The position numbers were made by a program, and so were the translations under genes. A stretch of DNA of 64,000 bases, taken from contig QKEL01000011.1 of assembly GCA_003252395.1 (NCBI GenBank), positions 1 to 64,000 on the forward strand. Reading direction: 5' to 3'. Below, one piece after another: positions 1 to 64,000 of the stretch (its first letter is position 1; the number at the start of each line of letters is the position of its first letter). The notes beneath the pieces were generated by a model, which did no database searches, was not told the DNA's origin, and saw only the letters and a program-made list of their open reading frames with translations. This stretch comes from Spirochaetales bacterium. Lineage in GTDB: Bacteria > Spirochaetota > Spirochaetia > Treponematales > Treponemataceae.

Positions 1-164
1 AGAAGAATTTCCTTCTTTTGAGCTTCTGCTTCTTTTATAGCATCCTGTTTTACACGTTCCGCTCTCTGTTCAGATGCAGATAGTTGAAATCTGGCGTACA
101 GCCAGCGAATAGTCCATCCAAGAAATAAACCGGCAGCAGGCAGGACTACATACAACGCATTCAT
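1..164 (-). CDS. rny: Ribonuclease Y, N-terminal fragment (runs off left edge)
   Basis: The 54 visible codons read as an N-terminal membrane anchor (VVLPAAGLFLGWTIRWLY) followed by a charged helix (QLSASEQRAERVKQDAIKEA). This is the hallmark start of RNase Y, the membrane-anchored endoribonuclease that initiates mRNA decay through its KH and HD domains, which lie outside the window. The start is fixed by an AAGGAG Shine-Dalgarno 8 nt upstream. A sigma-70-type promoter lies about 40-65 nt upstream. Codon use in this stretch is visibly poorer in GC than in the neighbouring lpt genes, as expected of a Lys/Glu/Ala coiled coil. In Firmicutes rny neighbours ymdB; a degenerate ymdB-like gene lies about 5 kb away here. 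Confidence 0.9.
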   Translation of the reverse strand, partial: MNALYVVLPAAGLFLGWTIRWLYARFQLSASEQRAERVKQDAIKEAEAQKKEIL

Positions 165-201
165 TTGTATGCTCCTTCCGTTTAAGTTGCTGTCAACTTC
201 T

Positions 202-230
202 ACAATATCGTTAAAAAAGGGGGATGTCAA
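202..230 (-). promoter_or_regulatory. Sigma-70-type promoter of rny
   Basis: Perfect -35 TTGACA (225-230), 17-bp spacer and -10 TATTGT (202-207) on the minus strand. The predicted start is near 195, which gives a 5' UTR of about 30 nt carrying the Shine-Dalgarno of rny. Confidence 0.7.
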
Positions 231-274
231 GAAAAAGCTTTTGAGGGCAAGGAACTGTCAACGGGGAGAGGCGT

Positions 275-1003
275 TTACATCCTGAACTGCTCTCCCAGAT
301 ATACCTGACGGGCCACCTCGGACTGAAGGATAAAGTCCTTAGAGCCTTCCTCGACTATCTCGCCCTTGTTGATTATGCAGGCGCGATCGGTTATCTCCAG
401 GGTGTCGCGCACGTTGTGGTCGGTAATGAGAATACCGATATCCTGGGTCGCGAGATGCCGGATAATCACCTTGATGTCATGGACGGCGATGGGGTCGATA
501 CCGGCAAAGGGCTCGTCCAACAGCAGGAAACGCGGCTCGATCGCGAGGGAACGGGCGATTTCGGTCCGCCTCCGCTCGCCGCCCGACAGGGTATAAGCGG
601 GCTGTTTCCGGTTGGCCTCGATCCCGAACTCATGGACGAGCGAATCCAGCCGGGCGAGCCGCTCTGCCTTGGTCAGGTCCTTTCTCGTTTCCAGAATGGC
701 CATGATATTCTGCTCGACCGTCAATTTCCGAAACACCGACGCTTCCTGGGGAAGGTACGAAAGGCCCGCCCGGGCCCGCTTATACATGGGAAGCCGGGTG
801 ATGCACAGGTCGTTTAACCAGATATTGCCCGCGTTGGGGCGGTAAAAGCCGACTACCATATAGAAGGTCGTGGTCTTTCCGGCGCCGTTCGGGCCCAAAA
901 GGCCGAGCACCTCGCCGGAACGCATGGAAAAGGTCACGTCGCGAACCGCGTGCTTTTTCCGGAAAAATTTATTCAGTCCCTCGACCCGCAGGGTTTCGCT
1001 CAT
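275..1003 (-). CDS. lptB: Lipopolysaccharide export ABC ATPase LptB
   Basis: This is a 242-aa stand-alone ABC ATPase. It has Walker [10 protein letters not shown], a Q-loop region ([16 protein letters not shown]), signature LSGGERRR, Walker [13 protein letters not shown] and H-loop [10 protein letters not shown], all in the order and wording typical of LptB (formerly YhbG). In the family it powers extraction of a lipid or lipoprotein cargo from the inner membrane together with LptF/LptG and hands it to LptC and LptA. The start overlaps the lptA stop as ATGA, so translation is probably coupled. No canonical LptF/LptG gene is adjacent. Treponemes generally lack classical LPS, so the cargo cannot be inferred from sequence. 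Confidence 0.95.
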
Positions 1004-1767
1004 GGGGTTTCTCCTTCATCCGGAATTCGCGAAGCCGGCGCCTCGGCTCGGGACGGTACGGCGCCCGCGGCCGCGCCCGCCGAACCCGCTTCCCCCTTAG
1101 GCTCTTCGGGGGAAACCGGGCTCTCCGCGCCGGCGGTCCCCGGCTTCTTGGAGTCTTTGAGGGTACCGCTCACGGAACCGTCCAGGGTAATTCGCTCCGT
1201 TTCCAAATCCACGGAGATCCTTGAGGCCTTAAACTCGTCGGCGTCGCGTTTTACCACCGGGTCGCCGGTTAGCTCCAGGGCGGATACGGCCCGCCGATAC
1301 AGGGCAAAGCCGGCGGCGCAGTCGATCGTTTTGCGCTTCAGGCTTACGCCGACTTGCAGTATCGCGACCTCGGTCTCGCGATTGTAGGAAATGAGGCTCG
1401 CGCCCGCGGAAACGTCGTTCTTGGTGTCTTCAAGCCGGGCATTGCCCCGCAGAAGGGCGATCTGGGTGTCGCGGTCATAGGCGACCTCCTCGGCCGTAAA
1501 GGAAAAGCCCTTTTCCGAATCGGTTCCCCGCACGGCGCCCGTCGCCTTCACGTAGCGAAAATCCTTGCCGGAAAGCTCGATTTTCCCGCCGGAGATCGTG
1601 AGGCTGCCCACGCTCACCGACGCGTTGCCCACCAGCTCGGTGGTTTCGCGGGACTTACCCGAATTGCCGCTCATGCGGTCCGCGGAAAAGGTTATCGCGT
1701 CGTCGCCCTGCGCGATCAGGGGCGACAGGACCGCGAGCAGCAGCGTCGCGCGGAGAAGGCGCCTCAT
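1000..1767 (-). CDS. lptA: OstA/LptA-like periplasmic bridge protein
   Basis: This 255-aa protein has a cleavable-type signal peptide (residues 1-21, [20 protein letters not shown]) and a repetitive beta-strand region (about 25-205) of the OstA-like N-terminal fold. There, short strands such as [19 protein letters not shown] and [19 protein letters not shown] repeat, as in beta-jellyroll LptA proteins. The last 45 residues are a low-complexity Pro/Glu/Ala/Gly tail not expected in LptA. Its start overlaps the lptC stop, and its stop overlaps the lptB start, both as ATGA. The assignment rests on fold-type pattern plus context between lptC and lptB. Confidence 0.82.
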
Positions 1768-2345
1768 TCCGCGCCATCCTGTATATCTTCTTCGGGATTG
1801 ACCATCGCGCCCGATACGGAACGCTCAAAGCGGTAGTTCCTGGCAAGGGTATCCGCGAAAAAGCCGGTACCCTCGATCCGAGAACCGTCGTCCTTCTCTA
1901 TCCGCACGACGCCGTCCGCCGAGCCCCGCAGCAGGGACGAGTCTTTTTCCCAGCGGATATCCGAGGTCTCCAGCGCGATACCGTCGGGGGCATACCGGAA
2001 CCGGGCGGCACCGCCCAGGGTGTAGACCTTCGCCGCGTCGTCCACGAGCAGAAGGTCGGCGCTGCCCTCGGCTTCCACGCCGCCCGTCCCGTCCGCGGCA
2101 AACTGCCGGAAGGACACGCCCTCCCCGGCCCATACGCGGTCTGAATCGTACATCTCGATGGCGTTCGCTTCAATCACGACGGAGAGCGTCCCGTCCTCAT
2201 AGCGGCGCGCCTGGGCGTTTTCCAAAACCAGTCCGGGAACCGGCGGGCCCTCGCGCGCGTCTACCCCGTAATTGAACGAACAGGAGGCGAAAATGAGTGA
2301 CAGGGCCCCAAAAAGGGGCGTTAACCGAAAGCACCGAACGCGCAT
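1764..2345 (-). CDS. lptC: LptC-like lipoprotein (LPS/lipoprotein export)
   Basis: The 193-aa product begins with a lipoprotein-type signal ending LIFASC (Cys22), then a beta-rich region (RRYEDGTLSVVIEANAIEMY onward) of the LptC family. LptC links the inner-membrane LptB2FG complex to periplasmic LptA. An in-frame ATG 45 nt upstream exists, but the ATG used here is preferred. A TTGACG-N17-TATAGT promoter ends 6 nt before it, so transcription would begin at this codon, and the upstream ATG would lie inside the promoter. There is no Shine-Dalgarno. It heads the lptC-lptA-lptB operon and is divergent from cheR. Confidence 0.8.
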   Translation of the reverse strand: MRVRCFRLTPLFGALSLIFASCSFNYGVDAREGPPVPGLVLENAQARRYEDGTLSVVIEANAIEMYDSDRVWAGEGVSFRQFAADGTGGVEAEGSADLLLVDDAAKVYTLGGAARFRYAPDGIALETSDIRWEKDSSLLRGSADGVVRIEKDDGSRIEGTGFFADTLARNYRFERSVSGAMVNPEEDIQDGAE

Positions 2346-2351
2346 TGCACC

Positions 2352-2380
2352 ACTATAGCCGTTTCGCGCCCCTTCGTCAA
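2352..2380 (-). promoter_or_regulatory. Leaderless promoter of lptCAB
   Basis: -35 TTGACG (2375-2380), 17-bp spacer, -10 TATAGT (2352-2357) on the minus strand. Six bases separate the -10 from the lptC ATG, which puts the predicted +1 on or next to the A of the start codon. Confidence 0.75.
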
Positions 2381-2394
2381 AATCTTCCATTGCA

Positions 2395-2423
2395 TTGACA
2401 GCGTATTCAAGAGGTTTTAGACT
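2395..2423 (+). promoter_or_regulatory. Sigma-70-type promoter of cheR-cheB
   Basis: -35 TTGACA (2395-2400), 17-bp spacer, -10 TAGACT (2418-2423). The predicted start near 2430 leaves a leader of about 35 nt with a GGAG Shine-Dalgarno ahead of cheR. Contrast the leaderless divergent lptC promoter 15 bp away. Confidence 0.75.
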
Positions 2424-2464
2424 TCAAGATATCGGCTTCCCACGGAGAGCAGACAGGAGTTTCT

Positions 2465-3280
2465 ATGGCAGATTTTCTCAGCGATGCCGAATTCGATCAG
2501 TATCGCAAACTGATATACGACGAAAGCGGCATCACCTTCTCCGCGACGAACCGGGCCATCTTGGAAAGCAGGCTCAAGGAGCGGCTCCGGGATAAGCAGA
2601 TGGACAAATTGGGCGACTATTACGCCCTGCTCATGAGGGACAAGGAAGAGCTCAAGCTGATGCTTGACTCGGTCACGACCAACCTTACGCGGTTTTTCCG
2701 GAACCAGCCCCATTTCGACGCGCTCGTCAATTTCGTGATTCCCGAGGTTCTCAAAATCAAAAAGCAGCGGGGAGACGCCAAAATCAGGGTTTGGAGCGCG
2801 GGGTGCTCCACCGGCGAGGAGCCCTATACCCTGGCGATGATCTTCAAGGACAAGCTCCCCTCCCCCTATACCGTCGAGATTCTCGCCTCGGACATTTCCC
2901 TGAAAAGCCTCATGGTCGGCAAGGCCGGCTTTTATCCGGAAAACCGCATCGCGGGAATTCCGGACAATTACCTGGGCCGTTTTTTCGACAAGTCCAATAA
3001 CGGCTATCAAGTCAAGGACGAACTGATGAAGATGATTCGGTTCGATTACCACAACCTCAAGAACGATTCCGGCGCCCGGAATATCGATATACTGTTCTGT
3101 CGAAACGTGCTTATCTATTTCGACGAGGCGGCGCAAAAGGCGGTCATCGACCGGTTCTGGGACGCCATGTCACCGAAATCATTCCTGTTTATCGGCCATT
3201 CCGAATCCCTTTTCGGCATGAAAACCGGGTTCGAATTCCTGAAAACGGATTGGGCCTGCCTGTATCAAAAGAACACCTGA
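2465..3280 (+). CDS. cheR: Chemotaxis protein methyltransferase CheR
   Basis: This 271-aa protein transfers methyl groups from S-adenosylmethionine to glutamates of chemoreceptors. It has the all-helical CheR N-terminal domain (about 1-75, including VTTNLTRFFRNQPHFDAL). This is followed by the Rossmann methyltransferase domain with SAM-binding motif RVWSAGCSTGEEPYTLAM (about 104-121), ILASDIS and ILFCRNVLIYFD. The length is standard. cheB follows 12 nt downstream, so the pair is a methylation/demethylation adaptation operon. Confidence 0.97.
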   Translation: MADFLSDAEFDQYRKLIYDESGITFSATNRAILESRLKERLRDKQMDKLGDYYALLMRDKEELKLMLDSVTTNLTRFFRNQPHFDALVNFVIPEVLKIKKQRGDAKIRVWSAGCSTGEEPYTLAMIFKDKLPSPYTVEILASDISLKSLMVGKAGFYPENRIAGIPDNYLGRFFDKSNNGYQVKDELMKMIRFDYHNLKNDSGARNIDILFCRNVLIYFDEAAQKAVIDRFWDAMSPKSFLFIGHSESLFGMKTGFEFLKTDWACLYQKNT

Positions 3281-3292
3281 GGTTAAAGCGAC

Positions 3293-4519
3293 ATGGAACC
3301 CGTATCGGTTTTAATCGTTGACGATTCCGCGCTCATGCGGAGCCTGATCGGCAAGATAGTGGAGTCGGCGCCGAGCCTGAAGATAGCGGACAAGGCGATG
3401 AACGGGCGGTTCGCGCTTCAAAAGCTGCCGCGGGCCACCCCCGACGTGATCGTTCTGGATCTGGAAATGCCCGAGATGACCGGCGTTGAATTCCTTCGGG
3501 AAAGAAAGCGGCTTGGCATAGACATTCCGGTCATTATCCTTTCGAGTATCGCCAAAAACGGCGCCAGGGTAACCATGGAATGCCTGGAACTGGGCGCCAG
3601 CGACTTCGTGACCAAGCCGTCCGGGGCCGAGTCGGCCGACCTTCATACCATCGCGAGCCAGCTGGTGGAACTGCTGGAAGGATACGGCACGCAATACCAG
3701 CTCAAAAAAATCGCCGGAACCGCGCGAAAGCTCCCCATAGACCGCTTGCGCGAATACGAGCAGGGAAAGGCCGAGCCGGAGCATACGCCCGAAACGAACC
3801 ATGCGTCTCTCTCGCCCGAAACCCTGGAAACCCTCGCGAGAAGGCGAACGCTGGCCAGGGAACAGTCCGCGGCGGCGCTGTCCGCACCCAAGGCCAAGAC
3901 CGCCGCCGTCCCCCCGGTCCCGATCAGGAAGCCCGGAAACATCGAGATTATCGCCATAGGCATATCCACCGGGGGGCCCAACGCCCTCAGGGAAATATTC
4001 GCGAAATTGGACCCCGCGCTACCCCAGCCCATCGTGGTGGTGCAGCATATGCCCGCGGGCTTCACGGAGGAATTCGCGAACAGCCTGGACCGAATTTGCC
4101 CCCTTGAGGTAAAGGAGGCGCGCGAAGGCGACCTGGTAAAGCCCGGCCGAATCCTTATCGCCCCGGGAGACAAGCATATAGAGGTAGAAAAACGCCCCCT
4201 CGCCACGATCGCGCACCTGAGCGACGCGCCGCCCCAAAACGGCCATCGCCCCTCGGCGGACGTCCTTTTCGAGTCGGTCAGAAAGGAGTTCCAAAACCAC
4301 GCGCTGGGCATAATCATGACCGGCATGGGACGGGACGGAGCGGCGAAAATGGCGGAACTGTACCGGGAAGGGTCGCGCACCGTCGGTCAGGACGAGACGA
4401 GCAGTATCGTCTACGGCATGCCACGGGTCGCGTGGGAACTAGGCGGGGTGATGGAGCAGGTATCGCTCCAGGATATGGCCGAAACCATTAACCGCTACGG
4501 CAGGGAATTCGCCCGTTAG
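3293..4519 (+). CDS. cheB: Chemotaxis response regulator/protein-glutamate methylesterase CheB
   Basis: The 408-aa product has two domains. The receiver domain (1-125) has the acidic pair in VLIVDDSALMRS, the phospho-acceptor Asp in DVIVLDLEMPEMTG, and the conserved Lys in VTKPS. After a charged linker (about 150-210) comes the CheB methylesterase domain with the catalytic triad regions GISTGGPNA (Ser), VVVQHMPAGF (His) and MTGMGRDGA (Asp). It removes methyl or amide groups from chemoreceptors when phosphorylated by CheA. No feature looks degenerate. Confidence 0.97.
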   Translation: MEPVSVLIVDDSALMRSLIGKIVESAPSLKIADKAMNGRFALQKLPRATPDVIVLDLEMPEMTGVEFLRERKRLGIDIPVIILSSIAKNGARVTMECLELGASDFVTKPSGAESADLHTIASQLVELLEGYGTQYQLKKIAGTARKLPIDRLREYEQGKAEPEHTPETNHASLSPETLETLARRRTLAREQSAAALSAPKAKTAAVPPVPIRKPGNIEIIAIGISTGGPNALREIFAKLDPALPQPIVVVQHMPAGFTEEFANSLDRICPLEVKEAREGDLVKPGRILIAPGDKHIEVEKRPLATIAHLSDAPPQNGHRPSADVLFESVRKEFQNHALGIIMTGMGRDGAAKMAELYREGSRTVGQDETSSIVYGMPRVAWELGGVMEQVSLQDMAETINRYGREFAR

Positions 4520-4540
4520 CCGGTCGGCGCGCGGATCGTC

Positions 4541-4939
4541 CTATAAAACCTCGGTTATTTCGGGCAAATCCTCGGAGCCCAGGCGGGTCAGGAAATACGT
4601 AACGACGCTGCCGAGCGCCAGGGCCGCGAGCGATGCGCCAACCTGAACCCCCTCTCCCGCGCCGGGATATACCGAGGGCGTGAGGATAAACACGCCCACC
4701 GCCAGCGTCACCGGTATGCCGACGGCGATAACCGCCTGGCTTACCTGGTTTTTCAGGGGCGACTTAACCTGAACCGTATCGCCAACCTTTATGCCGTGCT
4801 TTCTCCGGTTTACCACCGTGAATACGTGTCCGTTATCCTTGCACTCGCTGTTCGAGCACCCGATGCACGCCTCTATATCGACGGGTATGACCGTAACGGA
4901 ATCCTTGCCTATTTCGACGATTCTCGCCTTTTCCTGCAT
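4541..4939 (-). CDS. RseC/MucC-family membrane protein
   Basis: This 132-aa protein has an N-terminal cytoplasmic cysteine cluster (CIGCSNSEC, about residues 25-33), a basic beta segment (VVNRRKHGIKVGDTVQV) and two adjacent transmembrane helices (about 66-120). That is the layout of the RseC/MucC positive regulator family associated with sigma-E control and the SoxR-reducing Rsx complex. It has a strong AGGAGGAA Shine-Dalgarno and follows the YmdB-like gene by 16 nt. No Rnf/Rsx genes are in the window, so the partner is unknown. Confidence 0.75.
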   Translation of the reverse strand: MQEKARIVEIGKDSVTVIPVDIEACIGCSNSECKDNGHVFTVVNRRKHGIKVGDTVQVKSPLKNQVSQAVIAVGIPVTLAVGVFILTPSVYPGAGEGVQVGASLAALALGSVVTYFLTRLGSEDLPEITEVL

Positions 4940-4955
4940 TTTGTTCCTCCTGGCC

Positions 4956-5768
4956 TTAGCGCGTTTCCGCCGCGGGCGGCGTTCCGCAATCGACGTTGAT
5001 CCTTCGAATCGACCGGGTCTTGCCCGAATCGTCGAGCTCCAGCACTACGCCCTGCAGCGCGGGCCGCGCCCATGCGTCGCGGGACCAATCGGGTATTCTC
5101 GTAATATATTCTCGGATCTTTGACTCGCTTTCGCAACCGCCCACCGAATCCAGGCTACCAGTCCTCCCCGCGTCGGTGATGACCCCGGTTCCCAGGGGAA
5201 GGACCGTCTCGTCGGAGGTGGCGACCCTTCCGTGGGAACCGATTACCGCGGACACCTTCCCGTCGGCATGCCAAAAAAAGGCCTGCTTTTCGGCGGTGGC
5301 GGCCCCGTGAAAGTCCACGATTACGTAAGGGGTTTCCTGCCTGAGCCGCTCGGAGAGCGCCGGCAAGAGGGTAAAGGGATTGTCGCCGTGGACGCGGTTA
5401 AAGCCGACCCGCCCGATTAGCGAAACCACCGCGACGCGGGCCTTTCCGGCGTTGAAAAAGCGCCAGCCCCGTCCCGGGCTTTGAGGCGGATAATTCGCGG
5501 GCCGAAGCACGAAGGGCAGCGTGTCCAGGGCCTCGACCAGGTCCTTTTTAAAGAAAGACGAATCGCCGCCGGTAATGGAATCGGCCCCGAGCTTCCGCAG
5601 GTACCCCGCGTGCTGGCGGCCCAATCCGTGGGAAGCGGTTGCCCCGTCCCCGTTCACGATAACGAGATCCGGGCTCTCGGAGGCTTTTACCTTCGGTAAG
5701 GCCGTTTTAACGCACCAAATGCCCGCCTTCCCGACCACCTCGCTGATATACAAAATACGAATACCCAA
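4956..5768 (-). CDS. YmdB-type metallophosphoesterase with substituted active site
   Basis: This 270-aa protein aligns along its length with the TIGR00282/YmdB phosphodiesterase family: SEVVGKAG, VIVNGDGA, LRPANYP, IVDFHGAATAEK, AVIGSH and GTGVITDAGRTGSLDS. Compared with B. subtilis YmdB as I remember it, His154 and His179 are kept. The other metal or catalytic positions differ: Glu10 for Asp8, Asp41-Gly42 for Glu39-Asn40, Asp69-Ser70 for Asn67-His68, and Arg181 for His177. The enzyme is probably altered or inactive. The start appears to be TTG, preceded by AGGGGA, 12 nt after the TPR gene. Known YmdB hydrolyses 2',3'-cyclic nucleotides and affects RNase Y-linked regulation. Confidence 0.8.
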   Translation of the reverse strand: MGIRILYISEVVGKAGIWCVKTALPKVKASESPDLVIVNGDGATASHGLGRQHAGYLRKLGADSITGGDSSFFKKDLVEALDTLPFVLRPANYPPQSPGRGWRFFNAGKARVAVVSLIGRVGFNRVHGDNPFTLLPALSERLRQETPYVIVDFHGAATAEKQAFFWHADGKVSAVIGSHGRVATSDETVLPLGTGVITDAGRTGSLDSVGGCESESKIREYITRIPDWSRDAWARPALQGVVLELDDSGKTRSIRRINVDCGTPPAAETR

Positions 5769-5780
5769 ACCGGCTGTCCC

Positions 5781-6302
5781 CTATTCGATACCCCGAGCTG
5801 ATAGGATCTCCGCGCATTTACGCCGATCGTCTTCACGGCCCAGCGCCTCGTAGGTATCACGGAGATTATACAGGGCATCGTCGAAAGCGGGAATAAGCGT
5901 AACGGCTTTTTCGAAGCAGCGGCACGCTTCCGCGAAGGAAGCGGAGGAAAACCGGAGGACGCCGAGATTATTCCAGACCCGCCCGTTTGCGGGGTCGAGT
6001 TCGAGGGCGCGCTCGTAGGCCTCGCCCGCGGTTTCGTCCTCGCCCAATTCGTGAAGCACCACGCCAAGCGTATCGAGCACGTCCACGTCCAGGGGGTTTT
6101 CATCAAAGGCATTGGATAGTGCGCCCTTGGCCTCGGATAAACGGCCGAGGGCCCGGTAACTCAGGCCCAGATTAAACCATAGAACCGGGTTTTTCGGCTC
6201 CATCTGCAGCGCGCGGCGCAGGCAGGCGATCGCCTCGGCATGGTTCCCGGCGGCCGCAAGCTCGACGGCGCCGTCATTGAGCGATTGGGGCGTTTCGTTC
6301 AT
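5781..6302 (-). CDS. Tetratricopeptide repeat protein
   Basis: The 173-aa product consists almost wholly of TPR units of about 34 residues. Examples are AGNHAEAIACLRRALQMEPKN, LGRLSEAKGALSNAFDENPLD, LGEDETAGEAYERALELDPAN and SFAEACRCFEKAVTLIPA. No signal peptide or membrane segment is present, so it is a cytoplasmic protein-interaction scaffold. The start is supported by AAGGA 8 nt upstream. It lies between the bifunctional-nuclease-like gene and the YmdB-like gene on the same strand with short gaps (22 and 12 nt), so the genes are probably co-transcribed. No partner can be inferred. Confidence 0.85.
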   Translation of the reverse strand: MNETPQSLNDGAVELAAAGNHAEAIACLRRALQMEPKNPVLWFNLGLSYRALGRLSEAKGALSNAFDENPLDVDVLDTLGVVLHELGEDETAGEAYERALELDPANGRVWNNLGVLRFSSASFAEACRCFEKAVTLIPAFDDALYNLRDTYEALGREDDRRKCAEILSARGIE

Positions 6303-6324
6303 GGTAGAAATCCTTGAGACGGGA

Positions 6325-6954
6325 TTATCGGCCCAACTCGTCCGGGGCGACCGCGCCCCCTTGAGCCGATTCGCCCAACCGGGAATAGTCCCCGTGGCGC
6401 GAAAGCTCGCCGAGCTGGTCCCTCAGTTCCGCGGCGCGCTCGTAATCTTCCCGGTCTACGGCCGATTTCAGTTCGTTTTGAAGGTAAAGCACCACGGGCT
6501 GCTCCACGTTCTGGGAGGCGCTCAGTTCCGGACCGCCGGAGACCGACGACGCGGGCACGCCGTTTCGGGTCATTACCGAGTCGTCTATGTAAATGGGGCA
6601 GTCCATTCGGGCCGAAAGGCATAATATATCGGACGGTCGCGATTCCAGGGCGATTTCCCGACCGTGTTGAACCAGCACCATGCGACACAGATAGGTACCG
6701 CTTCGGATGCCGTAAATCTCTACCCGGTCAAGCCGGCCCTGCAGGGATTCGATGGTCGCCAACAGGAGCTCATGGACCATCGGGCGGGGCGCGAGTATAT
6801 GGGTCAGCTCCACGAGAATCAACTGGATGTCGGTTTCGGAAACGTATACGGGCAAGGCTAACTCGGATTGCTCCGGCCTAATGAATACCGCGTTTCCGGG
6901 GTTCGCTTGCGCGATGGTCCAAATGTGGGATGGCAAAAACCGTGCTGTCCTCAT
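6325..6954 (-). CDS. Bifunctional nuclease (DUF151) fused to a UvrB/UvrC motif
   Basis: The 209-aa product has a DUF151/BFN domain (about 15-130), with characteristic blocks LPVYVSETD and SRPSDILCLSARMDCPIYIDD. After a Ser-rich linker comes a UVR motif (about 152-185, LQNELKSAVDREDYERAAEL). In plants and some bacteria DUF151 proteins show nuclease activity; the UVR motif mediates UvrB/UvrC-type interactions. The fusion is widespread in bacteria. No Shine-Dalgarno is apparent. The promoter's -10 ends 6 nt before the ATG, so the mRNA is predicted to be leaderless. Confidence 0.85.
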   Translation of the reverse strand: MRTARFLPSHIWTIAQANPGNAVFIRPEQSELALPVYVSETDIQLILVELTHILAPRPMVHELLLATIESLQGRLDRVEIYGIRSGTYLCRMVLVQHGREIALESRPSDILCLSARMDCPIYIDDSVMTRNGVPASSVSGGPELSASQNVEQPVVLYLQNELKSAVDREDYERAAELRDQLGELSRHGDYSRLGESAQGGAVAPDELGR

Positions 6955-6960
6955 ACCTTA

Positions 6961-6989
6961 AGCCTACTACACGGCCGTCGCGAAAACAA
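6961..6989 (-). promoter_or_regulatory. Leaderless promoter of the DUF151-TPR-ymdB-rseC run
   Basis: -35 TTGTTT (6984-6989), 17-bp spacer, -10 TAGGCT (6961-6966) on the minus strand, then 6 nt to the ATG. Weaker than the lptC example, but the geometry is identical. Confidence 0.55.
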
Positions 6990-7020
6990 GAACGGAAAAG
7001 CCCTTTTTTTTAACGGGGCG

Positions 7021-8061
7021 TCACAAACCCTTGAGCATCTCCGCGAACAATCCCTGGATAAGGGGAGCCACCGGCGATCCGGGATACCGCGAAACGAAAT
7101 GGGCGGAGGAACGCTCGATCAAGTCTATGCCGTGGGCACGTGCCGCCTCGATGGCGCCGGAGGACTCGAGGAGGCCTATGCACCGTTCCACGGAGGGATC
7201 CGAAACGCCTCCGGCCCTCGCCGCCTCGAACAGCGCGGTTAGGGCGGAAAGGTCGCCGGGACTTCGCTCGAGATGCAAAAGCACGGGGAGGCTCTTTTTG
7301 CCTTCCACCACGTCGTCGCCCCGTCGCTTGCCCGGGTTGCCCGTGGTGAGGTTTCGAACGTCATCCACGATCTGAAAGCCAACCCCTATCCGGGCGGCGA
7401 TATTCCCGAATTCGACGGCGGCCTCGTCGCTTGCCCCTCCCGCCAGCATGCCGATTTCCCCGGCAAGCCGGGAGAGCGTGCCGGTTTTCATCGAAACCAT
7501 GGCCTCGTATTCGGAACGGGAGGGGATTAAGGAGGGGTTCCGATGCCAATGGATATCCATGGCCTGTCCCAGGTGAAGCCGTCGCAATTCCCGGCTGACC
7601 GTCCGATACAGCGACAGTTTCAGGGCGTCGGAGGAAGGAAAGGCGTCGATTATGGAAAAGGCCTGGAAGTAGAGCCAGCTCGCGCCGTTTATCGCCGTAT
7701 CCTCGCCCCATACGATATGAATGGCCGCCCCGCCCCGCCGTTCGTCCGCCCCGTCCTCGATATCGTCGTGAATAAGGCTCGCGGTATGGGGAAACTCCAC
7801 CAGGGGCACCAGCGGATAGGCACGGTCGCCGCCCCCCGCTAGCTCGCAGGCCAGGGTCATGAGGAGCGGCCGCCAACGCTTGCCGCCCCGGGACATGAGG
7901 TCCTTGCAGGGTTCCACCAGGGGCGAAAAGTGAACCGGGCGTATGGCGTCGGGCAGGCTCGAAAAGCTCTCGGAGATCCAGGCCGGGTCTACCGGATGCG
8001 GCAGCCGGGCGTTCAGGACGGACTCTATCTTTTCAAGTCGGCGGGTATATTCTATATTCAT
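7021..8061 (-). CDS. Polyprenyl diphosphate synthase family protein
   Basis: This 346-aa protein is a trans-isoprenyl diphosphate synthase. It carries the first aspartate-rich motif HDDIEDGADERRGG (DDxxD, chain elongation), a substrate-binding GGKRWRP near the N terminus, and the second motif QIVDDVRNLT with Asn in the last position, followed by GDDVVEGKKSLPVLL. The DDxxN form is known in some GGPP synthases. Product chain length cannot be read from sequence. The start chosen (NIEYTRRLEKIE) has TACAAT ending 7 nt upstream and no Shine-Dalgarno; in-frame upstream starts would overlap rlmE. Confidence 0.85.
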   Translation of the reverse strand: MNIEYTRRLEKIESVLNARLPHPVDPAWISESFSSLPDAIRPVHFSPLVEPCKDLMSRGGKRWRPLLMTLACELAGGGDRAYPLVPLVEFPHTASLIHDDIEDGADERRGGAAIHIVWGEDTAINGASWLYFQAFSIIDAFPSSDALKLSLYRTVSRELRRLHLGQAMDIHWHRNPSLIPSRSEYEAMVSMKTGTLSRLAGEIGMLAGGASDEAAVEFGNIAARIGVGFQIVDDVRNLTTGNPGKRRGDDVVEGKKSLPVLLHLERSPGDLSALTALFEAARAGGVSDPSVERCIGLLESSGAIEAARAHGIDLIERSSAHFVSRYPGSPVAPLIQGLFAEMLKGL

Positions 8062-8095
8062 AAAAAGCATTGTATACGAATTTAAAGAGGAATGC

Positions 8096-8692
8096 ATGCC
8101 GTCAAACAGCTATGAAAAGCCGGATTTTTGGTCGAAAAAGGCCTTCTCCGAGGGGTATCCCGCCCGCTCGGTCTACAAGTTGAAGGAAATGGACGAGAAG
8201 TTCTCGTTAATCCGGAAAAACACCCGGGCCATGGATCTCGGGGCGGCCCCCGGCAGCTGGACGACCTATCTCCTTCGCGCCCTTGACGGTACGGGGCACG
8301 TCACGGCCATCGATCTTTCCCCCCTCGCCAAGGACGTGAAGGGCGATAACCTCTCCTTTTTCCAGGGAGACCTGTACGCGCCGGAGATTCGCGCGGAAGC
8401 GAAGAAACTGGGTCCCTACAATCTCGTCGTGTGCGACGCCGCCCCCGCGACCACGGGAAACCGCACCGTCGACACGGCCCGTTCCAGCGGACTGGTGGAA
8501 CTTGCCCTCTACTACGCGGAGCAAATGCTTACCCCCGGCGGCAACTTCGTGGTTAAGGTATTTCAGGGCGGCGGGGAACAGGAAATGCTGAAGAAAATGC
8601 GGGGAATGTTCGCCACGGCCAGGGGTTTCAAGCCCGAGGCGTGCAGAAGCGAGAGCTTTGAGACGTACCTGATCGGCCTCGGCAAAAAATAG
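8096..8692 (+). CDS. rlmE: 23S rRNA (uridine-2'-O)-methyltransferase RlmE/FtsJ
   Basis: This 198-aa RrmJ-type enzyme methylates a 23S rRNA uridine (U2552 in E. coli). The K-D-K-E catalytic tetrad is visible: Lys in ARSVYKLKEMDEKF, Asp in LVVCDAAPATTGN, Lys in GGNFVVKVFQGG and Glu in SESFETYLIG. The SAM motif is AMDLGAAPGSWTTYLL. The start is chosen by an AAAGAGG Shine-Dalgarno 5 nt upstream and by the conserved SYEKPDFWSKKA start. It is divergent from the polyprenyl synthase gene with only 34 bp between starts. Confidence 0.95.
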   Translation: MPSNSYEKPDFWSKKAFSEGYPARSVYKLKEMDEKFSLIRKNTRAMDLGAAPGSWTTYLLRALDGTGHVTAIDLSPLAKDVKGDNLSFFQGDLYAPEIRAEAKKLGPYNLVVCDAAPATTGNRTVDTARSSGLVELALYYAEQMLTPGGNFVVKVFQGGGEQEMLKKMRGMFATARGFKPEACRSESFETYLIGLGKK

Positions 8693-8762
8693 GGGTCAGG
8701 AATCGGCGGGAAGAAGTCGAGAATTTACACGAAACCGCTTCTTAAATTTTGGCGGTGAATGC

Positions 8763-8768
8763 TATAAT
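8763..8768 (+). promoter_or_regulatory. Consensus -10 (TATAAT) before the LysM/M23 gene
   Basis: A perfect TATAAT ends 9 nt before the ATG, giving a predicted leader of only about 2-3 nt. No convincing -35 is present 16-18 bp upstream. Confidence 0.5.
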
Positions 8769-8777
8769 GGGGAAATC

Positions 8778-9743
8778 ATGGCTCTGATCAACCGCGTTAC
8801 CCGCTCCCGCTTCTTTCACCTCGCGATGGCGACAGGGATTGCCGCGCTTCTCTCGCTTTCGTGCACCCAGGATCTTTCCCTGGAGGCGGGGCCCGCTGAC
8901 GCGCCGGATTTGGCTTCCATTACCCCGGGAAACATCGTGGGCATGGGCGGCTCCAGCGCGGGACTGCCCTCGGAACGGCCCGACGGGGAAACAGCGCCGG
9001 CTGGGGATGAACGGGAGCTTTACTATACGGTATATACCGTTCAAAAAGGCGATATGGTCGGAAAGATCGCCGACCGATTCGGGATATCGCAAGACGCGAT
9101 AATCAGCCTGAATCGCCTGAAAAACACGAGAACCATCCAGATCGGCCAGCTTCTAAAAATACCGTCGATCGACGGCATCATTTACACGGTCAAAGAGGGG
9201 GATACCCCGGCCAGTATCGCGGACAAGTATCGGGTATCGCTGGAAAAAGTGGCCATGGCGAACGGCATTACCGATAACGCGATTCCCGCGGGCTCCATGG
9301 TCTTCCTGCCCGACGCGAAGCTCGATTGGGTTACCATTCAGGAAATCAACGGCGACCTCTTCCACAAGCCCCTGCACGGCAGCTATTACATATCGTCCCG
9401 TTACGGTTGGCGTGCCAATCCCTTCGTGAACGCCAGAACCTTCCATAACGGAATCGACATGGCCACCGCCATGGGAACGCCCATTTACGCGGCGCTCGAA
9501 GGCACCGTCAGCGCGACCGGTTACGACGTAACCTACGGAAACTACGTTATCATCACCCACCATTCGGGATACCAAACCCTTTACGGGCATATGTCCAAAA
9601 TTCTCGCGTCAAAGGGAAAACGGGTAACGACCGCGACCAAGATCGGCCTGGTGGGAAATACCGGGCAGAGCACCGGGCCCCACGTCCATTTCACCGTATA
9701 CAAGAACCGGGCGACCATCAATCCGTCCACGCTGTGGAACTGA
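8778..9743 (+). CDS. LysM-repeat M23 endopeptidase, probable lipoprotein
   Basis: The 321-aa product starts with a signal region (about 14-28) ending LLSLSC, a spirochaete-type lipobox. Two LysM peptidoglycan-binding domains follow (YTVQKGDMVGKIADRFG and YTVKEGDTPASIADKYRV). The C-terminal M23/LytM zinc endopeptidase domain (about 205-321) has metal ligands in RTFHNGIDM (His, Asp) and GPHVHF, plus LYGHMS. It likely cleaves peptidoglycan cross-links in the periplasm during growth or division. All zinc ligands are present, so this looks like an active enzyme rather than a NlpD/EnvC-type activator. Confidence 0.93.
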   Translation: MALINRVTRSRFFHLAMATGIAALLSLSCTQDLSLEAGPADAPDLASITPGNIVGMGGSSAGLPSERPDGETAPAGDERELYYTVYTVQKGDMVGKIADRFGISQDAIISLNRLKNTRTIQIGQLLKIPSIDGIIYTVKEGDTPASIADKYRVSLEKVAMANGITDNAIPAGSMVFLPDAKLDWVTIQEINGDLFHKPLHGSYYISSRYGWRANPFVNARTFHNGIDMATAMGTPIYAALEGTVSATGYDVTYGNYVIITHHSGYQTLYGHMSKILASKGKRVTTATKIGLVGNTGQSTGPHVHFTVYKNRATINPSTLWN

Positions 9744-9798
9744 GGGCGCGGCGAAATTAGGCCGGCGCCCCGGGCGCGTAAAGCGGCCCTTTGCGCGC

Positions 9799-10305
9799 TT
9801 AGGCCGGCCGCACGATCCCGAATTTTTTCACGAAAAAGTCGATATTCGTTCCCACGAACAGGCCGCACCATACGGTAACCGCGAGGCCGCATACGCTAAA
9901 GTAGGAGACGAGGTATCCGGTACCGAAGGCCAGGCGCGACCAGGCGCCCATGTCGCTGAAGGGAAGGATAGCGAAGCCGGCGGCGAGGGCGGCCCCCGAA
10001 ACCAGCCAGCGGGTCAGCGAAACCCTGCCCCGGTCCGAGAAAAGGTCGGGATACGAGAGCCCCGCGGCGTTTATGCGCTCGATTGCCTCCCGCACGGCCG
10101 GATCGATCGCGGGTACGCCGGACCCGCACGCGTACTCGGTGTGAGAGACGGCGAGCGGGGCCGCGAGGGCGCGTTCGGCCCGCGATAGCCGCCGGACGGC
10201 GGTCCTGCACGACGGGCACAAAAGAAGGTGCAACGTGACCCCGAGCGGAACGGACTCGAACTTATCAAGCTCGAGATATCGATTAAAGGCCTTCTCGCAG
10301 TTCAT
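9799..10305 (-). CDS. Putative zinc-binding anti-sigma factor, membrane-bound
   Basis: The 168-aa product has an N-terminal HLLLCPSC segment (His-x3-Cys-x2-Cys, residues 26-33), the ZAS zinc anti-sigma motif, with a further Cys at position 3. Hydrophobic helices follow (about 100-117 and 127-155). It sits 1 nt downstream of an ECF sigma factor gene (TGA-C-ATG), the classical sigma/anti-sigma arrangement. It would hold the sigma factor at the membrane until an unknown signal releases it. The cytosolic ZAS and membrane tail are seen; the binding partner is inferred from adjacency. Confidence 0.8.
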   Translation of the reverse strand: MNCEKAFNRYLELDKFESVPLGVTLHLLLCPSCRTAVRRLSRAERALAAPLAVSHTEYACGSGVPAIDPAVREAIERINAAGLSYPDLFSDRGRVSLTRWLVSGAALAAGFAILPFSDMGAWSRLAFGTGYLVSYFSVCGLAVTVWCGLFVGTNIDFFVKKFGIVRPA

Positions 10306-10306
10306 G

Positions 10307-10876
10307 TCACGATTCTCCTTCTTCCAGCCGGTCCCGCAAGAGCTTTTTTGCCCGGAACACGTGCGACTTGATCGTATTGACCGGAAGCCCGGTCACCTCG
10401 CTGATATCCGCGTAAGGCATATCGTAAAAAAAGAACATGTCAACGCACACCCGATACCGTTCCGGCAGGTCCGAAACCGCCTCGCGAATCGCGACCTTCG
10501 TGGTAGCCCGCAGGTGTTCCTCCTCGGGCCCTTCCCCGGAATCCACGACGTCGAAGTCTTCGGCGAGGGAGGTATAGTCTTTCCGTCGCTTAATCGAGTT
10601 AATCGCGGTATTGTACGCGATTCGCATCAACCAGGTGGAAAACCGGGATTCCCCGCGAAAGGTACCGACGGACATATACAGTTTTACCAATACGTCCTGG
10701 ACGAAATCCTCAGTGTCGTCCGAATTACGGAAAAACCCGTAACCGAGGCTAAAGATTCGCTTGCGATACTTTGAGGCGAGGGCTGCGAAGGCGGCCTGGT
10801 TCCCCGCCGCGGTTTCCCTGCAGAGGGTTAGGTCTTCCTGGGCAGAGTGAACGGCGGCTTCAGCGTTGGTCGTCAC
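10307..10876 (-). CDS. ECF-type RNA polymerase sigma factor
   Basis: This 189-aa sigma-70 family protein has regions 2 and 4 only. Region 2 is about 20-95 (LASKYRKRIFSLGYGFFRN, DTEDFVQDVLVKLY, FSTWLMRIAYNTAINSIKRR). Region 4 is about 130-182 with the helix-turn-helix YADISEVTGLPVNTIKSHVF. Missing regions 1 and 3 define the ECF group. The start appears to be GTG and overlaps the end of the upstream membrane-protein gene by 17 nt, which suggests coupled translation. The anti-sigma gene follows directly. Target promoters were not identified in this window. Confidence 0.92.
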   Translation of the reverse strand: MTTNAEAAVHSAQEDLTLCRETAAGNQAAFAALASKYRKRIFSLGYGFFRNSDDTEDFVQDVLVKLYMSVGTFRGESRFSTWLMRIAYNTAINSIKRRKDYTSLAEDFDVVDSGEGPEEEHLRATTKVAIREAVSDLPERYRVCVDMFFFYDMPYADISEVTGLPVNTIKSHVFRAKKLLRDRLEEGES

Positions 10877-11228
10877 GCTGTTTTACGTACCGGCGGGTCG
10901 CGAAGTAGAAAGCCAAGAGGCTTATTCCCAGCGCGAAAGGTATGAGGCCTCCCAAAAGGGTGTAGCTGATGCCCTCGATCACGAGAAACAGGAGCGAAAG
11001 CACCAGTCCCGAGCCCGTGAGCAAAAAGCCGGCCAATACGGAAAACAGATAAAGATCGAAAACCGGGCGCGTATAGATGCCGCGCTCGATTTGCCTGACA
11101 ATTTGGCGATGTCGCCAAAGAAGATAGAAGAAAATCACCACCGCGCCCATTACGATTCCCACGATGGGAATTACCGCAAGGATAACCTGCGCGGCGGGCA
11201 CCGCATCCGCGGCACCGAATCCAGACAT
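10860..11228 (-). CDS. Small membrane protein at the head of the ECF sigma operon
   Basis: The 122-aa product has three predicted transmembrane helices (about 12-38, 58-80 and 85-110) separated by a basic loop (RHRQIVRQIERG) and a basic C terminus. It resembles small DUF6249-like membrane proteins only loosely. It begins with a strong TAGGAGG Shine-Dalgarno and overlaps the sigma gene, so it is a third component of this operon and possibly a sensor or accessory of the anti-sigma factor. Upstream, CAACC and GTCA elements about 17 bp apart could be an ECF-type autoregulated promoter, but this is weak. Confidence 0.6.
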   Translation of the reverse strand: MSGFGAADAVPAAQVILAVIPIVGIVMGAVVIFFYLLWRHRQIVRQIERGIYTRPVFDLYLFSVLAGFLLTGSGLVLSLLFLVIEGISYTLLGGLIPFALGISLLAFYFATRRYVKQRDDQR

Positions 11229-11283
11229 ACCTACCTCCTACCCGATTTTGACACTTTCGCGCCGGATCGGGTTGCGTTTTTTC

Positions 11284-11766
11284 TCAATCAAGCACCGAAT
11301 ATTCGGTAAAAAAAAGGCGGGTAACGGTTCCCGTCTCGAGAATTCCGTTTATTGCGCCCAAAACGGCGGCCTTTACCCCCGTCTCGCCCAGCTTCGCCAG
11401 ATCGGCCTTCGTTTGCCGCCGAAACCATACGGTAATCGTGGAACGAATAAGCGATTTCTTTGCCGTCAGTTCTTCGCGGAAGGCGATATCCGCCGGATCG
11501 TAGGCGAAAACGGGAGTGACCACCACCACCGCGGGATCAGTATCGGCGGTAGGGGCTCGAAGGGCGCCCAAGTCCGTAAACATGCCTTCCGCGGGAAGGT
11601 CGGGGGGAATCGCGTCGCCCGAATGGGATCGGGAACCCGGATGAGCCCGCCCCGAGGCGAAAGCCCAAGCCGTCGTGCCGACGATGCCGACCAAGAGCGA
11701 CGCCGCGACGCACAATAAAACCGTTTCCAGTACCGGAATTCGCGATTTGCGTCCCTTACCGCGCAT
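11284..11766 (-). CDS. FliL-like flagellar basal-body-associated protein
   Basis: The 160-aa product has a basic N terminus and one transmembrane helix (about 14-36). A periplasmic domain follows whose C-terminal part (TVWFRRQTKADLAKLGETG and LETGTVTRLFFTEYSVL) matches the pattern of FliL, which surrounds stator units of the flagellar motor. The start is chosen by GGGAGG 10 nt upstream and overlaps the hflX stop by 11 nt. A longer in-frame start inside hflX lacks such a site. Spirochaetes normally carry fliL in the large fli/flh operon, so this may be a second, divergent FliL. Confidence 0.65.
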   Translation of the reverse strand: MRGKGRKSRIPVLETVLLCVAASLLVGIVGTTAWAFASGRAHPGSRSHSGDAIPPDLPAEGMFTDLGALRAPTADTDPAVVVVTPVFAYDPADIAFREELTAKKSLIRSTITVWFRRQTKADLAKLGETGVKAAVLGAINGILETGTVTRLFFTEYSVLD

Positions 11767-13033
11767 TTTCTTCGTCCTCCCTAAACGGCGCGAGCGCCGC
11801 CGCAAGCCGGCCCGCGGCGCGGACGCGCAGGAGGATTAACCCGTCTTCGTATACGGTCTCAATGACGGACCCTTCCCGGTGGGCCCAGGCGAGGAGGTCT
11901 CCCCGGTCGGAAGGAAGTCGGTATCGGCCTTCCTCGCCGGAGAGCAGTCTATCGATCCGGCTCGAGAACGAGTCGAACCCCGTTCTTTCCAAAACGCTCA
12001 TGGGCACGGCGTCGGGAAACTCGGCTTTCAGCCGCGCGCGCGAGAATTCGTCCAGCCGATCCCATTTGTTCAGCACCAGAAGCGACGGTCGGTCCGAGGC
12101 CTCAACCTCGGCCAAAACCTGCTTGGTCGTTTCGTACTGCGTTTTCAGTTCAGGATCGGAGGCGTCGAGCAAGACGATCACGGCGTCGGCGAAGGCCGCC
12201 TCCTCCAGGGTCGCGTGGAAGGCGTCCACCAAGCTGTGCGGCAGGTTGCGTATGAAGCCCACGGTGTCCGTCATGAGTACCGTACGGCCGGTAGGGAGCG
12301 CGAATCGGCGGGTAGTGGGATCGAGGGTGGCAAAGAGCTTGTCCTCGCTGAGCACCCCCGCGCCCGTTAACGCGTTTAAGAGGCTCGACTTGCCGACGTT
12401 GGTATAACCCACGATCGCGCAGGAGGGAACGGGTATCCGCTCGCGGCGCTTTCTTCGGCTCGCGCGGTCCTTGCGTACCGCGGCTATTTCCCGCTTGATC
12501 TGGGCGATCCGGTTCGTCACGGACCGTCGGTCCAATTCCAGTTGGGTCTCGCCCGCGCCCTTGGTGCCGTATCGCCCGCCCCGCTGCCGGGACAGGGCCT
12601 CGTAGGTATGGGCGAGCCGGGGCAGGGAATATTCCAGCCGGGCCAACTCAACCTGCAATGTCGCCTCCCGGGTCATGGCACGATCGGCGAATATGCGGAT
12701 AATCACTTCCTGCCGGTCGAGACAGGTCAGTTCGGAGGCTTTTTCCCAGTTACGCTGCTGTGTGGGCGAAATTTCAAAGTCGAAGACGATGAGCTCCGCG
12801 CCATGGTCCTTCGCCTGGGCCATTATTCCCTCCGCCTTTCCCGCTCCCATGCCGAACCGGGGGGAAGGCTCGTTTCGGCGGAGAACCGCGGTGGAGACGA
12901 CCTCATAGCCGGCGGTTTCGCAAAGGCTCGCGAGTTCGCGCAGGACGTCGGCGTCGGATACGGTTTTGCCTTCGGCGCGCCCAACCAGCAATACGGGGAC
13001 GGGGCGTTCCCGTTCCGTCTGAATATCAATCAT
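11756..13033 (-). CDS. hflX: Ribosome-associated GTPase HflX
   Basis: This 425-aa protein has the HflX N-terminal domain (VLLVGRAEG, GMGAGKAEGI), a coiled linker and a TRAFAC GTPase domain. The G motifs are GYTNVGKSSLLNAL (G1), TDTVGFI (G3) and LNKWD (G4). The block QRGGRYGTKGAGETQLELD is diagnostic of HflX. The family binds the 50S subunit and rescues or splits stalled ribosomes. The ATG used is favoured over one 21 nt upstream because TATATT ends 9 nt before it and would lie inside a longer ORF. It is followed by the overlapping FliL-like gene. Confidence 0.95.
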   Translation of the reverse strand: MIDIQTERERPVPVLLVGRAEGKTVSDADVLRELASLCETAGYEVVSTAVLRRNEPSPRFGMGAGKAEGIMAQAKDHGAELIVFDFEISPTQQRNWEKASELTCLDRQEVIIRIFADRAMTREATLQVELARLEYSLPRLAHTYEALSRQRGGRYGTKGAGETQLELDRRSVTNRIAQIKREIAAVRKDRASRRKRRERIPVPSCAIVGYTNVGKSSLLNALTGAGVLSEDKLFATLDPTTRRFALPTGRTVLMTDTVGFIRNLPHSLVDAFHATLEEAAFADAVIVLLDASDPELKTQYETTKQVLAEVEASDRPSLLVLNKWDRLDEFSRARLKAEFPDAVPMSVLERTGFDSFSSRIDRLLSGEEGRYRLPSDRGDLLAWAHREGSVIETVYEDGLILLRVRAAGRLAAALAPFREDEENAR

Positions 13034-13085
13034 TATGGACTTAATATACCTCATCTTCGCTCATGATTTAAACCGTTAACTCCGA

Positions 13086-13091
13086 TATAGT
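13086..13091 (+). promoter_or_regulatory. Putative -10 of the acidic-repeat protein gene
   Basis: TATAGT about 60 nt upstream of the GTG start, with no clear -35. It would give a leader of about 54 nt including a GGGAGGAG Shine-Dalgarno. Confidence 0.35.
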
Positions 13092-13151
13092 AATAGACCC
13101 GCGTCCGCCCATTCGGGCCCGCCGCGGGTAAAAAAAGTACCGGGAGGAGTC

Positions 13152-15557
13152 GTGCGTACCGCGCCAAAACTCGCGCTCAGTCTAATCATCTCATCGCTCC
13201 TCTTCGCGGGATTGGCGGCCGCGGCGTACGCGGGCCTATTCGGCGTACTGGAAACGAAGTTTTACCAGCCCACGGTCATCGTCGGCTACGAGGAACGGCT
13301 TAAGGCCATTTCGGGGGGCCTTTCCGACTGGCACGACTCGAACGTAGGCGAATTCAAGGCGTTTATCGCCGCCGACCCCGTCCGCAGGAGCCTCCTCCCG
13401 AACCAGAGCGCCCAGGACGTCTTCGACCGCACGAACCTCGCCGGAGACCTAATGTCGCGCCTTCCGGGCCTCGTCGGCATAAGGATCATAGATTCCGGAG
13501 ACCCGACCCTCGCCGAATCCGAGGACCGGGGAACCAGAAGGATACATTTCAGCACCTTCCCGTCGGATATCCTTAAAAAGGAAGATTTCCAGGTCTCTTA
13601 CGAAATGTACGGCAGAAACGAGGGCGAACTCGCGTTCAAGACTATAGAACGGGCCGACGGGGAACCGCCGCTTTTGACCTTCGATTCCGAATCTGACCGA
13701 TTCGTGTACTCCTTTCCGTTTTACGACGGGTATTCCACGTGGCGCGGAACGGCGGTCTTTTATCTAACCGCCCGATCGGCCGTTCAGGGCCTCGTGGGGA
13801 AAAACCTGCTCCGCCTGAGCGACGAATTTACGTTGATCGGGAAGCCCGGCGACCCGGCAAGCGGTTCGGTCCTGGGACTCCCGCGCACGGGCCGGGATAT
13901 CCTCGCCGAGGCGATACTCGCACGCTGGTCGCGGAAGGATTTCCTGACCGATCGGATCGTGGATACCGACGATTCAGGCTGGGTTCTCGTTTCCTTGCCC
14001 ACCGGGAAGTGGGGAAATGCGGGCGAGGTAGTGGATGAACGGCTCTTCGCCTTCCCTCCCGCGGTAAGGGCGCTCTTCCTCACGGTAAGCTTCCTCACCA
14101 TTTTTCTCGTTATCTTCCTTATCTTTAACCTGCGCCAAGACCCGATGCTCGTCGCGCGGATGCGCATTCGCCGTCTCCAGGGGCAGTTGCTGCAGGAAAT
14201 TCTCGAAAAGACCGACGAGGTCCGCTGGGAAGAGGTACGCGCGAGCCTTGCCTATCGGAAACACGACGTCGCCTCGGAAATCCAAAAGTCCTTCCCGAGG
14301 CGGATCAGAAAGCGCCATGGCAAGGAAATAGACCTCCTGCTCGACCAGAGCTGGGACGAAATACTGGCCGCGATCGGCAATCAGGAGTCCCGGGAGAATA
14401 CCCGGCTCGATACCGATGGAATCCGGTACATGCTGGAGCAGGTACTCCAGAACAACGCCATCTCTCTCAATCTCACCGGCGTCAATGCGGCGCCGGTTTC
14501 CGCCGTTAAAGCCAAACCGAAGGCACCGCCGCAACCGATTGAGGTCGAGGATCTATCGGACGTTGAGGAGCTATCGGACGTCGAGGAACTTTCTGAGGTC
14601 GAGGAGCTATCGGACGTCGAGGAACTTTCGGAAGCCGAAGAGCTTTCAGACGTCGAGGACCTTTCTGAGGTCGAGGAGCTATCGGACGTCGAAGATCTTG
14701 CGGAAGCCGAGGAACTTTCAGACGTCGAAGAGCTATCGGAAGCCGAGGAACTTTCAGACGTCGAAGAGCTATCGGAAGCCGAGGAACTTTCCGAAGCCGA
14801 GGAGCATACCGAACCCGAGGAACTTTCCGAACCCGAGGAACTTTCCGAACCCGGGCCGAAAGACGAACTCCCCGATGAACTTGACCCGGCATACATCATC
14901 GACGATCTCTCTGTCATCGGCGACGTATCGGCGATTAACGAGACCGACTTTTTCACGATTGATATGGATTTGTACGGTCACGATCCCGATGCCGACGTTT
15001 TCGGCGACGATTTTGGGGACGAAACCCTTGAGGTGGAAGAAGTCGAGTACCTGGAAGGGGAGTGGGAACCCGAGCTCCTGGAAGTCGCGAACGACGACGA
15101 ACTTGCGAACTTCGTGGAAAGCCTGGAACCCGATTCCGTCCTCGTGTACAATTTTGAGGAATCGCCCGCGGACCTTCTCCCCTCGCCCGTATTTGACATG
15201 GAAGACGAGGCCGTCGCTCTTCCCGAAGACTTTCGCATCGGCGCGCCCGATTTTACTTCTCTTGATGCGCTAAATAACGAGGAAGCGACGCCCGTGAGCT
15301 ACATCGACGCGTTTTTGGAAAAGAAGCCGGTATTGGATCTCGCCATGTACACCGGCGGTCAGGTTTTTGAATTGCTGGAAGTGGTCGGCGACGAAGATAT
15401 CGAAGAACTCGCGGATTTGGAAGAAAGCCCCCGGACGGCGGCGGAATCGATCCTCTCTGCCGACGGCCTTTTCCTCGTGGATCCGGGAGTTACGAGCCGC
15501 GTTCCCAAGGAACTGGACCCCGAATTCAAGGAATTGGTGGATTCGGTTCTGCGTTAG
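13152..15557 (+). CDS. Large two-TM protein with acidic hexapeptide repeats, function unknown
   Basis: The 801-aa product starts at GTG, three bases after GGAGGA. One TM helix (about 7-29) is followed by a periplasmic region of about 270 residues, a second TM helix (about 303-326) and then a cytoplasmic part. The latter begins with a charged helical stretch (RMRIRRLQGQLLQEI, RKHDVASEIQKSF). Next come 17 tandem hexapeptides of the form L-S-(D/E)-(V/A/P)-E-(E/D) (residues 468-569) and a very acidic C-terminal 230 residues. The TM-periplasm-TM layout recalls CHASE-type sensors, but no kinase, HAMP or cyclase domain follows. I do not recognise the family. Confidence 0.75.
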   Translation: MRTAPKLALSLIISSLLFAGLAAAAYAGLFGVLETKFYQPTVIVGYEERLKAISGGLSDWHDSNVGEFKAFIAADPVRRSLLPNQSAQDVFDRTNLAGDLMSRLPGLVGIRIIDSGDPTLAESEDRGTRRIHFSTFPSDILKKEDFQVSYEMYGRNEGELAFKTIERADGEPPLLTFDSESDRFVYSFPFYDGYSTWRGTAVFYLTARSAVQGLVGKNLLRLSDEFTLIGKPGDPASGSVLGLPRTGRDILAEAILARWSRKDFLTDRIVDTDDSGWVLVSLPTGKWGNAGEVVDERLFAFPPAVRALFLTVSFLTIFLVIFLIFNLRQDPMLVARMRIRRLQGQLLQEILEKTDEVRWEEVRASLAYRKHDVASEIQKSFPRRIRKRHGKEIDLLLDQSWDEILAAIGNQESRENTRLDTDGIRYMLEQVLQNNAISLNLTGVNAAPVSAVKAKPKAPPQPIEVEDLSDVEELSDVEELSEVEELSDVEELSEAEELSDVEDLSEVEELSDVEDLAEAEELSDVEELSEAEELSDVEELSEAEELSEAEEHTEPEELSEPEELSEPGPKDELPDELDPAYIIDDLSVIGDVSAINETDFFTIDMDLYGHDPDADVFGDDFGDETLEVEEVEYLEGEWEPELLEVANDDELANFVESLEPDSVLVYNFEESPADLLPSPVFDMEDEAVALPEDFRIGAPDFTSLDALNNEEATPVSYIDAFLEKKPVLDLAMYTGGQVFELLEVVGDEDIEELADLEESPRTAAESILSADGLFLVDPGVTSRVPKELDPEFKELVDSVLR
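14553..14858 (+). repeat. 17 x 18-bp in-frame tandem repeat (acidic hexapeptides)
   Basis: Seventeen units of 18 bp encode LSDVEE, LSEVEE, LSEAEE, LSDVED and, at the end, LSEPEE/LSEPGP variants. Codons differ between units (cta/ctt, tcg/tca/tct, gac/gag), so the tract is old or under protein-level selection rather than a recent slippage product. The period of 18 bp keeps the frame, so copy-number change would lengthen or shorten the acidic arm without breaking the gene. Confidence 0.95.
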
Positions 15558-15559
15558 GC

Positions 15560-16342
15560 CTATTTGCGCGAGAGAATCAGCCGCGCGATTTCCGCGAAGC
15601 CCGCCCCATAGGGCTTCGACGCGACCCAGGCCGGTTTATGTTTCATAGTCGGGAGCCATTGACCCACGTTCGCAACCGCGCAGGCGTTCGGAAAATGGGC
15701 GAACATCGGCTCGTCGTTCGGGGCGTCGCCCACGTATAAAACCCGCTCCCGGTCCCGCCCGTCGTCGTACCCCTCGCGTAGCCGCAAAAAACGGAGTGCC
15801 GCGTCCCGCTTATTGAAATCCCCGATCCAGCAATTAACGTGAATCGAGCTTGGTTTTGCCTGGCATCCCCTCGCCTCGAATATTCGCACGATCCGCGCCG
15901 TTTCCTCTTGCGTCAGGGGCGGGACGATCCGTTCCGCGTGGTCGATGGCGTAATCGTACCGGCGCAAATGGTTATCGGTCGCGGGCTTGGCGCGCCCAAC
16001 GGACCGGTAGGCCTCTTCGGCGGCAAGGCGTATGCGCGGGTCATCGTTGGGCGCCGCGCCGGGAAACGGGAACTCTCCCGATTCGTCGAACGCGATGGCC
16101 CCGTTCTCGGTTATGGCGCCGTGAATCGGCCATTCCTGGAGGTGAACGCTCCCCCAGCCCGCCGAGCGTCCGGTCACCGCGATCAGCCGGAATCCCGCCG
16201 CGTTAAGGTCGCAGAGGGCGGCATACGCCTCGCTTACCAGCTTTCCGCCTTCCGTCATGGTATCGTCTATGTCGGTAAGTATCCAGCGTAAATTCCGGAT
16301 CGTCCGCGCGGGCATTTCCGCTATGGGGCGCATGGTCGTCAT
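15560..16342 (-). CDS. HAD-superfamily (class IIB, Cof-like) phosphatase
   Basis: The 260-aa product has HAD motif I as DIDDTMTEGG, motif II VTGRSAGW, a conserved Lys and motif IV YVGDAPNDEPMF. The large cap between motifs II and III puts it in the Cof/sucrose-phosphatase or mannosyl-3-phosphoglycerate phosphatase group. The substrate is unknown, probably a sugar phosphate. It is convergent with the acidic-repeat gene, with 2 nt between stops. The ATG used has TTGACT-N18-CATACT ending 8 nt upstream, so the mRNA has almost no leader. Confidence 0.88.
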   Translation of the reverse strand: MTTMRPIAEMPARTIRNLRWILTDIDDTMTEGGKLVSEAYAALCDLNAAGFRLIAVTGRSAGWGSVHLQEWPIHGAITENGAIAFDESGEFPFPGAAPNDDPRIRLAAEEAYRSVGRAKPATDNHLRRYDYAIDHAERIVPPLTQEETARIVRIFEARGCQAKPSSIHVNCWIGDFNKRDAALRFLRLREGYDDGRDRERVLYVGDAPNDEPMFAHFPNACAVANVGQWLPTMKHKPAWVASKPYGAGFAEIARLILSRK

Positions 16343-16350
16343 GGTTGGAA

Positions 16351-16380
16351 AGTATGCAGGGGGGGGATGGGGGGAGTCAA
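16351..16380 (-). promoter_or_regulatory. Near-leaderless promoter of the HAD phosphatase gene
   Basis: -35 TTGACT (16375-16380), 18-bp C-rich spacer, -10 CATACT (16351-16356) on the minus strand. Eight bases separate the -10 from the ATG, giving a leader of about 1-2 nt. Confidence 0.6.
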
Positions 16381-16412
16381 TCGCCCCGGGCGCGAAACGG
16401 GTTAAATATCGG

Positions 16413-16835
16413 TTAACCGCGGCCCGAACGGCGCGCGCCCGACGTCCGGTCCCGTTCGGCGATCAAGAGGTCCACGATCTCCTCGTCCGCCGGGGCGAAA
16501 AGATAGTCTTCCATCTCCCCCACGGATACCCAGCGAATGTCGTCGTGGTCGTGCAGCCTCATGCGGCCGCCGGCCATGACGGCCCGGACCGCGATAAGCC
16601 GCACCACCTTGTCGCCGTAATCGTAAACCGATTCCGCGAAGGCGCCGCCGGTTTCGATATGGACGTCCATCTCCTCGCGAAGCTCGCGGACGGCGCAAGC
16701 CTCCGCCGTCTCGCCCTCCTCGATCTTTCCGCCCGGGAATTCCCAGTATCCCCCGAGGCTAATCTCGGGCTTCCTTCGCGCGATGAGGATCCGGCCTTCG
16801 CGGTTTTCTATGACCGCCGCGGCTACGTCTATCAT
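16413..16835 (-). CDS. Nudix hydrolase, MutT-type
   Basis: The 140-aa product carries a full Nudix box, GGKIEEGETAEACAVRELREE in its G-x5-E-x7-R-E-x2-E-E pattern (about 35-57). It follows the beta-strand VAAAVIENREGRILIARRKPE, typical of 8-oxo-dGTP-cleaving MutT or related NTP pyrophosphohydrolases. LGGYWEFPGGK supports the MutT subgroup. The start is fixed by a TTGACA-N18-TATACT promoter ending 6 nt before the ATG; a longer ORF start upstream would lie in the promoter. Its -35 is shared with the divergent thioesterase gene. Confidence 0.9.
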   Translation of the reverse strand: MIDVAAAVIENREGRILIARRKPEISLGGYWEFPGGKIEEGETAEACAVRELREEMDVHIETGGAFAESVYDYGDKVVRLIAVRAVMAGGRMRLHDHDDIRWVSVGEMEDYLFAPADEEIVDLLIAERDRTSGARRSGRG

Positions 16836-16841
16836 GCCTTG

Positions 16842-16893
16842 AGTATAGGCCCGGGTCGCGAAGATTGTCAAAACGGCCGGCGACGGGTATGCT
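16842..16893. promoter_or_regulatory. Divergent leaderless promoters sharing one -35 element
   Basis: The 7-mer TTGTCAA at 16865-16871 reads as TTGTCA on the plus strand and TTGACA on the minus strand. Plus: N17 then TATGCT (16888-16893), 7 nt before the thioesterase ATG. Minus: N18 then TATACT (16842-16847), 6 nt before the mutT ATG. Both mRNAs should start at their initiation codon. Confidence 0.7.
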
Positions 16894-16900
16894 AGTCGCC

Positions 16901-17305
16901 ATGAAACACACCGCGAAACTCACCGTTCGCTCATACGAGCTGGATTCCTACAACCACGTGAATAACGCCGTTTATCTGGAATACCTTGAATACGCGCGCA
17001 TGGAATACCTTCGCGCGATCGGCTTCGACTACAATGCCCTCGTCGGCGCGGGGTATGCCCTTTTCATATCCAGGGTGGACATTCGCTACCGCGCGCCCGC
17101 GGTCCTCTTCGACGAGCTTTCGATAGAGGTTACCCCGTTGAAGGCGGGCAAGCTCTCCGGCACGTTCCGTCAGGAAATCAAGAACCAGCGGGGGGAGCTG
17201 TGCGCCGAGGCGGAGGTAAGCTGGGGCTGCGTCGACAGGACCGGCAAACCCTCGAAGATACCGGCGGAACTCTTGGTTCCCGGCTTTGACCCCGAAACGA
17301 ACTAG
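16901..17305 (+). CDS. Acyl-CoA thioesterase, 4-hydroxybenzoyl-CoA thioesterase (hotdog) family
   Basis: This 134-aa hotdog-fold protein has the diagnostic SYELDSYNHVNNAVYLEYLEYAR, with the catalytic Asp in the LDSYNHVNN segment, and DIRYRAPAVLFDEL. It is similar to YbgC/FadM-type thioesterases that hydrolyse short or medium acyl-CoAs. The chosen ATG has no Shine-Dalgarno and lies 7 nt after a TATGCT -10 box; an in-frame ATG 36 nt upstream would overlap the promoter. It stands alone, facing the PHP gene. The physiological substrate is not evident. Confidence 0.9.
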   Translation: MKHTAKLTVRSYELDSYNHVNNAVYLEYLEYARMEYLRAIGFDYNALVGAGYALFISRVDIRYRAPAVLFDELSIEVTPLKAGKLSGTFRQEIKNQRGELCAEAEVSWGCVDRTGKPSKIPAELLVPGFDPETN

Positions 17306-17320
17306 CCCCCGCGCCCCGGG

Positions 17321-18127
17321 TTATGCCCGTACCGGGCCCTTGGCGAAGGCCAACGCTTCTATGGCGTCAACGGTCGGTATTCCCCGCGAATACGCCCACG
17401 TTTCGGCGTTGCGAGCCTGCGCGAGCGCGTCCTGAGGCCGGTGAGCGTCGGAATTGCATATCAATACGGCCCCTTCCGAGGCGGCCAGCTCCAGAAACTC
17501 CCTTACCGGATACGGGGGCCTCATTCCCTCGGGTCCGGCTATCCGGGGTTTCGTAAGACCGAGGCCGTTTACCTCCATGGGGATACCGGCCGCAATGGCG
17601 GCGGCAATAATATCCTTCGAGGCGGCCTTAAGGTCCGCGTCCCACCGGGGAAACCCGGCAAGAAAGATATCGGGATGGGCGAAAAGGTCGAATAACCCGC
17701 TCGAAAGGCCTTCGAGGGTCAGGTCCACGTACGGCTTGAGGTTTCGGGGATCGCCCGCGTCGGGAATGTATTCAAAACAGCCGTCCACTTCCACCCAGTG
17801 GGAACCGTACACCAGGTATTCCGCCCCCGTTTCCGCGCGCAGGAAATCGCGATACCAGGATTCGTATTTCGGGTGCCACTCGCACTCGAACCCCCAGAAG
17901 AACGGAAACGCGGCTTGCTCGCGGGCGGCCTTAACCAGGGACAAATACTCGCGCACCTGAGACGGATCCATTCGGCTGCCGCCCCACGTTCCGTCGGGAT
18001 AGGGGCAATGGTCGGAAATGCCGAGGCCGGAACAGCCTTCGGAAGCGGCGACTTTCACGTAATCGATCGGATCGCCGGAAGCGTGCCTGCACAGGCGGGT
18101 ATGGGTATGGAAACTGCTGATGTTCAC
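17321..18127 (-). CDS. PHP-domain phosphoesterase, histidinol-phosphatase (HisJ/K)-like
   Basis: The 268-aa product has PHP metal-binding blocks FHTHTRLCRHA (near the N terminus), GISDHCPYPD, GFECEWHP, YGSHWVEVDG, FAHPDIF and ICNSDAHRP, all intact. This is the histidinol-phosphatase-like PHP family, but no his genes are nearby. It could act on another phosphomonoester. A GTG start is chosen because a TATAGT -10 ends exactly 6 nt before it; the ATG 18 nt further upstream overlaps that -10 box. It is divergent from nothing, and downstream of the PfkB gene by 53 bp. Confidence 0.85.
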   Translation of the reverse strand: MNISSFHTHTRLCRHASGDPIDYVKVAASEGCSGLGISDHCPYPDGTWGGSRMDPSQVREYLSLVKAAREQAAFPFFWGFECEWHPKYESWYRDFLRAETGAEYLVYGSHWVEVDGCFEYIPDAGDPRNLKPYVDLTLEGLSSGLFDLFAHPDIFLAGFPRWDADLKAASKDIIAAAIAAGIPMEVNGLGLTKPRIAGPEGMRPPYPVREFLELAASEGAVLICNSDAHRPQDALAQARNAETWAYSRGIPTVDAIEALAFAKGPVRA

Positions 18128-18133
18128 GGCGCC

Positions 18134-18162
18134 ACTATAGCGCATGGCGTACCGACGGGCAA
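18134..18162 (-). promoter_or_regulatory. Leaderless promoter of the PHP gene (GTG start)
   Basis: -35 TTGCCC (18157-18162), 17-bp spacer, -10 TATAGT (18134-18139) on the minus strand, then 6 nt to the GTG. Confidence 0.55.
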
Positions 18163-18179
18163 GCGGGAAGGATCGTCGA

Positions 18180-19124
18180 TCAGGGAGGGTCGCGAAAGGC
18201 GAGGGAACCGGAGCCCAACGCGTCCGTTACCGCTTGGCGCTCGGGAATAGAGGGAACGGCGCCCCGTTTCGTCACGCAAAGGCCGGCGGCGGCCGAGGCT
18301 TCCCTGAGCGACGCTTCGGGTTCGGCTCCGCGCAACCGCGCGGCGATGAAGTATCCCGTGAAGGTATCGCCCGCGGCCGTCGTGTCCACCGCGGTAACCG
18401 AGGCCGCGCCCATGCGAACCGTATTGCCGGCCGAAACCGCGGAACCCGCGCCGGAATGCCATAGCGAGCCCCGAGAACCCAGCGTTATCAGGATTTCGGC
18501 GCCGGGAAACCGGCGGGCAACCGCGGAGAGAAGGGTATCGGGAGTATCGCTTTCCGCCCCGGAAATAAGAGCGGCTTCCAGGGCGTTCAGGATCAGGCAG
18601 TCCACCAGGCCCAGGGGCAGCGAGGCTATGACCGAATCCGCGGGAGAGGGATTCAGGAAAACCTTCATTCCCCGTTCATGGGCACGGCGTATGGCTTCCG
18701 CGAGGGAGGATATTTCGTTTTGGAGCAGTACCGCGTCGCCTTCGCCCCACCCGGAAAGCATAGCCTCGATATCGTTCGGGCCAATGTCACGGTTGGCGCC
18801 GCCGTACACGATTATGCTGTTCTCGCCCCGCCGATCCACCTGGATCACCGCCCGGCCGGTCGGGCCGGAAGAAAGGCCGATCCGTCCGGTATCCACCCCG
18901 CAGGAAGCGAGAAAGCCCACTGCGTCGCTTCCGTCGGAACCGACCTTTCCCCCGAACGCCACGTTCGCGCCTGCCCGGGCGAGCGCTATCGCCTGGTTAT
19001 TCCCCTTTCCCCCGAGATACCGGTTATACGAATCGCAGGAAACGGTTTGTCCGGGAACGACTATGTCGGAAACGGAGTATACTTCGTCGAGATTGATGGA
19101 GCCTATTACGAGGATTCGCTTCAT
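18180..19124 (-). CDS. PfkB-family carbohydrate kinase, ribokinase-like
   Basis: The 314-aa product starts with VIGSINLDEVYSV and has the first PfkB signature GGKGNNQAIALARAGA. It also has the second signature VDTTAAGDTFTGYF, with the catalytic Asp in AAGD, plus the monovalent-cation loop region. These match ribokinase more closely than fructokinase. It would phosphorylate ribose or a related sugar with ATP. It starts 6 nt after the DUF5312-like gene stop and is likely co-transcribed from that gene's promoter. No sugar transporter is adjacent. Confidence 0.88.
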   Translation of the reverse strand: MKRILVIGSINLDEVYSVSDIVVPGQTVSCDSYNRYLGGKGNNQAIALARAGANVAFGGKVGSDGSDAVGFLASCGVDTGRIGLSSGPTGRAVIQVDRRGENSIIVYGGANRDIGPNDIEAMLSGWGEGDAVLLQNEISSLAEAIRRAHERGMKVFLNPSPADSVIASLPLGLVDCLILNALEAALISGAESDTPDTLLSAVARRFPGAEILITLGSRGSLWHSGAGSAVSAGNTVRMGAASVTAVDTTAAGDTFTGYFIAARLRGAEPEASLREASAAAGLCVTKRGAVPSIPERQAVTDALGSGSLAFRDPP

Positions 19125-19130
19125 GAAAGC

Positions 19131-20660
19131 CTATTCGTTCTTCAGATAAAGCTGCATGAGCATGACAAAGGAGTAAATCTGCTTGTAAACCGCCACGACC
19201 CATTCCTTAATCGGGCGCTCGGAGTTTATCTCCAGCTCCTTCCAGTTCGAGATGAGGCCATGGGGCGTTTTTTCGTAGTCTTCTAGGATGTTTTTCAGGT
19301 TTCGGGCGATGATGATAAGGTGTTGCGTCCCCGTGGAGAGGAATTTCAAGGCCTTTTCGTTAATGTCCTTCAGCTGGGTCCGAATCTGCTTTACCACTTC
19401 CTTGTCCCGGTCGGCCCGCGACAGCATGGTTCGCAGCTTGGCTCCAAGGTCGTCGTCTTCGGCGAGGCTGTCGTCAAAGGCGGTGATTTCGTCTGAAAGC
19501 TCGAGAAGGGCATGGAAGGAGCCGGAATAGCCGGTAGACATGGTGGGAATGCTCCACTTGCCTCGAACCAGAAAAAGGTCGGTCAGGGAACGGATATCGC
19601 GCTTGAAGTAATCTATCAGGAAGGCCTTCATGTAATTGAGCTCTTCCACGTACAGATACCCGCCGAGCATTTTCTTCTCGAAACCCGCGTTGGCCCGTTC
19701 GGCGTAATTCTTCAGGCGAACGATGGACTCGGTCCCGAAGATTTGCCGCAAGAGCTCGTTCACCTTGGAGTTCTTATTGTCCTGCTGGATTTGCTGGACC
19801 GTCATTTCCGTCTGCGTTTTCATTTTTTGGATGTAGGTATCCACGATCCGTTCCGAGACGGTGACGGGACGGACCGTATAGGCCGGGTCCTTGCCCAAAT
19901 GCCGGATCACCTGCTCCAGGTAACCGGACCGGCGCAATTCGCCGAGCGCGTTGATCAGCTTGTTCCAGGAGCCCATGGCCACCGGCTCTACCTCGCGGAA
20001 TTCCTTAACGAAGGCGAAAATATGGGACCACTCGGCGTCTAGGGGAAGGGAGTACGCCACCGCGGCGAAGTCTTTCAGGTCTTCCAAGACGTATTCACCG
20101 CGGATGGTCTCGTACTTGGGCGTATAGTTGAAGGTCCGCTCGGGAATGCCCGAATCGAATTTTTTCAGGAGAAACAGAAAATCGAACGAGACGAAGTTCG
20201 CCATGAGCTGTAACTGGGAATACCACGTATCGATTTTCTTTATTTTTTCCCCGTCAAAATCGGCCATGAACGCGCCTAATTCGTCCTTAATCTGAAGCCC
20301 CAACTCTTTTGGCGACGTACTAGCCGCGCGTTCTTTCACCGATTCCTCGGATAACCGTTCCTTGAGCTTGACCTGATTCGGGGAAAGGGACATTTCCACG
20401 AGTATATTGCGCAAAACCACCGATTGGCTTGCGTTGGCGAGGATAACCTGGGCCGCGCCGACAACCTTATAAATTTCGTAGAAAAATTTGCCCATGCCGG
20501 GCAAGGCTTCCTCGGAGTGGGGTTTATACCATTTATACTTGCTTTTAGCCAAATCTTTGGCGATAGCCTTAAGTTGCCGGCGTTTTTCGACTTCCGGATC
20601 CGACGAGGAGAAAAAAATGCCAAATACGCGCTCAAACAGGCCGCCTAAATCCGTTGCCAT
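19131..20660 (-). CDS. Spirochaete-conserved protein, DUF5312-like
   Basis: The 509-aa predominantly helical protein has no signal peptide or TM segment. It begins with a DLGGLFERVFGIFFSS segment and contains KYKWYKPHSEEALPGMGKFFYEIYK, wording I associate with the DUF5312 family restricted to spirochaetes. The biochemical role is unknown. The start is chosen because a TTGACA-N17-CATAGT promoter ends 6 nt before this ATG; an upstream start 18 nt away lies over the -10. It is divergent from rex, with a perfect Rex-like palindrome just beyond its -35, so expression may respond to NADH/NAD ratio. Confidence 0.65.
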   Translation of the reverse strand: MATDLGGLFERVFGIFFSSSDPEVEKRRQLKAIAKDLAKSKYKWYKPHSEEALPGMGKFFYEIYKVVGAAQVILANASQSVVLRNILVEMSLSPNQVKLKERLSEESVKERAASTSPKELGLQIKDELGAFMADFDGEKIKKIDTWYSQLQLMANFVSFDFLFLLKKFDSGIPERTFNYTPKYETIRGEYVLEDLKDFAAVAYSLPLDAEWSHIFAFVKEFREVEPVAMGSWNKLINALGELRRSGYLEQVIRHLGKDPAYTVRPVTVSERIVDTYIQKMKTQTEMTVQQIQQDNKNSKVNELLRQIFGTESIVRLKNYAERANAGFEKKMLGGYLYVEELNYMKAFLIDYFKRDIRSLTDLFLVRGKWSIPTMSTGYSGSFHALLELSDEITAFDDSLAEDDDLGAKLRTMLSRADRDKEVVKQIRTQLKDINEKALKFLSTGTQHLIIIARNLKNILEDYEKTPHGLISNWKELEINSERPIKEWVVAVYKQIYSFVMLMQLYLKNE

Positions 20661-20666
20661 ATTTCT

Positions 20667-20695
20667 ACTATGTGCCAAAAAAACTCAACTGTCAA
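20667..20695 (-). promoter_or_regulatory. Leaderless promoter of the DUF5312-PfkB operon
   Basis: Perfect -35 TTGACA (20690-20695), 17-bp spacer, -10 CATAGT (20667-20672) on the minus strand, then 6 nt to the ATG. Confidence 0.7.
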
Positions 20696-20702
20696 TAAAA
20701 CC

Positions 20703-20728
20703 AAAGCTGTGAATTTTATCACAGCTTT
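20703..20728. promoter_or_regulatory. Rex-type operator 1 (perfect 10-bp palindrome)
   Basis: AAAGCTGTGA, 6-nt AT spacer, TCACAGCTTT. The core TGTGA-N6-TCACA fits the Rex operator pattern (TTGTGA-N6-TCACAA). It lies between the divergent rex and DUF5312-like promoters, 8 bp beyond the -35 of the latter. Confidence 0.75.
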
Positions 20729-20741
20729 CCTTGTTTCTTGA

Positions 20742-20771
20742 TTGACACTCTTCCGGCACTCGCGCTATACT
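20742..20771 (+). promoter_or_regulatory. Sigma-70-type promoter of rex
   Basis: Perfect -35 TTGACA (20742-20747), 18-bp spacer, -10 TATACT (20766-20771). The predicted start near 20778 falls inside Rex operator 2. Confidence 0.75.
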
Positions 20772-20773
20772 AA

Positions 20774-20791
20774 CTGTGAAATTATTCACAA
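20774..20791. promoter_or_regulatory. Rex-type operator 2 over the rex transcription start
   Basis: CTGTGAA-ATTA-TTCACAA, a TGTGAA/TTCACA inverted repeat with 4-nt centre that conforms to the Rex operator. It covers the predicted +1, so Rex binding would block its own transcription. Confidence 0.75.
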
Positions 20792-20805
20792 TGAGGGGAA
20801 TGACT

Positions 20806-21468
20806 TTGGGAATACCAAAACCGGCTGCGGAAAGACTAGCCCGCTTAGCACAGCTCATGGAACACCGAAACGATCCCGAAGCCCCCATATCCTCTGCGGA
20901 AATCGAGTACCTGACGGGTTGGCCCAGCCACACGATCCGCAAGGATATCTCAAGTCTCGCCGCGGGAGCCGATATCTCAACGCCGACGGGCTATCACCCC
21001 CTCAGGCTCGCCCAAGCGATTCGGACGGCCCTTGGGTTTACCGACGAGGCGCAAAATTGCTGCGTCGTGGGCCTCGGCCGCATTGGCTCGGCCTTCCTCG
21101 ACTATTCCGGCTTCAACGGAAGCCCCTTTACCCTGTGCGCCGGCTTTGATTCCAACGTAAACCGGGTGGAAATACTCAAGGCGGATTTTCCGCTCTACCC
21201 TTCCTTCAAGATGAAGGAAATCATTCCCCGATTGGGCATACGCTACGCCATTCTCAGCGTTCCCCCCGATCAGGCGCGGCAAACCGCCCTTCGCTTGGCG
21301 GAATGCGGAATCGTGGGAATAGTCAATTTCACGCCCGTCATGCTTTCGGTCCCCCCGCACGTGGAGGTAGAGCAGGTTTCCGCCCTGGACGCGCTGGGTT
21401 CCCTGGCGGCCCGCCTCGCGATCAGGGAACGGGAAGAACCGGCGAAGCCGGAACCAAACGCGCCATAG
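20806..21468 (+). CDS. rex: Redox-sensing transcriptional repressor Rex
   Basis: The 220-aa product has an N-terminal winged helix (IPKPAAERLARLAQLM, HTIRKDISSL) and a Rossmann NAD(H)-binding domain with VVGLGRIGSAFLDY. A C-terminal domain-swap region follows, all typical of Rex, which releases DNA when NADH is high. Several starts are possible. TTG is chosen because it aligns with the conserved family start (M-x-IPKA-x4-RL) and has GAGGGGA 6 nt upstream. The GTG and ATG codons further upstream lie in the operator. Two Rex-type palindromes in the upstream region support autoregulation. Confidence 0.9.
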   Translation: MGIPKPAAERLARLAQLMEHRNDPEAPISSAEIEYLTGWPSHTIRKDISSLAAGADISTPTGYHPLRLAQAIRTALGFTDEAQNCCVVGLGRIGSAFLDYSGFNGSPFTLCAGFDSNVNRVEILKADFPLYPSFKMKEIIPRLGIRYAILSVPPDQARQTALRLAECGIVGIVNFTPVMLSVPPHVEVEQVSALDALGSLAARLAIREREEPAKPEPNAP

Positions 21469-21518
21469 GCCGGCCCTGGGTCGGTATCGCATAGAATACG
21501 GCAATTCATAAGGAGTTC

Positions 21519-22622
21519 ATGATGAAACGCGTGTACAATTTTTCGGCCGGTCCCTCGGTTCTGCCCCAAACCGTCCTTGAAAAAGCGGCGTCCGAAATGC
21601 TCGACTACAACGGGAGCGGACAATCGGTCATGGAAATGAGCCACCGTTCCAAGGCCTATAAGCCGATCATCGAGGGTACCGAGGCCCTGGTTCGCGAGCT
21701 CCTTACGGTTCCCGCGAACTATAAGGTACTCTTCCTTCAGGGAGGCGCAAGCCTCCAATTCGCCATGGTCCCACTCAACCTCAAGAAAAAGGGAAAGGCG
21801 GCGTTCGTGGACACCGGCGTCTGGTCGGACAAGGCGATCAAGGAAGCGAAAAAATGGCTCCAGGTCGACGTGATCGCCTCTTCCAAGGCGACGCAATACG
21901 ACAGGATTCCCGAGGTAGCCACGGTAACCGGCGATTACGACTACGTTCACATCACGCTGAACAATACCATCGTCGGCACCGCGTGGGGCGCCCTGCCCGA
22001 TACCGGGGACATTCCCCTCGTGGCCGACGCCTCGTCCAACATCCTCTCCGAGCCCCTGGACATCTCGAAATTCGGCATCATATACGCGGGGGCGCAGAAA
22101 AACCTCGCGCCCGCCGGGGTAACCCTCGTCATCGTCCGCGAGGACCTGATCCGCGAAGACCTTCCCGCGGACGTGCCCACCATGCTTCGCTACGACACCC
22201 ACGCGAAGGAGGGCTCCATGTACAATACCCCCCCGTGCTGGTCCGTCTACGTAATGAAACTGGTCCTCGAATGGGTCAAGGCCCTGGGCGGCGCCGAGGG
22301 AATGGGGAAACTGAATCGCGAAAAGGCCGCGATACTGTACGATTATCTCGATTCCGGCGACTTCTTCCGCGCCACGGCCCAGAAGGGAAGCCGGTCGCTG
22401 ATGAATATCCCCTTCCTCACCAAGATCGGCGACCCGGAGAAGGCCGAGGCGATAAACAAAAAATTCGTGGCCGAGGCCGAGGCCGCCGGGCTGGTGAACC
22501 TGGCCGGGCACCGGCTCGTCGGGGGAATGCGCGCGTCCATATACAACGCGATGCCGAAAGAGGGCGTCCAAGCCCTCGTCGATTTCATGAAAAAATTCGC
22601 GGCCGCGAACGCCGAAGCATAA
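21519..22622 (+). CDS. serC: Phosphoserine aminotransferase
   Basis: The 367-aa product starts VYNFSAGPSVLPQTVLEKA and has EMSHRS, LFLQGGASLQFAMVPLNL, SSNILSEPLDISKFG and the PLP lysine in YAGAQKNLAPAG, all standard SerC motifs. It converts 3-phosphohydroxypyruvate and glutamate to phosphoserine and 2-oxoglutarate. An AAGGAG Shine-Dalgarno precedes two consecutive ATG codons. The dehydrogenase for the preceding pathway step follows 10 nt downstream, forming a serine biosynthesis operon; no serB is nearby. Confidence 0.97.
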   Translation: MMKRVYNFSAGPSVLPQTVLEKAASEMLDYNGSGQSVMEMSHRSKAYKPIIEGTEALVRELLTVPANYKVLFLQGGASLQFAMVPLNLKKKGKAAFVDTGVWSDKAIKEAKKWLQVDVIASSKATQYDRIPEVATVTGDYDYVHITLNNTIVGTAWGALPDTGDIPLVADASSNILSEPLDISKFGIIYAGAQKNLAPAGVTLVIVREDLIREDLPADVPTMLRYDTHAKEGSMYNTPPCWSVYVMKLVLEWVKALGGAEGMGKLNREKAAILYDYLDSGDFFRATAQKGSRSLMNIPFLTKIGDPEKAEAINKKFVAEAEAAGLVNLAGHRLVGGMRASIYNAMPKEGVQALVDFMKKFAAANAEA

Positions 22623-22632
22623 GGAGATAGCC

Positions 22633-23844
22633 ATGTACAAGATTCAAACCCTGAACAAAATCGCCAGCGAGGGCCTTGCCCTCTTCCCCCGCGACTCGTA
22701 TGAAATCGCCAGCGAAATACTAAACCCCGACGCGATATTGGTCCGTTCCGCGGAAATGCACGACCTATCGCTACCCGAAACCGTTAAGGCCGTGGCGCGG
22801 GCCGGGGCGGGCGTAAACAACATACCGGTCGCGAAATATACCGAGCGGGGAATCGTGGTATTCAATACCCCCGGCGCGAACGCGAACGCGGTTAAGGAGC
22901 TGGTTATCGCAGCCCTGCTCTTCTCCAGCCGACCGGTTCATAAGGCCGCCGAATGGGCCAAGGGACTCGCCGGAAAAGGCGACGAAATACCCGAATTGGC
23001 CGAAAAGGGCAAAAGCCAGTTCATCGGTCCCGAGATCAAGGGAAAGACCTTGGGCGTGATCGGCCTCGGGGCCATCGGCGCCATGGTGGCGAACGACGCG
23101 ATCGGTCTGGGCATGAACGTTATCGGCTACGACCCCTTCATTTCGGTGGACGCGGCATGGTCCCTGTCGCGGGCGGTCACCAAGGCTGAAAGCTTGGACG
23201 CCCTGCTGGCCAAGGCGGACTACGTGACCATTCACGTGCCGCAAACCAACGACACCAAGGGTTTCCTGAACGCCGACAAACTGAAAATCATGAAAAAGGG
23301 CGCCCGGGTAATCAACCTGGCCCGCGGGGGCCTCGTGAACAACGCGGACATGATCGCCGCGATCGCCGACGGGAAAATCGCCAGTTTCGTGACCGATTTC
23401 GCCGATGAAGAACTGCTTAAAACCGACGGAGTCATCTGTCTGCCCCACCTCGGCGCTTCCACGCCCGAGGCGGAAGACAACTGCGCCTTCATGGCCGTAA
23501 ACCAATTGATGGATTTCCTGGAGCGCGGAAATATCGTTAACTCGGTAAACTTCCCCAAGTGCAAAATAGACGAGCCAATTCCCGCCAAAGGCGCGCGCCT
23601 TTGCATCTCCAACAAGAACGTCCCGAACATGATCGGACAGATTACGAGCATCCTCGCGGGGGCGAAATTGAACATTTCGTCCATGACAAACCAGAATAGG
23701 GCCGACGTTGCCTACAACCTGATCGACGTGGATGACCGGGTGAACCAAAATGTCCTGTCGAACCTCGAGGATATCGACGGCGTCATTTCGGTACGCGTCA
23801 TCGAGGGAACGACGATAAGACAAGAGCCGGTAACTGAGGACTAA
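22633..23844 (+). CDS. serA: D-3-phosphoglycerate dehydrogenase with ACT domain
   Basis: The 403-aa product has an NAD-binding Rossmann domain (TLGVIGLGAIGAMVANDA), the dehydrogenase signature INLARGGLVNNADM, catalytic Arg/Glu/His regions (VRSAEMH, DFADEELLKT, LPHLGASTPEAE) and a C-terminal ACT regulatory domain (about 325-400). It catalyses the first step of serine synthesis. The ACT domain suggests allosteric feedback by serine, as in the family. An AAGGAG Shine-Dalgarno lies in the 10-nt gap after serC, and a strong terminator follows, closing the operon. Confidence 0.95.
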   Translation: MYKIQTLNKIASEGLALFPRDSYEIASEILNPDAILVRSAEMHDLSLPETVKAVARAGAGVNNIPVAKYTERGIVVFNTPGANANAVKELVIAALLFSSRPVHKAAEWAKGLAGKGDEIPELAEKGKSQFIGPEIKGKTLGVIGLGAIGAMVANDAIGLGMNVIGYDPFISVDAAWSLSRAVTKAESLDALLAKADYVTIHVPQTNDTKGFLNADKLKIMKKGARVINLARGGLVNNADMIAAIADGKIASFVTDFADEELLKTDGVICLPHLGASTPEAEDNCAFMAVNQLMDFLERGNIVNSVNFPKCKIDEPIPAKGARLCISNKNVPNMIGQITSILAGAKLNISSMTNQNRADVAYNLIDVDDRVNQNVLSNLEDIDGVISVRVIEGTTIRQEPVTED

Positions 23845-23867
23845 ACCCTCGCTTTTCCGGTCGCATC

Positions 23868-23910
23868 AGGGGAAAAACGGTATAAAATGCCGCTTTTCCC
23901 CTTTTTTTTT
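23868..23910 (+). terminator. Rho-independent terminator of serC-serA
   Basis: AGGGGAAAA-A-CGG pairs with CCG-C-TTTTCCCCT across a 9-nt AT loop, followed by nine or more T residues. Confidence 0.9.
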
Positions 23911-23953
23911 GTAAAATTTCTCCATTTACCCTCCCCCCATCCAAGCCCTTCGC

Positions 23954-23982
23954 TTGAACAAGTCGACTCCCCTGAGTATATT
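23954..23982 (+). promoter_or_regulatory. Sigma-70-type promoter of the lytic transglycosylase gene
   Basis: -35 TTGAAC (23954-23959), 17-bp spacer, -10 TATATT (23977-23982). Predicted leader about 30 nt with GGAG ahead of the ATG. Confidence 0.65.
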
Positions 23983-24020
23983 CATCCTATATTTTTTGAA
24001 AACTATGGAGTATTTCGCAA

Positions 24021-24764
24021 ATGGTACAGAATTCATCGGTAAAGTCGCTGTATCCGGTAAAAATTATGCTCTCGGTTTTCATCACCGCTTTGGTTGTTCT
24101 CGCGGGGAAGGCAATTTATACCCAATTCGACAGTATGGCCGTCAGTTTCTCCTCGATAGACACTGATGTTGAGCTTGCATCGATTGAACCGGAATTTTTC
24201 CGACAAAAAGCCATGGAAAAGAGCACGGCCACCGACACGGGGCTAGCGCTTTATCGTGCCGAAGAGTCCAGGGCCGACGTAATCTGGTTTTATTCCCACA
24301 TCACGAACAACGAAGCGGTGACGAAAGTCATCCTGGAGAACGCGGACAAGAACAATATCCCGCTTTCATTGGCCTTCGCCCTCTCCTGGGAAGAAAGTCG
24401 GTATCAGGTCCGGGCGGTGAACAAAAACGCGTCGTCGGTGGATCGGGGCTTATTTCAGCTTAACAGCAAGGCGTTTCCGAAGCTTACGGAGAAGGAATTC
24501 TTCAATCCCGAATTGAATGCCCATTATGGGCTAACCCATCTGAGCTATTGCCTGGACCTCTCGGGAAACGAAGTGGCGGCGTTAGCCATGTACAACGCGG
24601 GCACTACGAAGGTACGGAACAATAACACGCCCCAGCGGACCCTGGACTACGTTTCGCGGATTCAAAGCTACCGAAACGGCCTGGAGCGGCTTTTCCTCCA
24701 GCAGGTGAGCATCCGCTACGAAATCGACAAATTCGACCGGGTCACCGCTCTCTCGAAACGGTAA
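24021..24764 (+). CDS. Lytic transglycosylase (SLT domain)
   Basis: The 247-aa product has an N-terminal hydrophobic anchor (about 14-33, MLSVFITALVVLAGKAIY). A soluble-lytic-transglycosylase domain (about 95-215) follows, with the catalytic Glu in ALSWEESRYQVRAVN, the GLFQLN block and MYNAGTTKV. It would cleave glycan strands of peptidoglycan to 1,6-anhydro products in the periplasm. The start follows a GGAG sequence 11 nt upstream. It is convergent with the GH5 gene, and no terminator is obvious in the 13-nt gap. Confidence 0.88.
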   Translation: MVQNSSVKSLYPVKIMLSVFITALVVLAGKAIYTQFDSMAVSFSSIDTDVELASIEPEFFRQKAMEKSTATDTGLALYRAEESRADVIWFYSHITNNEAVTKVILENADKNNIPLSLAFALSWEESRYQVRAVNKNASSVDRGLFQLNSKAFPKLTEKEFFNPELNAHYGLTHLSYCLDLSGNEVAALAMYNAGTTKVRNNNTPQRTLDYVSRIQSYRNGLERLFLQQVSIRYEIDKFDRVTALSKR

Positions 24765-24777
24765 CGGAAAAGCGGGG

Positions 24778-26640
24778 TTACGGGCGCGGTTCTACTATGA
24801 GCGTTACCGGGCCCTCGCCCTCGCCGCTTACGTAAAGCCGCTGCGATTCGGGCCGTTCTTCCAGGACGATTACGCCCGACTCCGCGGGATAGATACGCGC
24901 TGTCCAGCCTTCGGGGAACCAATGGGACGGCACGAACACCTCGGTGCGGCCGGGCCTCGCCTCATACGATAGGGTAAAGGCCCTGGCGGTAACGTCGAAG
25001 GAAAAGACCGGGGAAGCGCCGGCGACGGCGACGGGCCAGGGACGGCTAAAGCCCCGGACGGCGCGGCCCGAACCGATCGATTCGCTCCACACCGAAAAAT
25101 CCTCCCCGTTCCAGCCGTCACCCCGCTCGAACCGATTCGTGGCCGAGTAATTCCACACCAGGGAATGGAGTCCGCAAACGTCGATCGCCTCGTACTGAAG
25201 CGCAAAGGCCGATTCGTTCGCGAGCCAATCCCCCGTTCTATTGCGTTTACCCCCGTCCAGATCGAAGGGAACCCCGAACTCGCCCACGATCGCCGGAATG
25301 CCTTCCGCCCGGGCCGGGGCCGCCAGGGCGGCAAACTGGGCGATCACGCTCCTTTTAACCGCGCCGACTCCCAGCACGAATCGCGACTCCAGGGAATTAG
25401 CGGCGATATAGGGCCGCCATTTCTTGAAGGCGAGGAGGAAACCCTCATACCAGTGGAAAGACTCCGCGATCTGGAGTTCCTTTCCGTCGGACCGAAGGCG
25501 ATCCTCTGCGGGCCAGGAAGAACGGGCTCCCATGGGAACGCCTTCCATGAAAAAGACAAAATGTTCGCGTTTTTTCGAAACCGCCTCGATAAAGCGCTTC
25601 TGAAAGGGTTTTAGGTAATCCGCGGCGAAATCGCCCCGGGCAAAGAAGCCGTCGTTTACCGCCGTGGGCCTTCCGTCGCGTATCGCCCAGGCGCCCGCCT
25701 CAAGCCAGGGGCACTGATACCCTTCGCGAAACAACGATACGGCTTCGGGGTTGAGCGTTTCCCGGCCCCGCGATTTCCTGAGGCCGAAAAAGGAGAATCG
25801 AGATACCGCAGTCTCGAAGCCGGACGCGGCCGTCATGGCCTCGAAAGGAGTGGGAACGGCGCCGCGGAAGGCCATCATTCTCGCCCGAGAAGAGAGGGAT
25901 GGGAGCCCGATAAAACCGGGATGGGGCTCGTTCAGCGTTCCGAAGCCGATCAAGTTCGCGCAATCCTTCAATCGCCGCGCGGTATGCTTCATTGCCTCAA
26001 TAAAATGGTCCTGCAGCCAATCCTGAACGGGGACTCCCTCCACATAACGCCCAGGAGCGAAGGTATTACCGCCGAAAAACAACGTGAACATGGTGGCGCA
26101 CGCGTACCGATGGTAGTTCAACGGCCAAACGGGATTCCCGAACGGATCCGGCGGAGAGCCCGCGGGGGCGGCAATCTCCCAACCGCCCGCCGCGCCGGTG
26201 GGTTTCAGCCGAGAGAGATCGAAACCAAGGGCCTCGAGGGTCCAAGCCGGCGCGCCGGAACCGCCGGTAAAACGGCTCCAGGTATCCTGGTGGGGATCGA
26301 GATACACGAAAAGCCCGTGGGGCTCCGCGGCCTTTATGAGGTTTCGCAGGTATGAGAGGTATTCCTCGTCGTAGAGGCCGGGACCGGCGTGCTCTACCGC
26401 TTCCCAGGTGATCACGAGCCGAACGAGATTGAAGCCCCAGCCCGCAAGGCGCGCAAAATGTGAGTCCGCCTCGGCTTCGGGAAAGGGCCGTCCGACGAAG
26501 GAAACCTCCGCGGGCGGGACGGAGCCGTTTACCGGCAGTTTCGAATCGCCGCCGACGCTACAGCCGCGAAACAGGAGCGTCCGGCCCTCGGAATCGAGAA
26601 AGGATGTCCCCTGGACGAATACCCGCTGCTCTGCTTTCAT
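24778..26640 (-). CDS. GH5 glycoside hydrolase, glucosylceramidase-like (GH5_12-type)
   Basis: The 620-aa product has no signal peptide. It has FRGCSVGGDSKLP near the N terminus and DPHQDTWSRFTGGSGAPAWT (about 122-141), the wording of endoglycoceramidase-related protein 2 and sterylglucosidases of subfamily GH5_12. The acid/base Glu lies in GTLNEPHPGF (about 237) and the nucleophile Glu in IVGEFGVPFD (about 453). A C-terminal beta-sandwich (about 530-620) completes the fold. It likely hydrolyses a glucosylated lipid or sterol in the cytoplasm. The start is set by a GAGGGGGAG Shine-Dalgarno. Subfamily placement is from memory of motifs. Confidence 0.8.
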   Translation of the reverse strand: MKAEQRVFVQGTSFLDSEGRTLLFRGCSVGGDSKLPVNGSVPPAEVSFVGRPFPEAEADSHFARLAGWGFNLVRLVITWEAVEHAGPGLYDEEYLSYLRNLIKAAEPHGLFVYLDPHQDTWSRFTGGSGAPAWTLEALGFDLSRLKPTGAAGGWEIAAPAGSPPDPFGNPVWPLNYHRYACATMFTLFFGGNTFAPGRYVEGVPVQDWLQDHFIEAMKHTARRLKDCANLIGFGTLNEPHPGFIGLPSLSSRARMMAFRGAVPTPFEAMTAASGFETAVSRFSFFGLRKSRGRETLNPEAVSLFREGYQCPWLEAGAWAIRDGRPTAVNDGFFARGDFAADYLKPFQKRFIEAVSKKREHFVFFMEGVPMGARSSWPAEDRLRSDGKELQIAESFHWYEGFLLAFKKWRPYIAANSLESRFVLGVGAVKRSVIAQFAALAAPARAEGIPAIVGEFGVPFDLDGGKRNRTGDWLANESAFALQYEAIDVCGLHSLVWNYSATNRFERGDGWNGEDFSVWSESIGSGRAVRGFSRPWPVAVAGASPVFSFDVTARAFTLSYEARPGRTEVFVPSHWFPEGWTARIYPAESGVIVLEERPESQRLYVSGEGEGPVTLIVEPRP

Positions 26641-26662
26641 TACGCTCCCCCTCACTGGAAAT

Positions 26663-26691
26663 AAAAAAAAAGGACCCCAACGGGTCCTTTT
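26663..26691 (-). terminator. Rho-independent terminator after the EIIA gene
   Basis: Read on the minus strand, AAAAGGACCC and GGGTCCTTTT pair over a 4-nt loop and run into nine T residues, 34 nt after the EIIA stop and before the GH5 Shine-Dalgarno. GH5 is therefore probably transcribed separately or by read-through. Confidence 0.85.
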
Positions 26692-26724
26692 CTCGTTCGG
26701 GTTTCGTAACCCGGTCACGACCGA

Positions 26725-27171
26725 CTACTCGGTAAGGATTCTGATAACCTCGGCCTTGTCCCCGGATTTGAGAATCTCCTGCCGCTTTTCGGCGCTCTTG
26801 AAAAGGAGGCTCACTTCCGCGAGGAACTGAAGGTGGGGGCCCGTTTTATCTATCGGGGAAAGGGTCATGATAAAAATGCGACAGGGTTCCTGGTCGAGGG
26901 AATCGAAATCGACCGGAGCGTCGGAAATGCCCATGCAAGCCACCAGATCGTCCACGGAATCCGTCTTGCCATGGGGGATCGCGATGCCGTGCTTCATACC
27001 GGTAGACATTTTCCGTTCACGATCGAGCACGCACGCCCGCGCGGCGGTCTTATCCTTTACCTTGCCGGCCTGAACAAGAATATCGAGAAGTTCGTCGATT
27101 ATCGCCTCTTTGCTGGTACCTTTGAGGTGAAGATTGACGGTATCGGTGGTCAATACGGTTTTGAGGTTCAT
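26725..27171 (-). CDS. ptsN: PTS EIIA protein, fructose/nitrogen type
   Basis: This 148-aa EIIA domain has the phosphorylatable His in KHGIAIPHGKTDSVDD, followed by VDFDSLDQEP and GPHLQFLAEVSLLF. Size and single-domain form are those of EIIA-Ntr, a regulatory phospho-carrier rather than a transporter part. No EIIB or EIIC gene is near, which supports a regulatory role. The start codon is chosen because TTGACT-N17-TACACT ends 6 nt before it; the ORF extends upstream but that stretch crosses the promoter. A second EIIA gene lies near 58 kb. Confidence 0.9.
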   Translation of the reverse strand: MNLKTVLTTDTVNLHLKGTSKEAIIDELLDILVQAGKVKDKTAARACVLDRERKMSTGMKHGIAIPHGKTDSVDDLVACMGISDAPVDFDSLDQEPCRIFIMTLSPIDKTGPHLQFLAEVSLLFKSAEKRQEILKSGDKAEVIRILTE

Positions 27172-27177
27172 AAAAGC

Positions 27178-27206
27178 AGTGTACGTTTGATCATAGGAAA
27201 AGTCAA
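27178..27206 (-). promoter_or_regulatory. Leaderless promoter of ptsN
   Basis: -35 TTGACT (27201-27206), 17-bp spacer, -10 TACACT (27178-27183) on the minus strand, then 6 nt to the ATG. Confidence 0.65.
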
Positions 27207-27216
27207 GGTTTTTAGG

Positions 27217-27222
27217 TATAAT
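27217..27222 (+). promoter_or_regulatory. Consensus -10 of the 130-aa hypothetical gene
   Basis: Perfect TATAAT ending 6 nt before the ATG; the -35 region is poor (no TTGACA-like hexamer at 16-18 bp). Confidence 0.5.
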
Positions 27223-27228
27223 ATTGCC

Positions 27229-27621
27229 ATGAAGGATATAGATAAATTTTTCTCCGATGGTGATCGCATCATCGCCAGATGGCGGGCGGAGGGAACGGGA
27301 AAGACGGAGCGGCTCGCTTCTGCCCTCTCCGCGCATTTCCTTTCTTGGTGCCGATCATTGAGCGATATAGCCGGACCGCTCGCGAGTTACTGGGAGACAA
27401 CCTACGGCGATACCCTCGGAACGGAAGCGGGAAGAAAGGCAGCCCTCGAATGGTTCGGCGCCCTCCACGCCTTATTGCATGAGGAATTTGACGATTCGAT
27501 GGATTTCCCCGAAGCTGACTGGGACGAGATTCGGGAGACCATAAACGCCGAGGCCGATTCCATGGATCTAGACCTGCTCTCGGGAATTTTAACCGTCATC
27601 GTGGAACGCGGACACGCATAG
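27229..27621 (+). CDS. Hypothetical protein, helical, 130 aa
   Basis: The product has no recognised domain, no signal peptide and no TM helix. It is mostly amphipathic helix with an acidic C-terminal half (EEFDDSMDFPEADWDEI, AEADSMDLDLLSGIL) and basic N-terminal part (GDRIIARWRAEGTGKTERL). The gene is divergent from ptsN with 57 bp between starts. TATAAT ends 6 nt before its ATG, matching the leaderless geometry seen elsewhere. Codon use is like its neighbours, so it is a plausible native gene, but the function is unknown. Confidence 0.7.
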   Translation: MKDIDKFFSDGDRIIARWRAEGTGKTERLASALSAHFLSWCRSLSDIAGPLASYWETTYGDTLGTEAGRKAALEWFGALHALLHEEFDDSMDFPEADWDEIRETINAEADSMDLDLLSGILTVIVERGHA

Positions 27622-27649
27622 CCATTCCCCAAAAAATGCCGTTTTTTCC

Positions 27650-27678
27650 TTGACAAATCAGGGGCGCGGGCCGATATT
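27650..27678 (+). promoter_or_regulatory. Promoter of the putative structured RNA
   Basis: Perfect -35 TTGACA (27650-27655), 17-bp GC-rich spacer, -10 GATATT (27673-27678, 4 of 6 consensus positions). Confidence 0.55.
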
Positions 27679-27683
27679 TAAGC

Positions 27684-27962
27684 CGTAAGGAGTTCGTAAT
27701 ACGAATCTGACGGATAGGGTGCTGCCGATGGTCGTGAGGACGCGGTACGCACGGTTTAAACGGTTTTTTCGAGAATGGAAGGGGGACCTTTATGGACAAT
27801 CCGCCTGACGCGCAACGCCGGAGAAAAACCGGCACACGATCTTGATCTTCAGCCTGTCGGCACGCGGCGGCAGGTTTAAATAGACTGGCCGAAGTCCTAT
27901 TTAGGACAGCTCCCGAACGGGGGTACAAGGCCGAGACAAGCCGGTGAGAGACCGGCTTTTTT
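27684..27962 (+). ncRNA. Putative structured non-coding RNA, family unknown
   Basis: The 371-bp gap between the 130-aa gene and the radical SAM gene has no convincing ORF. It has a promoter at one end, an intrinsic terminator at the other, and a series of inverted repeats between. These are TTCGT/ACGAA nested in CCGT/ACGG (27683-27713), GCCGG/CCGGC (27817-27833), GTCCTA/TAGGAC (27894-27907) and CTCCC/GGGGG (27910-27923). The predicted transcript is about 280 nt. Signatures of tmRNA, RNase P RNA and SRP RNA are absent. Pieces such as AGGGTGC, GCGCAACG and the terminal AGCCGG/CCGGCT loosely recall cobalamin riboswitches, not enough to assign it. Confidence 0.55.
27938..27962 (+). terminator. 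Rho-independent terminator of the structured RNA
   Basis: AAGCCGGT, loop GAGAG, ACCGGCTT, then a T-tract of six. It ends about 30 bp before the radical SAM ATG. Confidence 0.9.
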
Positions 27963-27979
27963 ATTTTAAACGCGGACAC

Positions 27980-27985
27980 TATAAT
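27980..27985 (+). promoter_or_regulatory. Consensus -10 of the radical SAM gene
   Basis: Perfect TATAAT ending 7 nt before the ATG. The -35 position holds only TTTTTT from the preceding terminator, so strength is uncertain. Confidence 0.5.
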
Positions 27986-27992
27986 TTGTACC

Positions 27993-28979
27993 ATGTTCAC
28001 CCAATACGACGCATGCGCGATCTGCCCAAGAAATTGCGGCACCGATAGAAATAACGGTAAAAAAGGCCTGTGCGGAGAGACCTCCGCCCTCCGGGTTTCT
28101 TGGGCCGGGCTCCACTTCGGCGAGGAGCCGCCGGTTACCGGCAAGGGCGGTTCGGGAACCATTTTCATTACCGGCTGCAATCTGCGGTGTAAGTTCTGCC
28201 AAAACTGGCAGATATCCCAGGACGGCATGGGCCTGGCGGTGACGGATTCCGGGTTTGCCGAAATGTGCCTGGAACTGGAGCGCTCGGGCGCGGAAAACGT
28301 CAATATCGTTACCGGCAGCCACGCGATTCCCGCGATAGCGGCCGGACTCCGCCTGGCAAGGCAAGAGGGCCTGCGAATACCCATTTTGTGGAATTCCTCC
28401 GGGTATGAAACGCCCGAAGCCCTTTCGCTCCTGGACGGCCTCGTATCGGTATGGCTCCCCGACCTGAAAACGCTGAACCCTGAATTGTCCGAAAACCTCT
28501 TTCGCGCGAAGGATTACCCGAAAGCCGCGAAAAGGGCGCTCCGATTCATGGCAGACCGGGCTCCGCTCATCCTGGAAGGGGCGACGCGGGAGCGGCCGTC
28601 GGGAAAGATCGTTTCGGGGCTCATAGTCCGGCATCTTGTCTTGCCGAATCGACTCGCGGATACGGAACTGGTGCTCGCGTGGTTTGCGGAACACCTGAAG
28701 GGAAAGGCATTACTCTCCCTCATGACCCAATACACCCCGGTTCCCGATAGCCCCTACGCCACGGAAATCGACGCGTTCCCGAACCGCCTTATGCAAAAGA
28801 AGGAAGCGGACCGATTGCAGAACCTGCTTGAATCGTACGGCATAGAGGATGGGTATTACCAGGAACTGGTGGAGGATACGAGCTGGCTTCCCGATTTCAC
28901 CCGGGGCCAGCCCTTTTCATCGGCCCTCGCAAAACCGATCTGGCATTGGAGAGAGGGTTTCATCGGCCGAAAAGAGTGA
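27993..28979 (+). CDS. Radical SAM protein, PflA/PflX-like
   Basis: The 328-aa product has the radical SAM cluster motif CNLRCKFCQNW (Cys-x3-Cys-x2-Cys, about 66-73), GGSGTIFITG before it, and an extra N-terminal cysteine set CAICPRNCG...GLCG. That layout matches the putative pyruvate-formate-lyase-activating-enzyme-like group (PflX/YgkA-type). SAM cleavage would generate a radical on an unknown substrate protein; no glycyl radical enzyme is nearby. There is no Shine-Dalgarno, and the ATG lies 7 nt after TATAAT. It follows the structured RNA terminator directly. Confidence 0.85.
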   Translation: MFTQYDACAICPRNCGTDRNNGKKGLCGETSALRVSWAGLHFGEEPPVTGKGGSGTIFITGCNLRCKFCQNWQISQDGMGLAVTDSGFAEMCLELERSGAENVNIVTGSHAIPAIAAGLRLARQEGLRIPILWNSSGYETPEALSLLDGLVSVWLPDLKTLNPELSENLFRAKDYPKAAKRALRFMADRAPLILEGATRERPSGKIVSGLIVRHLVLPNRLADTELVLAWFAEHLKGKALLSLMTQYTPVPDSPYATEIDAFPNRLMQKKEADRLQNLLESYGIEDGYYQELVEDTSWLPDFTRGQPFSSALAKPIWHWREGFIGRKE

Positions 28980-29026
28980 CCGGGTAAACAAATTCCCCGT
29001 CGCTTTCTTTTTTATTTCCCCTGACT

Positions 29027-29032
29027 TATAAT
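29027..29032 (+). promoter_or_regulatory. Consensus -10 upstream of malQ
   Basis: TATAAT about 43 nt upstream of the malQ ATG, no clear -35. It predicts a leader of about 36 nt containing the GGGAGG Shine-Dalgarno. Confidence 0.45.
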
Positions 29033-29074
29033 AGTAGGAAAACCAACCCCTTTTGCCCACCTCCGGGAGGATGT

Positions 29075-31087
29075 ATGCGCTTTCCAGATGTTACCCGGCG
29101 AATTACCGGCACCGCGATTCCCATAGGCGCGCTCAAGACCGCGCAAAGTTGCGGCATAGGCGAATTTGCCGACCTCATACCCTTTGCCCGATTCTGCCGC
29201 GACTCGGGCCTCGAGATAATACAACTCCTGCCCGTTAACGATACGGGCACGGAAAGTTCCCCGTATAGCGCGCTTTCGGCCTTCGCCCTCCACCCCGTAT
29301 ACGTCCGGCTCGGCGATTTACCCGAGGCGAAGGGGTTTGAGTCCGACGTACAGGATCTGAGAGACCGGTTCGAAAACCTCCGCCGCTACGATTACCGAGG
29401 GCTTCGGGACGCAAAAATCGATATTCTCTGGAAGGTATGGAAGTCCGCCAAATCGACGGTAATGGACTCAGCCGAATTAACGGAATGGATCGCGGGCAAC
29501 CCCTGGATCGTCGAATACGCGGTCTTCATGAATATAAAAAGGAAGAATTTCGACGCGTCCTGGAAGTCATGGGACAGATTCCGGACCCCTTCCCACGGGG
29601 AAATACGCAAACGGTGGGAAAGCGCCGGTTCCCGGGACGAACACCTCTTCTTCGCCTGGGTGCAAATGCGCCTGGACGGGCAATTCAAGGAGGCTGCCGA
29701 CTATTGCGATAAGATCGGCATCGCGCTCAAGGGCGATATCCCCATCATGATGAACGAGGATTCCTGCGACGCCTGGGCGAACCCCGAGTTTTTCAGGGAT
29801 GACCTGCGGGCGGGTAGTCCCCCGGACGACTCGAACCCCCTCGGCCAAAACTGGGGCTTCCCCATCTATAACTGGGACAATCTCGAGGACGACGGCTACG
29901 GATGGTGGAAGCGGCGGTTGATTCACGCGAGCCGATTTTACCACGCCTACAGAATCGACCACATTCTCGGCTTCTTCCGGATATGGTCGGTGCCGAACGG
30001 CGAATACTCGGGCTACCTCGGGTGGACGACCCCCCATGAGCCCATCACGGCGCTGGAGCTGGCGGAACGGGGCTTCACGGGCGACCGGCTTCGCTGGATA
30101 TGCGAGCCCCACGTCCCCACGCGGGTCGTGGAAGCGGTGCACAATAACGACTATCTGGGAACGCACGGACTCCTCAATCAGGTAATGAACCGGATTGGCG
30201 ATGAGGAATTATGGCTTTTTAAGGATGAAATCGCCTGCGAACGGGACATTTGGGAGACCGGGCTACCCGATCCGGTAAAGCGGGTCCTCGTGGACGCCTG
30301 GAGGGACCGACTCCTGCAGGTAACGGGGCGCGACGGCAAGGGTAAGGTATTATATGCCCCGGTCTGGACCTGGTACCGTTCCACGGCATGGGGAACCCTC
30401 TCCGAGGACGAAAAAAACGCCCTCAATTCGCTATTCTCGGAAAAGGCCAGGAAAAACGAGGAGCTCTGGAAAGGCCAAGCGGAGCGCTTGCTCGGCGCGC
30501 TTACCGGATCGACCGACATGCTGGCCTGCGCGGAGGACCTGGGGAGCATACCCGACAGCGTGCCGGGAGTGCTCGCTTCGTTGGGCATTTATTCCCTAAA
30601 AGTCATTCGCTGGGAACGCCTTTGGAACCAGGAGGGGCAGCCGTTTAGAACGCTCGAAAGCTATCCCCATAAATCCGTCGCTACCACCTCGGTGCACGAC
30701 TCTTCTACGTTAAGGGGCTGGTGGGAGCGGGAACGCGGCGCCGAGGCGTTCTATTCCCTTCGCTACCCCGAGACCGACGGGGTTTCCCGGGAAAAGGCGG
30801 AGGCCTGGAAGACGGCGTACGGTGAGGATACCGCCGCGTGGGTATTTAAAACCCTGGCGTGCAGCGCCTCCCGACTGCTCGTCATTCCGTTACAGGATTT
30901 ACTCGCCCTGAGCGACGCGTACCGGAGCGAGGATCCCGACGAGGATCGGGTGAACGTGCCGGGCAGCGTTACGGCCTTTAACTGGACCTGGCGCATTCCG
31001 GTCGCGGTTGAGACCCTGGAAAAGGATACAAAGCTTATCGATACCCTTCGGAACGTCTTTCAGGCGCGCCGGGAAGGAAGCAATTGA
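29075..31087 (+). CDS. malQ: 4-alpha-glucanotransferase (amylomaltase), GH77
   Basis: This 670-aa GH77 enzyme has IIQLLPVNDTGTESSPYSAL near the N terminus, the nucleophile Asp in YRIDHILGFFRIW (about 294), the acid/base Glu in CAEDLGSIP (about 487) and the third Asp in VHDSSTLRGWWE. It transfers alpha-1,4-glucan segments in glycogen or maltodextrin metabolism, in the cytoplasm. Compared with bacterial MalQ of about 500 aa it is longer, closer to the DPE2-like or large bacterial forms, without an obvious carbohydrate-binding module. A GGGAGG Shine-Dalgarno precedes the ATG. A GH13 gene follows 21 nt downstream. Confidence 0.95.
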   Translation: MRFPDVTRRITGTAIPIGALKTAQSCGIGEFADLIPFARFCRDSGLEIIQLLPVNDTGTESSPYSALSAFALHPVYVRLGDLPEAKGFESDVQDLRDRFENLRRYDYRGLRDAKIDILWKVWKSAKSTVMDSAELTEWIAGNPWIVEYAVFMNIKRKNFDASWKSWDRFRTPSHGEIRKRWESAGSRDEHLFFAWVQMRLDGQFKEAADYCDKIGIALKGDIPIMMNEDSCDAWANPEFFRDDLRAGSPPDDSNPLGQNWGFPIYNWDNLEDDGYGWWKRRLIHASRFYHAYRIDHILGFFRIWSVPNGEYSGYLGWTTPHEPITALELAERGFTGDRLRWICEPHVPTRVVEAVHNNDYLGTHGLLNQVMNRIGDEELWLFKDEIACERDIWETGLPDPVKRVLVDAWRDRLLQVTGRDGKGKVLYAPVWTWYRSTAWGTLSEDEKNALNSLFSEKARKNEELWKGQAERLLGALTGSTDMLACAEDLGSIPDSVPGVLASLGIYSLKVIRWERLWNQEGQPFRTLESYPHKSVATTSVHDSSTLRGWWERERGAEAFYSLRYPETDGVSREKAEAWKTAYGEDTAAWVFKTLACSASRLLVIPLQDLLALSDAYRSEDPDEDRVNVPGSVTAFNWTWRIPVAVETLEKDTKLIDTLRNVFQARREGSN

Positions 31088-31108
31088 CGGACGCACAGGA
31101 GACATTCA

Positions 31109-34100
31109 TTGAACCACTTCCCCTTTGACACGATTTTCCCGCTAGAACGGCGCGGCGCCGGACCGACCGGCAGGAAGGCCACGCTGACCGCCGAATTCCA
31201 CATATCCGCCGCCGTGAGGGCCCGTTGCGGTTTCGGGGACGCGCTCTTCGCCTCGTCGGGGAACGTGATCTTCGCGAACCTGAAAGCGGTTCGACTGTTC
31301 GTCCAAAAATACAACGCAACGTTGGATTGCGCCGCCCCGGCGGAACGGTTCCTTAAGGCGGGCCAAGTAAACGCCATGGGCCTTATCGACGAAATATTCC
31401 ACTACGTCTGCCATCAGTACAGGACCCAGGTTAACCCCGGCTTTTTCTCCGGCGCCCTCGCCAGCCTCGAAGCGCGCTTCGGGGCCGAAGGGGTCACGAA
31501 TGTCCTGCTCGAGTTTACCCGGGAATTCCCCCCGATGGCGGTCTATAGAGACGGCATGAAGCCGGAAGCGTGGCTCGCCGCGTCCGATCCCCTCGGAACG
31601 CCGAATAGGGCCGTTTCCCTGGAGGAACTGGCCCTCCTGATACTCGCCAACGAAAATCCCGCCTTCGAGCCATTCTTCCCGCTCTTCTCGGACAAAAAGC
31701 TTAAAACGCTGCCCCTTTACGGGAAATGCGCCGCCGCGCTCAGGGAGTGGTCCGCCGGGCAGCCGCCCTTCGGCCCCGAAGGCAAGGACCTTCTCGGCAT
31801 GCTGAAGGCCCCGGTAGAATACGCGCCCTACGATCTTAAGGGGCAGCTCGAGTACATTCGCACCCGGTGGGGCGCACTCCTCGGCGATTGGCTCGCCAGG
31901 CTACTCGCGGGATTGGACGCGATGGCGGAAGAGGAGAAAGCCGGTTGGGCGGGCGGAATCGGTTCCGGCACGCCCGATATGGACGCGTACCAGTTCGGCG
32001 ATATCTCGAAAGAGTACGAACGGTTCAGCCCCGACCGGGACTGGATGCCGAACGTGGTGCTCATGGCGAAAACCGTCCTGGTATGGCTTCATCAGCTTTC
32101 GGTCAAGTACCGGCGGGAAATAACCAGGCTGGACCACATACCGGACGAAGAACTGGATTCGCTGGCAGCCGCGGGCTTTACCGGGCTCTGGCTCATCGGC
32201 CTCTGGGAGCGATCCCCCGCCAGCGCGCGCATCAAGCAAATCTGCGGGAACGCCGAGGCCGCGGCGAGCGCCTATAGCCTGGACGATTACGAGATCGCGA
32301 ACGAGCTCGGCGGCTGGGCCGCCCTGGAAAGCCTGCGCGCCCGGGCATGGAAGCGCGGCATCCGCATGGCGTCGGACATGGTGCCGAACCACACCGGCAT
32401 GGACTCAAAATGGGTGACCGAGCGGCCAGACCTTTTCGTGCAAACCCGCGAATGCCCCTTTCCCGGCTACGATTTCAACGGGGAGAATCTCTCCCGCGAC
32501 GGGAGAATCGGCATTTACCTCGAGAACCATTACTACAGCAAGAGCGACTGCGCGGTGGTGTTCAAGCGGGTAGACCACGCGACGGGCGAGACCCGGTACA
32601 TTTACCACGGCAACGACGGCACCGGCATGCCCTGGAACGACACGGCGCAAATCGATTTCCTGAACCCCGAGGCGCGGGAAGAGGTCATTCAAAAGATACT
32701 CCACGTCGCCCGCAACTTTCCCATTATCCGCTTCGACGCGGCCATGGTCCTGGCGAAAAAGCACATTCAGCGGCTTTGGTACCCCGAGCCGGGCAAGGGC
32801 GGGGACATCGCGAGCCGGTCGCAGTTCTCCCTGACCAGGGACGAGTTCGAGCGCAGGATTCCCGAGGAGTTTTGGCGCGAGGTAGTTGACCGTTGCGCCC
32901 GCGAAATTCCCGACACCCTCCTTTTGGCCGAAGCCTTTTGGATGATGGAAGGGTACTTCGTCCGCACCCTCGGCATGCACCGGGTCTACAACTCGGCGTT
33001 CATGAACATGCTCAAGCGGGAAGACAACGACAAATACCGGGCTACCATAAAGAACACCATCGAGTTTGACCCGGAGATCCTCAAGCGCTACGTGAATTTC
33101 ATGAACAACCCCGACGAGGAGACCGCGGTCGCCCAATTCGGCAAGGGAGACAAATATTTCGGCGTTTGCACCATGATGGTCGCCATGCCCGGGCTCCCCA
33201 TGTTCGGCCACGGGCAGATCGAGGGCTTCGAGGAAAAATACGGAATGGAATACCGGCGCGCCTACCGGGACGAGGTCCCGGACGGGGAGCTCGTGGAAAG
33301 GCACCGGAGGGAAATATTCCCCCTCATGAAGCGCCGGTGGCTCTTCGCCGGGGTAGAGAACTTTCTCCTCTACGATTTCTGGGAAAACGACCGCGTGAAC
33401 GAAAACGTCTTCGTTTGGTCGAATCGCGCGGGAAACGAGCGGGCGTTGATCTTTTACAATAACGTGTATCAGCGCGCAACCGGTTGGGTTAAGCAATCGG
33501 CCTCCTACGCGGTTAAGCAGAACGACGGCGCGAAAACCCTGACGAGCAGGAACCTCGGGGAAGGACTCGCGCTGATCAACCGGGACGACCGGTATTGCGT
33601 CATGCAGGAAATGCGGTCCGGGCTTTGGTACGTGCGCACGACGTCGGAACTGTGCGAACGGGGCATTTTCGCCGCCCTGGACGGGTTCCAAACCCAAGTT
33701 TTCGTGAACATTTACGAGGTAGACGACACCGACGACCGGCGCTACGGGGCGCTTTACCACGCTTTGGGCGGTAGGGGAATCGCCGACGTGCGCATGGGCA
33801 TTCAAAACATCGTTTTAAGGGAGCTTTACGCCGCCTTAGCGGCCGTCTTTGACCGATCTGTTCTCGATTATGTCAGCGGGACAACCGAAACCCTTCCCGC
33901 CGATTTTAGCGATACGGTCGCTGAGCTCCTGAAAACCGCGGACGCCTTCCTCGATAAGGCCGACGAAAACGGCCCAATACCCCTTTACGCGAAACGGGCG
34001 ACGGATACCGCGGCGCTTTGCGCGTCCCTGGAAGACCGGCTCTCCCGCATCGCGTCGTCGGAACTTCCGGTAGAATTGGGCCTCGCCAGAGATACGGACG

Positions 34101-34759
34101 CACGGGGGGCATTCGCCTACGCGGCGGTCATGCTGACCCTTGCCGAGTACGCCGACCCCCTCCGGAGCGACGAATCGCTTGCCGACCTAACCGAACGGTG
34201 GAGCCTGGACAAAAAGGCGGCGGAACTTTTTACCGCGCTGGAGATAGAGTCCGGGATCGCGACGAGGATACTGGAAACAGCGCTCGTCGTAACGCCGTTA
34301 ATCGGCGGGAAGCCCTTACCCAAGGCGGGGAGGGCGAAGGCATTGCTTCTCCGCATCCTTGGCGCGGATAAGGCACGGAAAGCCATTGGCGTCCACGAAT
34401 GGGACGGCGTCGAATGGTATAACAAGGAAGCGGCGGAATTCGTGCTGGATACGGCCCTCTGTTCCATTGCGTATGGGCTTTGGACCGGGTACGGCTCGCA
34501 GGCCCCCTCGGACGCGCGTAAGGTCAGGAAGGAAGCCTTCGGCCTGATAGCGGAATCGCTCTTCCGCGTAGAGAACCTGGGCGAGCTCTGCGGGAAGGGT
34601 CCCAATAAAAAGGCCGGTACGGTCTCCGCGCCGGCGGGAAAGACTGCGCGAACGAAGGCTTCCGCTCCCGCGGCAAAGGCTTCAGCGACCGCGGCCGCGA
34701 AAAAGAAAGGCGAGAAAGACGCCCCTATGCCGCGAAAAAAGCAAGCGCCCAAGAAGTAA
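31109..34759 (+). CDS. Very large cytoplasmic GH13 (alpha-amylase family) protein with Lys/Ala-rich tail
   Basis: The 1216-aa product starts at TTG with AGGAGA 7 nt upstream. An N-terminal region of about 350 residues precedes a GH13 barrel. The barrel has region I DMVPNHTG, nucleophile RFDAAMVL (Asp about 543), acid/base LLLAEAFW (Glu about 608) and a third-aspartate region NNPDEET instead of the usual NHD. A long helical C-terminal region follows. The last 50 residues are Lys/Ala/Pro-rich (KTARTKASAPAAKASATAAA), like histone H1-like tails. No signal peptide is present. With malQ it forms a glucan-processing operon; the exact activity is unknown. Confidence 0.85.
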   Translation: MNHFPFDTIFPLERRGAGPTGRKATLTAEFHISAAVRARCGFGDALFASSGNVIFANLKAVRLFVQKYNATLDCAAPAERFLKAGQVNAMGLIDEIFHYVCHQYRTQVNPGFFSGALASLEARFGAEGVTNVLLEFTREFPPMAVYRDGMKPEAWLAASDPLGTPNRAVSLEELALLILANENPAFEPFFPLFSDKKLKTLPLYGKCAAALREWSAGQPPFGPEGKDLLGMLKAPVEYAPYDLKGQLEYIRTRWGALLGDWLARLLAGLDAMAEEEKAGWAGGIGSGTPDMDAYQFGDISKEYERFSPDRDWMPNVVLMAKTVLVWLHQLSVKYRREITRLDHIPDEELDSLAAAGFTGLWLIGLWERSPASARIKQICGNAEAAASAYSLDDYEIANELGGWAALESLRARAWKRGIRMASDMVPNHTGMDSKWVTERPDLFVQTRECPFPGYDFNGENLSRDGRIGIYLENHYYSKSDCAVVFKRVDHATGETRYIYHGNDGTGMPWNDTAQIDFLNPEAREEVIQKILHVARNFPIIRFDAAMVLAKKHIQRLWYPEPGKGGDIASRSQFSLTRDEFERRIPEEFWREVVDRCAREIPDTLLLAEAFWMMEGYFVRTLGMHRVYNSAFMNMLKREDNDKYRATIKNTIEFDPEILKRYVNFMNNPDEETAVAQFGKGDKYFGVCTMMVAMPGLPMFGHGQIEGFEEKYGMEYRRAYRDEVPDGELVERHRREIFPLMKRRWLFAGVENFLLYDFWENDRVNENVFVWSNRAGNERALIFYNNVYQRATGWVKQSASYAVKQNDGAKTLTSRNLGEGLALINRDDRYCVMQEMRSGLWYVRTTSELCERGIFAALDGFQTQVFVNIYEVDDTDDRRYGALYHALGGRGIADVRMGIQNIVLRELYAALAAVFDRSVLDYVSGTTETLPADFSDTVAELLKTADAFLDKADENGPIPLYAKRATDTAALCASLEDRLSRIASSELPVELGLARDTDARGAFAYAAVMLTLAEYADPLRSDESLADLTERWSLDKKAAELFTALEIESGIATRILETALVVTPLIGGKPLPKAGRAKALLLRILGADKARKAIGVHEWDGVEWYNKEAAEFVLDTALCSIAYGLWTGYGSQAPSDARKVRKEAFGLIAESLFRVENLGELCGKGPNKKAGTVSAPAGKTARTKASAPAAKASATAAAKKKGEKDAPMPRKKQAPKK

Positions 34760-34797
34760 GGCATCCGTTACCGCGCGCTGAATGGGTCCGGGCATGA

Positions 34798-34838
34798 AAA
34801 AGGCCGTCTGACGATCTGACGCCGGACGGCCTTCTCTA
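34798..34838 (-). terminator. Terminator of the 44-aa gene (minus strand)
   Basis: AAGGCCGTC and GACGGCCTT pair over a 16-nt loop. On the minus strand the hairpin is followed by TTTTT, and it starts about 12 nt after the small gene's stop. On the plus strand the T-run is poor, so it is only a weak stop for the GH13 gene. Confidence 0.75.
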
Positions 34839-34849
34839 TGTATCGTCGC

Positions 34850-34984
34850 TCAGGATTTCTGGGCGTTTTCTTCCACGTATTTTTTGAATTCTTCCACCGA
34901 CATTCTATCAGAATATAGGGGATAAAGCGCTTCGACCAATTCGTCTAGGGTCTCAAATTTCGCTCCGTCCAATTTATAAGCCAT
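34850..34984 (-). CDS. Small conserved-looking protein, 44 aa
   Basis: The short ORF encodes a charged helical peptide beginning AYKLDGAKFETLDELVEALY and ending EEFKKYVEENAQKS. Support is strong for such a small gene: AAAGGGGG Shine-Dalgarno 5-6 nt before the ATG, TATAAT at 35004-35009, a matched intrinsic terminator just after the stop, and codon bias like the neighbours. No TM helix or signal peptide. The function is unknown; an Asp/Glu-rich surface suggests a protein-binding or regulatory role. Confidence 0.75.
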   Translation of the reverse strand: MAYKLDGAKFETLDELVEALYPLYSDRMSVEEFKKYVEENAQKS

Positions 34985-35003
34985 AAAGCCCCCTTTACCG
35001 CCG

Positions 35004-35009
35004 ATTATA
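35004..35009 (-). promoter_or_regulatory. Consensus -10 of the 44-aa gene
   Basis: TATAAT on the minus strand about 20 nt upstream of the ATG, with CTTTCG at the -35 position (weak). Confidence 0.5.
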
Positions 35010-35035
35010 CCGTTTCTGCGCAATTCCGAAAGCCC

Positions 35036-36349
35036 CTAACCGGTAATTTCTTTTACCAACGCCTCAAGCGCTCCCCGTTCCGCGCCTATGCGGGTAAGGG
35101 CGCGGACGCTCTCGTTGAAGCCCCTGAACAGGTCCGGTACCTCGGGTCTAGCGCCGGTATAGCCGGCGATGGTATCCGCCTCAAACGCGGGATGGTCCTT
35201 GGAAACGAGCACCACGGTTCCCTCGTCGGCGTATACCCGGTTTCCCGCGGCGACTACCGCCCCGTACGCCCGAGCCGCGTGCGGATCGAGGAAAACCCCG
35301 TATTTTTTATACGCCTGCCTCGTCAGTTCCGGTATGGAGGAGTCCGCGACTTCCACGGGGAACACGAATCCCCGAAGCATCATGGGGTTCACCGCGAATA
35401 CCTGCTCCAACCGCTCAAGGTTCGAGGGACTGGCCGGATCGGCAGGCCCCCGCGAGAGAAGCGGGATTGAGGAATCCCTGCATTCGCACTTTCCCGACAT
35501 ATCGCAGGAAAGGGCCGCGGTGGCATCGGTAAGGAAGCCGTTGACCGGCAGCGAGAATTTCCAGGAATAAAGGCCGGCTACGAGGTTTCCGTAATTCCCC
35601 GAGGGCACGGCGTAGAAAATATCCCCCCCTACCCGTTTACGAAGCCGCGTGAACGCGTACATGTACGAAAACACGTGGGGGAGCAGTCGCCCGATATTCA
35701 TCGTATTGGCGAGGGTTAAACCCCGTTCCTCAACCAGCCGGCGGTCGTTGTAAATATCCCGCACGAGGCGCTGGGCGTCCTGCAGGGTACCCTCTATCTC
35801 TACCGGCCAGATATTGCCGCCGTTGGAGGCGAGCGAGGCGGCGTCGAGCCCCGCGGCGGCGCCCTTGGGATACACGAGAATGGTTTTAAGGCGCGGCTTG
35901 CCGGCAAAGGCCGTGGCCATGCTTCGGCCCGTCATGCCCCCCGTCGCGGCGAGTACGGTGGCAGAGCGGTCTTGAATGGTGCAAATGTGGGAAAGCGCCG
36001 ACGCGAACCATAAAAGGGCAAAATCCTTGTGGCAGCCGGTCGGCCCGTGATAGAGCTCCAGGGACCACACGTTATCGTCAAGCTGACGAAGCTCCGGGCT
36101 GAGGCCGGTAAAGGCCGTCGCGGCGATGCGCTCGGTTACCACTGGGCTGAATTCGTCCTTCAAGAGGGCCGCGGTGAGGGTGCCGGCGATGGACGCGAAC
36201 GAGGTGGATTCGTCCATGTACATGATCCAGGGACGCAAATCTTCCTCTTTCGCGGGAACGTAGAGCCCTCCGTCCAGAGGAATGCAATCGAGAACGGCGT
36301 TTCCAAAGCTGACGGCGAGATCGGCGTTGCGCGTACTGACGAGTTTCAT
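35036..36349 (-). CDS. thrC: Threonine synthase
   Basis: The 437-aa product starts LVSTRNADLAVSFGNAVLD. The PLP lysine lies in YHGPTGCHKDFALLWFASAL, then ATGGMTGRSMATAFAG (phosphate loop), NTMNIGRLLPHVFSYMYAF and VPSGNYGNL, the standard ThrC blocks of the E. coli-type group. It converts O-phosphohomoserine to threonine. Before the lysine the sequence reads GPTGCHKDF rather than the usual GPTLAFKDF. GGGAGG 5 nt before the ATG fixes the start; the ORF extends further upstream without a ribosome-binding site. No other thr gene is adjacent. Confidence 0.95.
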   Translation of the reverse strand: MKLVSTRNADLAVSFGNAVLDCIPLDGGLYVPAKEEDLRPWIMYMDESTSFASIAGTLTAALLKDEFSPVVTERIAATAFTGLSPELRQLDDNVWSLELYHGPTGCHKDFALLWFASALSHICTIQDRSATVLAATGGMTGRSMATAFAGKPRLKTILVYPKGAAAGLDAASLASNGGNIWPVEIEGTLQDAQRLVRDIYNDRRLVEERGLTLANTMNIGRLLPHVFSYMYAFTRLRKRVGGDIFYAVPSGNYGNLVAGLYSWKFSLPVNGFLTDATAALSCDMSGKCECRDSSIPLLSRGPADPASPSNLERLEQVFAVNPMMLRGFVFPVEVADSSIPELTRQAYKKYGVFLDPHAARAYGAVVAAGNRVYADEGTVVLVSKDHPAFEADTIAGYTGARPEVPDLFRGFNESVRALTRIGAERGALEALVKEITG

Positions 36350-36390
36350 GAATACCTCCCGGTCGGTTCCCGAATCATAGTCACAGTATA

Positions 36391-37332
36391 CTAGAAACTC
36401 ATGAATAAGGGGACAAGAAACGGTACGAGAAAGCTTAACAATACTCCGTGAGCCACGGCGACGGGAACGACTCCGGGTCCCCACGCGTCTTCGAGAACGG
36501 GAAGCGTCACGTCCATGCTGGTTGCCCCGCATATGCCCACGCCGCTTTCATGCCGCCCCGTGGCCCGAAGCGCCGGCACGAGCAGGAAGGCCAGGGTTTC
36601 CCGTAAAAGATTCGCGAGAAAGGCCGCTGCCCCCAACACGGGCGCGCCCCGGTCCGCAATGAGCACGCCGGAAAGGCTGTACCAGCCAAAACCCGATCCC
36701 ATGGCCAGGGCCTTACCGGGGGTTAGCCCGAAAAGGGGAATGAGAACGAGGGAGCCGGCGAGCGTTCCGGCGATTGTTAGGCCCGGAAGCACGAGCGTAG
36801 AAGGGCTTAACAGCATCGAGCGAAGCCCATGGCCGTCCGTAGCCATCTTTACGCCGATAACGAATAGCAGGGCATAGAGAATCCAGGTTGAGACAGAGCC
36901 GTCCTGAAGCAAGGCGAGCGGCGGCAAGGCCCCCCCGATAAAACCGCCCAATACCACGAGTACGAGCAGGAAGAACGGTTTCTTGAGGTTCTCCAAAAGC
37001 TGGCCTATCCTCCGTCCGCCGTTTTCCCGCTTCACGGGACCGGAAAAGCCGGGCATTCGGCGGTAGAGCGGGGCCGCCAGGGCTTGAAAAAGGAGCGTAC
37101 CCAGGGAGGCGCTTACGGCCGCCACCGCGGCAAGGGCCCCGATTTCCGGCAATCGGCTCAAGACATCGCGGCTTTGACCGAGCCGCAAACCCATAGAGAG
37201 CAGCAGTAGATACAGGACTACTGAGAAAAAAAGGTCCAACCCCCGGGATTCGGCCAATAGACGAAGCCGCGCCGCGATAAATCCCGTCGCCAAAAAGACG
37301 AGCAAGAAGAGTAAGGAAATGATAGTCGACAT
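36391..37332 (-). CDS. lysO: Lysine exporter LysO (YbjE) family protein
   Basis: This 313-aa integral membrane protein has about eight helices. It carries FGWYSLSGVLIADRGAPVLG and ANLLRETLAFLLVPAL with GICGATSMDVTLPVLE, the conserved blocks of the LysO/DUF340 family that exports L-lysine and thialysine. It begins 13 nt after the DUF2156 gene with a GAAGGA Shine-Dalgarno and precedes thrC by 41 nt. An amino-acid theme (threonine, lysine, lysyl transfer) in this minus-strand group is notable but could be coincidence. Confidence 0.88.
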   Translation of the reverse strand: MSTIISLLFLLVFLATGFIAARLRLLAESRGLDLFFSVVLYLLLLSMGLRLGQSRDVLSRLPEIGALAAVAAVSASLGTLLFQALAAPLYRRMPGFSGPVKRENGGRRIGQLLENLKKPFFLLVLVVLGGFIGGALPPLALLQDGSVSTWILYALLFVIGVKMATDGHGLRSMLLSPSTLVLPGLTIAGTLAGSLVLIPLFGLTPGKALAMGSGFGWYSLSGVLIADRGAPVLGAAAFLANLLRETLAFLLVPALRATGRHESGVGICGATSMDVTLPVLEDAWGPGVVPVAVAHGVLLSFLVPFLVPLFMSF

Positions 37333-37345
37333 GGAAATCCTTCCG

Positions 37346-38230
37346 TCAGCTTTTTTTGATGACCTTGTATTTTTCGACGAAACCGACCGGCCGATACGTC
37401 ATTTTAGCCTGCCGCATGCCCTCGTCCCCAAGATCCTGCTCCCGATTAATAAATTGTACCGTATCCGGCAGTGATTGGGCAAAGGCATAATTGATATATT
37501 GATACGCGCCCCGGAAGTCAACGCGGGCTTTCTCGAAATGCACGGCGACCATCTTCCCGTCGGAAACGGGTTCCGCGAGGGTCCACGCCACGGGAAAATC
37601 GTCCACGTAGAGGACCTGTCCGGTCATGGTAAAGTGCTCGATGAGCTCAAGCGCCTCCTTGGCGGCCGCGTAATCCGTGTTTTCAGGATGCTCCTCGTGG
37701 GTTACCCAGGCGTCTAAAATGGCCAGGGCGTCGCCGCGGGTCGAGGTATCCAGGGGTTTCAGGGAGAAAACGGGATACGCGTGCTCAAACCCGTTAACGT
37801 GGTTTTTCTTTTTATGGAATTTTTTCCCTGAAAGCGTCGCCAGGTCGGACCGCGAGTAAAGATAATCGTAGTTGTCCCGATCGTCCTGCACTTCGTACCC
37901 AGCCTTCAGCATGGCCTCGCCGTTTTTGGCGAGGAACGCCGGGGATATCAGTTTCCAATAGTCGTGGCTCTTGAAAAGCTCCCCAATGGTGTCCATGCCG
38001 GTGGCGCAACAGGGAGTTATAAAAAACCGGAGCCCGTCCCGAACGCCGGATATTACCAAGAAGTCATCCTTTATGGACGCCCTATACTGATAGCGATGCC
38101 GAAAGAGGTACAGGCCCGCGAAGCTGTATTCGGATATGCCGTCAGGGAGACTGACGAGATGGGGGGCGATTTCCCTGGCCATTTCAAGGGTCAGGGGCGC
38201 GAATTCGGGGTATGAAGGGATGGTGCTCAT
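37346..38230 (-). CDS. DUF2156 (phosphatidylglycerol lysyltransferase-like C-terminal) protein
   Basis: The 294-aa protein matches the DUF2156 family: NYDYLYSRSDLATLSGKKFHKKKNHVNGF (about 118-146) and PDTVQFINREQDLGDEGMRQAK near the end. This is the GNAT-like double-fold domain found as the catalytic part of MprF, which transfers lysine from lysyl-tRNA to phosphatidylglycerol. Here it stands alone with no membrane flippase domain, so aminoacyl transfer is possible but not shown. TTGCCC-N17-TACCTT ends 7 nt before the ATG, and it is co-oriented with lysO. Confidence 0.85.
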   Translation of the reverse strand: MSTIPSYPEFAPLTLEMAREIAPHLVSLPDGISEYSFAGLYLFRHRYQYRASIKDDFLVISGVRDGLRFFITPCCATGMDTIGELFKSHDYWKLISPAFLAKNGEAMLKAGYEVQDDRDNYDYLYSRSDLATLSGKKFHKKKNHVNGFEHAYPVFSLKPLDTSTRGDALAILDAWVTHEEHPENTDYAAAKEALELIEHFTMTGQVLYVDDFPVAWTLAEPVSDGKMVAVHFEKARVDFRGAYQYINYAFAQSLPDTVQFINREQDLGDEGMRQAKMTYRPVGFVEKYKVIKKS

Positions 38231-38237
38231 CCCTCAT

Positions 38238-38266
38238 AAGGTACGCTTTTTAAGGTGCCGGGGCAA
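38238..38266 (-). promoter_or_regulatory. Leaderless promoter of the DUF2156-lysO operon
   Basis: -35 TTGCCC (38261-38266), 17-bp spacer, -10 TACCTT (38238-38243) on the minus strand, then 7 nt to the ATG. Weak -10. Confidence 0.45.
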
Positions 38267-38299
38267 GGGCGGAAAAGGGACGCTCCCGAGGCCCCAACA

Positions 38300-38328
38300 T
38301 TGACTGCAGCGCACAAATGTCGTACTCT
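38300..38328 (+). promoter_or_regulatory. Leaderless promoter of pepT
   Basis: -35 TTGACT (38300-38305), 17-bp spacer, -10 TACTCT (38323-38328), then 7 nt to the ATG. Confidence 0.65.
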
Positions 38329-38335
38329 GGCAATT

Positions 38336-39583
38336 ATGAACGACGACCTCCTCAAGAATTCCCTGCTCAACCGGTTCGTGCGATACGCGGCGATCGGTTC
38401 GCAGAGCGACATGCCCCGGGCCGATTCCGGGATTTTTCCTTCCACGGACTGCCAAAAAGATATAGCGAAAGCCCTTGCCGAGGAATTGCGGTCCCTGGGC
38501 ATCGAAGACGTGACCCTGGACCCCAATTTTTACGTGATCGCGCGGATTCCCGCCACGCCGGGTTTCGAGCGCGCGCCTTCGTTCGGACTTTCGGCCCACT
38601 TCGATACGGCCATGGACGCGCCGGGCGACAACGTTAAGCCCCAAATCCATAAGGACTGGAACGGGGAACCGATCCGTCTGGAAGGCGGCTTCGCGCTGGA
38701 TCCGGCCAATGATCCCATACTGGATTCCTGTAGGGGACATACCATTATAACCAGCGACGGGACCACGTTGCTGGGCGCGGACGACAAGGCAGGCGTAGCG
38801 GGAATCGTCACGCTCGCGGAGTATCTTATCGCGCATCCCGAGGTTTCGCACGGGCCCATCGAGATGCTCTTCAGCCCCGACGAGGAAACGGGCCACGGGA
38901 TGGACCATGTCCCCCTGAACCTTCTTACGTCCAAGGCCTTCTATACGGTCGACGGCGGGCAGGAGGGAGAACTCGAGACGGAGTGCTTCAACGCCTGGAA
39001 GGCCGAAATCGAGTTCACCGGTATCTCCTTGCATACCGGCCATGCCCGCGGCAGGATGGTAAACGCGGTCAGCATGGCCTCGGCCTTCGTCGCGTCTCTT
39101 CCCGCCCAGGAAAGCCCCGAGGCCACCGACGGATACTACGGTTTTTACGCGCCGATCAATATCGAGGGGTCTATCGAATCCGCGAAGGCGACCCTATTCC
39201 TTCGCGATTTCGACCGTGCCGGTATGGACCGAAGGCTCGAAACGGTCGACGTATTGGCTAAGGCCATAGAGGCCCGATTCCCGGGCGGCAAGGTATCCGT
39301 GAAACGGACCATGCAGTACCTCAACATGAAGCAAAAGCTGGACGCCGCCCCTGAAATTCTCGCGAAACTCGAGAAGGCGGCCGCCAACGCGGGCATACCG
39401 ACCCACCTGAACCCAATTCGGGGAGGGACGGACGGCTCACGGCTGACCGAAATGGGAATCCCGACGCCCAACGTGTTCACGGGCGGACACAATTACCATT
39501 CCCGTACCGAATGGGCATCCCTCGAGCAAATGTACGGCATGCTGCGAACGCTTATCGAACTGGCCAAATGCTGGAGTGAGTGA
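38336..39583 (+). CDS. pepT: Peptidase T (tripeptide aminopeptidase)
   Basis: This 415-aa M20 metallopeptidase has zinc and catalytic residues in [13 protein letters not shown] (His, Asp), [10 protein letters not shown] (Asp), [11 protein letters not shown] (catalytic Glu-Glu), [14 protein letters not shown] and [11 protein letters not shown] (C-terminal His). It removes N-terminal residues from tripeptides in the cytoplasm. A longer ORF exists upstream but would span the promoter; the ATG chosen lies 7 nt after the -10 and opens the conserved helix. murA starts 1 nt after its stop codon, so the two are probably co-transcribed. Confidence 0.95.
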
Positions 39584-39584
39584 C

Positions 39585-40868
39585 ATGTACGAATATCGGA
39601 TCGAAGGCGGTTTCCCCATCAAGGGAACCGTCGCGGCAAGCGGCAACAAGAACGCCGCGTTGCCGTGCATCGCGGCCGCGCTGCTTACTGACGAACCGGT
39701 CATCATACGGAACCTGCCCGAAATAGAGGATATGCAGGTGATGCTCGAGATCTTCGCCGCCCTCGGCGGGTCCGTAGAGCGGCTTGAGCCCAACGCCTAC
39801 CGCCTCCAAATGGCCGATCTCGCCCGGACGGATATACCGGTGCAGCTTTCGCAACGGATCCGCGCCTCGATTCTCTTCGCGGGACCCCTGCTCGCCCGTT
39901 CCGGAAGGGCCGTCCTTCCTCCGCCCGGCGGCGACGTAATCGGAAGGCGACGCCTGGACACCCATTTTCTCGCCCTTACGGAACTCGGGGCCCGGGTCGA
40001 AATAGACGGACAGTTCACGTTTACGGCAAATAAGCTCAAGGGCCAGGAGATTTTCCTCGACGAAGCCTCGGTCACCGCCACCGAAAACGCGATCATGGCG
40101 GCAGTCCTGGCGGAGGGGACATCCGTCATAACCAACGCGGCGAGCGAGCCCCACGTCCAGGATCTTTGCCGCATGCTGAACGGCATGGGCGCGGGAATTA
40201 ACGGAATCGGGTCCAATATCCTTGAAATTCACGGGGTCGATAGGCTCCACGGCGCCGATTATCGCATCGGTCCCGATTATATGGAGATTGGTTCGTTTAT
40301 CGGTCTCGCCGCGGTAACCCACGGCAGCGTTTCCATTACGGGGATCGAGCCGAAAGACATGCGGCCCATTCGGCTCGCCTTCGGAAAGCTTGGCATTCGC
40401 TGGGATATCGACGGGTCCACCCTGACCGTCCCGGCCCAGCAAACCCTACAAGTCAACCACGACCTGGGAGGCATGATCCCCAAAATAGACGACGCGCCCT
40501 GGCCCGGCTTTCCCCCCGATCTGACGAGCATCATGACCGTCGTGGCGACCCAGGTGGAAGGAACCGTGCTGATCCACGAAAAGATGTTTGAATCACGCAT
40601 GTTTTTCGTGGATAAACTGATCGGCATGGGAGCGCGGATTACCCTGTGCGACCCTCACCGGGCGGTGGTATCGGGCCCCAGCGTGCTTCACGGATCGGAC
40701 CTCGTCTCGCCGGACGTTCGCGCGGGAATGGCGATGGTGATCGCCGCGCTTTGCGCCAGGGGAGAAAGCGTTATCCGGAACGTGTACCAGATCGAGCGGG
40801 GCTACGAAAACCTCGCGGCGAGGCTTGCCCAATTGGGGGCGAAAATCGAGCGCATCTCCGTGAATTGA
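39585..40868 (+). CDS. murA: UDP-N-acetylglucosamine 1-carboxyvinyltransferase MurA, Cys-to-Asp variant
   Basis: This 427-aa EPSP-synthase-fold enzyme catalyses the first committed step of peptidoglycan synthesis. It has [20 protein letters not shown] (Lys-Asn substrate pair), [17 protein letters not shown] and the catalytic loop [11 protein letters not shown]. Here Asp117 stands in place of the usual Cys115, the change known to give intrinsic fosfomycin resistance in mycobacteria, Chlamydia and Borrelia. GGAG 8 nt upstream supports this ATG over the in-frame GTG 9 nt earlier. A strong terminator follows. Confidence 0.96.
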
Positions 40869-40892
40869 GGGGCATGATTGACGGTTTTTTTT

Positions 40893-40925
40893 ACCCCCGC
40901 GGCCAAGCGATCGCGGGGGTTTTTC
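40893..40925 (+). terminator. Rho-independent terminator of pepT-murA
   Basis: ACCCCCGCG and CGCGGGGGT arms (9 bp) over a 10-nt loop, followed by TTTTC. Confidence 0.93.
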
Positions 40926-40926
40926 T

Positions 40927-42720
40927 TTAGTCGGACCTTTGCGAGAAGAAGAAAACGGTCGAGGCGATAAACGCCGTGACCAAGAGGGCCAAGGTGAGCA
41001 AAAGGGCGAAGGAAGGGGCGATCCCCACGAAAACGGCCACGAATAGGGCGATGAAATAACGAACGGACTCGAGAACCCCTTCGAGCACCACCGGCAGGGC
41101 CGGCAGGGGAAGGATCCACCAGGCCTTGAAGAAGGAATTCGGGCTCAGGCGATACTTCCACCCCATGGTAATCATGAAAATGGCGACGATTAAGACGATA
41201 AACGGCTCGGAGAGCCGCATGATTATCTCTCGCATAAAGCCTTCGCCCGAAAAACCGTATCGCTCGGCCGTATCGGCAAAGCGCATCAAGTCCGCCAAAT
41301 CCATCGATTCGAAGCCCCGGTTCGCCAAAGTCGCCCGGGTGAAGTCCGCATACGGCATATCGAGTACCAGAATGCTGGATTCGCGCTCGGGAAGCTCGCC
41401 GCGGATTACCGCCGGTCCGGTTCCGGCATCCTTCCGCGCGCGATCTTCGGCGCGCAATAGAATTTCAGGCCGCGCGATCCCCCGTTCATCCCGCCAGGAA
41501 AAGAGCTTCGCGTATGGGGTCTCGAAATGATACAGAAGGGAGCCCGCGCCACTGAAGGACGCGTATTCAAAACCGCGAAGGTAGGCCAGGTCATGGCCAT
41601 TCGACCGCGCATAGGCAATGCCCCGGGCAAACACCGCGTCCATTCCGCCATCCGTTCGTTTGATCGTGAAAAAAACGTTTCGGTCGCTCTCGAACGAGGC
41701 CAAATCAAAGGTTTCGTCCATGAAAAAACGCGTATCGAGAAGGCCCTGGGTCGCGATTTCCAAAAGCCGCTCCACGTCGGGATCGATTTTCGAGGGGTTA
41801 GCGGCCGACTCCCGTTCGCGTAGGTCGTGGAGAACGTAGTACGCGTTCAGAAAGTCGCCGTTCTCGATCGACTCATACCCGGTGCGCTTGATGTCGAATA
41901 GCTCGGCCTCCGCGGGGTTCGCCGCAGCGGTTCCCTCGGTTATTTGGTTCCAGGCCTCTGAGGCCTGGCGAAGCGCGTCCTGCTTCAAGGGGTCGGTTCC
42001 CGGCGCCAATCGCCACGCGAGCATGGCGTAATAATGGGCGGTGTACCAATCGCCGGCGGACAGCGCCGATTTCGACCGGGAGAGGGCGGAACGGACGGTC
42101 AGGTTTTCGGGATTGTACGATTCCATGGCGGTTCCGCTCGATTCGCCCGCGGCAACGGGGACGTTCTCGCCGCTTTCGGCAATCCCTTTCCGGGCAACCT
42201 CCCGAAGCCGCGTGGCGTCCCCGTCGTCTTTATTGATCCGCAATGCCAGGTCCGCGTAGGAGAGGGCCTCCGCGAAGCTACCGGTCCCGATGTCCGACTC
42301 GGCGAGCCGAAGGTACTCCCGATAGTTCTCGCTCTTCGCGATATCCGCTTCCTGATGCCGGGTCATGGCGGGTTTCACGCCTTCGTCCAGTATTACGTAG
42401 GCGGATAAAGAAACTATGCAAATAATGAACGCGCCCCGGAGTTGAACGATATGCTCGGCCGACCAGCGGGGAACGGCGCCCGCTTGGGGCCCTTTTCGCG
42501 GCGAGAAGGCGATCGCGTAGCCCGTTAGGATTCCCGACGTGAATAGGGACGGGAAGAAACGAATGAAAAGCAATACGCCCGAACGGAGCTTCCACCAGGG
42601 AAGCAAGGGGTCGATTAAGGCCTCCGGCGCCGGATGAAACGCGGCCCACCCGATCGCCGCGGCGAAACCGAGAACCATGAACGCGAAGAGGGCGGGAAGC
42701 GCGCGCCGGGACTCAGACAT
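40927..42720 (-). CDS. Multi-TM protein with TPR-like cytosolic or periplasmic insert, unknown
   Basis: The 597-aa product has three hydrophobic helices at the N terminus (about 8-25, 42-62, 97-117). A soluble region of about 380 residues follows, including tetratricopeptide-like helices (GSFAEALSYADLALRINKDD, AGDWYTAHYYAMLAWRLAPG), then three or more helices at the C terminus (about 500-590). The start has GGAGG and overlaps the preceding gene by 8 nt (ATGTCTGA), so translation is coupled. The pair shares a 3TM-soluble-3TM plan with the neighbour. No family recognised. Confidence 0.75.
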   Translation of the reverse strand: MSESRRALPALFAFMVLGFAAAIGWAAFHPAPEALIDPLLPWWKLRSGVLLFIRFFPSLFTSGILTGYAIAFSPRKGPQAGAVPRWSAEHIVQLRGAFIICIVSLSAYVILDEGVKPAMTRHQEADIAKSENYREYLRLAESDIGTGSFAEALSYADLALRINKDDGDATRLREVARKGIAESGENVPVAAGESSGTAMESYNPENLTVRSALSRSKSALSAGDWYTAHYYAMLAWRLAPGTDPLKQDALRQASEAWNQITEGTAAANPAEAELFDIKRTGYESIENGDFLNAYYVLHDLRERESAANPSKIDPDVERLLEIATQGLLDTRFFMDETFDLASFESDRNVFFTIKRTDGGMDAVFARGIAYARSNGHDLAYLRGFEYASFSGAGSLLYHFETPYAKLFSWRDERGIARPEILLRAEDRARKDAGTGPAVIRGELPERESSILVLDMPYADFTRATLANRGFESMDLADLMRFADTAERYGFSGEGFMREIIMRLSEPFIVLIVAIFMITMGWKYRLSPNSFFKAWWILPLPALPVVLEGVLESVRYFIALFVAVFVGIAPSFALLLTLALLVTAFIASTVFFFSQRSD

Positions 42721-43735
42721 GGTCGCCTCCGGCGGGCTGCCTGCGCAAGCGCCTAAGGGCAGCGGGCCCCCCGATAAAAAGAAGAACGAGACAGGAAAGC
42801 GCGGCATAGCACAAGGGCCCGATCAGATCCGGCCGGTCGGAGAGCCACGGAAAACCCGAGAGCCGCTGCCACGCCAGTCCGGAATGAAATTCCGGATAGA
42901 GGTAATAAATCGCGCTAAAGGCAGCTAAGGTTGAAAGCAAGTTTAATAGCCGCCAGCCGGTACTGAAGGAGAAGGCCCAGAGGGATAGCACCGCGAGGAA
43001 AAGACTGCCGGCCTCGATATAATACCCCCAGGCGCCTCGATAGGAGGCTTCGCGCAGGCCGGTCAAAACCGGAATGGTTACGGAACGGAAAAAGCCGAGG
43101 AAGGGAATCGATTGCGTCAATGTCGCCAGCGGGGAATTGGCCTCGCCAGCCTTGGGAACGATCGCCTGTCCGTTGGATACGAGCGATCCTGATGAGGGCT
43201 CATAAACGCACGAATCGTAAACCGACAAAGCGGGGGTCTTCAGCGAGCCCCCGCCGCCCAGGGTAATGACTGGATAGACCGTCATGCCGTCATCGCTTTC
43301 CATGAACCATACGGCCTTGGTTCCGTCTTCGCCCTGCCGCACGATTCCGGGGGGAAGGACGCGGTTAATCCGAACCGAAAGAGACAGATCGAGAGCGCGC
43401 CGCGCTTGGCTTAGGGTAGACGAGAAATTCCAGGAAAGCGGAATCAAAACGACGATCGATACAAATGCCAGGACTATAACGATAGGCGCGCTCAGATACC
43501 AGGAAGTCCGGTGACGCATCAGATAAAAGAACAGGAACAAAAACGAAAAGGACAGGGTAAAGGGAATCAAGTCGAGAATGCCAAAACCGAGGGCCTGAAT
43601 GAACTCCGCGTACTGACCGTCGAGTAAGGCCGTTAACACCTGAGTCGAATCCATGACGGTAAACAAGCCGAGGATAAAGGTCCAACCCAGGACCGTAACG
43701 CAGAATACTACCGGAAGCATTAGAGCATTCTTCAT
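42713..43735 (-). CDS. Multi-TM protein paired with the TPR-containing neighbour, unknown
   Basis: The 340-aa product has helices at about 7-27, 50-72 and 80-103. A beta-rich soluble part of about 130 residues follows (LSVRINRVLPPGIVRQGEDG, GGGGSLKTPALSVYDSC), then three C-terminal helices (about 240-262, 268-285, 310-330). The topology is reminiscent of LptF/LptG permeases, whose jellyroll sits between two TM triplets, but no diagnostic motif is seen. A TTGTAA-N17-TACTCT promoter ends 8 nt before the ATG. It is the first gene of a two-gene operon next to the AT-rich DnaA-box region. Confidence 0.75.
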   Translation of the reverse strand: MKNALMLPVVFCVTVLGWTFILGLFTVMDSTQVLTALLDGQYAEFIQALGFGILDLIPFTLSFSFLFLFFYLMRHRTSWYLSAPIVIVLAFVSIVVLIPLSWNFSSTLSQARRALDLSLSVRINRVLPPGIVRQGEDGTKAVWFMESDDGMTVYPVITLGGGGSLKTPALSVYDSCVYEPSSGSLVSNGQAIVPKAGEANSPLATLTQSIPFLGFFRSVTIPVLTGLREASYRGAWGYYIEAGSLFLAVLSLWAFSFSTGWRLLNLLSTLAAFSAIYYLYPEFHSGLAWQRLSGFPWLSDRPDLIGPLCYAALSCLVLLFIGGPAALRRLRRQPAGGDHV

Positions 43736-43743
43736 ACAGGATC

Positions 43744-43772
43744 AGAGTACCATGAGGGCATATCGTTTACAA
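43744..43772 (-). promoter_or_regulatory. Near-leaderless promoter of the two-gene membrane operon
   Basis: -35 TTGTAA (43767-43772), 17-bp spacer, -10 TACTCT (43744-43749) on the minus strand, 8 nt before the ATG. Confidence 0.5.
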
Positions 43773-43811
43773 GAACTTTTCTTTATTCCATATAGAATTC
43801 CGAAAGTAGTA

Positions 43812-43828
43812 AACAAGTTATCCACAGG
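43812..43828 (+). repeat. 17-bp direct repeat copy 1 (contains DnaA box)
   Basis: AACAAGTTATCCACAGG; identical copy at 44051-44067. Confidence 0.9.
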
Positions 43829-44050
43829 ATTTCCGCCCGATAAAACTTAAATATTCTGCAAATCTATATCTGACAAGAATTTCACCGGAAAAGCCTAACA
43901 GAGCTCGGATTCCCTCACGAAAGATGATAAATCCATATATAACAAGCATTTACTAATAATATTAGCATATTGCGAATTTAGGGATAACACCACGACGTAT
44001 AGAAATAGAATAAGTCCTTTGTATTATCCCGAACTTTCCCCGATATTCTC

Positions 44051-44067
44051 AACAAGTTATCCACAGG
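44051..44067 (+). repeat. 17-bp direct repeat copy 2 (contains DnaA box)
   Basis: Identical to 43812-43828, 239 bp apart. Confidence 0.9.
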
Positions 44068-44122
44068 CACCGATGGGAAATAGAATGTTTCACTAAACAA
44101 GGCAATTGTCAACGAAAAACAC

Positions 44123-44153
44123 AAAAAAAAAGACCGGTTCAAAACCGGTCTTT
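44123..44153 (-). terminator. Rho-independent terminator of the STAS gene
   Basis: On the minus strand AAAGACCGGT and ACCGGTCTTT pair over a 5-nt loop and are followed by nine T residues. Confidence 0.92.
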
Positions 44154-44173
44154 CGGATAGCCAAGTATGCTAA

Positions 44174-44725
44174 TTACCCCAGGAATACCTGACCATTATT
44201 ATCGATTGCGAGAATCGTTTTACACTCGGAACAGCGGAAGCGGCCAGCCTTTGTGGCCTTGAGCTTCTTTGAACAAATGGGACACGCGAAAATCTTCGGG
44301 AAAACCTCCGACTTCACCTCTATGCCGCTCGACTTGAAAAAATCGATAGAGTCGGCAAGAGAGTCCTTGATATTGAAGAATTGCGAAAACCCGAGCAGCT
44401 GAAATACTTCGTAAACCTTCGGTTGGATCTCAAGCAATACCACGTCGCCGCCTTTCGGCTTGACGGTCTTGAGAAAGGCAGTAAACGATCCAATACCCGT
44501 GGACGAGACATAGTTAAGGGCGCCACAATTAAAAATAAGCCGGTTAAAGCCGGCTTCAACAACCTTAGAGACCCGCTTCTGGAAAAAACTGGAGTTGTAT
44601 GTGTCGATATAACCGTTTAGGAATAATACTATGCATCCGTCAACGTCGTTAACTTTCTCCAACCGGATTTTCAGGCTATCGTCTTTCTCCTCATCGAATC
44701 CGGGGATAATACTGTTGTTATTCAT
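44174..44725 (-). CDS. STAS-domain protein with C-terminal zinc ribbon
   Basis: The 183-aa product has a STAS domain (about 17-125) like anti-sigma-factor antagonists, with the phosphorylatable serine in NYVSSTGIGSF (Ser74/75). A C-terminal zinc ribbon has two Cys-x2-Cys knuckles (ACPICSKKL and FRCSECKTI). In partner-switching systems the STAS protein binds a kinase/anti-sigma factor and is controlled by phosphorylation. No kinase or phosphatase gene is nearby. A TAGGAG Shine-Dalgarno and a strong TTGACA-N17-TATAGT promoter lie upstream. The zinc ribbon suggests nucleic-acid or protein binding in addition. Confidence 0.88.
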   Translation of the reverse strand: MNNNSIIPGFDEEKDDSLKIRLEKVNDVDGCIVLFLNGYIDTYNSSFFQKRVSKVVEAGFNRLIFNCGALNYVSSTGIGSFTAFLKTVKPKGGDVVLLEIQPKVYEVFQLLGFSQFFNIKDSLADSIDFFKSSGIEVKSEVFPKIFACPICSKKLKATKAGRFRCSECKTILAIDNNGQVFLG

Positions 44726-44770
44726 AGCACTCCTACCGTCCAGATTATCGGTCTTTTCTCTAATATCATT

Positions 44771-44799
44771 ACTATAAACATATTAAAAATAATTGTCAA
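44771..44799 (-). promoter_or_regulatory. Sigma-70-type promoter of the STAS gene
   Basis: Perfect -35 TTGACA (44794-44799), 17-bp spacer, -10 TATAGT (44771-44776) on the minus strand. Leader about 40 nt. The -35 overlaps the stop codon of the upstream SDR gene. Confidence 0.8.
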
Positions 44800-45509
44800 A
44801 TGAACTTTGGCTCCCAACCCTTGTCGGATCTGAGCGCCAAACCGTTTAAAAGCGGCCGTTTTAGCATAAAAATCGCCGTTTCTACCAGTTCTTCCCTGGT
44901 TATCAACGCCCCGTCCGGCGATTTTACCGCCAGGGACCGAGCGAGCTCGTCGCCGAGGCTACCGGTATCGACAAAGCCGGGACACAGTACATTGCACGAT
45001 ATACCCTCGTTGGCATACGCGAGGGATACCGATTTTGCGAGACTCGATAGCCCGGTCTTAACCGCGCCATACGCGGCGTTCGTCAGGAAACCGCGCGTTT
45101 CATCGGTGCGAGTACCGCCAAAAAGCAGTATCCGCCCCCAGGCAGACTCCCTCATGGACGGAAGCGCGGCAGAAACCAGGCTTCCGGGAAAACCGAGGTT
45201 CACCGAAGCCAAACGTTCCCAATCTTCCGCCGTCGTTTCATGCAAGGGCTTTTGGAGGAAGGGACCCCATACAATACATAATATATCCGTGTCTCTCGCA
45301 AGTTCAAGGGTTTTTTCCCTTCCCAGAGCGCTTTCAAGGTCCATTTTCTCCATTTTTACCCGAGACAGGTCTATATCGCCGGCATTCGCCCCGCGACCGA
45401 CGGCCGTGACAACGGCTCCCTCGGAAACCAGGGCGGTAGAGAGAACGGCTCCGATACCCGAGGTGCCCCCCACGACCAGGGCTCGTTTCCCCGAAAGGCT
45501 TAAGTTCAT
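44796..45509 (-). CDS. Short-chain dehydrogenase/reductase family protein
   Basis: The 237-aa product has the cofactor loop ALVVGGTSGIGAVLSTALV (T-G-x3-G-x-G pattern as GGTSGIG), the catalytic YGAVKTG (Tyr-x3-Lys) and NVLCPGFVDTG. The catalytic Ser region reads LLFGGTRTDE and the Ser is not obvious. Substrate unknown. The ATG chosen is 6 nt downstream of a TATCAT -10 with TTGTTG at the -35 position. A longer ORF upstream overlaps the divergent trmJ gene and lacks support. Confidence 0.82.
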   Translation of the reverse strand: MNLSLSGKRALVVGGTSGIGAVLSTALVSEGAVVTAVGRGANAGDIDLSRVKMEKMDLESALGREKTLELARDTDILCIVWGPFLQKPLHETTAEDWERLASVNLGFPGSLVSAALPSMRESAWGRILLFGGTRTDETRGFLTNAAYGAVKTGLSSLAKSVSLAYANEGISCNVLCPGFVDTGSLGDELARSLAVKSPDGALITREELVETAIFMLKRPLLNGLALRSDKGWEPKFI

Positions 45510-45515
45510 TCCATA

Positions 45516-45561
45516 ATGATACCCCACGGCGATTGACACAACAAGACGCATGGGAGAAAAT
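45516..45561. promoter_or_regulatory. Back-to-back leaderless promoters of SDR and trmJ
   Basis: The two -35 boxes abut: TTGACA on the plus strand (45533-45538) and TTGTTG on the minus strand (45539-45544). Plus: N17 then GAAAAT (45556-45561), 6 nt before a GTG. Minus: N17 then TATCAT (45516-45521), 6 nt before an ATG. Confidence 0.65.
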
Positions 45562-45567
45562 CCGCCC

Positions 45568-46308
45568 GTGAAAAGACTCCCCTGTTCGATAATTCTGTGC
45601 CGTCCAGAAGAAAGCGGCAATGTGGGCTCGGTATGCAGAGCGATGAAGACCATGGGCTGCTATGATCTGAGGATCGTGGGCGAAAAGGGAAGCTATGACG
45701 AAGAGCGCGTCAGGATCATGTCGGTTCACGCCTTCGATATCTGGCGGGAAGCCCGCTTCTTTCCGCCGACCGTCGACGGCTTAACCAGCGCCATGGCCGA
45801 TTGCGCCGTATCGGCGGGAACCACGCGCCGGATGGGGCAAAAAAGAAAATCGTGGGGCATGACCCCCGACCAATTCGCGAACCTCGCGCGGGAAACGGGC
45901 AGCAACGGCACGATAGGCCTCGTGTTCGGCAATGAACGGACGGGATTAACGGACGAGGAGTTAGCGCGGTGCGCCCTCGCCGTCAATATCCCCTCAAACC
46001 CGGATTTTCCTTCCTTAAACCTTTCTCACGCCGTGCAGATCATGACATATACCCTCTTTCGCGCCTTCGACGAACGGAAGCGGGGGTACGATCCCGTCTC
46101 GCTGGAACGGCTTGCAGGGGGTATCCGATCGATAACCGACAACATAGACAGAATGGGGCTATACCGAAAACCGGGACTGGAAGGCAACGCCCGGTTTCTC
46201 CAAGGCATTCTCGAGCGGGCCCAGGTATCCGAGGGAGAACTCACCCGGCTTGAAAAGCTGTTCCAGCGCATGGCTTGGATTAAAAGCGAATCTGCTCGGG
46301 ATAAATGA
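45568..46308 (+). CDS. TrmJ/TrmH-family RNA 2'-O-methyltransferase
   Basis: This 246-aa SPOUT methyltransferase has an N-terminal RPEESGNVGSVCRAMKTMG. The knot motifs follow: LVFGNERTGLTDEEL (motif II) and VNIPSNPDFPSLNLSHAVQI (motif III), typical of TrmJ, which methylates the ribose of residue 32 in tRNA. The GTG start is chosen because TTGACA-N17-GAAAAT ends exactly 6 nt before it; the in-frame ATG 18 nt upstream lies within the promoter. It is convergent and overlaps the sigma-54 activator gene by 29 bp at the 3' ends. Confidence 0.87.
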   Translation: MKRLPCSIILCRPEESGNVGSVCRAMKTMGCYDLRIVGEKGSYDEERVRIMSVHAFDIWREARFFPPTVDGLTSAMADCAVSAGTTRRMGQKRKSWGMTPDQFANLARETGSNGTIGLVFGNERTGLTDEELARCALAVNIPSNPDFPSLNLSHAVQIMTYTLFRAFDERKRGYDPVSLERLAGGIRSITDNIDRMGLYRKPGLEGNARFLQGILERAQVSEGELTRLEKLFQRMAWIKSESARDK

Positions 46309-47398
46309 CTTCCCCCTCGCAACCCGACGCCGCCCGCGCAAGGCAGCCGAAGAGCTGGCGAACGTTTCCCGGCCAATGGTATCCGTACAGCTTGTCCAGG
46401 GCGTTCGACGACAGCACCTTATTCTGCCCGTTCAGGCAGGAAGCCGCCAGCTGGGGAATATCTTCCCGGTGATCGCGTAGCGGCGGTATTTCGATCCGTA
46501 TCACGTCGAGCCTATAAAAGAGATCGGCCCGGAAAGCGCCGTCGCCTACCAGCGCGGACAGGTTCCGGTTGGTGGCGGAAATGAGCCTGAAGTTGACGGG
46601 GATCGATTCCCGGGCGCCGACCCTCGTTACCTCGCCCTCTTCCAGCACCCGCAACAGCTTGGGCTGAAGGGCGGGGTCCAGCTCCCCGATCTCGTCCAGA
46701 AAGGCCGTCCCGCCGTCCGCCTGCTCGAAGAGCCCGGGCGCGTCGACCGCATCGGTAAACGCGCCCCTCATGGTGCCGAAAAGCAGGCCGTCGGCCAGGG
46801 CAAAGGGCAAACAGCTCACGTTTATCGCCTTAAAGCGGCCCGTGGAGGCCGCGGAATGCCGGTGCAGCAAGCGCGCGACCAAATCCTTTCCGCAACCGGT
46901 TTCCCCGCTGATAAGAACGGGGTCGCGACGCGGCCGAAGCCTGACGATTTCGCTCCTGAGACGGGCAATCGCCGGGCTGGAACCGAGCAGGATATCGGCC
47001 AGGGAATCGACTTCGCGCCGGGAAAGGTCGGGGGACAACGCGCAGGCGTCGAAGAAGCGTTCAATCCGTTCCCGAAGCGCGGGAAAATCGTAGGGTATGT
47101 GAAAGTAGCCGCAGGCGCCAATGGATCGCGAGTATTCAAGAAAGCAAAAGGAATACTCGCGGCTGAGGATAAAAAGGGGCGGGCGGCGGGGGTTGGCGTT
47201 CAGGTCGGCCAATAGGTCAAGGACCCATACGCCCGTCAACGCGATATCGAACAGTATGAAATCAAAGGTTTCCTCGAAGATTAGCGCCACGACGCGGTCG
47301 GGCGCCGAGGGAACCACGATTGTCCATTCTCCTTTCGACTCGTACACGAGTCGCCTGGTGTCCGACGCAAGATGAGTTACGTGCAAGACCTTTTTCAT
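46280..47398 (-). CDS. Sigma-54-dependent activator with degenerate receiver and no DNA-binding domain
   Basis: The 372-aa product has an N-terminal receiver-like domain (1-115). Asp51 remains in ILFDIALTG, but the acidic pair is missing and the usual Lys site is His (GYFHIPYD). The NtrC-type AAA+ domain (about 138-370) has Walker A GETGCGKD (165-172), the sigma-54 contact loop GAFTDA (212-217, GAFTGA in most), Walker B TAFLDE, and ATNRNLSALV. It ends right after the AAA+ lid (WPGNVRQL), with no Fis-type helix-turn-helix. H. pylori FlgR and chlamydial CtcC share that truncated form and activate from solution. Confidence 0.9.
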   Translation of the reverse strand: MKKVLHVTHLASDTRRLVYESKGEWTIVVPSAPDRVVALIFEETFDFILFDIALTGVWVLDLLADLNANPRRPPLFILSREYSFCFLEYSRSIGACGYFHIPYDFPALRERIERFFDACALSPDLSRREVDSLADILLGSSPAIARLRSEIVRLRPRRDPVLISGETGCGKDLVARLLHRHSAASTGRFKAINVSCLPFALADGLLFGTMRGAFTDAVDAPGLFEQADGGTAFLDEIGELDPALQPKLLRVLEEGEVTRVGARESIPVNFRLISATNRNLSALVGDGAFRADLFYRLDVIRIEIPPLRDHREDIPQLAASCLNGQNKVLSSNALDKLYGYHWPGNVRQLFGCLARAASGCEGEVIYPEQIRF

Positions 47399-47441
47399 AA
47401 TCGCTATTTTCCTTATATCCGCTTTCAGGATGATACAAGGG

Positions 47442-48185
47442 CTACGTAGAACTCCGGAACAGCCGGCTGAATAGCAGTAGAATGGTATACCATAAATATT
47501 GGAAGATTCGGAAAATTCTTAACGGATTTTTAAGGACCGAGGGAAGATATTCAAGGCCCTTCTCGAAAAGCTCCTCCGAGACCCGGCGCTTCCGATCGGC
47601 GAACACCTCGATAACGTCGTCCGCGTAGAGGAAAAGGCCGTTGTGCAGCCGGCTCTTATTCCGGAAAATCCAACGGCGCCCGCCGGGAATCCCGTCGCCG
47701 ATCAACAGGAGGGAAGGATGGGCCTTGGAAATGGCGGTCATGATATTCCGCTCCATAGTGCGGTGGAAATACCCGGCGTACCGGCCCACGACCGAGAGCC
47801 CGGGAAAGGTGCTCCGCACGTTCCGTTCGGCCAGCATTAGGCTTCGCTGGTGCGCGCCGAAAAGGTACAGGGACTTGCAATAGCTTTCGAGGACGGTCAG
47901 GCTCGATATGATGAAGTTGAAGGGATGATACCGATGGGGCACGGGTTTATGAAGGAACCGGGCGCCCGAGATGAGGCTTTTCGAAAGCGGCAAAACGAGA
48001 GCAGCGTCCAGCACCATGGAACGGAATTCGCCCTTCCTGCGGGCCCGCAACAAGTCCCAAAGGGTAATGAACATGATGTGCTGGGGCCCGTTTCGCTCCA
48101 ACAGGGAGAGTATGGTGGATTCAAGCTCCTCCGGGGGAACTATGTCGAGGGGAACTTTCAGCAATTCTATTCGGGTAGTCGCCAC
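47442..48185 (-). CDS. WecG/TagA/CpsF-family glycosyltransferase
   Basis: The 247-aa product starts IELLKVPLDIVPPEELESTI. It has LYLFGAHQRSLMLAERNVRSTFPGLSVVG and LLLIGDGIPGGRRWIFRNKSRL, which follow the GT26 pattern (GxPxQE block replaced by GIPGGRRW). In the family it transfers ManNAcA or ManNAc to a lipid-linked sugar for surface polymers. Hydrophobic C-terminal residues (FRIFQYLWYTILLLFSRLF) could tether it to the membrane. It overlaps the end of rsmE by 19 nt. Substitutions in the conserved region make the substrate uncertain. Confidence 0.8.
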   Translation of the reverse strand: MATTRIELLKVPLDIVPPEELESTILSLLERNGPQHIMFITLWDLLRARRKGEFRSMVLDAALVLPLSKSLISGARFLHKPVPHRYHPFNFIISSLTVLESYCKSLYLFGAHQRSLMLAERNVRSTFPGLSVVGRYAGYFHRTMERNIMTAISKAHPSLLLIGDGIPGGRRWIFRNKSRLHNGLFLYADDVIEVFADRKRRVSEELFEKGLEYLPSVLKNPLRIFRIFQYLWYTILLLFSRLFRSST

Positions 48186-49021
48186 TTATCGGACTCCAGC
48201 AAAAGGGTTTGAACCGCCGCTATCCCGTACAGCGCCGCGGTCTCGGCCCTCAATATGTTGGTGCGGAAATGCACCGCATTGAAACCCGCCCGGCGGAGCC
48301 TTTCGACTTCTCCCGCGGTCATGCCGCCCTCGGGCCCGATCGCCAACGCGACGGTCCGCGGCCGCGTACAAAGATACTCGTGGAGGGTCTTTCGCGCAAG
48401 GGGGGCTTCCGTGAGGGTAATGGCCACCGGTTCGGTCCCGCCATGGTCCTCGCCGGCGCGTTCCGCCCACAAAGGCCCCAAAGCGTCGGGCGCCACCGTA
48501 TCCCATACGCGCGTGGGAACGGCCGAGCCGCTTTGCTGCCGCGCTTCCCGGACGATTCGTTCCCATCGTTCGGTTTTGGCCTGCCCTACCCCGCCTGAGT
48601 CCGCGGCGAGGCAACGATCGCCCAACACGGGCACGATTAGGGACACTCCCGCCTCGGTCGCTTGCCTGAGCACCTGATCCATCTTTGGGCCTTTGAGTAT
48701 CCATTGAAAAAGAATGATGGTCGGAAAATCCGCGCTCACGGTGGATGGGGCCGACATGGAAACCCCCGCCTGGGGCGAAATCGCATGACCCGGACCGCCC
48801 GACCCGGTCGCGACGGAGCCCTCAAGCCGAATGAGGGCGGCCTTCCCTCCCCTATCCAGCGATTCGAGGCGGGCCGGCGAAAGGATTCCGTTGGGGAGGC
48901 GAATCTCCAGGCGATCGCCCGGGGCAAGACGAAGTACCTGTACGAGATAGCGGTAATCCTTGCCCCGCAGCGTCAGGAGCCCGTCGGGCCCCGGATCGGA
49001 GTCGACCAGAAACTGACGCAT
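48167..49021 (-). CDS. rsmE: 16S rRNA (uracil1498-N3)-methyltransferase
   Basis: This 284-aa SPOUT enzyme starts with MRQFLV and has an N-terminal PUA-like domain (GKDYRYLVQVLRLAPGDRLEI). The knot signature is IGPEGGMTAGEVE and ILRAETAALYGIAAVQ at the C terminus, which are diagnostic. It methylates U1498 of 16S rRNA. An unusual Ala/Ser/Gly-rich insertion (about 70-95) lies between the domains. It begins 6 nt after the ctpA stop in the same minus-strand operon (ctpA-rsmE-wecG) and its stop lies inside the glycosyltransferase start. Confidence 0.93.
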   Translation of the reverse strand: MRQFLVDSDPGPDGLLTLRGKDYRYLVQVLRLAPGDRLEIRLPNGILSPARLESLDRGGKAALIRLEGSVATGSGGPGHAISPQAGVSMSAPSTVSADFPTIILFQWILKGPKMDQVLRQATEAGVSLIVPVLGDRCLAADSGGVGQAKTERWERIVREARQQSGSAVPTRVWDTVAPDALGPLWAERAGEDHGGTEPVAITLTEAPLARKTLHEYLCTRPRTVALAIGPEGGMTAGEVERLRRAGFNAVHFRTNILRAETAALYGIAAVQTLLLESDKWRLPE

Positions 49022-49026
49022 ACCGG

Positions 49027-50514
49027 TTAGCGCGAACTGACGGCGGAAACGGCGGCGGCATCGGCGACCGCGGTTTCCTCCTGAAGCTCCAGGACGGTTT
49101 TCGTCGCCGTGAGGAGCTTGTCCACGTCTTCCGTGGCGAGTATATCGACCGCCGCCTTAAGCTGGATATCGTAATCAAGATCGTACATCGGACTGATGCG
49201 GGTACGGTAGAATTCCTGGGTAACCAGTTTCTTGAGTACCCGAACCGAGACTGGCCATTTTTTGGCCAACTGGGCTGCCAGGACGTCGGCCGCGGCGGAG
49301 GAAAGCGATTCCCGGCCCGCTACCGCGTCCGCGAGGGCGGTGGTGGTTAACAGGTCCGCAAGGGCCTTTTCCTCCGCCTCCGAAAGCACGGGAAACAGCA
49401 CCTCTCGGTCCGGCGCGATACCCTTTTTATCGATATTCGCCCCGCTCGGCGTATAGTACCGGGCCATGGTAAGCTTCATCTGATCGTTGTCGAAAAGGTC
49501 GATAACCTGTTGGACCGATCCCTTGCCATAGCTGGTTTCCCCGACGAGATAGGCCAAATGATAGTCCTTCAGGGCGCCGGAAAGAATTTCGGCGGCGCTC
49601 GCTGAACCCTTGTTCAGGAGCACCACGGTAGGCACCCGCGGCTTAAAGGTGGTTTTCGACGGACTGGCGGTAATCTCGCTGGTATCCCGCGCGTTTCGCG
49701 AGCGGGTCGAAACGATTACGCCGGAGTCGATGAATTTGTCGGCCACGTCGCCCACGCTGGGAAGGAGCCCGCCCGGGTTATTGCGCACGTCAATGATGAG
49801 GCCCTTATACTTCGCCTTCTTGAAAGAATCGAGCGCGTCTTGGACGCGGGAGGGGGTAAGGGGGGTGAACTCGATGATACGCAGGTACCCGATGCCGCCG
49901 TCCATCATGGTAAACTTGACGGTCGGCACCTCAATGAGGGCCCGGGTCAAGGTAACGGGGAATTCGAGGTTTTTGCCCCGCCTGATTTGGACCGTAACGT
50001 CGGTTCCCACGGGCCCCCGCAACCGGGACAGAACCTCGGACATGGTGATATCCGCCGTACCCTGCCCGTCGATGGCGAGGATCAGGTCGCCGGGTTGAAT
50101 GCCGGACTTCCAGCCCGGGGTATCCTCGATGGGCGAGGCGACCTCCACGAAGGCGGGTTTCTCGGGCGTTGACTCGGTGGGCTTGGTTATTGAAAGGCCA
50201 ACGCCGCCGAAGGAACCGGTGGTGGTATCCTTTAAGTCCGTTCCGATAAGGCTATCGTTGTCGATGTACATCGAATAGGGGTCGTCGAGGGACTCAAGCA
50301 TCCCCTTAAGGGCGCCCTTATACAGTGTCGAGGGATCGACCTGGTCTACGTAGTTTTTCTCGATAAAGCCGTAAATGTATTCGAACAGCTGCAGGTAGCG
50401 GGCTGAGGCTTTCGCCTCGTCGGATTCGGCGAACAACGCGGGCGCGGCAAGCCCGGAAAAAAGGAGGACGAGGGCGAGAATGCCGGCGCCGATCCAGGGT
50501 CTCTTAGATGTCAT
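49027..50514 (-). CDS. Carboxy-terminal processing protease, S41 family
   Basis: The 495-aa product has a signal peptide or anchor (about 9-29, GAGILALVLLFSGLAAPALFA). A PDZ domain follows (about 95-180, with TGSFGGVGLSI and GIQPGDLILAIDGQG), then the S41 protease core with LIIDVRNNPGG, catalytic Ser in LLNKGSASAAEIL and Lys in GETSYGKGSVQ. It cleaves periplasmic or envelope proteins near their C termini. The Ala-rich C terminus is of unknown role. The ATG follows TTGACA-N17-GAAAAT by 6 nt, with no Shine-Dalgarno. Confidence 0.95.
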   Translation of the reverse strand: MTSKRPWIGAGILALVLLFSGLAAPALFAESDEAKASARYLQLFEYIYGFIEKNYVDQVDPSTLYKGALKGMLESLDDPYSMYIDNDSLIGTDLKDTTTGSFGGVGLSITKPTESTPEKPAFVEVASPIEDTPGWKSGIQPGDLILAIDGQGTADITMSEVLSRLRGPVGTDVTVQIRRGKNLEFPVTLTRALIEVPTVKFTMMDGGIGYLRIIEFTPLTPSRVQDALDSFKKAKYKGLIIDVRNNPGGLLPSVGDVADKFIDSGVIVSTRSRNARDTSEITASPSKTTFKPRVPTVVLLNKGSASAAEILSGALKDYHLAYLVGETSYGKGSVQQVIDLFDNDQMKLTMARYYTPSGANIDKKGIAPDREVLFPVLSEAEEKALADLLTTTALADAVAGRESLSSAAADVLAAQLAKKWPVSVRVLKKLVTQEFYRTRISPMYDLDYDIQLKAAVDILATEDVDKLLTATKTVLELQEETAVADAAAVSAVSSR

Positions 50515-50520
50515 GACCCC

Positions 50521-50549
50521 ATTTTCAAACTAAGGGTAGGCTTTGTCAA
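50521..50549 (-). promoter_or_regulatory. Leaderless promoter of the ctpA-rsmE-wecG operon
   Basis: Perfect -35 TTGACA (50544-50549), 17-bp spacer, -10 GAAAAT (50521-50526) on the minus strand, then 6 nt to the ATG. The same -10 variant with the same spacing drives trmJ. Confidence 0.7.
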
Positions 50550-50565
50550 GCTTGATCGATCCCCC

Positions 50566-50594
50566 TTGACCGCGTCCCGGATGTTGCGTAGACT
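50566..50594 (+). promoter_or_regulatory. Near-leaderless promoter of the flhG-fapA-lgt operon
   Basis: -35 TTGACC (50566-50571), 17-bp spacer, -10 TAGACT (50589-50594), then 8 nt to the ATG of the membrane-protein gene. Confidence 0.65.
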
Positions 50595-50602
50595 TCAATA
50601 TA

Positions 50603-50995
50603 ATGCAGCCGAAAACCGTTACCTACCCAATTTTTTTGTTTATCGAGGTATTGCGTCTACTTCTTATCGTTTCCATGGCGGCTGTCGCGGAGAGTAACGC
50701 ACTGCTTTGGTGCGCGGCCCTGCCCGTATTATGCGTTGCCCCGGCCTTATGGCTTATGCTCTCCCTCGATGAATCGAAATTCACTTTGTGGCTGCCCCTT
50801 CTCGCGTTTATTAAGGCCCTTTCCGCCGTATCCTTCATCGCCCTATCGATTCGTTTGCTGCCCGACGCGCTGAGATTCGGAACCGCCGGCGGAAACAATC
50901 CCGCCGCGGCGCTTCCCCTGGCGGGCTTATTCGTGCTTGTCGACGGCGTGATGGGCATTTTCTCGTATGGGAGATACCGAGTACTATGCAAGTAA
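50603..50995 (+). CDS. Small membrane protein, first gene of the flhG-fapA operon
   Basis: The 130-aa product has four predicted TM helices (about 8-27, 33-53, 63-86 and 102-121) and short loops, ending in a basic GRYRVLCK tail. No recognised family. It overlaps the ParA/MinD-type gene by 10 nt, so its translation is coupled to that ATPase. The operon context suggests a membrane partner or anchor for the flagellar-type ATPase or DUF342 protein, which is inference only. Confidence 0.65.
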   Translation: MQPKTVTYPIFLFIEVLRLLLIVSMAAVAESNALLWCAALPVLCVAPALWLMLSLDESKFTLWLPLLAFIKALSAVSFIALSIRLLPDALRFGTAGGNNPAAALPLAGLFVLVDGVMGIFSYGRYRVLCK

Positions 50996-52122
50996 TACCT
51001 GTTGCAAGCGGAAAAGGCGGCGTGGGGAAAAGCCTCCTCTCGGCCAATCTCGCGATAGCCCTCGGCCAAGCCGGAAAGAAGGTGCTGCTCGCGGACCTTG
51101 ACCTGGGCGCCTCGAATCTCCACCTGGTTCTCGGCGTTCAGTCCCCGAAAACCGGACTCGGCACCTGGCTCACGTCGGGGGGCGATTTCGGGGACATTGT
51201 CATGAAAACCTCATGGCCGGGGGTGAGCTTCATCGCCGGCGACTCTGAAATTCCCGGCCTCACCGCCCTTCGGGCGCCCCAAAAGGCCTCGCTTACCAAA
51301 AACCTGCTGAAGTACGACGCCGACTACCTGGTACTGGACCTGGGAGCCGGCACCCACCTCGGCATCCTCGACTTTTTCCTCATGTCCCCCCAAGGAATCA
51401 TCGTGACCGCGCCCTCGGTTACCGCGACGCTCAACGCGTACCTCTTCCTGAAAAACGCCGTGTTCCGCCTCATGTACGACTGCTTTAAGAAGGGCTCCGC
51501 GGCGTGGAACCGGCTTGAGGCGATGAAGAAGGACAGCGCCTCGCTCCAGCGCATGTACATACCCCGCATTATCGAGGAAGTGGAGAAGGTTGACCCGGAA
51601 AACGCGAAGCGCTTCAGGCGCAGCATGGAAACCTTTCATCCCCGCCTGGTCATGAACATGATCGAGGACCCGAAAGACGCGGATAAGGCCCTCAAGATCC
51701 GCCGATCCTGCAAGGAATACCTGAATCTCGAGCTGGAACACCTCGGGGTGATTTATCGCGACTCGGTCCAGGACACGGCGCTCACCTCGCGGCTTCCGGT
51801 AATCGTCTACAAGCCCCAGGCTATCCTGTCCCAAGCGGTTTACCGGATAGCGGATAAGATTCTCCAGTCCGAAACCGAGACCTTTGAGGATTTTTCCGAG
51901 TTTTCCGAGGGAAGCTTCCAGTCCGCGGAGATGGAAGCCGCCATCGATTACGATTCAAAGATGAACTACGTGGAGGAACTGGTGGGAAGCGGGGCCCTCT
52001 CGATGGGCGATCTCGCGGATACCATCAAGTCCCAGCAGTACGAGATATCGGTACTCCGTAAGGAAAACCAGCTTTTAAAAACCAAGCTTTCCCTCGCGAT
52101 TCAGCAGGGGTACAGACTATAA
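50986..52122 (+). CDS. FlhG/MinD-like P-loop ATPase
   Basis: This 378-aa ParA-superfamily protein has the deviant Walker A ASGKGGVGKSLLSANLA, switch I LLADLDLGASNLHLVLG and switch II LVLDLGAGTHLGILDFFL. It resembles FlhG/FleN ATPases, which control flagellar number and placement. A C-terminal extension (about 300-378) carries an acidic stretch and a coiled-coil end (QQYEISVLRKENQLLKTKLSL). It overlaps the small membrane-protein gene and is 15 nt ahead of a FapA/DUF342 gene. Unlike ParA near 61 kb it has no ParB neighbour. Confidence 0.85.
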   Translation: MQVIPVASGKGGVGKSLLSANLAIALGQAGKKVLLADLDLGASNLHLVLGVQSPKTGLGTWLTSGGDFGDIVMKTSWPGVSFIAGDSEIPGLTALRAPQKASLTKNLLKYDADYLVLDLGAGTHLGILDFFLMSPQGIIVTAPSVTATLNAYLFLKNAVFRLMYDCFKKGSAAWNRLEAMKKDSASLQRMYIPRIIEEVEKVDPENAKRFRRSMETFHPRLVMNMIEDPKDADKALKIRRSCKEYLNLELEHLGVIYRDSVQDTALTSRLPVIVYKPQAILSQAVYRIADKILQSETETFEDFSEFSEGSFQSAEMEAAIDYDSKMNYVEELVGSGALSMGDLADTIKSQQYEISVLRKENQLLKTKLSLAIQQGYRL

Positions 52123-52137
52123 CGAGGGCGGCACGAG

Positions 52138-54324
52138 ATGGCACGGACTCAGTGGAACATTACCATGCATCCCAAAACCCAACGTTGGTACCTCCGCGTT
52201 CCCGCGGGGTTCCCCGAGGACCAACTGCCCGACCCCAAGGCGATACGGGACGCGGCGGTCGCGCAGGGAATCGACCCGAGGCACCTATTAAGCGAGCAAA
52301 GCCTCCTCCGACAGCTGGAGAGGGCAAAAGAGGCCGCGGGAGAGGAGCACTCGTTCCCCATCGTGCTGGAACCGACCTTTGACGTCCGCATAACCGTCTC
52401 GGCGGACAAGCTTCGCGCAAAACTGTACGTCCGAAAGGCCGCCGCCGGCCCGGGCGTGGATATGCGCCTCATCGCCAGCGTAATCACGAACAGCAAACTG
52501 GCCATCCCCGACATGGAAAAGGTCAAGGCCGACATTGACGCGTTTCGGGACGGACCCGAAATGGAACTCGTGGACTACGTGCTCGCCGAAGGAACGCCGC
52601 CGGGCCGCGGGCCGGACAGGGAGCTGGTTCCCCTGGTCGATTGGATGGGGGAGGAGGAACGGTCGGCCATCGCCGCCCAGGCGGCCTCGTGCATCGCCTC
52701 GAAGGGAGGCGCGCCGGACGTTCGGCCCGAGGACCTGAAACTCGCGATGGTAGAGGCCGATACCGTCGTACTCAGCTTTACCCCGGCCGAGCTTGGCTCG
52801 CCGGGCACCGACGTACAGGGCCAAGCGTTAGCCGGCCTACCCGGAAACGATCCGTACATTCAAAGCGTCTACGGGGCGACCCTCGGCCCCCAGGGCGTGA
52901 AGAGCTCCCGCAAGGGGCTCCTCGCGGTATCAGAGAAAGCGGGGGTCTTTCGGGTGTGGGTATTCCCGCATACCGACGGACGGGCTACCGTCGCCATAAC
53001 GCCCGACGACCTTTTGGCGACCATCATCCTCGAGTCTGAGGAAGGCACCGGGAAGCCCCTGACGCTGGACCTGGCCCGAGAGGCAATTGCCCAAAAGGGG
53101 CTCAAGGGCAACATAGACGAACGGGCGATCGAAACGGGGATACGGGAAGCGCGTTCCAGCAAGTCGAAACGCGAGCTGACCATCCTGCGGGGAATGGCCC
53201 CGGTTCTCGCCGGGTGCCCGAAGATAGAATGGAAGGTCCACGTTTCGCCCGATAGCCCCTCAACGGTGGTCGTGAAGGACACGGCCATACTCCGCTGGAC
53301 CATTGCCAGCGCCAACGAAGACGGCGTTAACGTCTTCGGCGCGAAACTGAAATCTTCGGAAGCCGAGAAGCCTTCGATCCCCGAGCACGACGAAACCGTC
53401 GGCGCCGAACCCGAGGACGGGGACGCCGACGCAAAGCGGCTAGTCGCCCTGCGCTCCGGCGAACTGACCCTTAAAGAGGGCAAGCTTTCGATAAAGGGAA
53501 CCCGTAAGATCGAGTTCAACGTGGACGATACCACGGGCGACATTCACTTCCCGGGCGACCTGGAATTGGTGGGCAACATTTCCAAGGGGAGATCGGTCCG
53601 CGCGGAAGGCTCCCTCAGCATGAAGGGAGTGGCGGATTCCTGCCTCGTCGCCGCGAACGGGGTGGTTTTCATCGACGGCGGCATCAAGGGCGGCGGCTCG
53701 GGAACGGTTTGGTCCAAGCAGACGATTGACCTCACCTTCGCGGAAAACGCGCGGATCCTTGCCGGACAGGATATCGCCATTTCGAACTATTGCTTCCAAT
53801 GCCTGGTAAAGACGAACGGGCGGCTTTTAATGAAGGGCAACCCCGGCGTCTTGCTGGGCGGTTCCCTCCAAGCCTCGCGGGGGGCCGAGCTTTTCGAGTT
53901 GGGCTCGGCAAAAACAATCAGGACCAGCATTTCCTTCGGCCAGAACTATCTGGTTCGCGACCAGATAAACGTGTGCGAGAAGGAAGCCGTCGCGATAAAG
54001 GAAACCGTCAAAAAGATCGACGCGCAAATGGCGGCGATTCCCACGAGCGACCCGCGGATCCACGCCTTGCGCCAAAAGAAGCTGGAGCTGCTCAAGCGGA
54101 ACGACAAGCTGACGGTGCGGATCTTTACGCTGAAGGAACAGTTCGAGGCCCACGTCTTGTCCTCGATACGGGTGGAGAATACCGTATGGCCGGGCGTAAT
54201 CCTCGAGAGCCACGGCCGTTACTACGAGGTTCGAGAACGGCGCAATCACGTTATATTTACCTTTGACCAATTGACGGGGCAAATCGTCTGCTCCCCGATA
54301 CAAGACGACCATGAGGAGCTTTGA
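52138..54324 (+). CDS. FapA (flagellar assembly protein A)/DUF342 family protein
   Basis: The 728-aa product has an N-terminal domain, a central DUF342 beta-helix (about 240-600) with blocks such as VDDTTGDIHFPGDLELVGNI, GVADSCLVAANGVVFIDGGI and NARILAGQDIAISNYCFQC, then a coiled coil (about 615-665, KETVKKIDAQMAAI). This is the FapA family, named after a V. vulnificus protein tied to polar flagellation. A Glu/Asp-rich insertion (about 415-440) splits the beta-helix. Tight linkage to the FlhG-like gene supports a role in flagellar placement. Confidence 0.85.
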   Translation: MARTQWNITMHPKTQRWYLRVPAGFPEDQLPDPKAIRDAAVAQGIDPRHLLSEQSLLRQLERAKEAAGEEHSFPIVLEPTFDVRITVSADKLRAKLYVRKAAAGPGVDMRLIASVITNSKLAIPDMEKVKADIDAFRDGPEMELVDYVLAEGTPPGRGPDRELVPLVDWMGEEERSAIAAQAASCIASKGGAPDVRPEDLKLAMVEADTVVLSFTPAELGSPGTDVQGQALAGLPGNDPYIQSVYGATLGPQGVKSSRKGLLAVSEKAGVFRVWVFPHTDGRATVAITPDDLLATIILESEEGTGKPLTLDLAREAIAQKGLKGNIDERAIETGIREARSSKSKRELTILRGMAPVLAGCPKIEWKVHVSPDSPSTVVVKDTAILRWTIASANEDGVNVFGAKLKSSEAEKPSIPEHDETVGAEPEDGDADAKRLVALRSGELTLKEGKLSIKGTRKIEFNVDDTTGDIHFPGDLELVGNISKGRSVRAEGSLSMKGVADSCLVAANGVVFIDGGIKGGGSGTVWSKQTIDLTFAENARILAGQDIAISNYCFQCLVKTNGRLLMKGNPGVLLGGSLQASRGAELFELGSAKTIRTSISFGQNYLVRDQINVCEKEAVAIKETVKKIDAQMAAIPTSDPRIHALRQKKLELLKRNDKLTVRIFTLKEQFEAHVLSSIRVENTVWPGVILESHGRYYEVRERRNHVIFTFDQLTGQIVCSPIQDDHEEL

Positions 54325-55303
54325 AACCATGCTAGCGAGCCTTGCCTATCCGTCCTGGATCAGTCCCGAAATCATCCCCGGGTTTCCGCTGTTCCGGTGG
54401 TACGGACTCATGTATATATTCGCCTTCGCGACGGCCTACCTGCTTTTTTCCCGGCAAGTGAAAAACGGGGAGCTGGAACGCGCCGACGGCGGCAAGAAGG
54501 TCACCGACGACGACGTGCTATCCTTCTTTACCTGGGGCATCTTCGGGCTCTTGGTGGGCGCGCGGGTCTTTTCGACCCTGGTGTATGACACCACCGGCCT
54601 GTACTGGGGCAAGCCGTGGCTCATCTTCTGGCCCTTCCAAGACGGGCAATGGACCGGGCTCCAGGGCATGTCCTATCACGGGGGGTTTATCGGCGGTTTC
54701 GTCGGCATGCTCCTTTGGACGATCAGGCGCAAGCGATCCTTTCTCGCCTGGTGCGATACCATGGCGGCCTCGATTCCGCTGGGCTATACCTTCGGGAGAA
54801 TCGGCAACTTCCTGAACGGGGAGCTCTACGGGCGGGTAACCACCAGTCCCCTGGGCATGGTATTCCCCACCGCCGAGAAATTCCCGGTCTCCGAGGGCTG
54901 GGTCCGCGCCACGGCCGAAAAGCTGGGCATGAACCTGCCCGCCGGCGCGAGCTTCGTCAATCTGCCGCGGCATCCGAGCCAGCTCTATGAGGCTACCTTC
55001 GAGGGGCTGGTCCTTGGGCTCGCGATCTGGTTCGTGTTTCGCAAGCGGAAACCCTTCAACGGAATGGTCACCGCCGTGTATACCATCGGTTACGGCCTGG
55101 TGCGCTTCGTCATCGAGTACTTCCGCGAACCCGACGCGGATATCGGGTACCGCGTTACGGCGGGGGGCAACCCCGCGCCGACGTACCTGAACGAGTCGCT
55201 CCTCAACCTCTCCACGGGGCAAATACTGTGCTTGTTGATGATTCTCGGCGGATCGCTCTTCTTGGCGATTCGCGCGGTTCGGAGCCGGCGGCATGGCGCG
55301 TGA
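54311..55303 (+). CDS. lgt: Prolipoprotein diacylglyceryl transferase
   Basis: This 330-aa polytopic membrane enzyme has the Lgt signature YTFGRIGNFLNGELYGR, the catalytic-region histidine block GMSYHGGFIGG and HPSQLYEATFEGL near the end. It attaches diacylglycerol to the lipobox Cys of prolipoproteins, the first step of lipoprotein maturation, and is essential in lipoprotein-rich spirochaetes. A roughly 25-residue insert between the signature and the HPSQLYEA block (KLGMNLPAGASFVNLP) is longer than in E. coli. The start overlaps the FapA stop by 14 nt; a second Met lies 18 nt further in. Confidence 0.95.
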   Translation: MRSFETMLASLAYPSWISPEIIPGFPLFRWYGLMYIFAFATAYLLFSRQVKNGELERADGGKKVTDDDVLSFFTWGIFGLLVGARVFSTLVYDTTGLYWGKPWLIFWPFQDGQWTGLQGMSYHGGFIGGFVGMLLWTIRRKRSFLAWCDTMAASIPLGYTFGRIGNFLNGELYGRVTTSPLGMVFPTAEKFPVSEGWVRATAEKLGMNLPAGASFVNLPRHPSQLYEATFEGLVLGLAIWFVFRKRKPFNGMVTAVYTIGYGLVRFVIEYFREPDADIGYRVTAGGNPAPTYLNESLLNLSTGQILCLLMILGGSLFLAIRAVRSRRHGA

Positions 55304-55472
55304 CCGAACCGACCTAATGGGCGAATACAACGACCGGCTCGACGAGGTGCGCACGCTGATCTACGCGCTCCTGGAATTCGATCCCGAGGATTGGTCCGAG
55401 CGCAAGAATCTCGCGAAGCGCGAGGTCCAGTACGCGATAAACGAATTGCGGATATCCGTGGATAACCTCTAA
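55293..55472 (+). CDS. Small charged protein, 59 aa, overlapping lgt
   Basis: A short ORF starts inside the last codons of lgt (11-nt overlap) and reads through a regular GC-rich codon pattern. It encodes a helical Asp/Glu/Arg-rich protein (EYNDRLDEVRTLIYALLEFD, AKREVQYAINELRISVDNL). A terminator follows 14 nt after the stop, so it is the last gene of the flhG-fapA-lgt operon. The function is unknown; codon use argues for a real gene. Confidence 0.65.
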   Translation: MARDRTDLMGEYNDRLDEVRTLIYALLEFDPEDWSERKNLAKREVQYAINELRISVDNL

Positions 55473-55485
55473 GCGCCGTACGCTC

Positions 55486-55525
55486 GAAAAAAAGGGGCGG
55501 ACCGGATAACCGGCCGCCCCTTTTC
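55486..55525. terminator. Bidirectional terminator between the lgt operon and transketolase
   Basis: AAAAGGGGCGG and CCGCCCCTTTT form an 11-bp stem over a 13-nt loop with T-tracts on both strands, so it can end the plus-strand operon and the minus-strand tkt gene. Confidence 0.92.
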
Positions 55526-55541
55526 GTCATTTAAACGGCAG

Positions 55542-57536
55542 TTACTTACCGCCCTTCAGGATTTCCGCGAGACGCTCGGCGGTATACCCGAGGTGGGCGG
55601 CAACCTTGTCTCCGGGTCCGGATTCGCCGAAGCGATCGATGGAGAAATTATCGGCCCGCGAGGCGGTCCAACCCTCCCATCCGGTCCTGACTCCCGCCTC
55701 TGCAGTCACCACGCGAATCGAGCCGATCTTGCCGCCGAGGATGGTTTCCTTGAGAACGGCAGGTTGGGACTCGAAGCGTTCCTTCGACATGACGGAAACG
55801 ACCCGCACCTTCAGGGGCAAGGCGAGATCGGCGGCCTTAAGCGCCAGGGAAACCTCCGAGCCCGTGGCCAGCACGGTCGCGTCGGGGGTATCGGAGCCCT
55901 TGCGGACGACGTAGGCGCCGCAGTCGATGGTATGCCGCCAGTCCGGGTCGTCCTTGGCGATAATGGGCAGGTTCTGCCGGCTCATCACGAGGCACGAGGG
56001 TCCGTCGGTCTTTGCCAGGGCGTGCTTCCACGCGTAGAACGCCTCTTCCGCGTCCGCCGGGCGGAACACGGTCACGTTCGGGATCATGCGGAGCGACGCG
56101 ATGGTTTCGACGGGCTGGTGGGTCGGGCCGTCCTCGCCGAGGAAAATGGAATCGTGGGTAAGCACGTAAATGGAGGGAAGCTTCATCAGGGCGGCAAGGC
56201 GGAGCGCGGGCCTCAGGTAATCGGAGAACACGAGGAAGGTCGCGCAGAAGGCGCGGAGCCCGCCGTGCACCTGAATGCCGTTGGTGACCGCGGCCATGCC
56301 GAATTCGCGCACGCCGAAATGGAGGTAACGGCCGGCGCGCTTCTCCGGTCCGTACGCGGGAATGCCCTTGAGGGCCACGGCGTTCGGGCCCTGCAGGTCG
56401 GCGGAACCGCCGACGAGATTGGGCAGCGCCTGGGCGAACTGGTTGAGGGCGCCCTGGGAAGCGGTGCGCGTCGCGATTTTATCGTCGCGCGCGTATTCCG
56501 GATGCTTGACCGAGGCGAGAGCGGCGGGATCTACCCCGCCGTCGGCATGGGCGGCATTCCAGGCGGCGCGAAGCTCGGGATACTTGGCGGACCAGGCGGC
56601 AAAGCCCTCGTTCCAGGCGGCTTCCGCGGCGGCGAGTTCCTTGCGCCGGGAGGCGAAATAGTCATAGGCTTCGGGAATAACCTGGAAATCCTTGGCGGGA
56701 TCGAGGCCGAGGGATTTTTTTGCTTCCGCGACCCCTTCGGCGCCGATGGGGGCCCCGTGGGCCTTGGCGGTGCCGGCGACCGAGGCGGCGCCCTTGCCGA
56801 TCACGGATTTCAGCATAACGAGCGACGGGCGGCCGTCTTTCTTGGCCTCCGCCACGAGCCGTTCGATGCCGTCGTAATCGTACATGTCGCCGGAAAGGAC
56901 CTGCCAGCCGTACGCGGCGTAGCGCGCGCCGATGTCTTCGGTCAGGGTCATGTCGGTGGAACCGTCTATGCAGATCCGGTTTTCGTCGTAAAACACGATA
57001 AGCTTGCCGAGCTTCAGGTGGCCCGCGAGGCTCGAGGCCTCGGAGGCGACGCCTTCCATAAGGCAGCCTTCGCCGACTAGGGCGTAGGTATAATGGTTAA
57101 CGGGCGAGAATTCGGGCCGGTTATAGGTCTCTGCGAGCATCGTTTCCGCGATGGCCATGCCTACCGCGTGGGAAACGCCCTGTCCGAGGGGGCCGGTTGT
57201 GACTTCCACGCCCTCGGTGTAGCCGTATTCGGGGTGTCCGGGACAGCGCGAGCCTACCTGACGAAACGCCTTTATGTCGTCCAGTGAGACGGGATAGCCC
57301 GAGAGGTGGAGGATCGAATACAGGAACATCGATCCATGGCCTGCGGAAAGCACGAACCGGTCGCGATCGGACCAGCGGGGATTCGCAGGATTGTGGCGCA
57401 GAATCCTGCCGTAGAGCACTGCGGCGAGCTCCGCGGTTCCGAGAGGCAGTCCGGGGTGTCCCGAATTCGCCTTCTGAATCGCGTCCATTGAAAGGCTGCG
57501 AACCGAAAGCGCGACGGCGTCAAGTTGCTTGTTCAT
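55542..57536 (-). CDS. tkt: Transketolase
   Basis: This 664-aa thiamine-diphosphate enzyme has the start NSGHPGLPLGTAELAAVLYG, HGSMFLYSILHLSGYP, TGPLGQGVSHAVGMAIAE, the ThDP-binding GEGCLMEGVASEASSLAGHLKL...VFYDEN and the C-terminal HDSIFLGEDGPTHQPVE. It moves two-carbon units in the pentose phosphate pathway. It is full-length with normal motifs. An AAGGAG Shine-Dalgarno precedes the ATG. The second EIIA gene ends 35 nt upstream on the same strand, so the two may be co-transcribed. Confidence 0.97.
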   Translation of the reverse strand: MNKQLDAVALSVRSLSMDAIQKANSGHPGLPLGTAELAAVLYGRILRHNPANPRWSDRDRFVLSAGHGSMFLYSILHLSGYPVSLDDIKAFRQVGSRCPGHPEYGYTEGVEVTTGPLGQGVSHAVGMAIAETMLAETYNRPEFSPVNHYTYALVGEGCLMEGVASEASSLAGHLKLGKLIVFYDENRICIDGSTDMTLTEDIGARYAAYGWQVLSGDMYDYDGIERLVAEAKKDGRPSLVMLKSVIGKGAASVAGTAKAHGAPIGAEGVAEAKKSLGLDPAKDFQVIPEAYDYFASRRKELAAAEAAWNEGFAAWSAKYPELRAAWNAAHADGGVDPAALASVKHPEYARDDKIATRTASQGALNQFAQALPNLVGGSADLQGPNAVALKGIPAYGPEKRAGRYLHFGVREFGMAAVTNGIQVHGGLRAFCATFLVFSDYLRPALRLAALMKLPSIYVLTHDSIFLGEDGPTHQPVETIASLRMIPNVTVFRPADAEEAFYAWKHALAKTDGPSCLVMSRQNLPIIAKDDPDWRHTIDCGAYVVRKGSDTPDATVLATGSEVSLALKAADLALPLKVRVVSVMSKERFESQPAVLKETILGGKIGSIRVVTAEAGVRTGWEGWTASRADNFSIDRFGESGPGDKVAAHLGYTAERLAEILKGGK

Positions 57537-57571
57537 GAAAGAATCTCCTTGAAACTTCGTTGGTCAATACC

Positions 57572-58036
57572 TTAAAGATATTTTTGTATCGCATCGATCA
57601 ATTCCTCGGTATCGGGCTTTTTCCTCAGAAAGGATCGAAACTCTTCTTGCTGAAACAGGTACGAAAGCTGGGAAAGGGTTCGCAGGTGGGTTTGCGAATC
57701 CGCGGAAAGCAAAACGAAAAGCGCGTATACCGGCTTACCGTCCAAAGACTCGAAATTCACCGGTTTGTCAAGAAAGCACACGTATACCCGCTCGTCGCCG
57801 GGATCCGAAACCAGGGGAGTCCGGGGATGGGGCAAGGCGATGCCGTTTCCCACGGCCGTGGTCATGAGCCGTTCCCGCTCGATCAAGCCCGTCAGAAAGA
57901 CGCCCTTGCTAACCGCGGGCGGCAGGGAAATGCGCGAGGCGAGATCGGAGAACACCTGTTCGGGTCGGGAACCGGACACGTTATAGTGCACGCCGCCCGA
58001 CCGAATCATCGCGGAGAGGGATAGTGGTTCATGCAT
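57572..58036 (-). CDS. PTS EIIA protein, fructose/nitrogen type (second copy)
   Basis: This 154-aa EIIA domain has the phosphorylatable His in NGIALPHPRTPLVSDPG, then VCFLDKPVNFESLDGKPVYALFVLLS and QLSYLFQQEEF. This wording is typical of EIIA-Ntr. A His-containing segment comes right after a Gly-Asn as in the first copy near 27 kb, but the sequences differ enough to be old paralogues. It overlaps the 502-aa gene upstream by 8 nt (ATGCATGA), so translation is coupled. With no EIIB or EIIC near, a regulatory role is likely. Confidence 0.9.
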   Translation of the reverse strand: MHEPLSLSAMIRSGGVHYNVSGSRPEQVFSDLASRISLPPAVSKGVFLTGLIERERLMTTAVGNGIALPHPRTPLVSDPGDERVYVCFLDKPVNFESLDGKPVYALFVLLSADSQTHLRTLSQLSYLFQQEEFRSFLRKKPDTEELIDAIQKYL

Positions 58037-59537
58037 CGGGCTGCTCCTTGGTCGTTTCGTCGGGATCCTCTTCCTGGCGCAGCACGGTGAGCCGGCGGTT
58101 GATCAGGATCGGGAGAAGGGACTGGATAACCGCCTGGGCGTCGAGGAAGTGCTCTTCCATGCCCTCCAGGTTGCCCCAGGCCGCTTCCAAATCCAGGCTC
58201 TTCCCGTCCGCGGAATAGTCGAGAGACTCCATGGACGGGATAAGGTGGGTCATGATCTGCATCAAGATGATCGCCCATTGATCGGGAATCGTTTCCGGCC
58301 GAATCTTGTTCTGTTTCAGGCTTTGCACCAGGGAAACCAGATCGCCGTGCAGTCGGACGAGCCTGCCGCGAAGCACGCCCTTTTCGTGATCGGCAAAGCG
58401 GTTGTACCGGCTTTCCCAAAAGGAGCGGGCTATGCGCACCGCCCGCTCGACCAGCGGGGTCGCTATGGACGCGTGCCCCTGGCAGACGGGAAGCAACCGC
58501 TCCAAGGTCCCCGCGGCGTCCGGCTCGCGGAGAAAAAAACCGTCCAGGACGTAGGATTGGATGATCCGCTCGTTCAAGGGAATGCCGAGATTGGCCAAGG
58601 CCTCCTCGGTGATGGTTTCCGGTTTGGACGGCAGGACAAAGTTCCAGGTTTCCTGCGCGGGAATCTCCACCCCGGCGTACCAAAGGCGCGTCTCAACGCC
58701 GAAATACTCCAGGGCCACCTCGCTGGAACGCTCCAGATACTCGAAGAGGGGCGGCGCGTCGGGGGTATTCAGCTCCTCCTGGCGAAGGTACCAGGCGAAG
58801 GAAAGCTGTTCGTCTATGCTGGCAGCCGGGCCGATCATGATAAAGCACTCTTTTAAGGCGGCGTCCATGGCGGCGATCCATCCGGTTTCCTTGTCCCGAT
58901 CGACGTCCGCGGAATGGATCACCGAAAGCTCGAAGGTCGAGGTCTTCCAATCGGTAAGGGTCGCGAGAATCCGGTCGCCGGGGACGAAACTCTCGTTCCA
59001 ATAGAGCTTTCGCGCGTCAAACGCCGTGGTTACCATTTCTATGGGGTCGGCGTAATCCAGCTCCGAAAGCTTTCGGTCGTTTTCCTCGTTGTCGCAGGCG
59101 AGGTATTGGGGGGCGTATTCCTCGCCGAAAAAGGCGAAGCGGGGATATATCTCTCCCGGCGACACGGTAAGCATGACTTTTCCCAGCTCCTCGCCTTTGT
59201 ACCGGAACGAGTATTCATGGGGGAGCAGTCCGGGATTCGCGAAGGGCACGAGGGATGACGCGGGAACGAATGCCCCGGCGGACAGATCGGAACGAGTGGG
59301 GGAAACCACCGCGGACTTGCCGGTAAACAAACCGGCACGACTGATCCATCGGGGAGCGGCGCCCTCAACAGAAGGACCGAGATAGGCGAGCTGATTGAAT
59401 TGCAAATAATCCGAAAGATCGTTCAGGGCCGATTTAGATACCGGTTCCTTCAGGAATCGAAGCAATGAGGGAAGATCGAAGGGATCGATCGAATTAACGA
59501 GAAAAGCGTTTAACCGCTCTTCAAAAACAACATTCAT
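58029..59537 (-). CDS. Conserved-looking soluble protein, 502 aa, unknown function
   Basis: This large protein without signal peptide or TM segments has mixed alpha/beta content. It contains SFRYKGEELGKVMLTVSPGE, RLWYAGVEIPAQETWNFVLP and a helical C-terminal half (VRIARSFWESRYNRFADHEKG, ILMQIMTHLIPSMESL). I recognise no family. The downstream EIIA gene overlaps its stop codon, so the two products may work together. TAAAAT ends 6 nt before the ATG, a leaderless geometry, but the -35 is poor. An alternative TTG start lies 3 nt upstream. Confidence 0.75.
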   Translation of the reverse strand: MNVVFEERLNAFLVNSIDPFDLPSLLRFLKEPVSKSALNDLSDYLQFNQLAYLGPSVEGAAPRWISRAGLFTGKSAVVSPTRSDLSAGAFVPASSLVPFANPGLLPHEYSFRYKGEELGKVMLTVSPGEIYPRFAFFGEEYAPQYLACDNEENDRKLSELDYADPIEMVTTAFDARKLYWNESFVPGDRILATLTDWKTSTFELSVIHSADVDRDKETGWIAAMDAALKECFIMIGPAASIDEQLSFAWYLRQEELNTPDAPPLFEYLERSSEVALEYFGVETRLWYAGVEIPAQETWNFVLPSKPETITEEALANLGIPLNERIIQSYVLDGFFLREPDAAGTLERLLPVCQGHASIATPLVERAVRIARSFWESRYNRFADHEKGVLRGRLVRLHGDLVSLVQSLKQNKIRPETIPDQWAIILMQIMTHLIPSMESLDYSADGKSLDLEAAWGNLEGMEEHFLDAQAVIQSLLPILINRRLTVLRQEEDPDETTKEQPDA

Positions 59538-59615
59538 CAACCTATTTTATACCATTTTTGATATACGATTCCAGTCCATGGCGCATCGAGACCCAGATGA
59601 AAAAAGGGGATGTGA

Positions 59616-59667
59616 ACAATGTGTGTTATTTTGATACAGATAAGATGGATATTTTGATACACATTGT
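59616..59667. promoter_or_regulatory. Candidate upstream activating site (inverted plus direct repeats)
   Basis: A perfect 9-bp inverted repeat (ACAATGTGT, 59616-59624; ACACATTGT, 59659-59667) encloses two direct copies of TATTTTGATACA (59627-59638 and 59650-59661, 23 bp apart). It sits about 150-200 bp upstream of the sigma-54 transcription start of hsp20, the usual distance for activator binding. It could equally regulate the divergent 502-aa gene. Confidence 0.5.
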
Positions 59668-59786
59668 CAAAATCTCCCGGTGCATTTACTTCTTCGAGGA
59701 GGTTCAATCGAAATTCATCATTGCCAATTAAAAATATATCTATATAGTATAATGACATAATGTTTTCTGTCTTTTTTTATATCATT

Positions 59787-59802
59787 TGGCATGGCTCTTG
59801 CT
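59787..59802 (+). promoter_or_regulatory. Sigma-54 (-24/-12) promoter of hsp20
   Basis: TGGCATG-GCTC-TTGCT matches the sigma-54 consensus (TGGCACG-N4-TTGCW) with one mismatch; GG (59788-59789) and GC (59800-59801) are 10 bp apart as required. The predicted start near 59813 gives a 70-nt leader with GGAGG before the ATG. Confidence 0.8.
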
Positions 59803-59881
59803 TATATATAAATGTCCGAGAAAAAACGCGGACCCCGATACCTCGGGATTAACCTAATAAACCCTTTTATGGAGGTTCACC

Positions 59882-60310
59882 ATGAACGCACTCAGTATTT
59901 TCAATCCCTCTTTCGCTTCCAACGTTTTCGACGCCTTCGATCGCGACTTTGGCTACGGCGTTACCGGCGCCACTCCCCTCGTGGACGTACGCGAAACCGA
60001 CGGGGCCTATATCCTGGACATGGATCTCCCCGGATATTCCGAAAACGACGTATCGCTCAGCCTGAAGGATCGCGTCCTTACCATTTCGTCCGTGGCCCAG
60101 GCGGCCAAGGAAGGGGCCGAAAAGGCCGAGGATAAGGCCGAATACCTGATCCGAGAGCGACGGGAAGCGCGTTTCGTTCGCCGGTTCAGCCTTCCCCGGG
60201 ATATCGACCCCGAAAAGGTAGAGGCCAACTTCAAGAACGGCGTGCTGACGGTCACCATCCCGCGGCAGCCCGAAGCGCAGCCTAAGCAGATCCTGATTAA
60301 AACCGCCTAA
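59882..60310 (+). CDS. Small heat shock protein, Hsp20/alpha-crystallin family
   Basis: The 142-aa product has a short N-terminal arm and the alpha-crystallin domain (about 33-135): PLVDVRETDGAYILDMDLPGY, LSLKDRVLTISS, ERREARFVRRFSLPRDIDPEKV and the A-x-x-x-N-G-V-L motif as ANFKNGVLTVTIP. A C-terminal tail contains the I-x-I-type anchor (ILIKTA). It is an ATP-independent holdase chaperone that binds unfolding proteins. The upstream sigma-54 promoter is unusual, as Hsp20 genes are more often under sigma-32 or HrcA/CIRCE control. A strong terminator follows 7 nt after the stop. Confidence 0.95.
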   Translation: MNALSIFNPSFASNVFDAFDRDFGYGVTGATPLVDVRETDGAYILDMDLPGYSENDVSLSLKDRVLTISSVAQAAKEGAEKAEDKAEYLIRERREARFVRRFSLPRDIDPEKVEANFKNGVLTVTIPRQPEAQPKQILIKTA

Positions 60311-60316
60311 CGCGAG

Positions 60317-60358
60317 GCGGCGCCGCGGTTCTCCTCCCCGCGGCGCCGCTTTTTTTTT
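60317..60358 (+). terminator. Rho-independent terminator of hsp20
   Basis: A 12-bp GC stem (GCGGCGCCGCGG / CCGCGGCGCCGC) with a 9-nt loop and nine T residues. Confidence 0.95.
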
Positions 60359-60364
60359 GCCCGC

Positions 60365-60394
60365 TTGCCAGAGCGTGCTGACCTCGTATAGAAT
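60365..60394 (+). promoter_or_regulatory. Leaderless promoter of yhhQ
   Basis: -35 TTGCCA (60365-60370), 18-bp spacer, -10 TAGAAT (60389-60394), then 7 nt to the ATG. Confidence 0.6.
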
Positions 60395-60401
60395 CCGGCC
60401 C

Positions 60402-61139
60402 ATGAAAACACCGTACAACGCAACCGGGGGCGCCGACGGCGGCTCCCACCTCAACCAAGAAACCGCGCCTCGCGGGACCCGTTTCTTGCCGGTAATTACC
60501 GGACTCTTTGTCGGGATCCTGATTCTCTCGAACGTCCTCGCCGCGAAAATGGTCGGCCTCGGACCGTTCGTCTTTGACGGGGGAACCCTCCTCTTTCCCC
60601 TGTCCTATATCTTCGGCGACGTGCTCACCGAGGTATACGGCTATCGCGAGTCCCGAAAGGTCATTTGGACCGGCCTGGCGATGCTGCTTATAATGAGCCT
60701 CAACGTCTGGCTCATCGGCGCCCTGCCCGCCGAAGCGAGCTGGAAATTCCAGGGCGATTACGACAACATCCTCATGCAGATGCCCCGTATCGCCTGCGGC
60801 AGCATAGTGGCCTATTTTATCGGGGAATGGTCGAATTCGGCCGTACTCTCCAAGATGAAGGTACTGATGAAGGGAAGGCGGCTCTGGGCGCGCACCATCG
60901 GGTCTACCCTGGTCGGGGAACTCCTCGATAGCGCGGTATTCGTGACCGTCGCATTCGCGGGACTCTACCCCGCCCGAGTGCTCGTCGTGATGGCCCTGTC
61001 GAACTACCTTTTTAAGACGGTCATCGAAATCGTCTTCACGCCGGTTACCTACGGGGTTATCGGTTTCCTTAAAAAGAGCGAACGCACCGACGTATACGAC
61101 GTAGGCGTCCGGTACAACCCCTTACCCCTCGGGGATTAA
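60402..61139 (+). CDS. yhhQ: Queuosine precursor transporter, YhhQ/VUT family
   Basis: This 245-aa membrane protein of about six helices has GLFVGILILSNVLAAKMV and the family signature LFPLSYIFGDVLTEVYGYRESRKVIW. It also has GSIVAYFIGEWSNSAVLSKMK and LVGELLDSAVFVTVAFAG, the blocks of the YhhQ family that imports queuosine precursors (preQ0/preQ1). This suggests the cell salvages rather than fully makes queuosine. A longer ORF upstream is disfavoured because it spans the promoter. No que genes lie in the window. Confidence 0.92.
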   Translation: MKTPYNATGGADGGSHLNQETAPRGTRFLPVITGLFVGILILSNVLAAKMVGLGPFVFDGGTLLFPLSYIFGDVLTEVYGYRESRKVIWTGLAMLLIMSLNVWLIGALPAEASWKFQGDYDNILMQMPRIACGSIVAYFIGEWSNSAVLSKMKVLMKGRRLWARTIGSTLVGELLDSAVFVTVAFAGLYPARVLVVMALSNYLFKTVIEIVFTPVTYGVIGFLKKSERTDVYDVGVRYNPLPLGD

Positions 61140-61207
61140 GGCGCCACGGAACGAATTTCGACGGAAACGGGCCCAAGGGAAGCCCGTTTCCCACATTCGC
61201 AAACTCC

Positions 61208-61236
61208 TTACATAAACCCGCGATATCGGCTATAAT
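61208..61236 (+). promoter_or_regulatory. Promoter of parA-parB
   Basis: -35 TTACAT (61208-61213), 17-bp spacer, perfect -10 TATAAT (61231-61236), then 9 nt to the ATG; leader about 2-3 nt. Confidence 0.6.
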
Positions 61237-61245
61237 GGGTCACCT

Positions 61246-62001
61246 ATGGGGAAAACCTACGTTTTTGTGAACCAAAAAGGCGGCGTGGGAAAAACCACCT
61301 CCGCGATCAATATCGGCGCGTATCTCGCCTTGGCGGGAAAAAAAACCCTCCTCGTCGACTTTGACTCCCAGGGAAACATGACCTCGGGCGTCGGGGCTGA
61401 CCGGGAAAAACCGACCGTGTACGATCTTCTCGCCGGCAGCGCGCCGATCGAAAAGGTTATTCGCCCGTCGGCGATTCCGGGGCTTTCCGTTATCCCCGCG
61501 TCCATAGACCTTTCCGGGGCCGCCATCGAGCTCGTAGACCAGGAAAACCGGGAGTTCTTCCTGAAGAACGCCCTCGCGCCGGTGAAAGACCGGTTCGATT
61601 ATATCCTTATAGACTGTCCGCCCTCCCTCGGCATCCTCACCCTCAACGGGTTGGTCGCCTCGGACGGCGTTCTCATTCCCCTCCAGTGCGAGTACTTTGC
61701 CCTGGAAGGGCTCACGTTGCTCCTTCAAACGGTGAAGAAGGTCCAAAAGACCCTCAATCCGTCCCTTGATATCGGCGGCATCTTTTTTACCATGTTCGAT
61801 TCGCGTACGCGTCTCGCCCAAGACGTGGTACAGCAGGTTACCTCCTATTTTAAGGACCGGGTTTTCACCACGATCATACCGAGAAACGTGAGGCTTTCGG
61901 AGGCGCCGTCCCACGGCCTTCCCATCTGCAAGTACGACGCGCTGTGCGTCGGCGCGCGGAGTTACGAAAAACTCGCGAGAGAGGTACTAGAACGTGGCTA
62001 A
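61246..62001 (+). CDS. parA: Chromosome partitioning ATPase ParA/Soj
   Basis: This 251-aa ParA has deviant Walker A NQKGGVGKTTSAINIG, switch I DFDSQGNMTSGVG, switch II IDCPPSLGILTLN and the C-terminal RNVRLSEAPSHGLPI block diagnostic of the chromosomal Soj group. It drives segregation of ParB-parS complexes. The start codon lies 9 nt after a consensus TATAAT box. Its stop overlaps the parB GTG by 8 nt (GTGGCTAA). The locus is about 17 kb from the DnaA-box region, which fits the usual origin-proximal position of parAB. Confidence 0.97.
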   Translation: MGKTYVFVNQKGGVGKTTSAINIGAYLALAGKKTLLVDFDSQGNMTSGVGADREKPTVYDLLAGSAPIEKVIRPSAIPGLSVIPASIDLSGAAIELVDQENREFFLKNALAPVKDRFDYILIDCPPSLGILTLNGLVASDGVLIPLQCEYFALEGLTLLLQTVKKVQKTLNPSLDIGGIFFTMFDSRTRLAQDVVQQVTSYFKDRVFTTIIPRNVRLSEAPSHGLPICKYDALCVGARSYEKLAREVLERG

Positions 62002-62902
62002 AACCGGAGGTCTCGGGCGCGGGCTCGGGGCATTGCTCGACGAATCCGAACAGACCGAAAAGGACCGGACCCCAGACAACGCGCCGCGGGGAGCGGGCAC
62101 GGAACTATTCATTAACCCCTCGCTTCTCAAGCCCAATCCCCACCAGCCCCGCCGCGAATTCGACGAGGAAGCCCTTCGCGAACTCGCGGACTCGATCCGG
62201 GAACACGGGATAATACAGCCCATTATCGTGGAAGAGGCGGGAGACGGGTCCTATTTCATCATCGCGGGAGAGCGACGGACCAGGGCAGCCAGGCTCGCGG
62301 GACTTTCTGCCGTTCCGGTGATCGTGAAGAAATTCTCCGACGAGCGAAAGCTCGAGGTCGCCCTTATCGAAAACATCCAGCGGGAAAACCTGAACCCCGT
62401 GGAAGAGGCGCAGGCGTACCATAAGCTCATGACGCTCGGCAACCTCAACCAGGAAGAGGCGGCGACGCGGGTGGGAAAAAGCAGGTCAGCCGTCGCGAAC
62501 GCGCTTCGCCTGCTCAAGCTTCCCGAGGACATGCAATCGTCGCTCGCCTCGGGCCAAATAACCAGCGGACACGCCCGGGCCATCCTTTCCGTGCTCAACC
62601 CCGCGGACCAGCGCATTCTCTTCGGCAGGATAGTCGGCAACGGGCTTTCCGTGCGCGATACGGAACGAATGGCCGCCGAACTGAACGGCGGCAGCAGGGC
62701 CGGGGCGACCCCCGCCGAAACGCCCAAGAAGAAAGAGGCCGACGCCGGGAAGGACATGGAATTGCGCGCCCTGGAACAGCGCTTCATAGACGTATTGGGC
62801 ACCAAGGTAGCCGTAAAGGGCAACCTGAGCCGCGGCTCAATCGAGATTTCCTTCTTTTCCCGTGACGATCTGGACCGGATTTACGGCCTGATTAACCGCT
62901 AA
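61994..62902 (+). CDS. parB: Chromosome partitioning protein ParB/Spo0J
   Basis: This 302-aa ParB starts at GTG and has GRGLGALL near the N terminus. The CTPase/NTD motifs are PNPHQPRREFDEEALRELADSI and IAGERRTRAARLAG. A helix-turn-helix follows (EEAATRVGKSRSAVANALRLL), then a C-terminal dimer domain (LEQRFIDVLGTKVAVKG). In the family it binds parS, spreads and loads SMC near the origin. The stop overlaps that of ppk on the other strand. No perfect parS site was found by eye in the window. Confidence 0.97.
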   Translation: MAKTGGLGRGLGALLDESEQTEKDRTPDNAPRGAGTELFINPSLLKPNPHQPRREFDEEALRELADSIREHGIIQPIIVEEAGDGSYFIIAGERRTRAARLAGLSAVPVIVKKFSDERKLEVALIENIQRENLNPVEEAQAYHKLMTLGNLNQEEAATRVGKSRSAVANALRLLKLPEDMQSSLASGQITSGHARAILSVLNPADQRILFGRIVGNGLSVRDTERMAAELNGGSRAGATPAETPKKKEADAGKDMELRALEQRFIDVLGTKVAVKGNLSRGSIEISFFSRDDLDRIYGLINR

Positions 62903-64000
62903 TTCCTGCGAACGCTGAACTCTCGCTGGGGTTCCTTCTCGAAGATCTCGGTGCGTTTCCGCTCGGCCTCGTACAGCACTTCCTGAATGCGCACCGCGGG
63001 CTCTCCCTCGACCCGGCGCCGGCGGGTCCAGCTTCCGTCGCTCTGCAGGTAGTGGGCCTTCACGTTGTCGGCGAAATACAGCTGCAGTACGTCGCGGACC
63101 GTCTTTCGGATGGACTCCTGCAGGACCGGGAACATGAGCTCCACCCGGCGGTCAAGGTTTCTGGACATCCAATCGGCGCTCGAAAGCCATACCTCGTTCG
63201 CCCCCGAATTCTCGAAGCAGAAAATGCGGGTATGTTCCAGATACCGGTCTATGATACTGACCACCGTGACGTTTTCGCTTAATCCCGCGACGCCGGGCAC
63301 GAGCATGCACACCCCCCGCACGTTAAGGAGCACCTTCACCCCCGCCCCGCTCGCGCGGTAGAGCGCCTCGATTATTTCCGGGTCGGCGAGGCTATTGAGC
63401 TTCGCCATGATGCGCCCGGGATTTTCGGGGGAGGATCGCTCGATTTCCCGTTCGATCAGGGAAAGGAGCTTCGGCTTGAGGTCGATGGGGGCCATGACCA
63501 GCCGTTTAGTGTTCATGATCGCCGAATAGCCGGAGATCATGTTGAAAAAAACCGTGGCGTCGTTGGCGATTTCCTCGTTCGCGGTAAAGAGCGACATATC
63601 CACGTAGAACCGGGCGGTTTTATCGTTGTAGTTCCCGGTGGAAAGGTGGACGTAGCGCCTGATTCCCTCCGTCTCGCGGCGCACCGCGAGGAGAATCTTG
63701 GCGTGGACCTTGAGCCGCGCGATTCCGTACACCACGATAATCCCTGCCTGCTCGAGCCGCTGCACCCACACGATGTTCCGCTCCTCGTCGAAACGGGCCT
63801 TGAGCTCCACGAATACCGTTACGTGCTTGCCGAGCCGCGCGGCGCGCTCGAGGGCGCGGATTATCGGCGAGTCGCCGCTGGTGCGGTAGAGCGTCATCTT
63901 GATGGCGAGCACCGCCGGGTCGTCCGCGGCGTCGTTCACGAAGCGCAGGACGGGCTCGTAGGACTGATACGGGACGTGCAGAAGCACGTCGGAGCGCTTC
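62899..64000 (-). CDS. ppk: Polyphosphate kinase, C-terminal part (runs off right edge)
   Basis: The visible 367 codons are the C-terminal half of PPK1. HVPYQSYEPVLRFVNDAA opens the first PLD-like domain, the autophosphorylated His lies in RYVHLSTGNYND, and a second conserved His in DRYLEHTRIFCFENSG. It ends with LFPVLQESIRKTVRD and a basic tail. PPK1 reversibly polymerises the gamma phosphate of ATP into polyphosphate. The frame continues upstream past the window end. The 3' end is convergent with parB and overlaps it by 4 nt. Confidence 0.95.
   Translation of the reverse strand, partial: KRSDVLLHVPYQSYEPVLRFVNDAADDPAVLAIKMTLYRTSGDSPIIRALERAARLGKHVTVFVELKARFDEERNIVWVQRLEQAGIIVVYGIARLKVHAKILLAVRRETEGIRRYVHLSTGNYNDKTARFYVDMSLFTANEEIANDATVFFNMISGYSAIMNTKRLVMAPIDLKPKLLSLIEREIERSSPENPGRIMAKLNSLADPEIIEALYRASGAGVKVLLNVRGVCMLVPGVAGLSENVTVVSIIDRYLEHTRIFCFENSGANEVWLSSADWMSRNLDRRVELMFPVLQESIRKTVRDVLQLYFADNVKAHYLQSDGSWTRRRRVEGEPAVRIQEVLYEAERKRTEIFEKEPQREFSVRRN

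Follow-up and report, generated by a model that had tools for sequence, protein, structure and literature searches.

How can two genes that are transcribed away from each other both be expressed from a gap of 65 bases? This question is raised by a divergent gene pair in the window, the stretch of 64,000 nt analysed here, which belongs to an assembly of 3.4 Mb. A mutT gene starts at ATG 16835 on the minus strand and a thioesterase gene at ATG 16901 on the plus strand. The initial annotation had named the two genes from their sequences, and both identities were borne out by matches to family models (Table 1). It had also proposed that a pair of divergent leaderless promoters has one -35 element of the gap in common. 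An exact re-check of the sequence reproduced its coordinates, hexamers and spacings as well as the 65-bp distance between the start codons.

Table 1. Genes and predicted promoter elements of the mutT-thioesterase region (positions in the window)
Feature	Position	Strand	Description
mutT	16413..16835	minus	MutT-like NUDIX hydrolase, predicted leaderless; PF00293, 1.4e-20; TIGR00586, 92.4 bits, slightly under the cut-off of 97.9
Thioesterase gene	16901..17305	plus	YbgC/FadM-type 4HBT acyl-CoA thioesterase, predicted leaderless; PF13279, 4.5e-23; TIGR00051, over the cut-off
Shared -35 heptamer TTGTCAA (minus strand TTGACAA)	16865..16871	both	Invariant in 13/13 species
Thioesterase -35, TTGTCA	16865..16870	plus	5/6 consensus
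Thioesterase -10, TATGCT	16888..16893	plus	17 nt after the -35; ends 7 nt from ATG 16901
mutT -35, TTGACA	16871..16866	minus	Perfect consensus
mutT -10, TATACT	16847..16842	minus	18 nt after the -35; ends 6 nt from ATG 16835

The layout is that of back-to-back sigma70 promoters, with a -35, a spacer within 16-18 bp and a -10 on each of the two strands. The predicted mutT promoter agrees with the consensus at 11 of 12 positions, the thioesterase promoter at 9 of 12. The short distances between each -10 and its ATG are conserved and leave no room for a Shine-Dalgarno sequence in a leader, as is expected of leaderless genes. A simple scan of positions 15500-18500 returned 4 promoter-like sites, compared with 0.9 ± 1.0 in shuffled sequence.

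Some neighbouring genes also deserve mention. The HAD-IIB hydrolase gene 3′ of mutT has a predicted leaderless promoter of its own (TTGACT-18-CATACT, 16342-16380, minus strand), which ends 8 nt from the ATG. At a PHP-domain gene, the sequence TTGCCC-17-TATAGT (18127-18162, minus strand) ends 6 nt before an internal GTG at 18127, and this spacing suggests that GTG 18127, rather than ATG 18145, is the true start of the gene. In a large protein encoded at 13152-15557, ELSDVE-like repeats form an acidic tandem array (14400-15000).

Leaderless promoters are common in the genome from which the window comes, since the TANNNT motif of the -10 shows a sharp peak 6-8 nt before ATG. In 1.26 Mb sampled from this genome, the motif occurs 58, 50 and 25 times at 6, 7 and 8 nt before ATG, compared with about 18 times per position elsewhere. 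A sample of 0.8 Mb from a second genome (G008) gave 34, 27 and 15 occurrences at the same distances from ATG candidates, compared with about 13 per position elsewhere. Gene starts in these samples were taken from a simple coding-score finder. Derived from 105 leaderless sites, the promoter of this lineage reads TTGaca, a spacer of 17-18 bp and TAtaCT, and both the mutT and the thioesterase promoter fit this description. The peak agrees with published work that predicts leaderless genes in spirochaetes (PMC3160421) and with the many leaderless mRNAs in a start-site map of Leptospira interrogans (PMC5243855).

The gene pair was compared in 13 species, namely 12 of the genus, the window genome included, and one (G028) from another genus of the same family, Treponemataceae. 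The two genes are divergent in all of them. When the sequences were aligned on the heptamer, TTGTCAA and the A that follows it (16865-16872) showed no variation, and 12 of the 13 species also have A16873. The mutT -10, which always ends 6 nt before the ATG, reads TATACT in 12 species and TACAAT in the remaining one. For the thioesterase gene, every species has kept a TANNNT -10, with a spacer of 17-18 bp in front of it and a distance of 6-9 nt to the ATG. Both -10 elements thus lie at spacers of 17-18 bp throughout, and the start codons are 64-66 bp apart. The spacers themselves have diverged, and at most other columns the commonest base is found in only 4-8 of the 13 species. Among the four-fold degenerate columns of the thioesterase gene, none of 14 is invariant in the same species comparison. 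Silent sites are therefore well mixed, and the invariant block of eight bases is not merely due to shared ancestry. Position 16865 belongs only to the plus-strand hexamer and position 16871 only to the minus-strand hexamer, and both are fixed. It is the invariance of the heptamer across 13 species that settles that the promoter pair is more than a chance occurrence, and the proposal of one -35 common to two apparently leaderless promoters is strongly supported. Two of the conserved bases, A16872 and A16873, are not demanded by either -35 hexamer, which counts against our explanation.

Loci at which the two genes are apart served as controls. Among 71 thioesterase loci that do not adjoin mutT, TTGWCAA was found in the -35 window of only one (L089). 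TANNNT is located 6-8 nt from the start in 37 of these 71 loci, compared with 1-10 in control windows. In one genome (G021), the two genes are on different contigs and no mutT was seen upstream of the thioesterase gene; here, the lone mutT has TTGACAG, in which the seventh base is not A, and the lone thioesterase gene has TTGCTC. Four loci of horse-gut and related treponemes (L088, L090, L091 and L095) carry an inverted repeat, (A)TGACA-N-TGTCAT, over the thioesterase -35, which is possibly an operator. Inspection by eye of these four loci revealed no opposite -10 at promoter spacing.

The layout is not restricted to mutT and the thioesterase gene. Two leaderless promoters exceeding a 1% null were found in 23 of 210 divergent pairs scored in samples of the window genome and G008. 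A second exact case of TTGTCAA in the window genome lies between rnz, encoding tRNase Z, and an isochorismatase-like gene, 64 bp apart. TTGTCAA is retained at this pair in 12 species, which represent three genera; in 19 genomes that lack the rnz layout TTGWCAA is absent, and a leaderless -10 is still present in at least 12 of them. In a census of 12 genomes of the genus, TTGTCAA was found in 85 leaderless promoters and TTGACAA in at least 150, compared with only a handful of matches to reversed control patterns. At no fewer than 28 loci in these genomes, one heptamer would serve leaderless genes on both strands, with starts 61-66 bp apart. Many of these loci are orthologues and hence not independent, and the distinct gene pairs number at least 6. 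Further pairs include SecA/lipoprotein, EF-G-like GTPase/coiled protein, SmpB/signal peptidase and solute-binding lipoprotein/small protein, all of which were named by reading the sequences and not by family models. Conserved cases of the shared heptamer include those at rnz, secA, the EF-G-like gene and smpB.

Additional support comes from loci that were selected for one promoter only. Among 30 sampled leaderless TTGTCAA loci, 21 have a TANNNT on the opposite strand at a spacer of 16-18 bp, where the second gene was not required to be leaderless. The counts are 4, 9 and 8 at spacers of 16, 17 and 18 bp, compared with about 0.75 for each other spacer. The TTGACA of the opposite gene therefore usually accounts for the off-consensus T of TTGTCA in this genus. 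Of 30 TTGACAA loci, 6 have an opposite TANNNT at a spacer of 17 bp. The layout is also not confined to one genus, since 7 of 30 TTGTCAA loci in another family of the order have an opposite -10 at 17-18 bp, among them a repeated signal-peptidase pair. Judged from these sequence comparisons, the predicted shared -35 is a recurrent promoter class and no one-off. Some of the recurrent families have a leader on one side, which counts against our explanation.

Several other elements were encountered during this survey. A family of TTGTCAA loci beside gyrB shows no clear opposite -10, which likewise speaks against our explanation, and was left out of the count. At four of these loci (L307, L315, L322 and L329), the sequence TTGTCAAAAAAAGTAAAGAAGG(A/G)GTATAATG, divergent from gyrB, hardly varies within the genus, but several species have a broken frame downstream of it; the element possibly belongs to a leadered gene or an RNA. 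Two sites of the window genome with overlapping divergent promoters, C1:156481/156548 (TTCACAA) and C1:148318/148387, are not conserved across the genus and were dropped as evidence. At another divergent leaderless pair (L152, G000:C6:197737-197797), the two -35 elements are interlocked in the palindrome TGTCATTGATGACA, which may be an operator between the two promoters.

Could the conservation of the heptamer have another cause than two promoters? If only the mutT promoter were real, the thioesterase gene would be transcribed from elsewhere or weakly, and the likeness on the plus strand would simply result from the symmetry of TTGACAA. The closer agreement of the mutT promoter with the consensus is in line with this idea. 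Moreover, part of the constraint on position 16865 could stem from the mutT promoter alone, because an A directly follows the -35 hexamer in 45 of the 105 leaderless promoters of the training set; a smaller count had indicated no strong preference for A, an argument that this larger set weakens. However, the plus-strand -10 has been kept at 17-18 bp in every species amid diverged sequence, T16865 is invariant, and thioesterase orthologues carry a leaderless -10 away from mutT as well. A lone mutT promoter thus appears very unlikely to us. We assign an equally low probability to the idea that the heptamer is an operator through which a transcription factor controls the two genes, its likeness to a -35 being incidental. 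In favour of this idea, TTGWCAA is a near-palindrome and conservation extends past both hexamers to A16872 and A16873. On the other hand, the heptamer is always found at -35 spacing from both -10 elements, and the genes concerned are functionally unrelated housekeeping genes. In addition, flank conservation varies with the gene pair (TTGTCAAAA, CATTGTCAAG, TTGTCAATCCC), a variation not expected of an extended operator common to all pairs.

We therefore favour, with a probability of roughly 85%, the explanation that the intergenic region consists of back-to-back housekeeping (sigma70-type) promoters with a single common -35, and that both mRNAs are leaderless. The reverse complement of TTGWCAA is almost the same sequence, and region 4 of the sigma factor could therefore bind it either way round. 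In one orientation, the perfect TTGACA would be read and transcription of mutT would be initiated at its ATG. The opposite orientation would present TTGTCA, with one mismatch, and lead to initiation at the thioesterase ATG; region 2 of sigma would be placed on a different -10 in each case. Each -10 is predicted to place +1 at the start codon or directly beside it. Both mRNAs would then be leaderless, and the promoter module would occupy the entire gap of 65 bp. The same 7 bp cannot hold two sigma region 4 domains. Since two polymerases cannot hold these base pairs together, we infer that a single polymerase is bound to the heptamer at a time and that the two directions are initiated in alternation and not together. 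At ordinary firing rates, this exclusion would probably cost little and the arrangement would mainly provide compact co-packaging. Real competition would be expected only if one direction is strongly used.

The initial annotation had interpreted the close spacing as a built-in mutual exclusion. At the binding step, such exclusion can be deduced from general promoter structure; as a built-in regulatory effect, it is unproven. A true regulatory switch would mean that, through competition for the -35, expression of mutT excludes that of the thioesterase gene and vice versa, to the physiological benefit of the cell. The footprints of the polymerases must overlap, and at E. coli promoters with a shared -10, activation in one direction leads to repression of the other (PMC12825309). 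In the same promoters, however, basal transcription is too low for competition, and exclusion was seen only upon activation of one direction (Warman et al. 2026, PMC12825309). The weight of the exclusion therefore depends on promoter strength. Furthermore, a functional link between the MutT-like and the thioesterase enzyme is not evident, and the layout is also found at secA, smpB, rnz and EF-G-like genes, where there would be little point in mutual exclusion between unrelated partners. A switch thus seems improbable, though less so than a lone mutT promoter or an operator. Compact packing is the likelier reason why the layout has persisted, because it joins unrelated housekeeping genes.

The predicted promoter pair resembles two known systems. 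Like the bidirectional promoters described by Warman, Grainger and colleagues (PMC12825309, PMC10268837), it has a near-symmetrical core element that is read on both strands to give divergent mRNAs, and polymerase would hold this element in one orientation at a time. Those promoters share the -10, and their starts are 7-25 bp apart, most often 18 (PMC12825309, PMC10268837). In contrast, the -35 is shared here, the -10 elements are separate, and the predicted starts are about 65 bp apart, which places the region outside that definition. The second system is ddrR-umuDAb of Acinetobacter, a divergent gene pair whose -35 elements overlap according to 5′-RACE and at which mutations in this region abolished both transcripts (PMC7273328). 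There, the -35 elements also overlap an inverted repeat for the UmuDAb repressor, and the two genes respond to DNA damage (PMC7273328). Overlap between -35 elements has been described for individual cases such as this one. The region studied here differs in that it has one near-palindromic heptamer, both genes are predicted to be leaderless and no regulator is evident. A TANNNT -10 directly upstream of the start codon is shared with leaderless genes of bacteria including spirochaetes (PMC3160421, PMC5243855), and divergent leaderless pairs with a common -35, such as mutT and the thioesterase gene, are not described in the passages of these two reports that were consulted. A literature search that took in little of the subscription literature found no description of a conserved set with one near-palindromic -35, and the Acinetobacter pair was the only instance that it returned.

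The near-symmetry of TTGWCAA might give rise to a second general class of bidirectional promoters in bacteria, one in which the starts are about 60-68 bp apart. This class would be widespread in lineages with leaderless genes and, in this genus and another family of the order, would be conserved at essential genes and set the intergenic length; we consider the chances of this proposal to be evenly balanced. If a conserved set of promoters with a shared -35 is indeed present, both core elements of bacterial promoters would be symmetrical enough to be read both ways, and the preferred intergenic length of divergent leaderless genes would be explained. With separate -10 elements, one -35 and single bases (16865 and 16871) that are each needed by one direction, the mutT-thioesterase region would also offer a natural test system for promoter competition.

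Follow-up and report, generated by a model that had tools for sequence, protein, structure and literature searches.

A predicted sigma-54 promoter with a tandem upstream enhancer is common to small heat-shock genes and a group-2 sigma factor in much of the Spirochaetia

Our comparisons indicate that a sigma-54 promoter with a tandem enhancer upstream is common to small heat-shock genes and to a group-2 sigma factor, here called sigma-X, in much of the Spirochaetia. The gene from which we argue is hsp20 in the window (the whole 64,000-nucleotide stretch of DNA that was analysed), which is part of contig C6 of a 3.41-Mb, 15-contig spirochaete genome (G000) whose nearest named relatives are Spirochaetales and Treponema metagenome bins. 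We consider it highly probable that hsp20 has a sigma-54 promoter activated by an AAA+ protein on tandem palindromes that would also drive a second hsp20 operon and sigma-X, a TP0519-type regulator being the most likely such protein. The features on which this proposal is built are collected in Table 1.

Small heat-shock genes are usually controlled by sigma-32 or by repressors and, like the earlier note on this DNA, we infer from a sigma-54 promoter that hsp20 may respond to a different stress or nutrient input. The -24/-12 element that the note had picked out, TGGCATG-N4-TTGCT, is present as described and lies 80 bp ahead of the hsp20 start; it matches TGGCAYRN4TTGCW exactly, is one base off the textbook TGGCACG and has its GG and GC at the exact spacing of 10 bp. 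It is also the only exact TGGCAN6TTGCW in the 64-kb window. Genome-wide, where scoring was by pattern search only, exact TGGCAYRN4TTGCW occurs at 9 sites as against 5 for a reversed-pattern control, so a single -24/-12 site is weak evidence by itself; the hsp20 site stands above chance because it is conserved in relatives. RpoN, whose absence would by the note have refuted the idea, is encoded in the genome (C2:250647-251135; PF04552, E 7.7e-51; a 478-aa ORF).

Table 1. Observed and predicted features at the hsp20 locus (window coordinates).
Feature	Position	Strand	Basis
9-bp inverted repeat, arms ACAATGTGT (59616-59624) and ACACATTGT (59659-59667)	59616..59667	.	arms overlap the outer half-sites of both palindromes
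Candidate activator site, copy 1, palindrome TGTGTTATTTTGATACA (TGTRTYA-N3-TGAYACA)	59622..59638	+	exact match; conserved in relatives
Candidate activator site, second and degenerate copy, ATGGATATTTTGATACA, offset from copy 1 by 23 bp	59645..59661	+	sequence; +23 offset
Predicted sigma-54 -24/-12 promoter element TGGCATGGCTCTTGCT	59787..59802	+	pattern match and conservation in relatives
Predicted transcription start	59812..59813	+	predicted from the C of GC at -12
5'UTR hairpins GTCCG..CGGAC and CCCGA..TCGGG	59814..59847	+	folding
Ribosome binding site GGAGG	59871..59875	+	read from sequence
hsp20, small heat-shock protein, 142 aa	59882..60310	+	Pfam PF00011 HSP20, E 3e-22
Intrinsic terminator, GC-rich hairpin then T9	60317..60358	+	read directly from sequence

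The check that the earlier note had suggested, conservation of the repeats and of the -24/-12 element in related genomes, came out positive for both. We collected the upstream regions of hsp20 orthologs (n = 32) and compared them with dinucleotide shuffles: the -24/-12 element is exact in 27 of the 32 promoters and has at most one mismatch in 31/32 (0.6% of shuffles), and the palindrome is found with at most two mismatches in 28/32 (0.8% of shuffles). For sigma-X, the -24/-12 element is exact in 22/30 promoters and within one mismatch in 29/30 (again 0.6% of shuffles), the thirtieth having an exact element that adjoins the start codon and falls outside the scanned cut; a palindrome within two mismatches was seen in 23 of the 30, as against about 1% of shuffles. 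It is only degenerate in some family members (hsp20 of L033 and of G032, and several sigma-X promoters of family f4).

With regard to the upstream region, the earlier note had described an inverted repeat enclosing two TATTTTGATACA direct repeats. Both are there, the direct repeats at 59627-59638 and 59650-59661, but what relatives conserve is a 17-bp palindrome and not the outer 9-bp arms, and a pair of such palindromes makes a better description of the candidate enhancer. The palindrome is mostly TGTGTCA-WWW-TGACACA, and TGTGTTATTTTGATACA is the sole exact match to TGTRTYA-N3-TGAYACA in the source genome. The best offset for a second copy is 23 bp over the 32 hsp20 promoters and 40 bp at sigma-X. 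Ahead of the window's hsp20, 125-165 bp separate the repeats from the -24 element, and over hsp20 and sigma-X promoters together the palindrome lies 72-251 bp upstream of it, mostly 105-170. Upstream activator sites of sigma-54 promoters are typically found 80-200 bp from the start, and the spacing and distance of the palindromes fit an enhancer for an AAA+ activator and not an operator. There is a likeness here to the upstream activator sequence of NifA, TGT-N10-ACA, in that both are palindromic TGT...ACA enhancers of sigma-54 promoters; the spirochaete site differs in being TGT-N11-ACA with fixed TGTGTCA/TGACACA arms.

Palindromes of 17 bp are also typical of dimeric repressors, and stress genes are often under repressor control. 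It could be argued on these grounds that the palindrome is the operator of a stress repressor, with the -24/-12 element driven by an activator from elsewhere and control exerted mainly through de-repression. We think this very unlikely, as the -24 element is never overlapped by these sites, which are found 70-250 bp further upstream and come in pairs of fixed spacing, all of which points to enhancers and not operators. Furthermore, a search of the genome for CIRCE (TTAGCACTC-N9-GAGTGCTAA) at up to 3 mismatches gave no match, and control of hsp20 by HrcA/CIRCE was rejected for this reason.

A further line of evidence comes from the hsp20 mRNA leader. Over their first 50 nt, hsp20 UTRs fold with a median z of -3.1 relative to shuffles, whereas sigma-X UTRs and a control stretch both come out at about 0. 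In the hsp20 mRNAs of relatives the strong stems mostly begin within 4 nt of the start predicted by the -12 element, and these 5'-end hairpins are conserved but divergent in sequence; the UTRs do not align. The position of the hairpins is thus indirect support for the predicted hsp20 start. They sit at the 5' end with GGAGG mostly outside strong stems, and an Rfam search of the hsp20 5'UTR gave no family match at gathering (RNA thermometer, ROSE/fourU); possibly they stabilise the mRNA. These observations also bear on the idea that transcription of hsp20 starts from a sigma-70-type promoter within the AT-rich stretch, TTGCCA-16-TATAGT at 59721-59748 being one example, and that the sigma-54-like element is incidental. 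A scan did return four sigma-70-like matches over both strands where 1.2 were expected, but these are weak matches in AT-rich sequence, and it would be hard to explain why the sigma-54 element is conserved at no more than one mismatch in 31/32 promoters or why conserved hairpins begin at the start that it predicts. We therefore hold this explanation to be extremely improbable, while allowing that hsp20 may have an additional, secondary sigma-70 promoter.

The same arrangement recurs elsewhere in the genome and in the class. In the source genome a palindrome with at most two mismatches together with an exact -24/-12 element marks three promoters: hsp20, a tandem hsp20 pair on contig C3 (the second hsp20 operon; C3:1561 and C3:1741), whose promoter type is kept in two relatives (L283 and L284), and sigma-X (C2:124143, 124183 and 124001), which is divergent from groES. 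A composite search for TGAYACA-N110-140-TGGCAYRN4TTGCW in 395 Spirochaetia genomes matched 91 genomes, the control giving 2 matches. Among the 30 loci listed from this search the downstream gene, assigned by inspection, could be called in 24: 15 were sigma-X, 7 hsp20, 1 PspA-like and 1 unclear. When the exact palindrome was searched for in 59 genomes there were 51 among the matches listed versus 3 for the control, many of them before hsp20 or sigma-X; exact palindromes in G045, G039 and G018 look like chance occurrences, being inside genes or without a -24/-12 element nearby. Taken together, support for sigma-54 control of hsp20 comes from: (i) the presence of rpoN; (ii) the conservation of both elements in relatives; (iii) their recurrence at other chaperone and sigma-factor promoters and (iv) the class-wide composite search. 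By these comparisons the earlier observation of a predicted sigma-54 promoter ahead of hsp20 is confirmed, and its control by sigma-54 with an upstream enhancer is strongly supported.

Two other sets of sites came to light in these searches. PspA is a classic sigma-54 target, and a PspA-like gene in L257 (G249) was also matched by the composite search. In the source genome two divergent sigma-54 sites (G000:C7:167699 and 167860) lie between MRP-type ATPase/dinitrogenase-cofactor-type genes and a gene for a small Gly-rich protein, with a PAS-AAA+ activator alongside.

Sigma-X is a 287-aa group-2 factor of the sigma-70 family with orthologs across the order. Curated models put it between RpoD and RpoS and far under RpoH, with no cut-off passed: it scores 171 bits against the RpoH model TIGR02392 (cut-off 323), and higher with the RpoD and RpoS models yet still below cut-off. 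No RpoH-type factor was found in the source genome. The sigma-54 element stands ahead of sigma-X in 29-30 of 30 genomes and also ahead of a second sigma factor gene, predicting sigma-54 transcription of both. For this second sigma-70-family factor (G000:C2:29344; L069:6498-7331, minus strand; 277 aa) the sigma-54 site is exact (TGGCATGGTTCTTGCT), and no palindrome goes with it or with the other -24/-12 sites of the lineage. In two trees the RpoS of Borreliaceae (for which we took the small-genome family f24) groups with the C2:29344 factor and sigma-X forms its own clade, with support of 100/98 and 100/100, although branches are long. We regard this placement of Borreliaceae RpoS as tentative; on the same trees, long branches included, sigma-X as the ortholog of Borrelia RpoS is unsupported. 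The rpoS promoters of f24, presumed Borreliaceae, have the -24/-12 element and no palindrome. In a T. pallidum-like genome (G030; L295) the sigma-X ortholog, which sits on a long branch in the tree, is preceded by the exact sigma-54 site TGGCATGATATTTGCT; no palindrome was found upstream of it, and no hsp20 match was found in that genome.

As to which protein acts at the palindromes, the source genome has seven clear AAA+ sigma-54 activators (PF00158). The likely candidate is an NtrC-type response regulator of the TP0519 type at C1:408340, with a receiver, an AAA+ domain carrying GSFTGA and a Fis-type HTH (PF00072, PF00158, PF02954). Its gene comes directly after that of a PAS-domain histidine kinase that shows no obvious membrane segment; both belong to a murG-cvpA-holB-HK-RR operon, which the T. 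pallidum-like G030 also has. We favor this regulator because, in the activator repertoires of 20 relatives, it is the only DNA-binding type present in every sufficiently complete genome (G028 has a frameshifted copy), the assignment being one of co-occurrence and elimination in about 20 genomes of one family; that it binds the palindrome we infer. The most telling cases are G023 and G032, in which the only activators are this regulator and an AAA+ protein that lacks an HTH, and yet the palindrome and -24/-12 element are kept at sigma-X; G015 lacks the HTH-less protein. A protein of the latter kind (372 aa, AAA+ sigma-54 activator-like, without a DNA-binding HTH) is encoded in the window at 46280-47398 on the minus strand, next to a WecG/TagA-like gene, an arrangement also seen in G023, G032 and G022. 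Whether the activator operon might regulate itself was considered as well, since G011 and G025 have exact copies of the palindrome just ahead of murG. These copies, however, lie partly within the tail of the gene before it or across the murG start, and close relatives have only degenerate versions, other genomes none; they were rejected as chance matches and left uncounted.

It could also be that the elements are real and that their activator is another AAA+ protein, such as the GAF-AAA+-HTH protein linked to rpsA (C1:472737); the TP0519-type regulator would then act at other promoters. The GAF protein is likewise widespread in the order and its Fis-type HTH is strongly conserved. However, its ortholog was not found in G023 or G032 (97-99% complete), both of which have the palindrome and the -24/-12 element at sigma-X, and we judge this alternative to be unlikely.

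The scenario that we hold to be likely, built on the TP0519-type regulator, is as follows. RNA polymerase with sigma-54 (RpoN) would transcribe hsp20 from the -24/-12 element, and an activated AAA+ enhancer-binding protein, probably the response regulator at G000:C1:408340, would occupy the TGTGTCA-WWW-TGACACA pair at 59622-59661, loop to the closed complex and open the promoter with ATP. The same activator protein would turn on the second hsp20 operon and sigma-X, so that a single signal might raise the level of holdase chaperones immediately and, by way of sigma-X, that of a second set of genes. Given that the regulator is paired with a soluble PAS histidine kinase, the signal would be intracellular.

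There is precedent for parts of this scheme. The small heat-shock gene ibpB of E. coli reportedly has a secondary sigma-54 promoter beside its sigma-32 control (a third heat-shock regulon), to which hsp20 is alike as a small heat-shock gene with predicted sigma-54 control; in the present case, however, neither an RpoH-type factor nor CIRCE was found, and the element is common to a sigma factor gene across the class. In Borrelia burgdorferi, Rrp2 and RpoN activate rpoS, by an account in the consulted part of PMC1976401 without need of an enhancer. The likeness to our model lies in an NtrC-type regulator and RpoN switching on a stress-type sigma factor of the sigma-70 family in a spirochaete (PMC1976401, PMC2940757, consulted portions). 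The differences are that Borreliaceae RpoS belongs to another sigma lineage than sigma-X, that palindrome pairs occur here and none at Borreliaceae rpoS promoters, and that the consulted portions of PMC1976401 and PMC2940757 do not name small heat-shock genes among the direct targets. Sigma-54 promoters have also been predicted computationally ahead of small heat-shock genes: the consulted part of PMC12316311 gives a GroEL/IbpA/DnaK cluster with predicted sigma-54 regulation enriched in Planctomycetota and Bacteroidota, names Spirochaetia for other clusters and describes no activator site or sigma cascade. In the literature searched, this prediction for other phyla was the nearest, and the consulted texts did not describe a sigma-54 regulon of hsp20 and sigma-X in Spirochaetia.

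What we describe is apparently an old and undescribed stress regulon of the Spirochaetia, in which, over a large part of a bacterial class, the same sigma-54 enhancer design would serve a chaperone and a stress-type sigma factor. With only slightly better than even confidence, we propose that an ancestral, class-wide regulon had one TP0519-type two-component activator that, through TGTGTCA-WWW-TGACACA enhancers, directly controlled a group-2 sigma factor as well as small heat-shock chaperones, and that sigma-54 control of sigma-factor genes persisted in host-restricted lineages, which lost the enhancer (and, in G030, hsp20 as well). This suggests that the RpoN-RpoS cascade of Borrelia may be one remnant of a wider placing of sigma factors under sigma-54. 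Stress control in spirochaetes is poorly known, and our analysis puts forward a concrete regulon, activator and DNA motif as candidates; with these, the role of the conserved TP0519/TP0520-type two-component system becomes testable.
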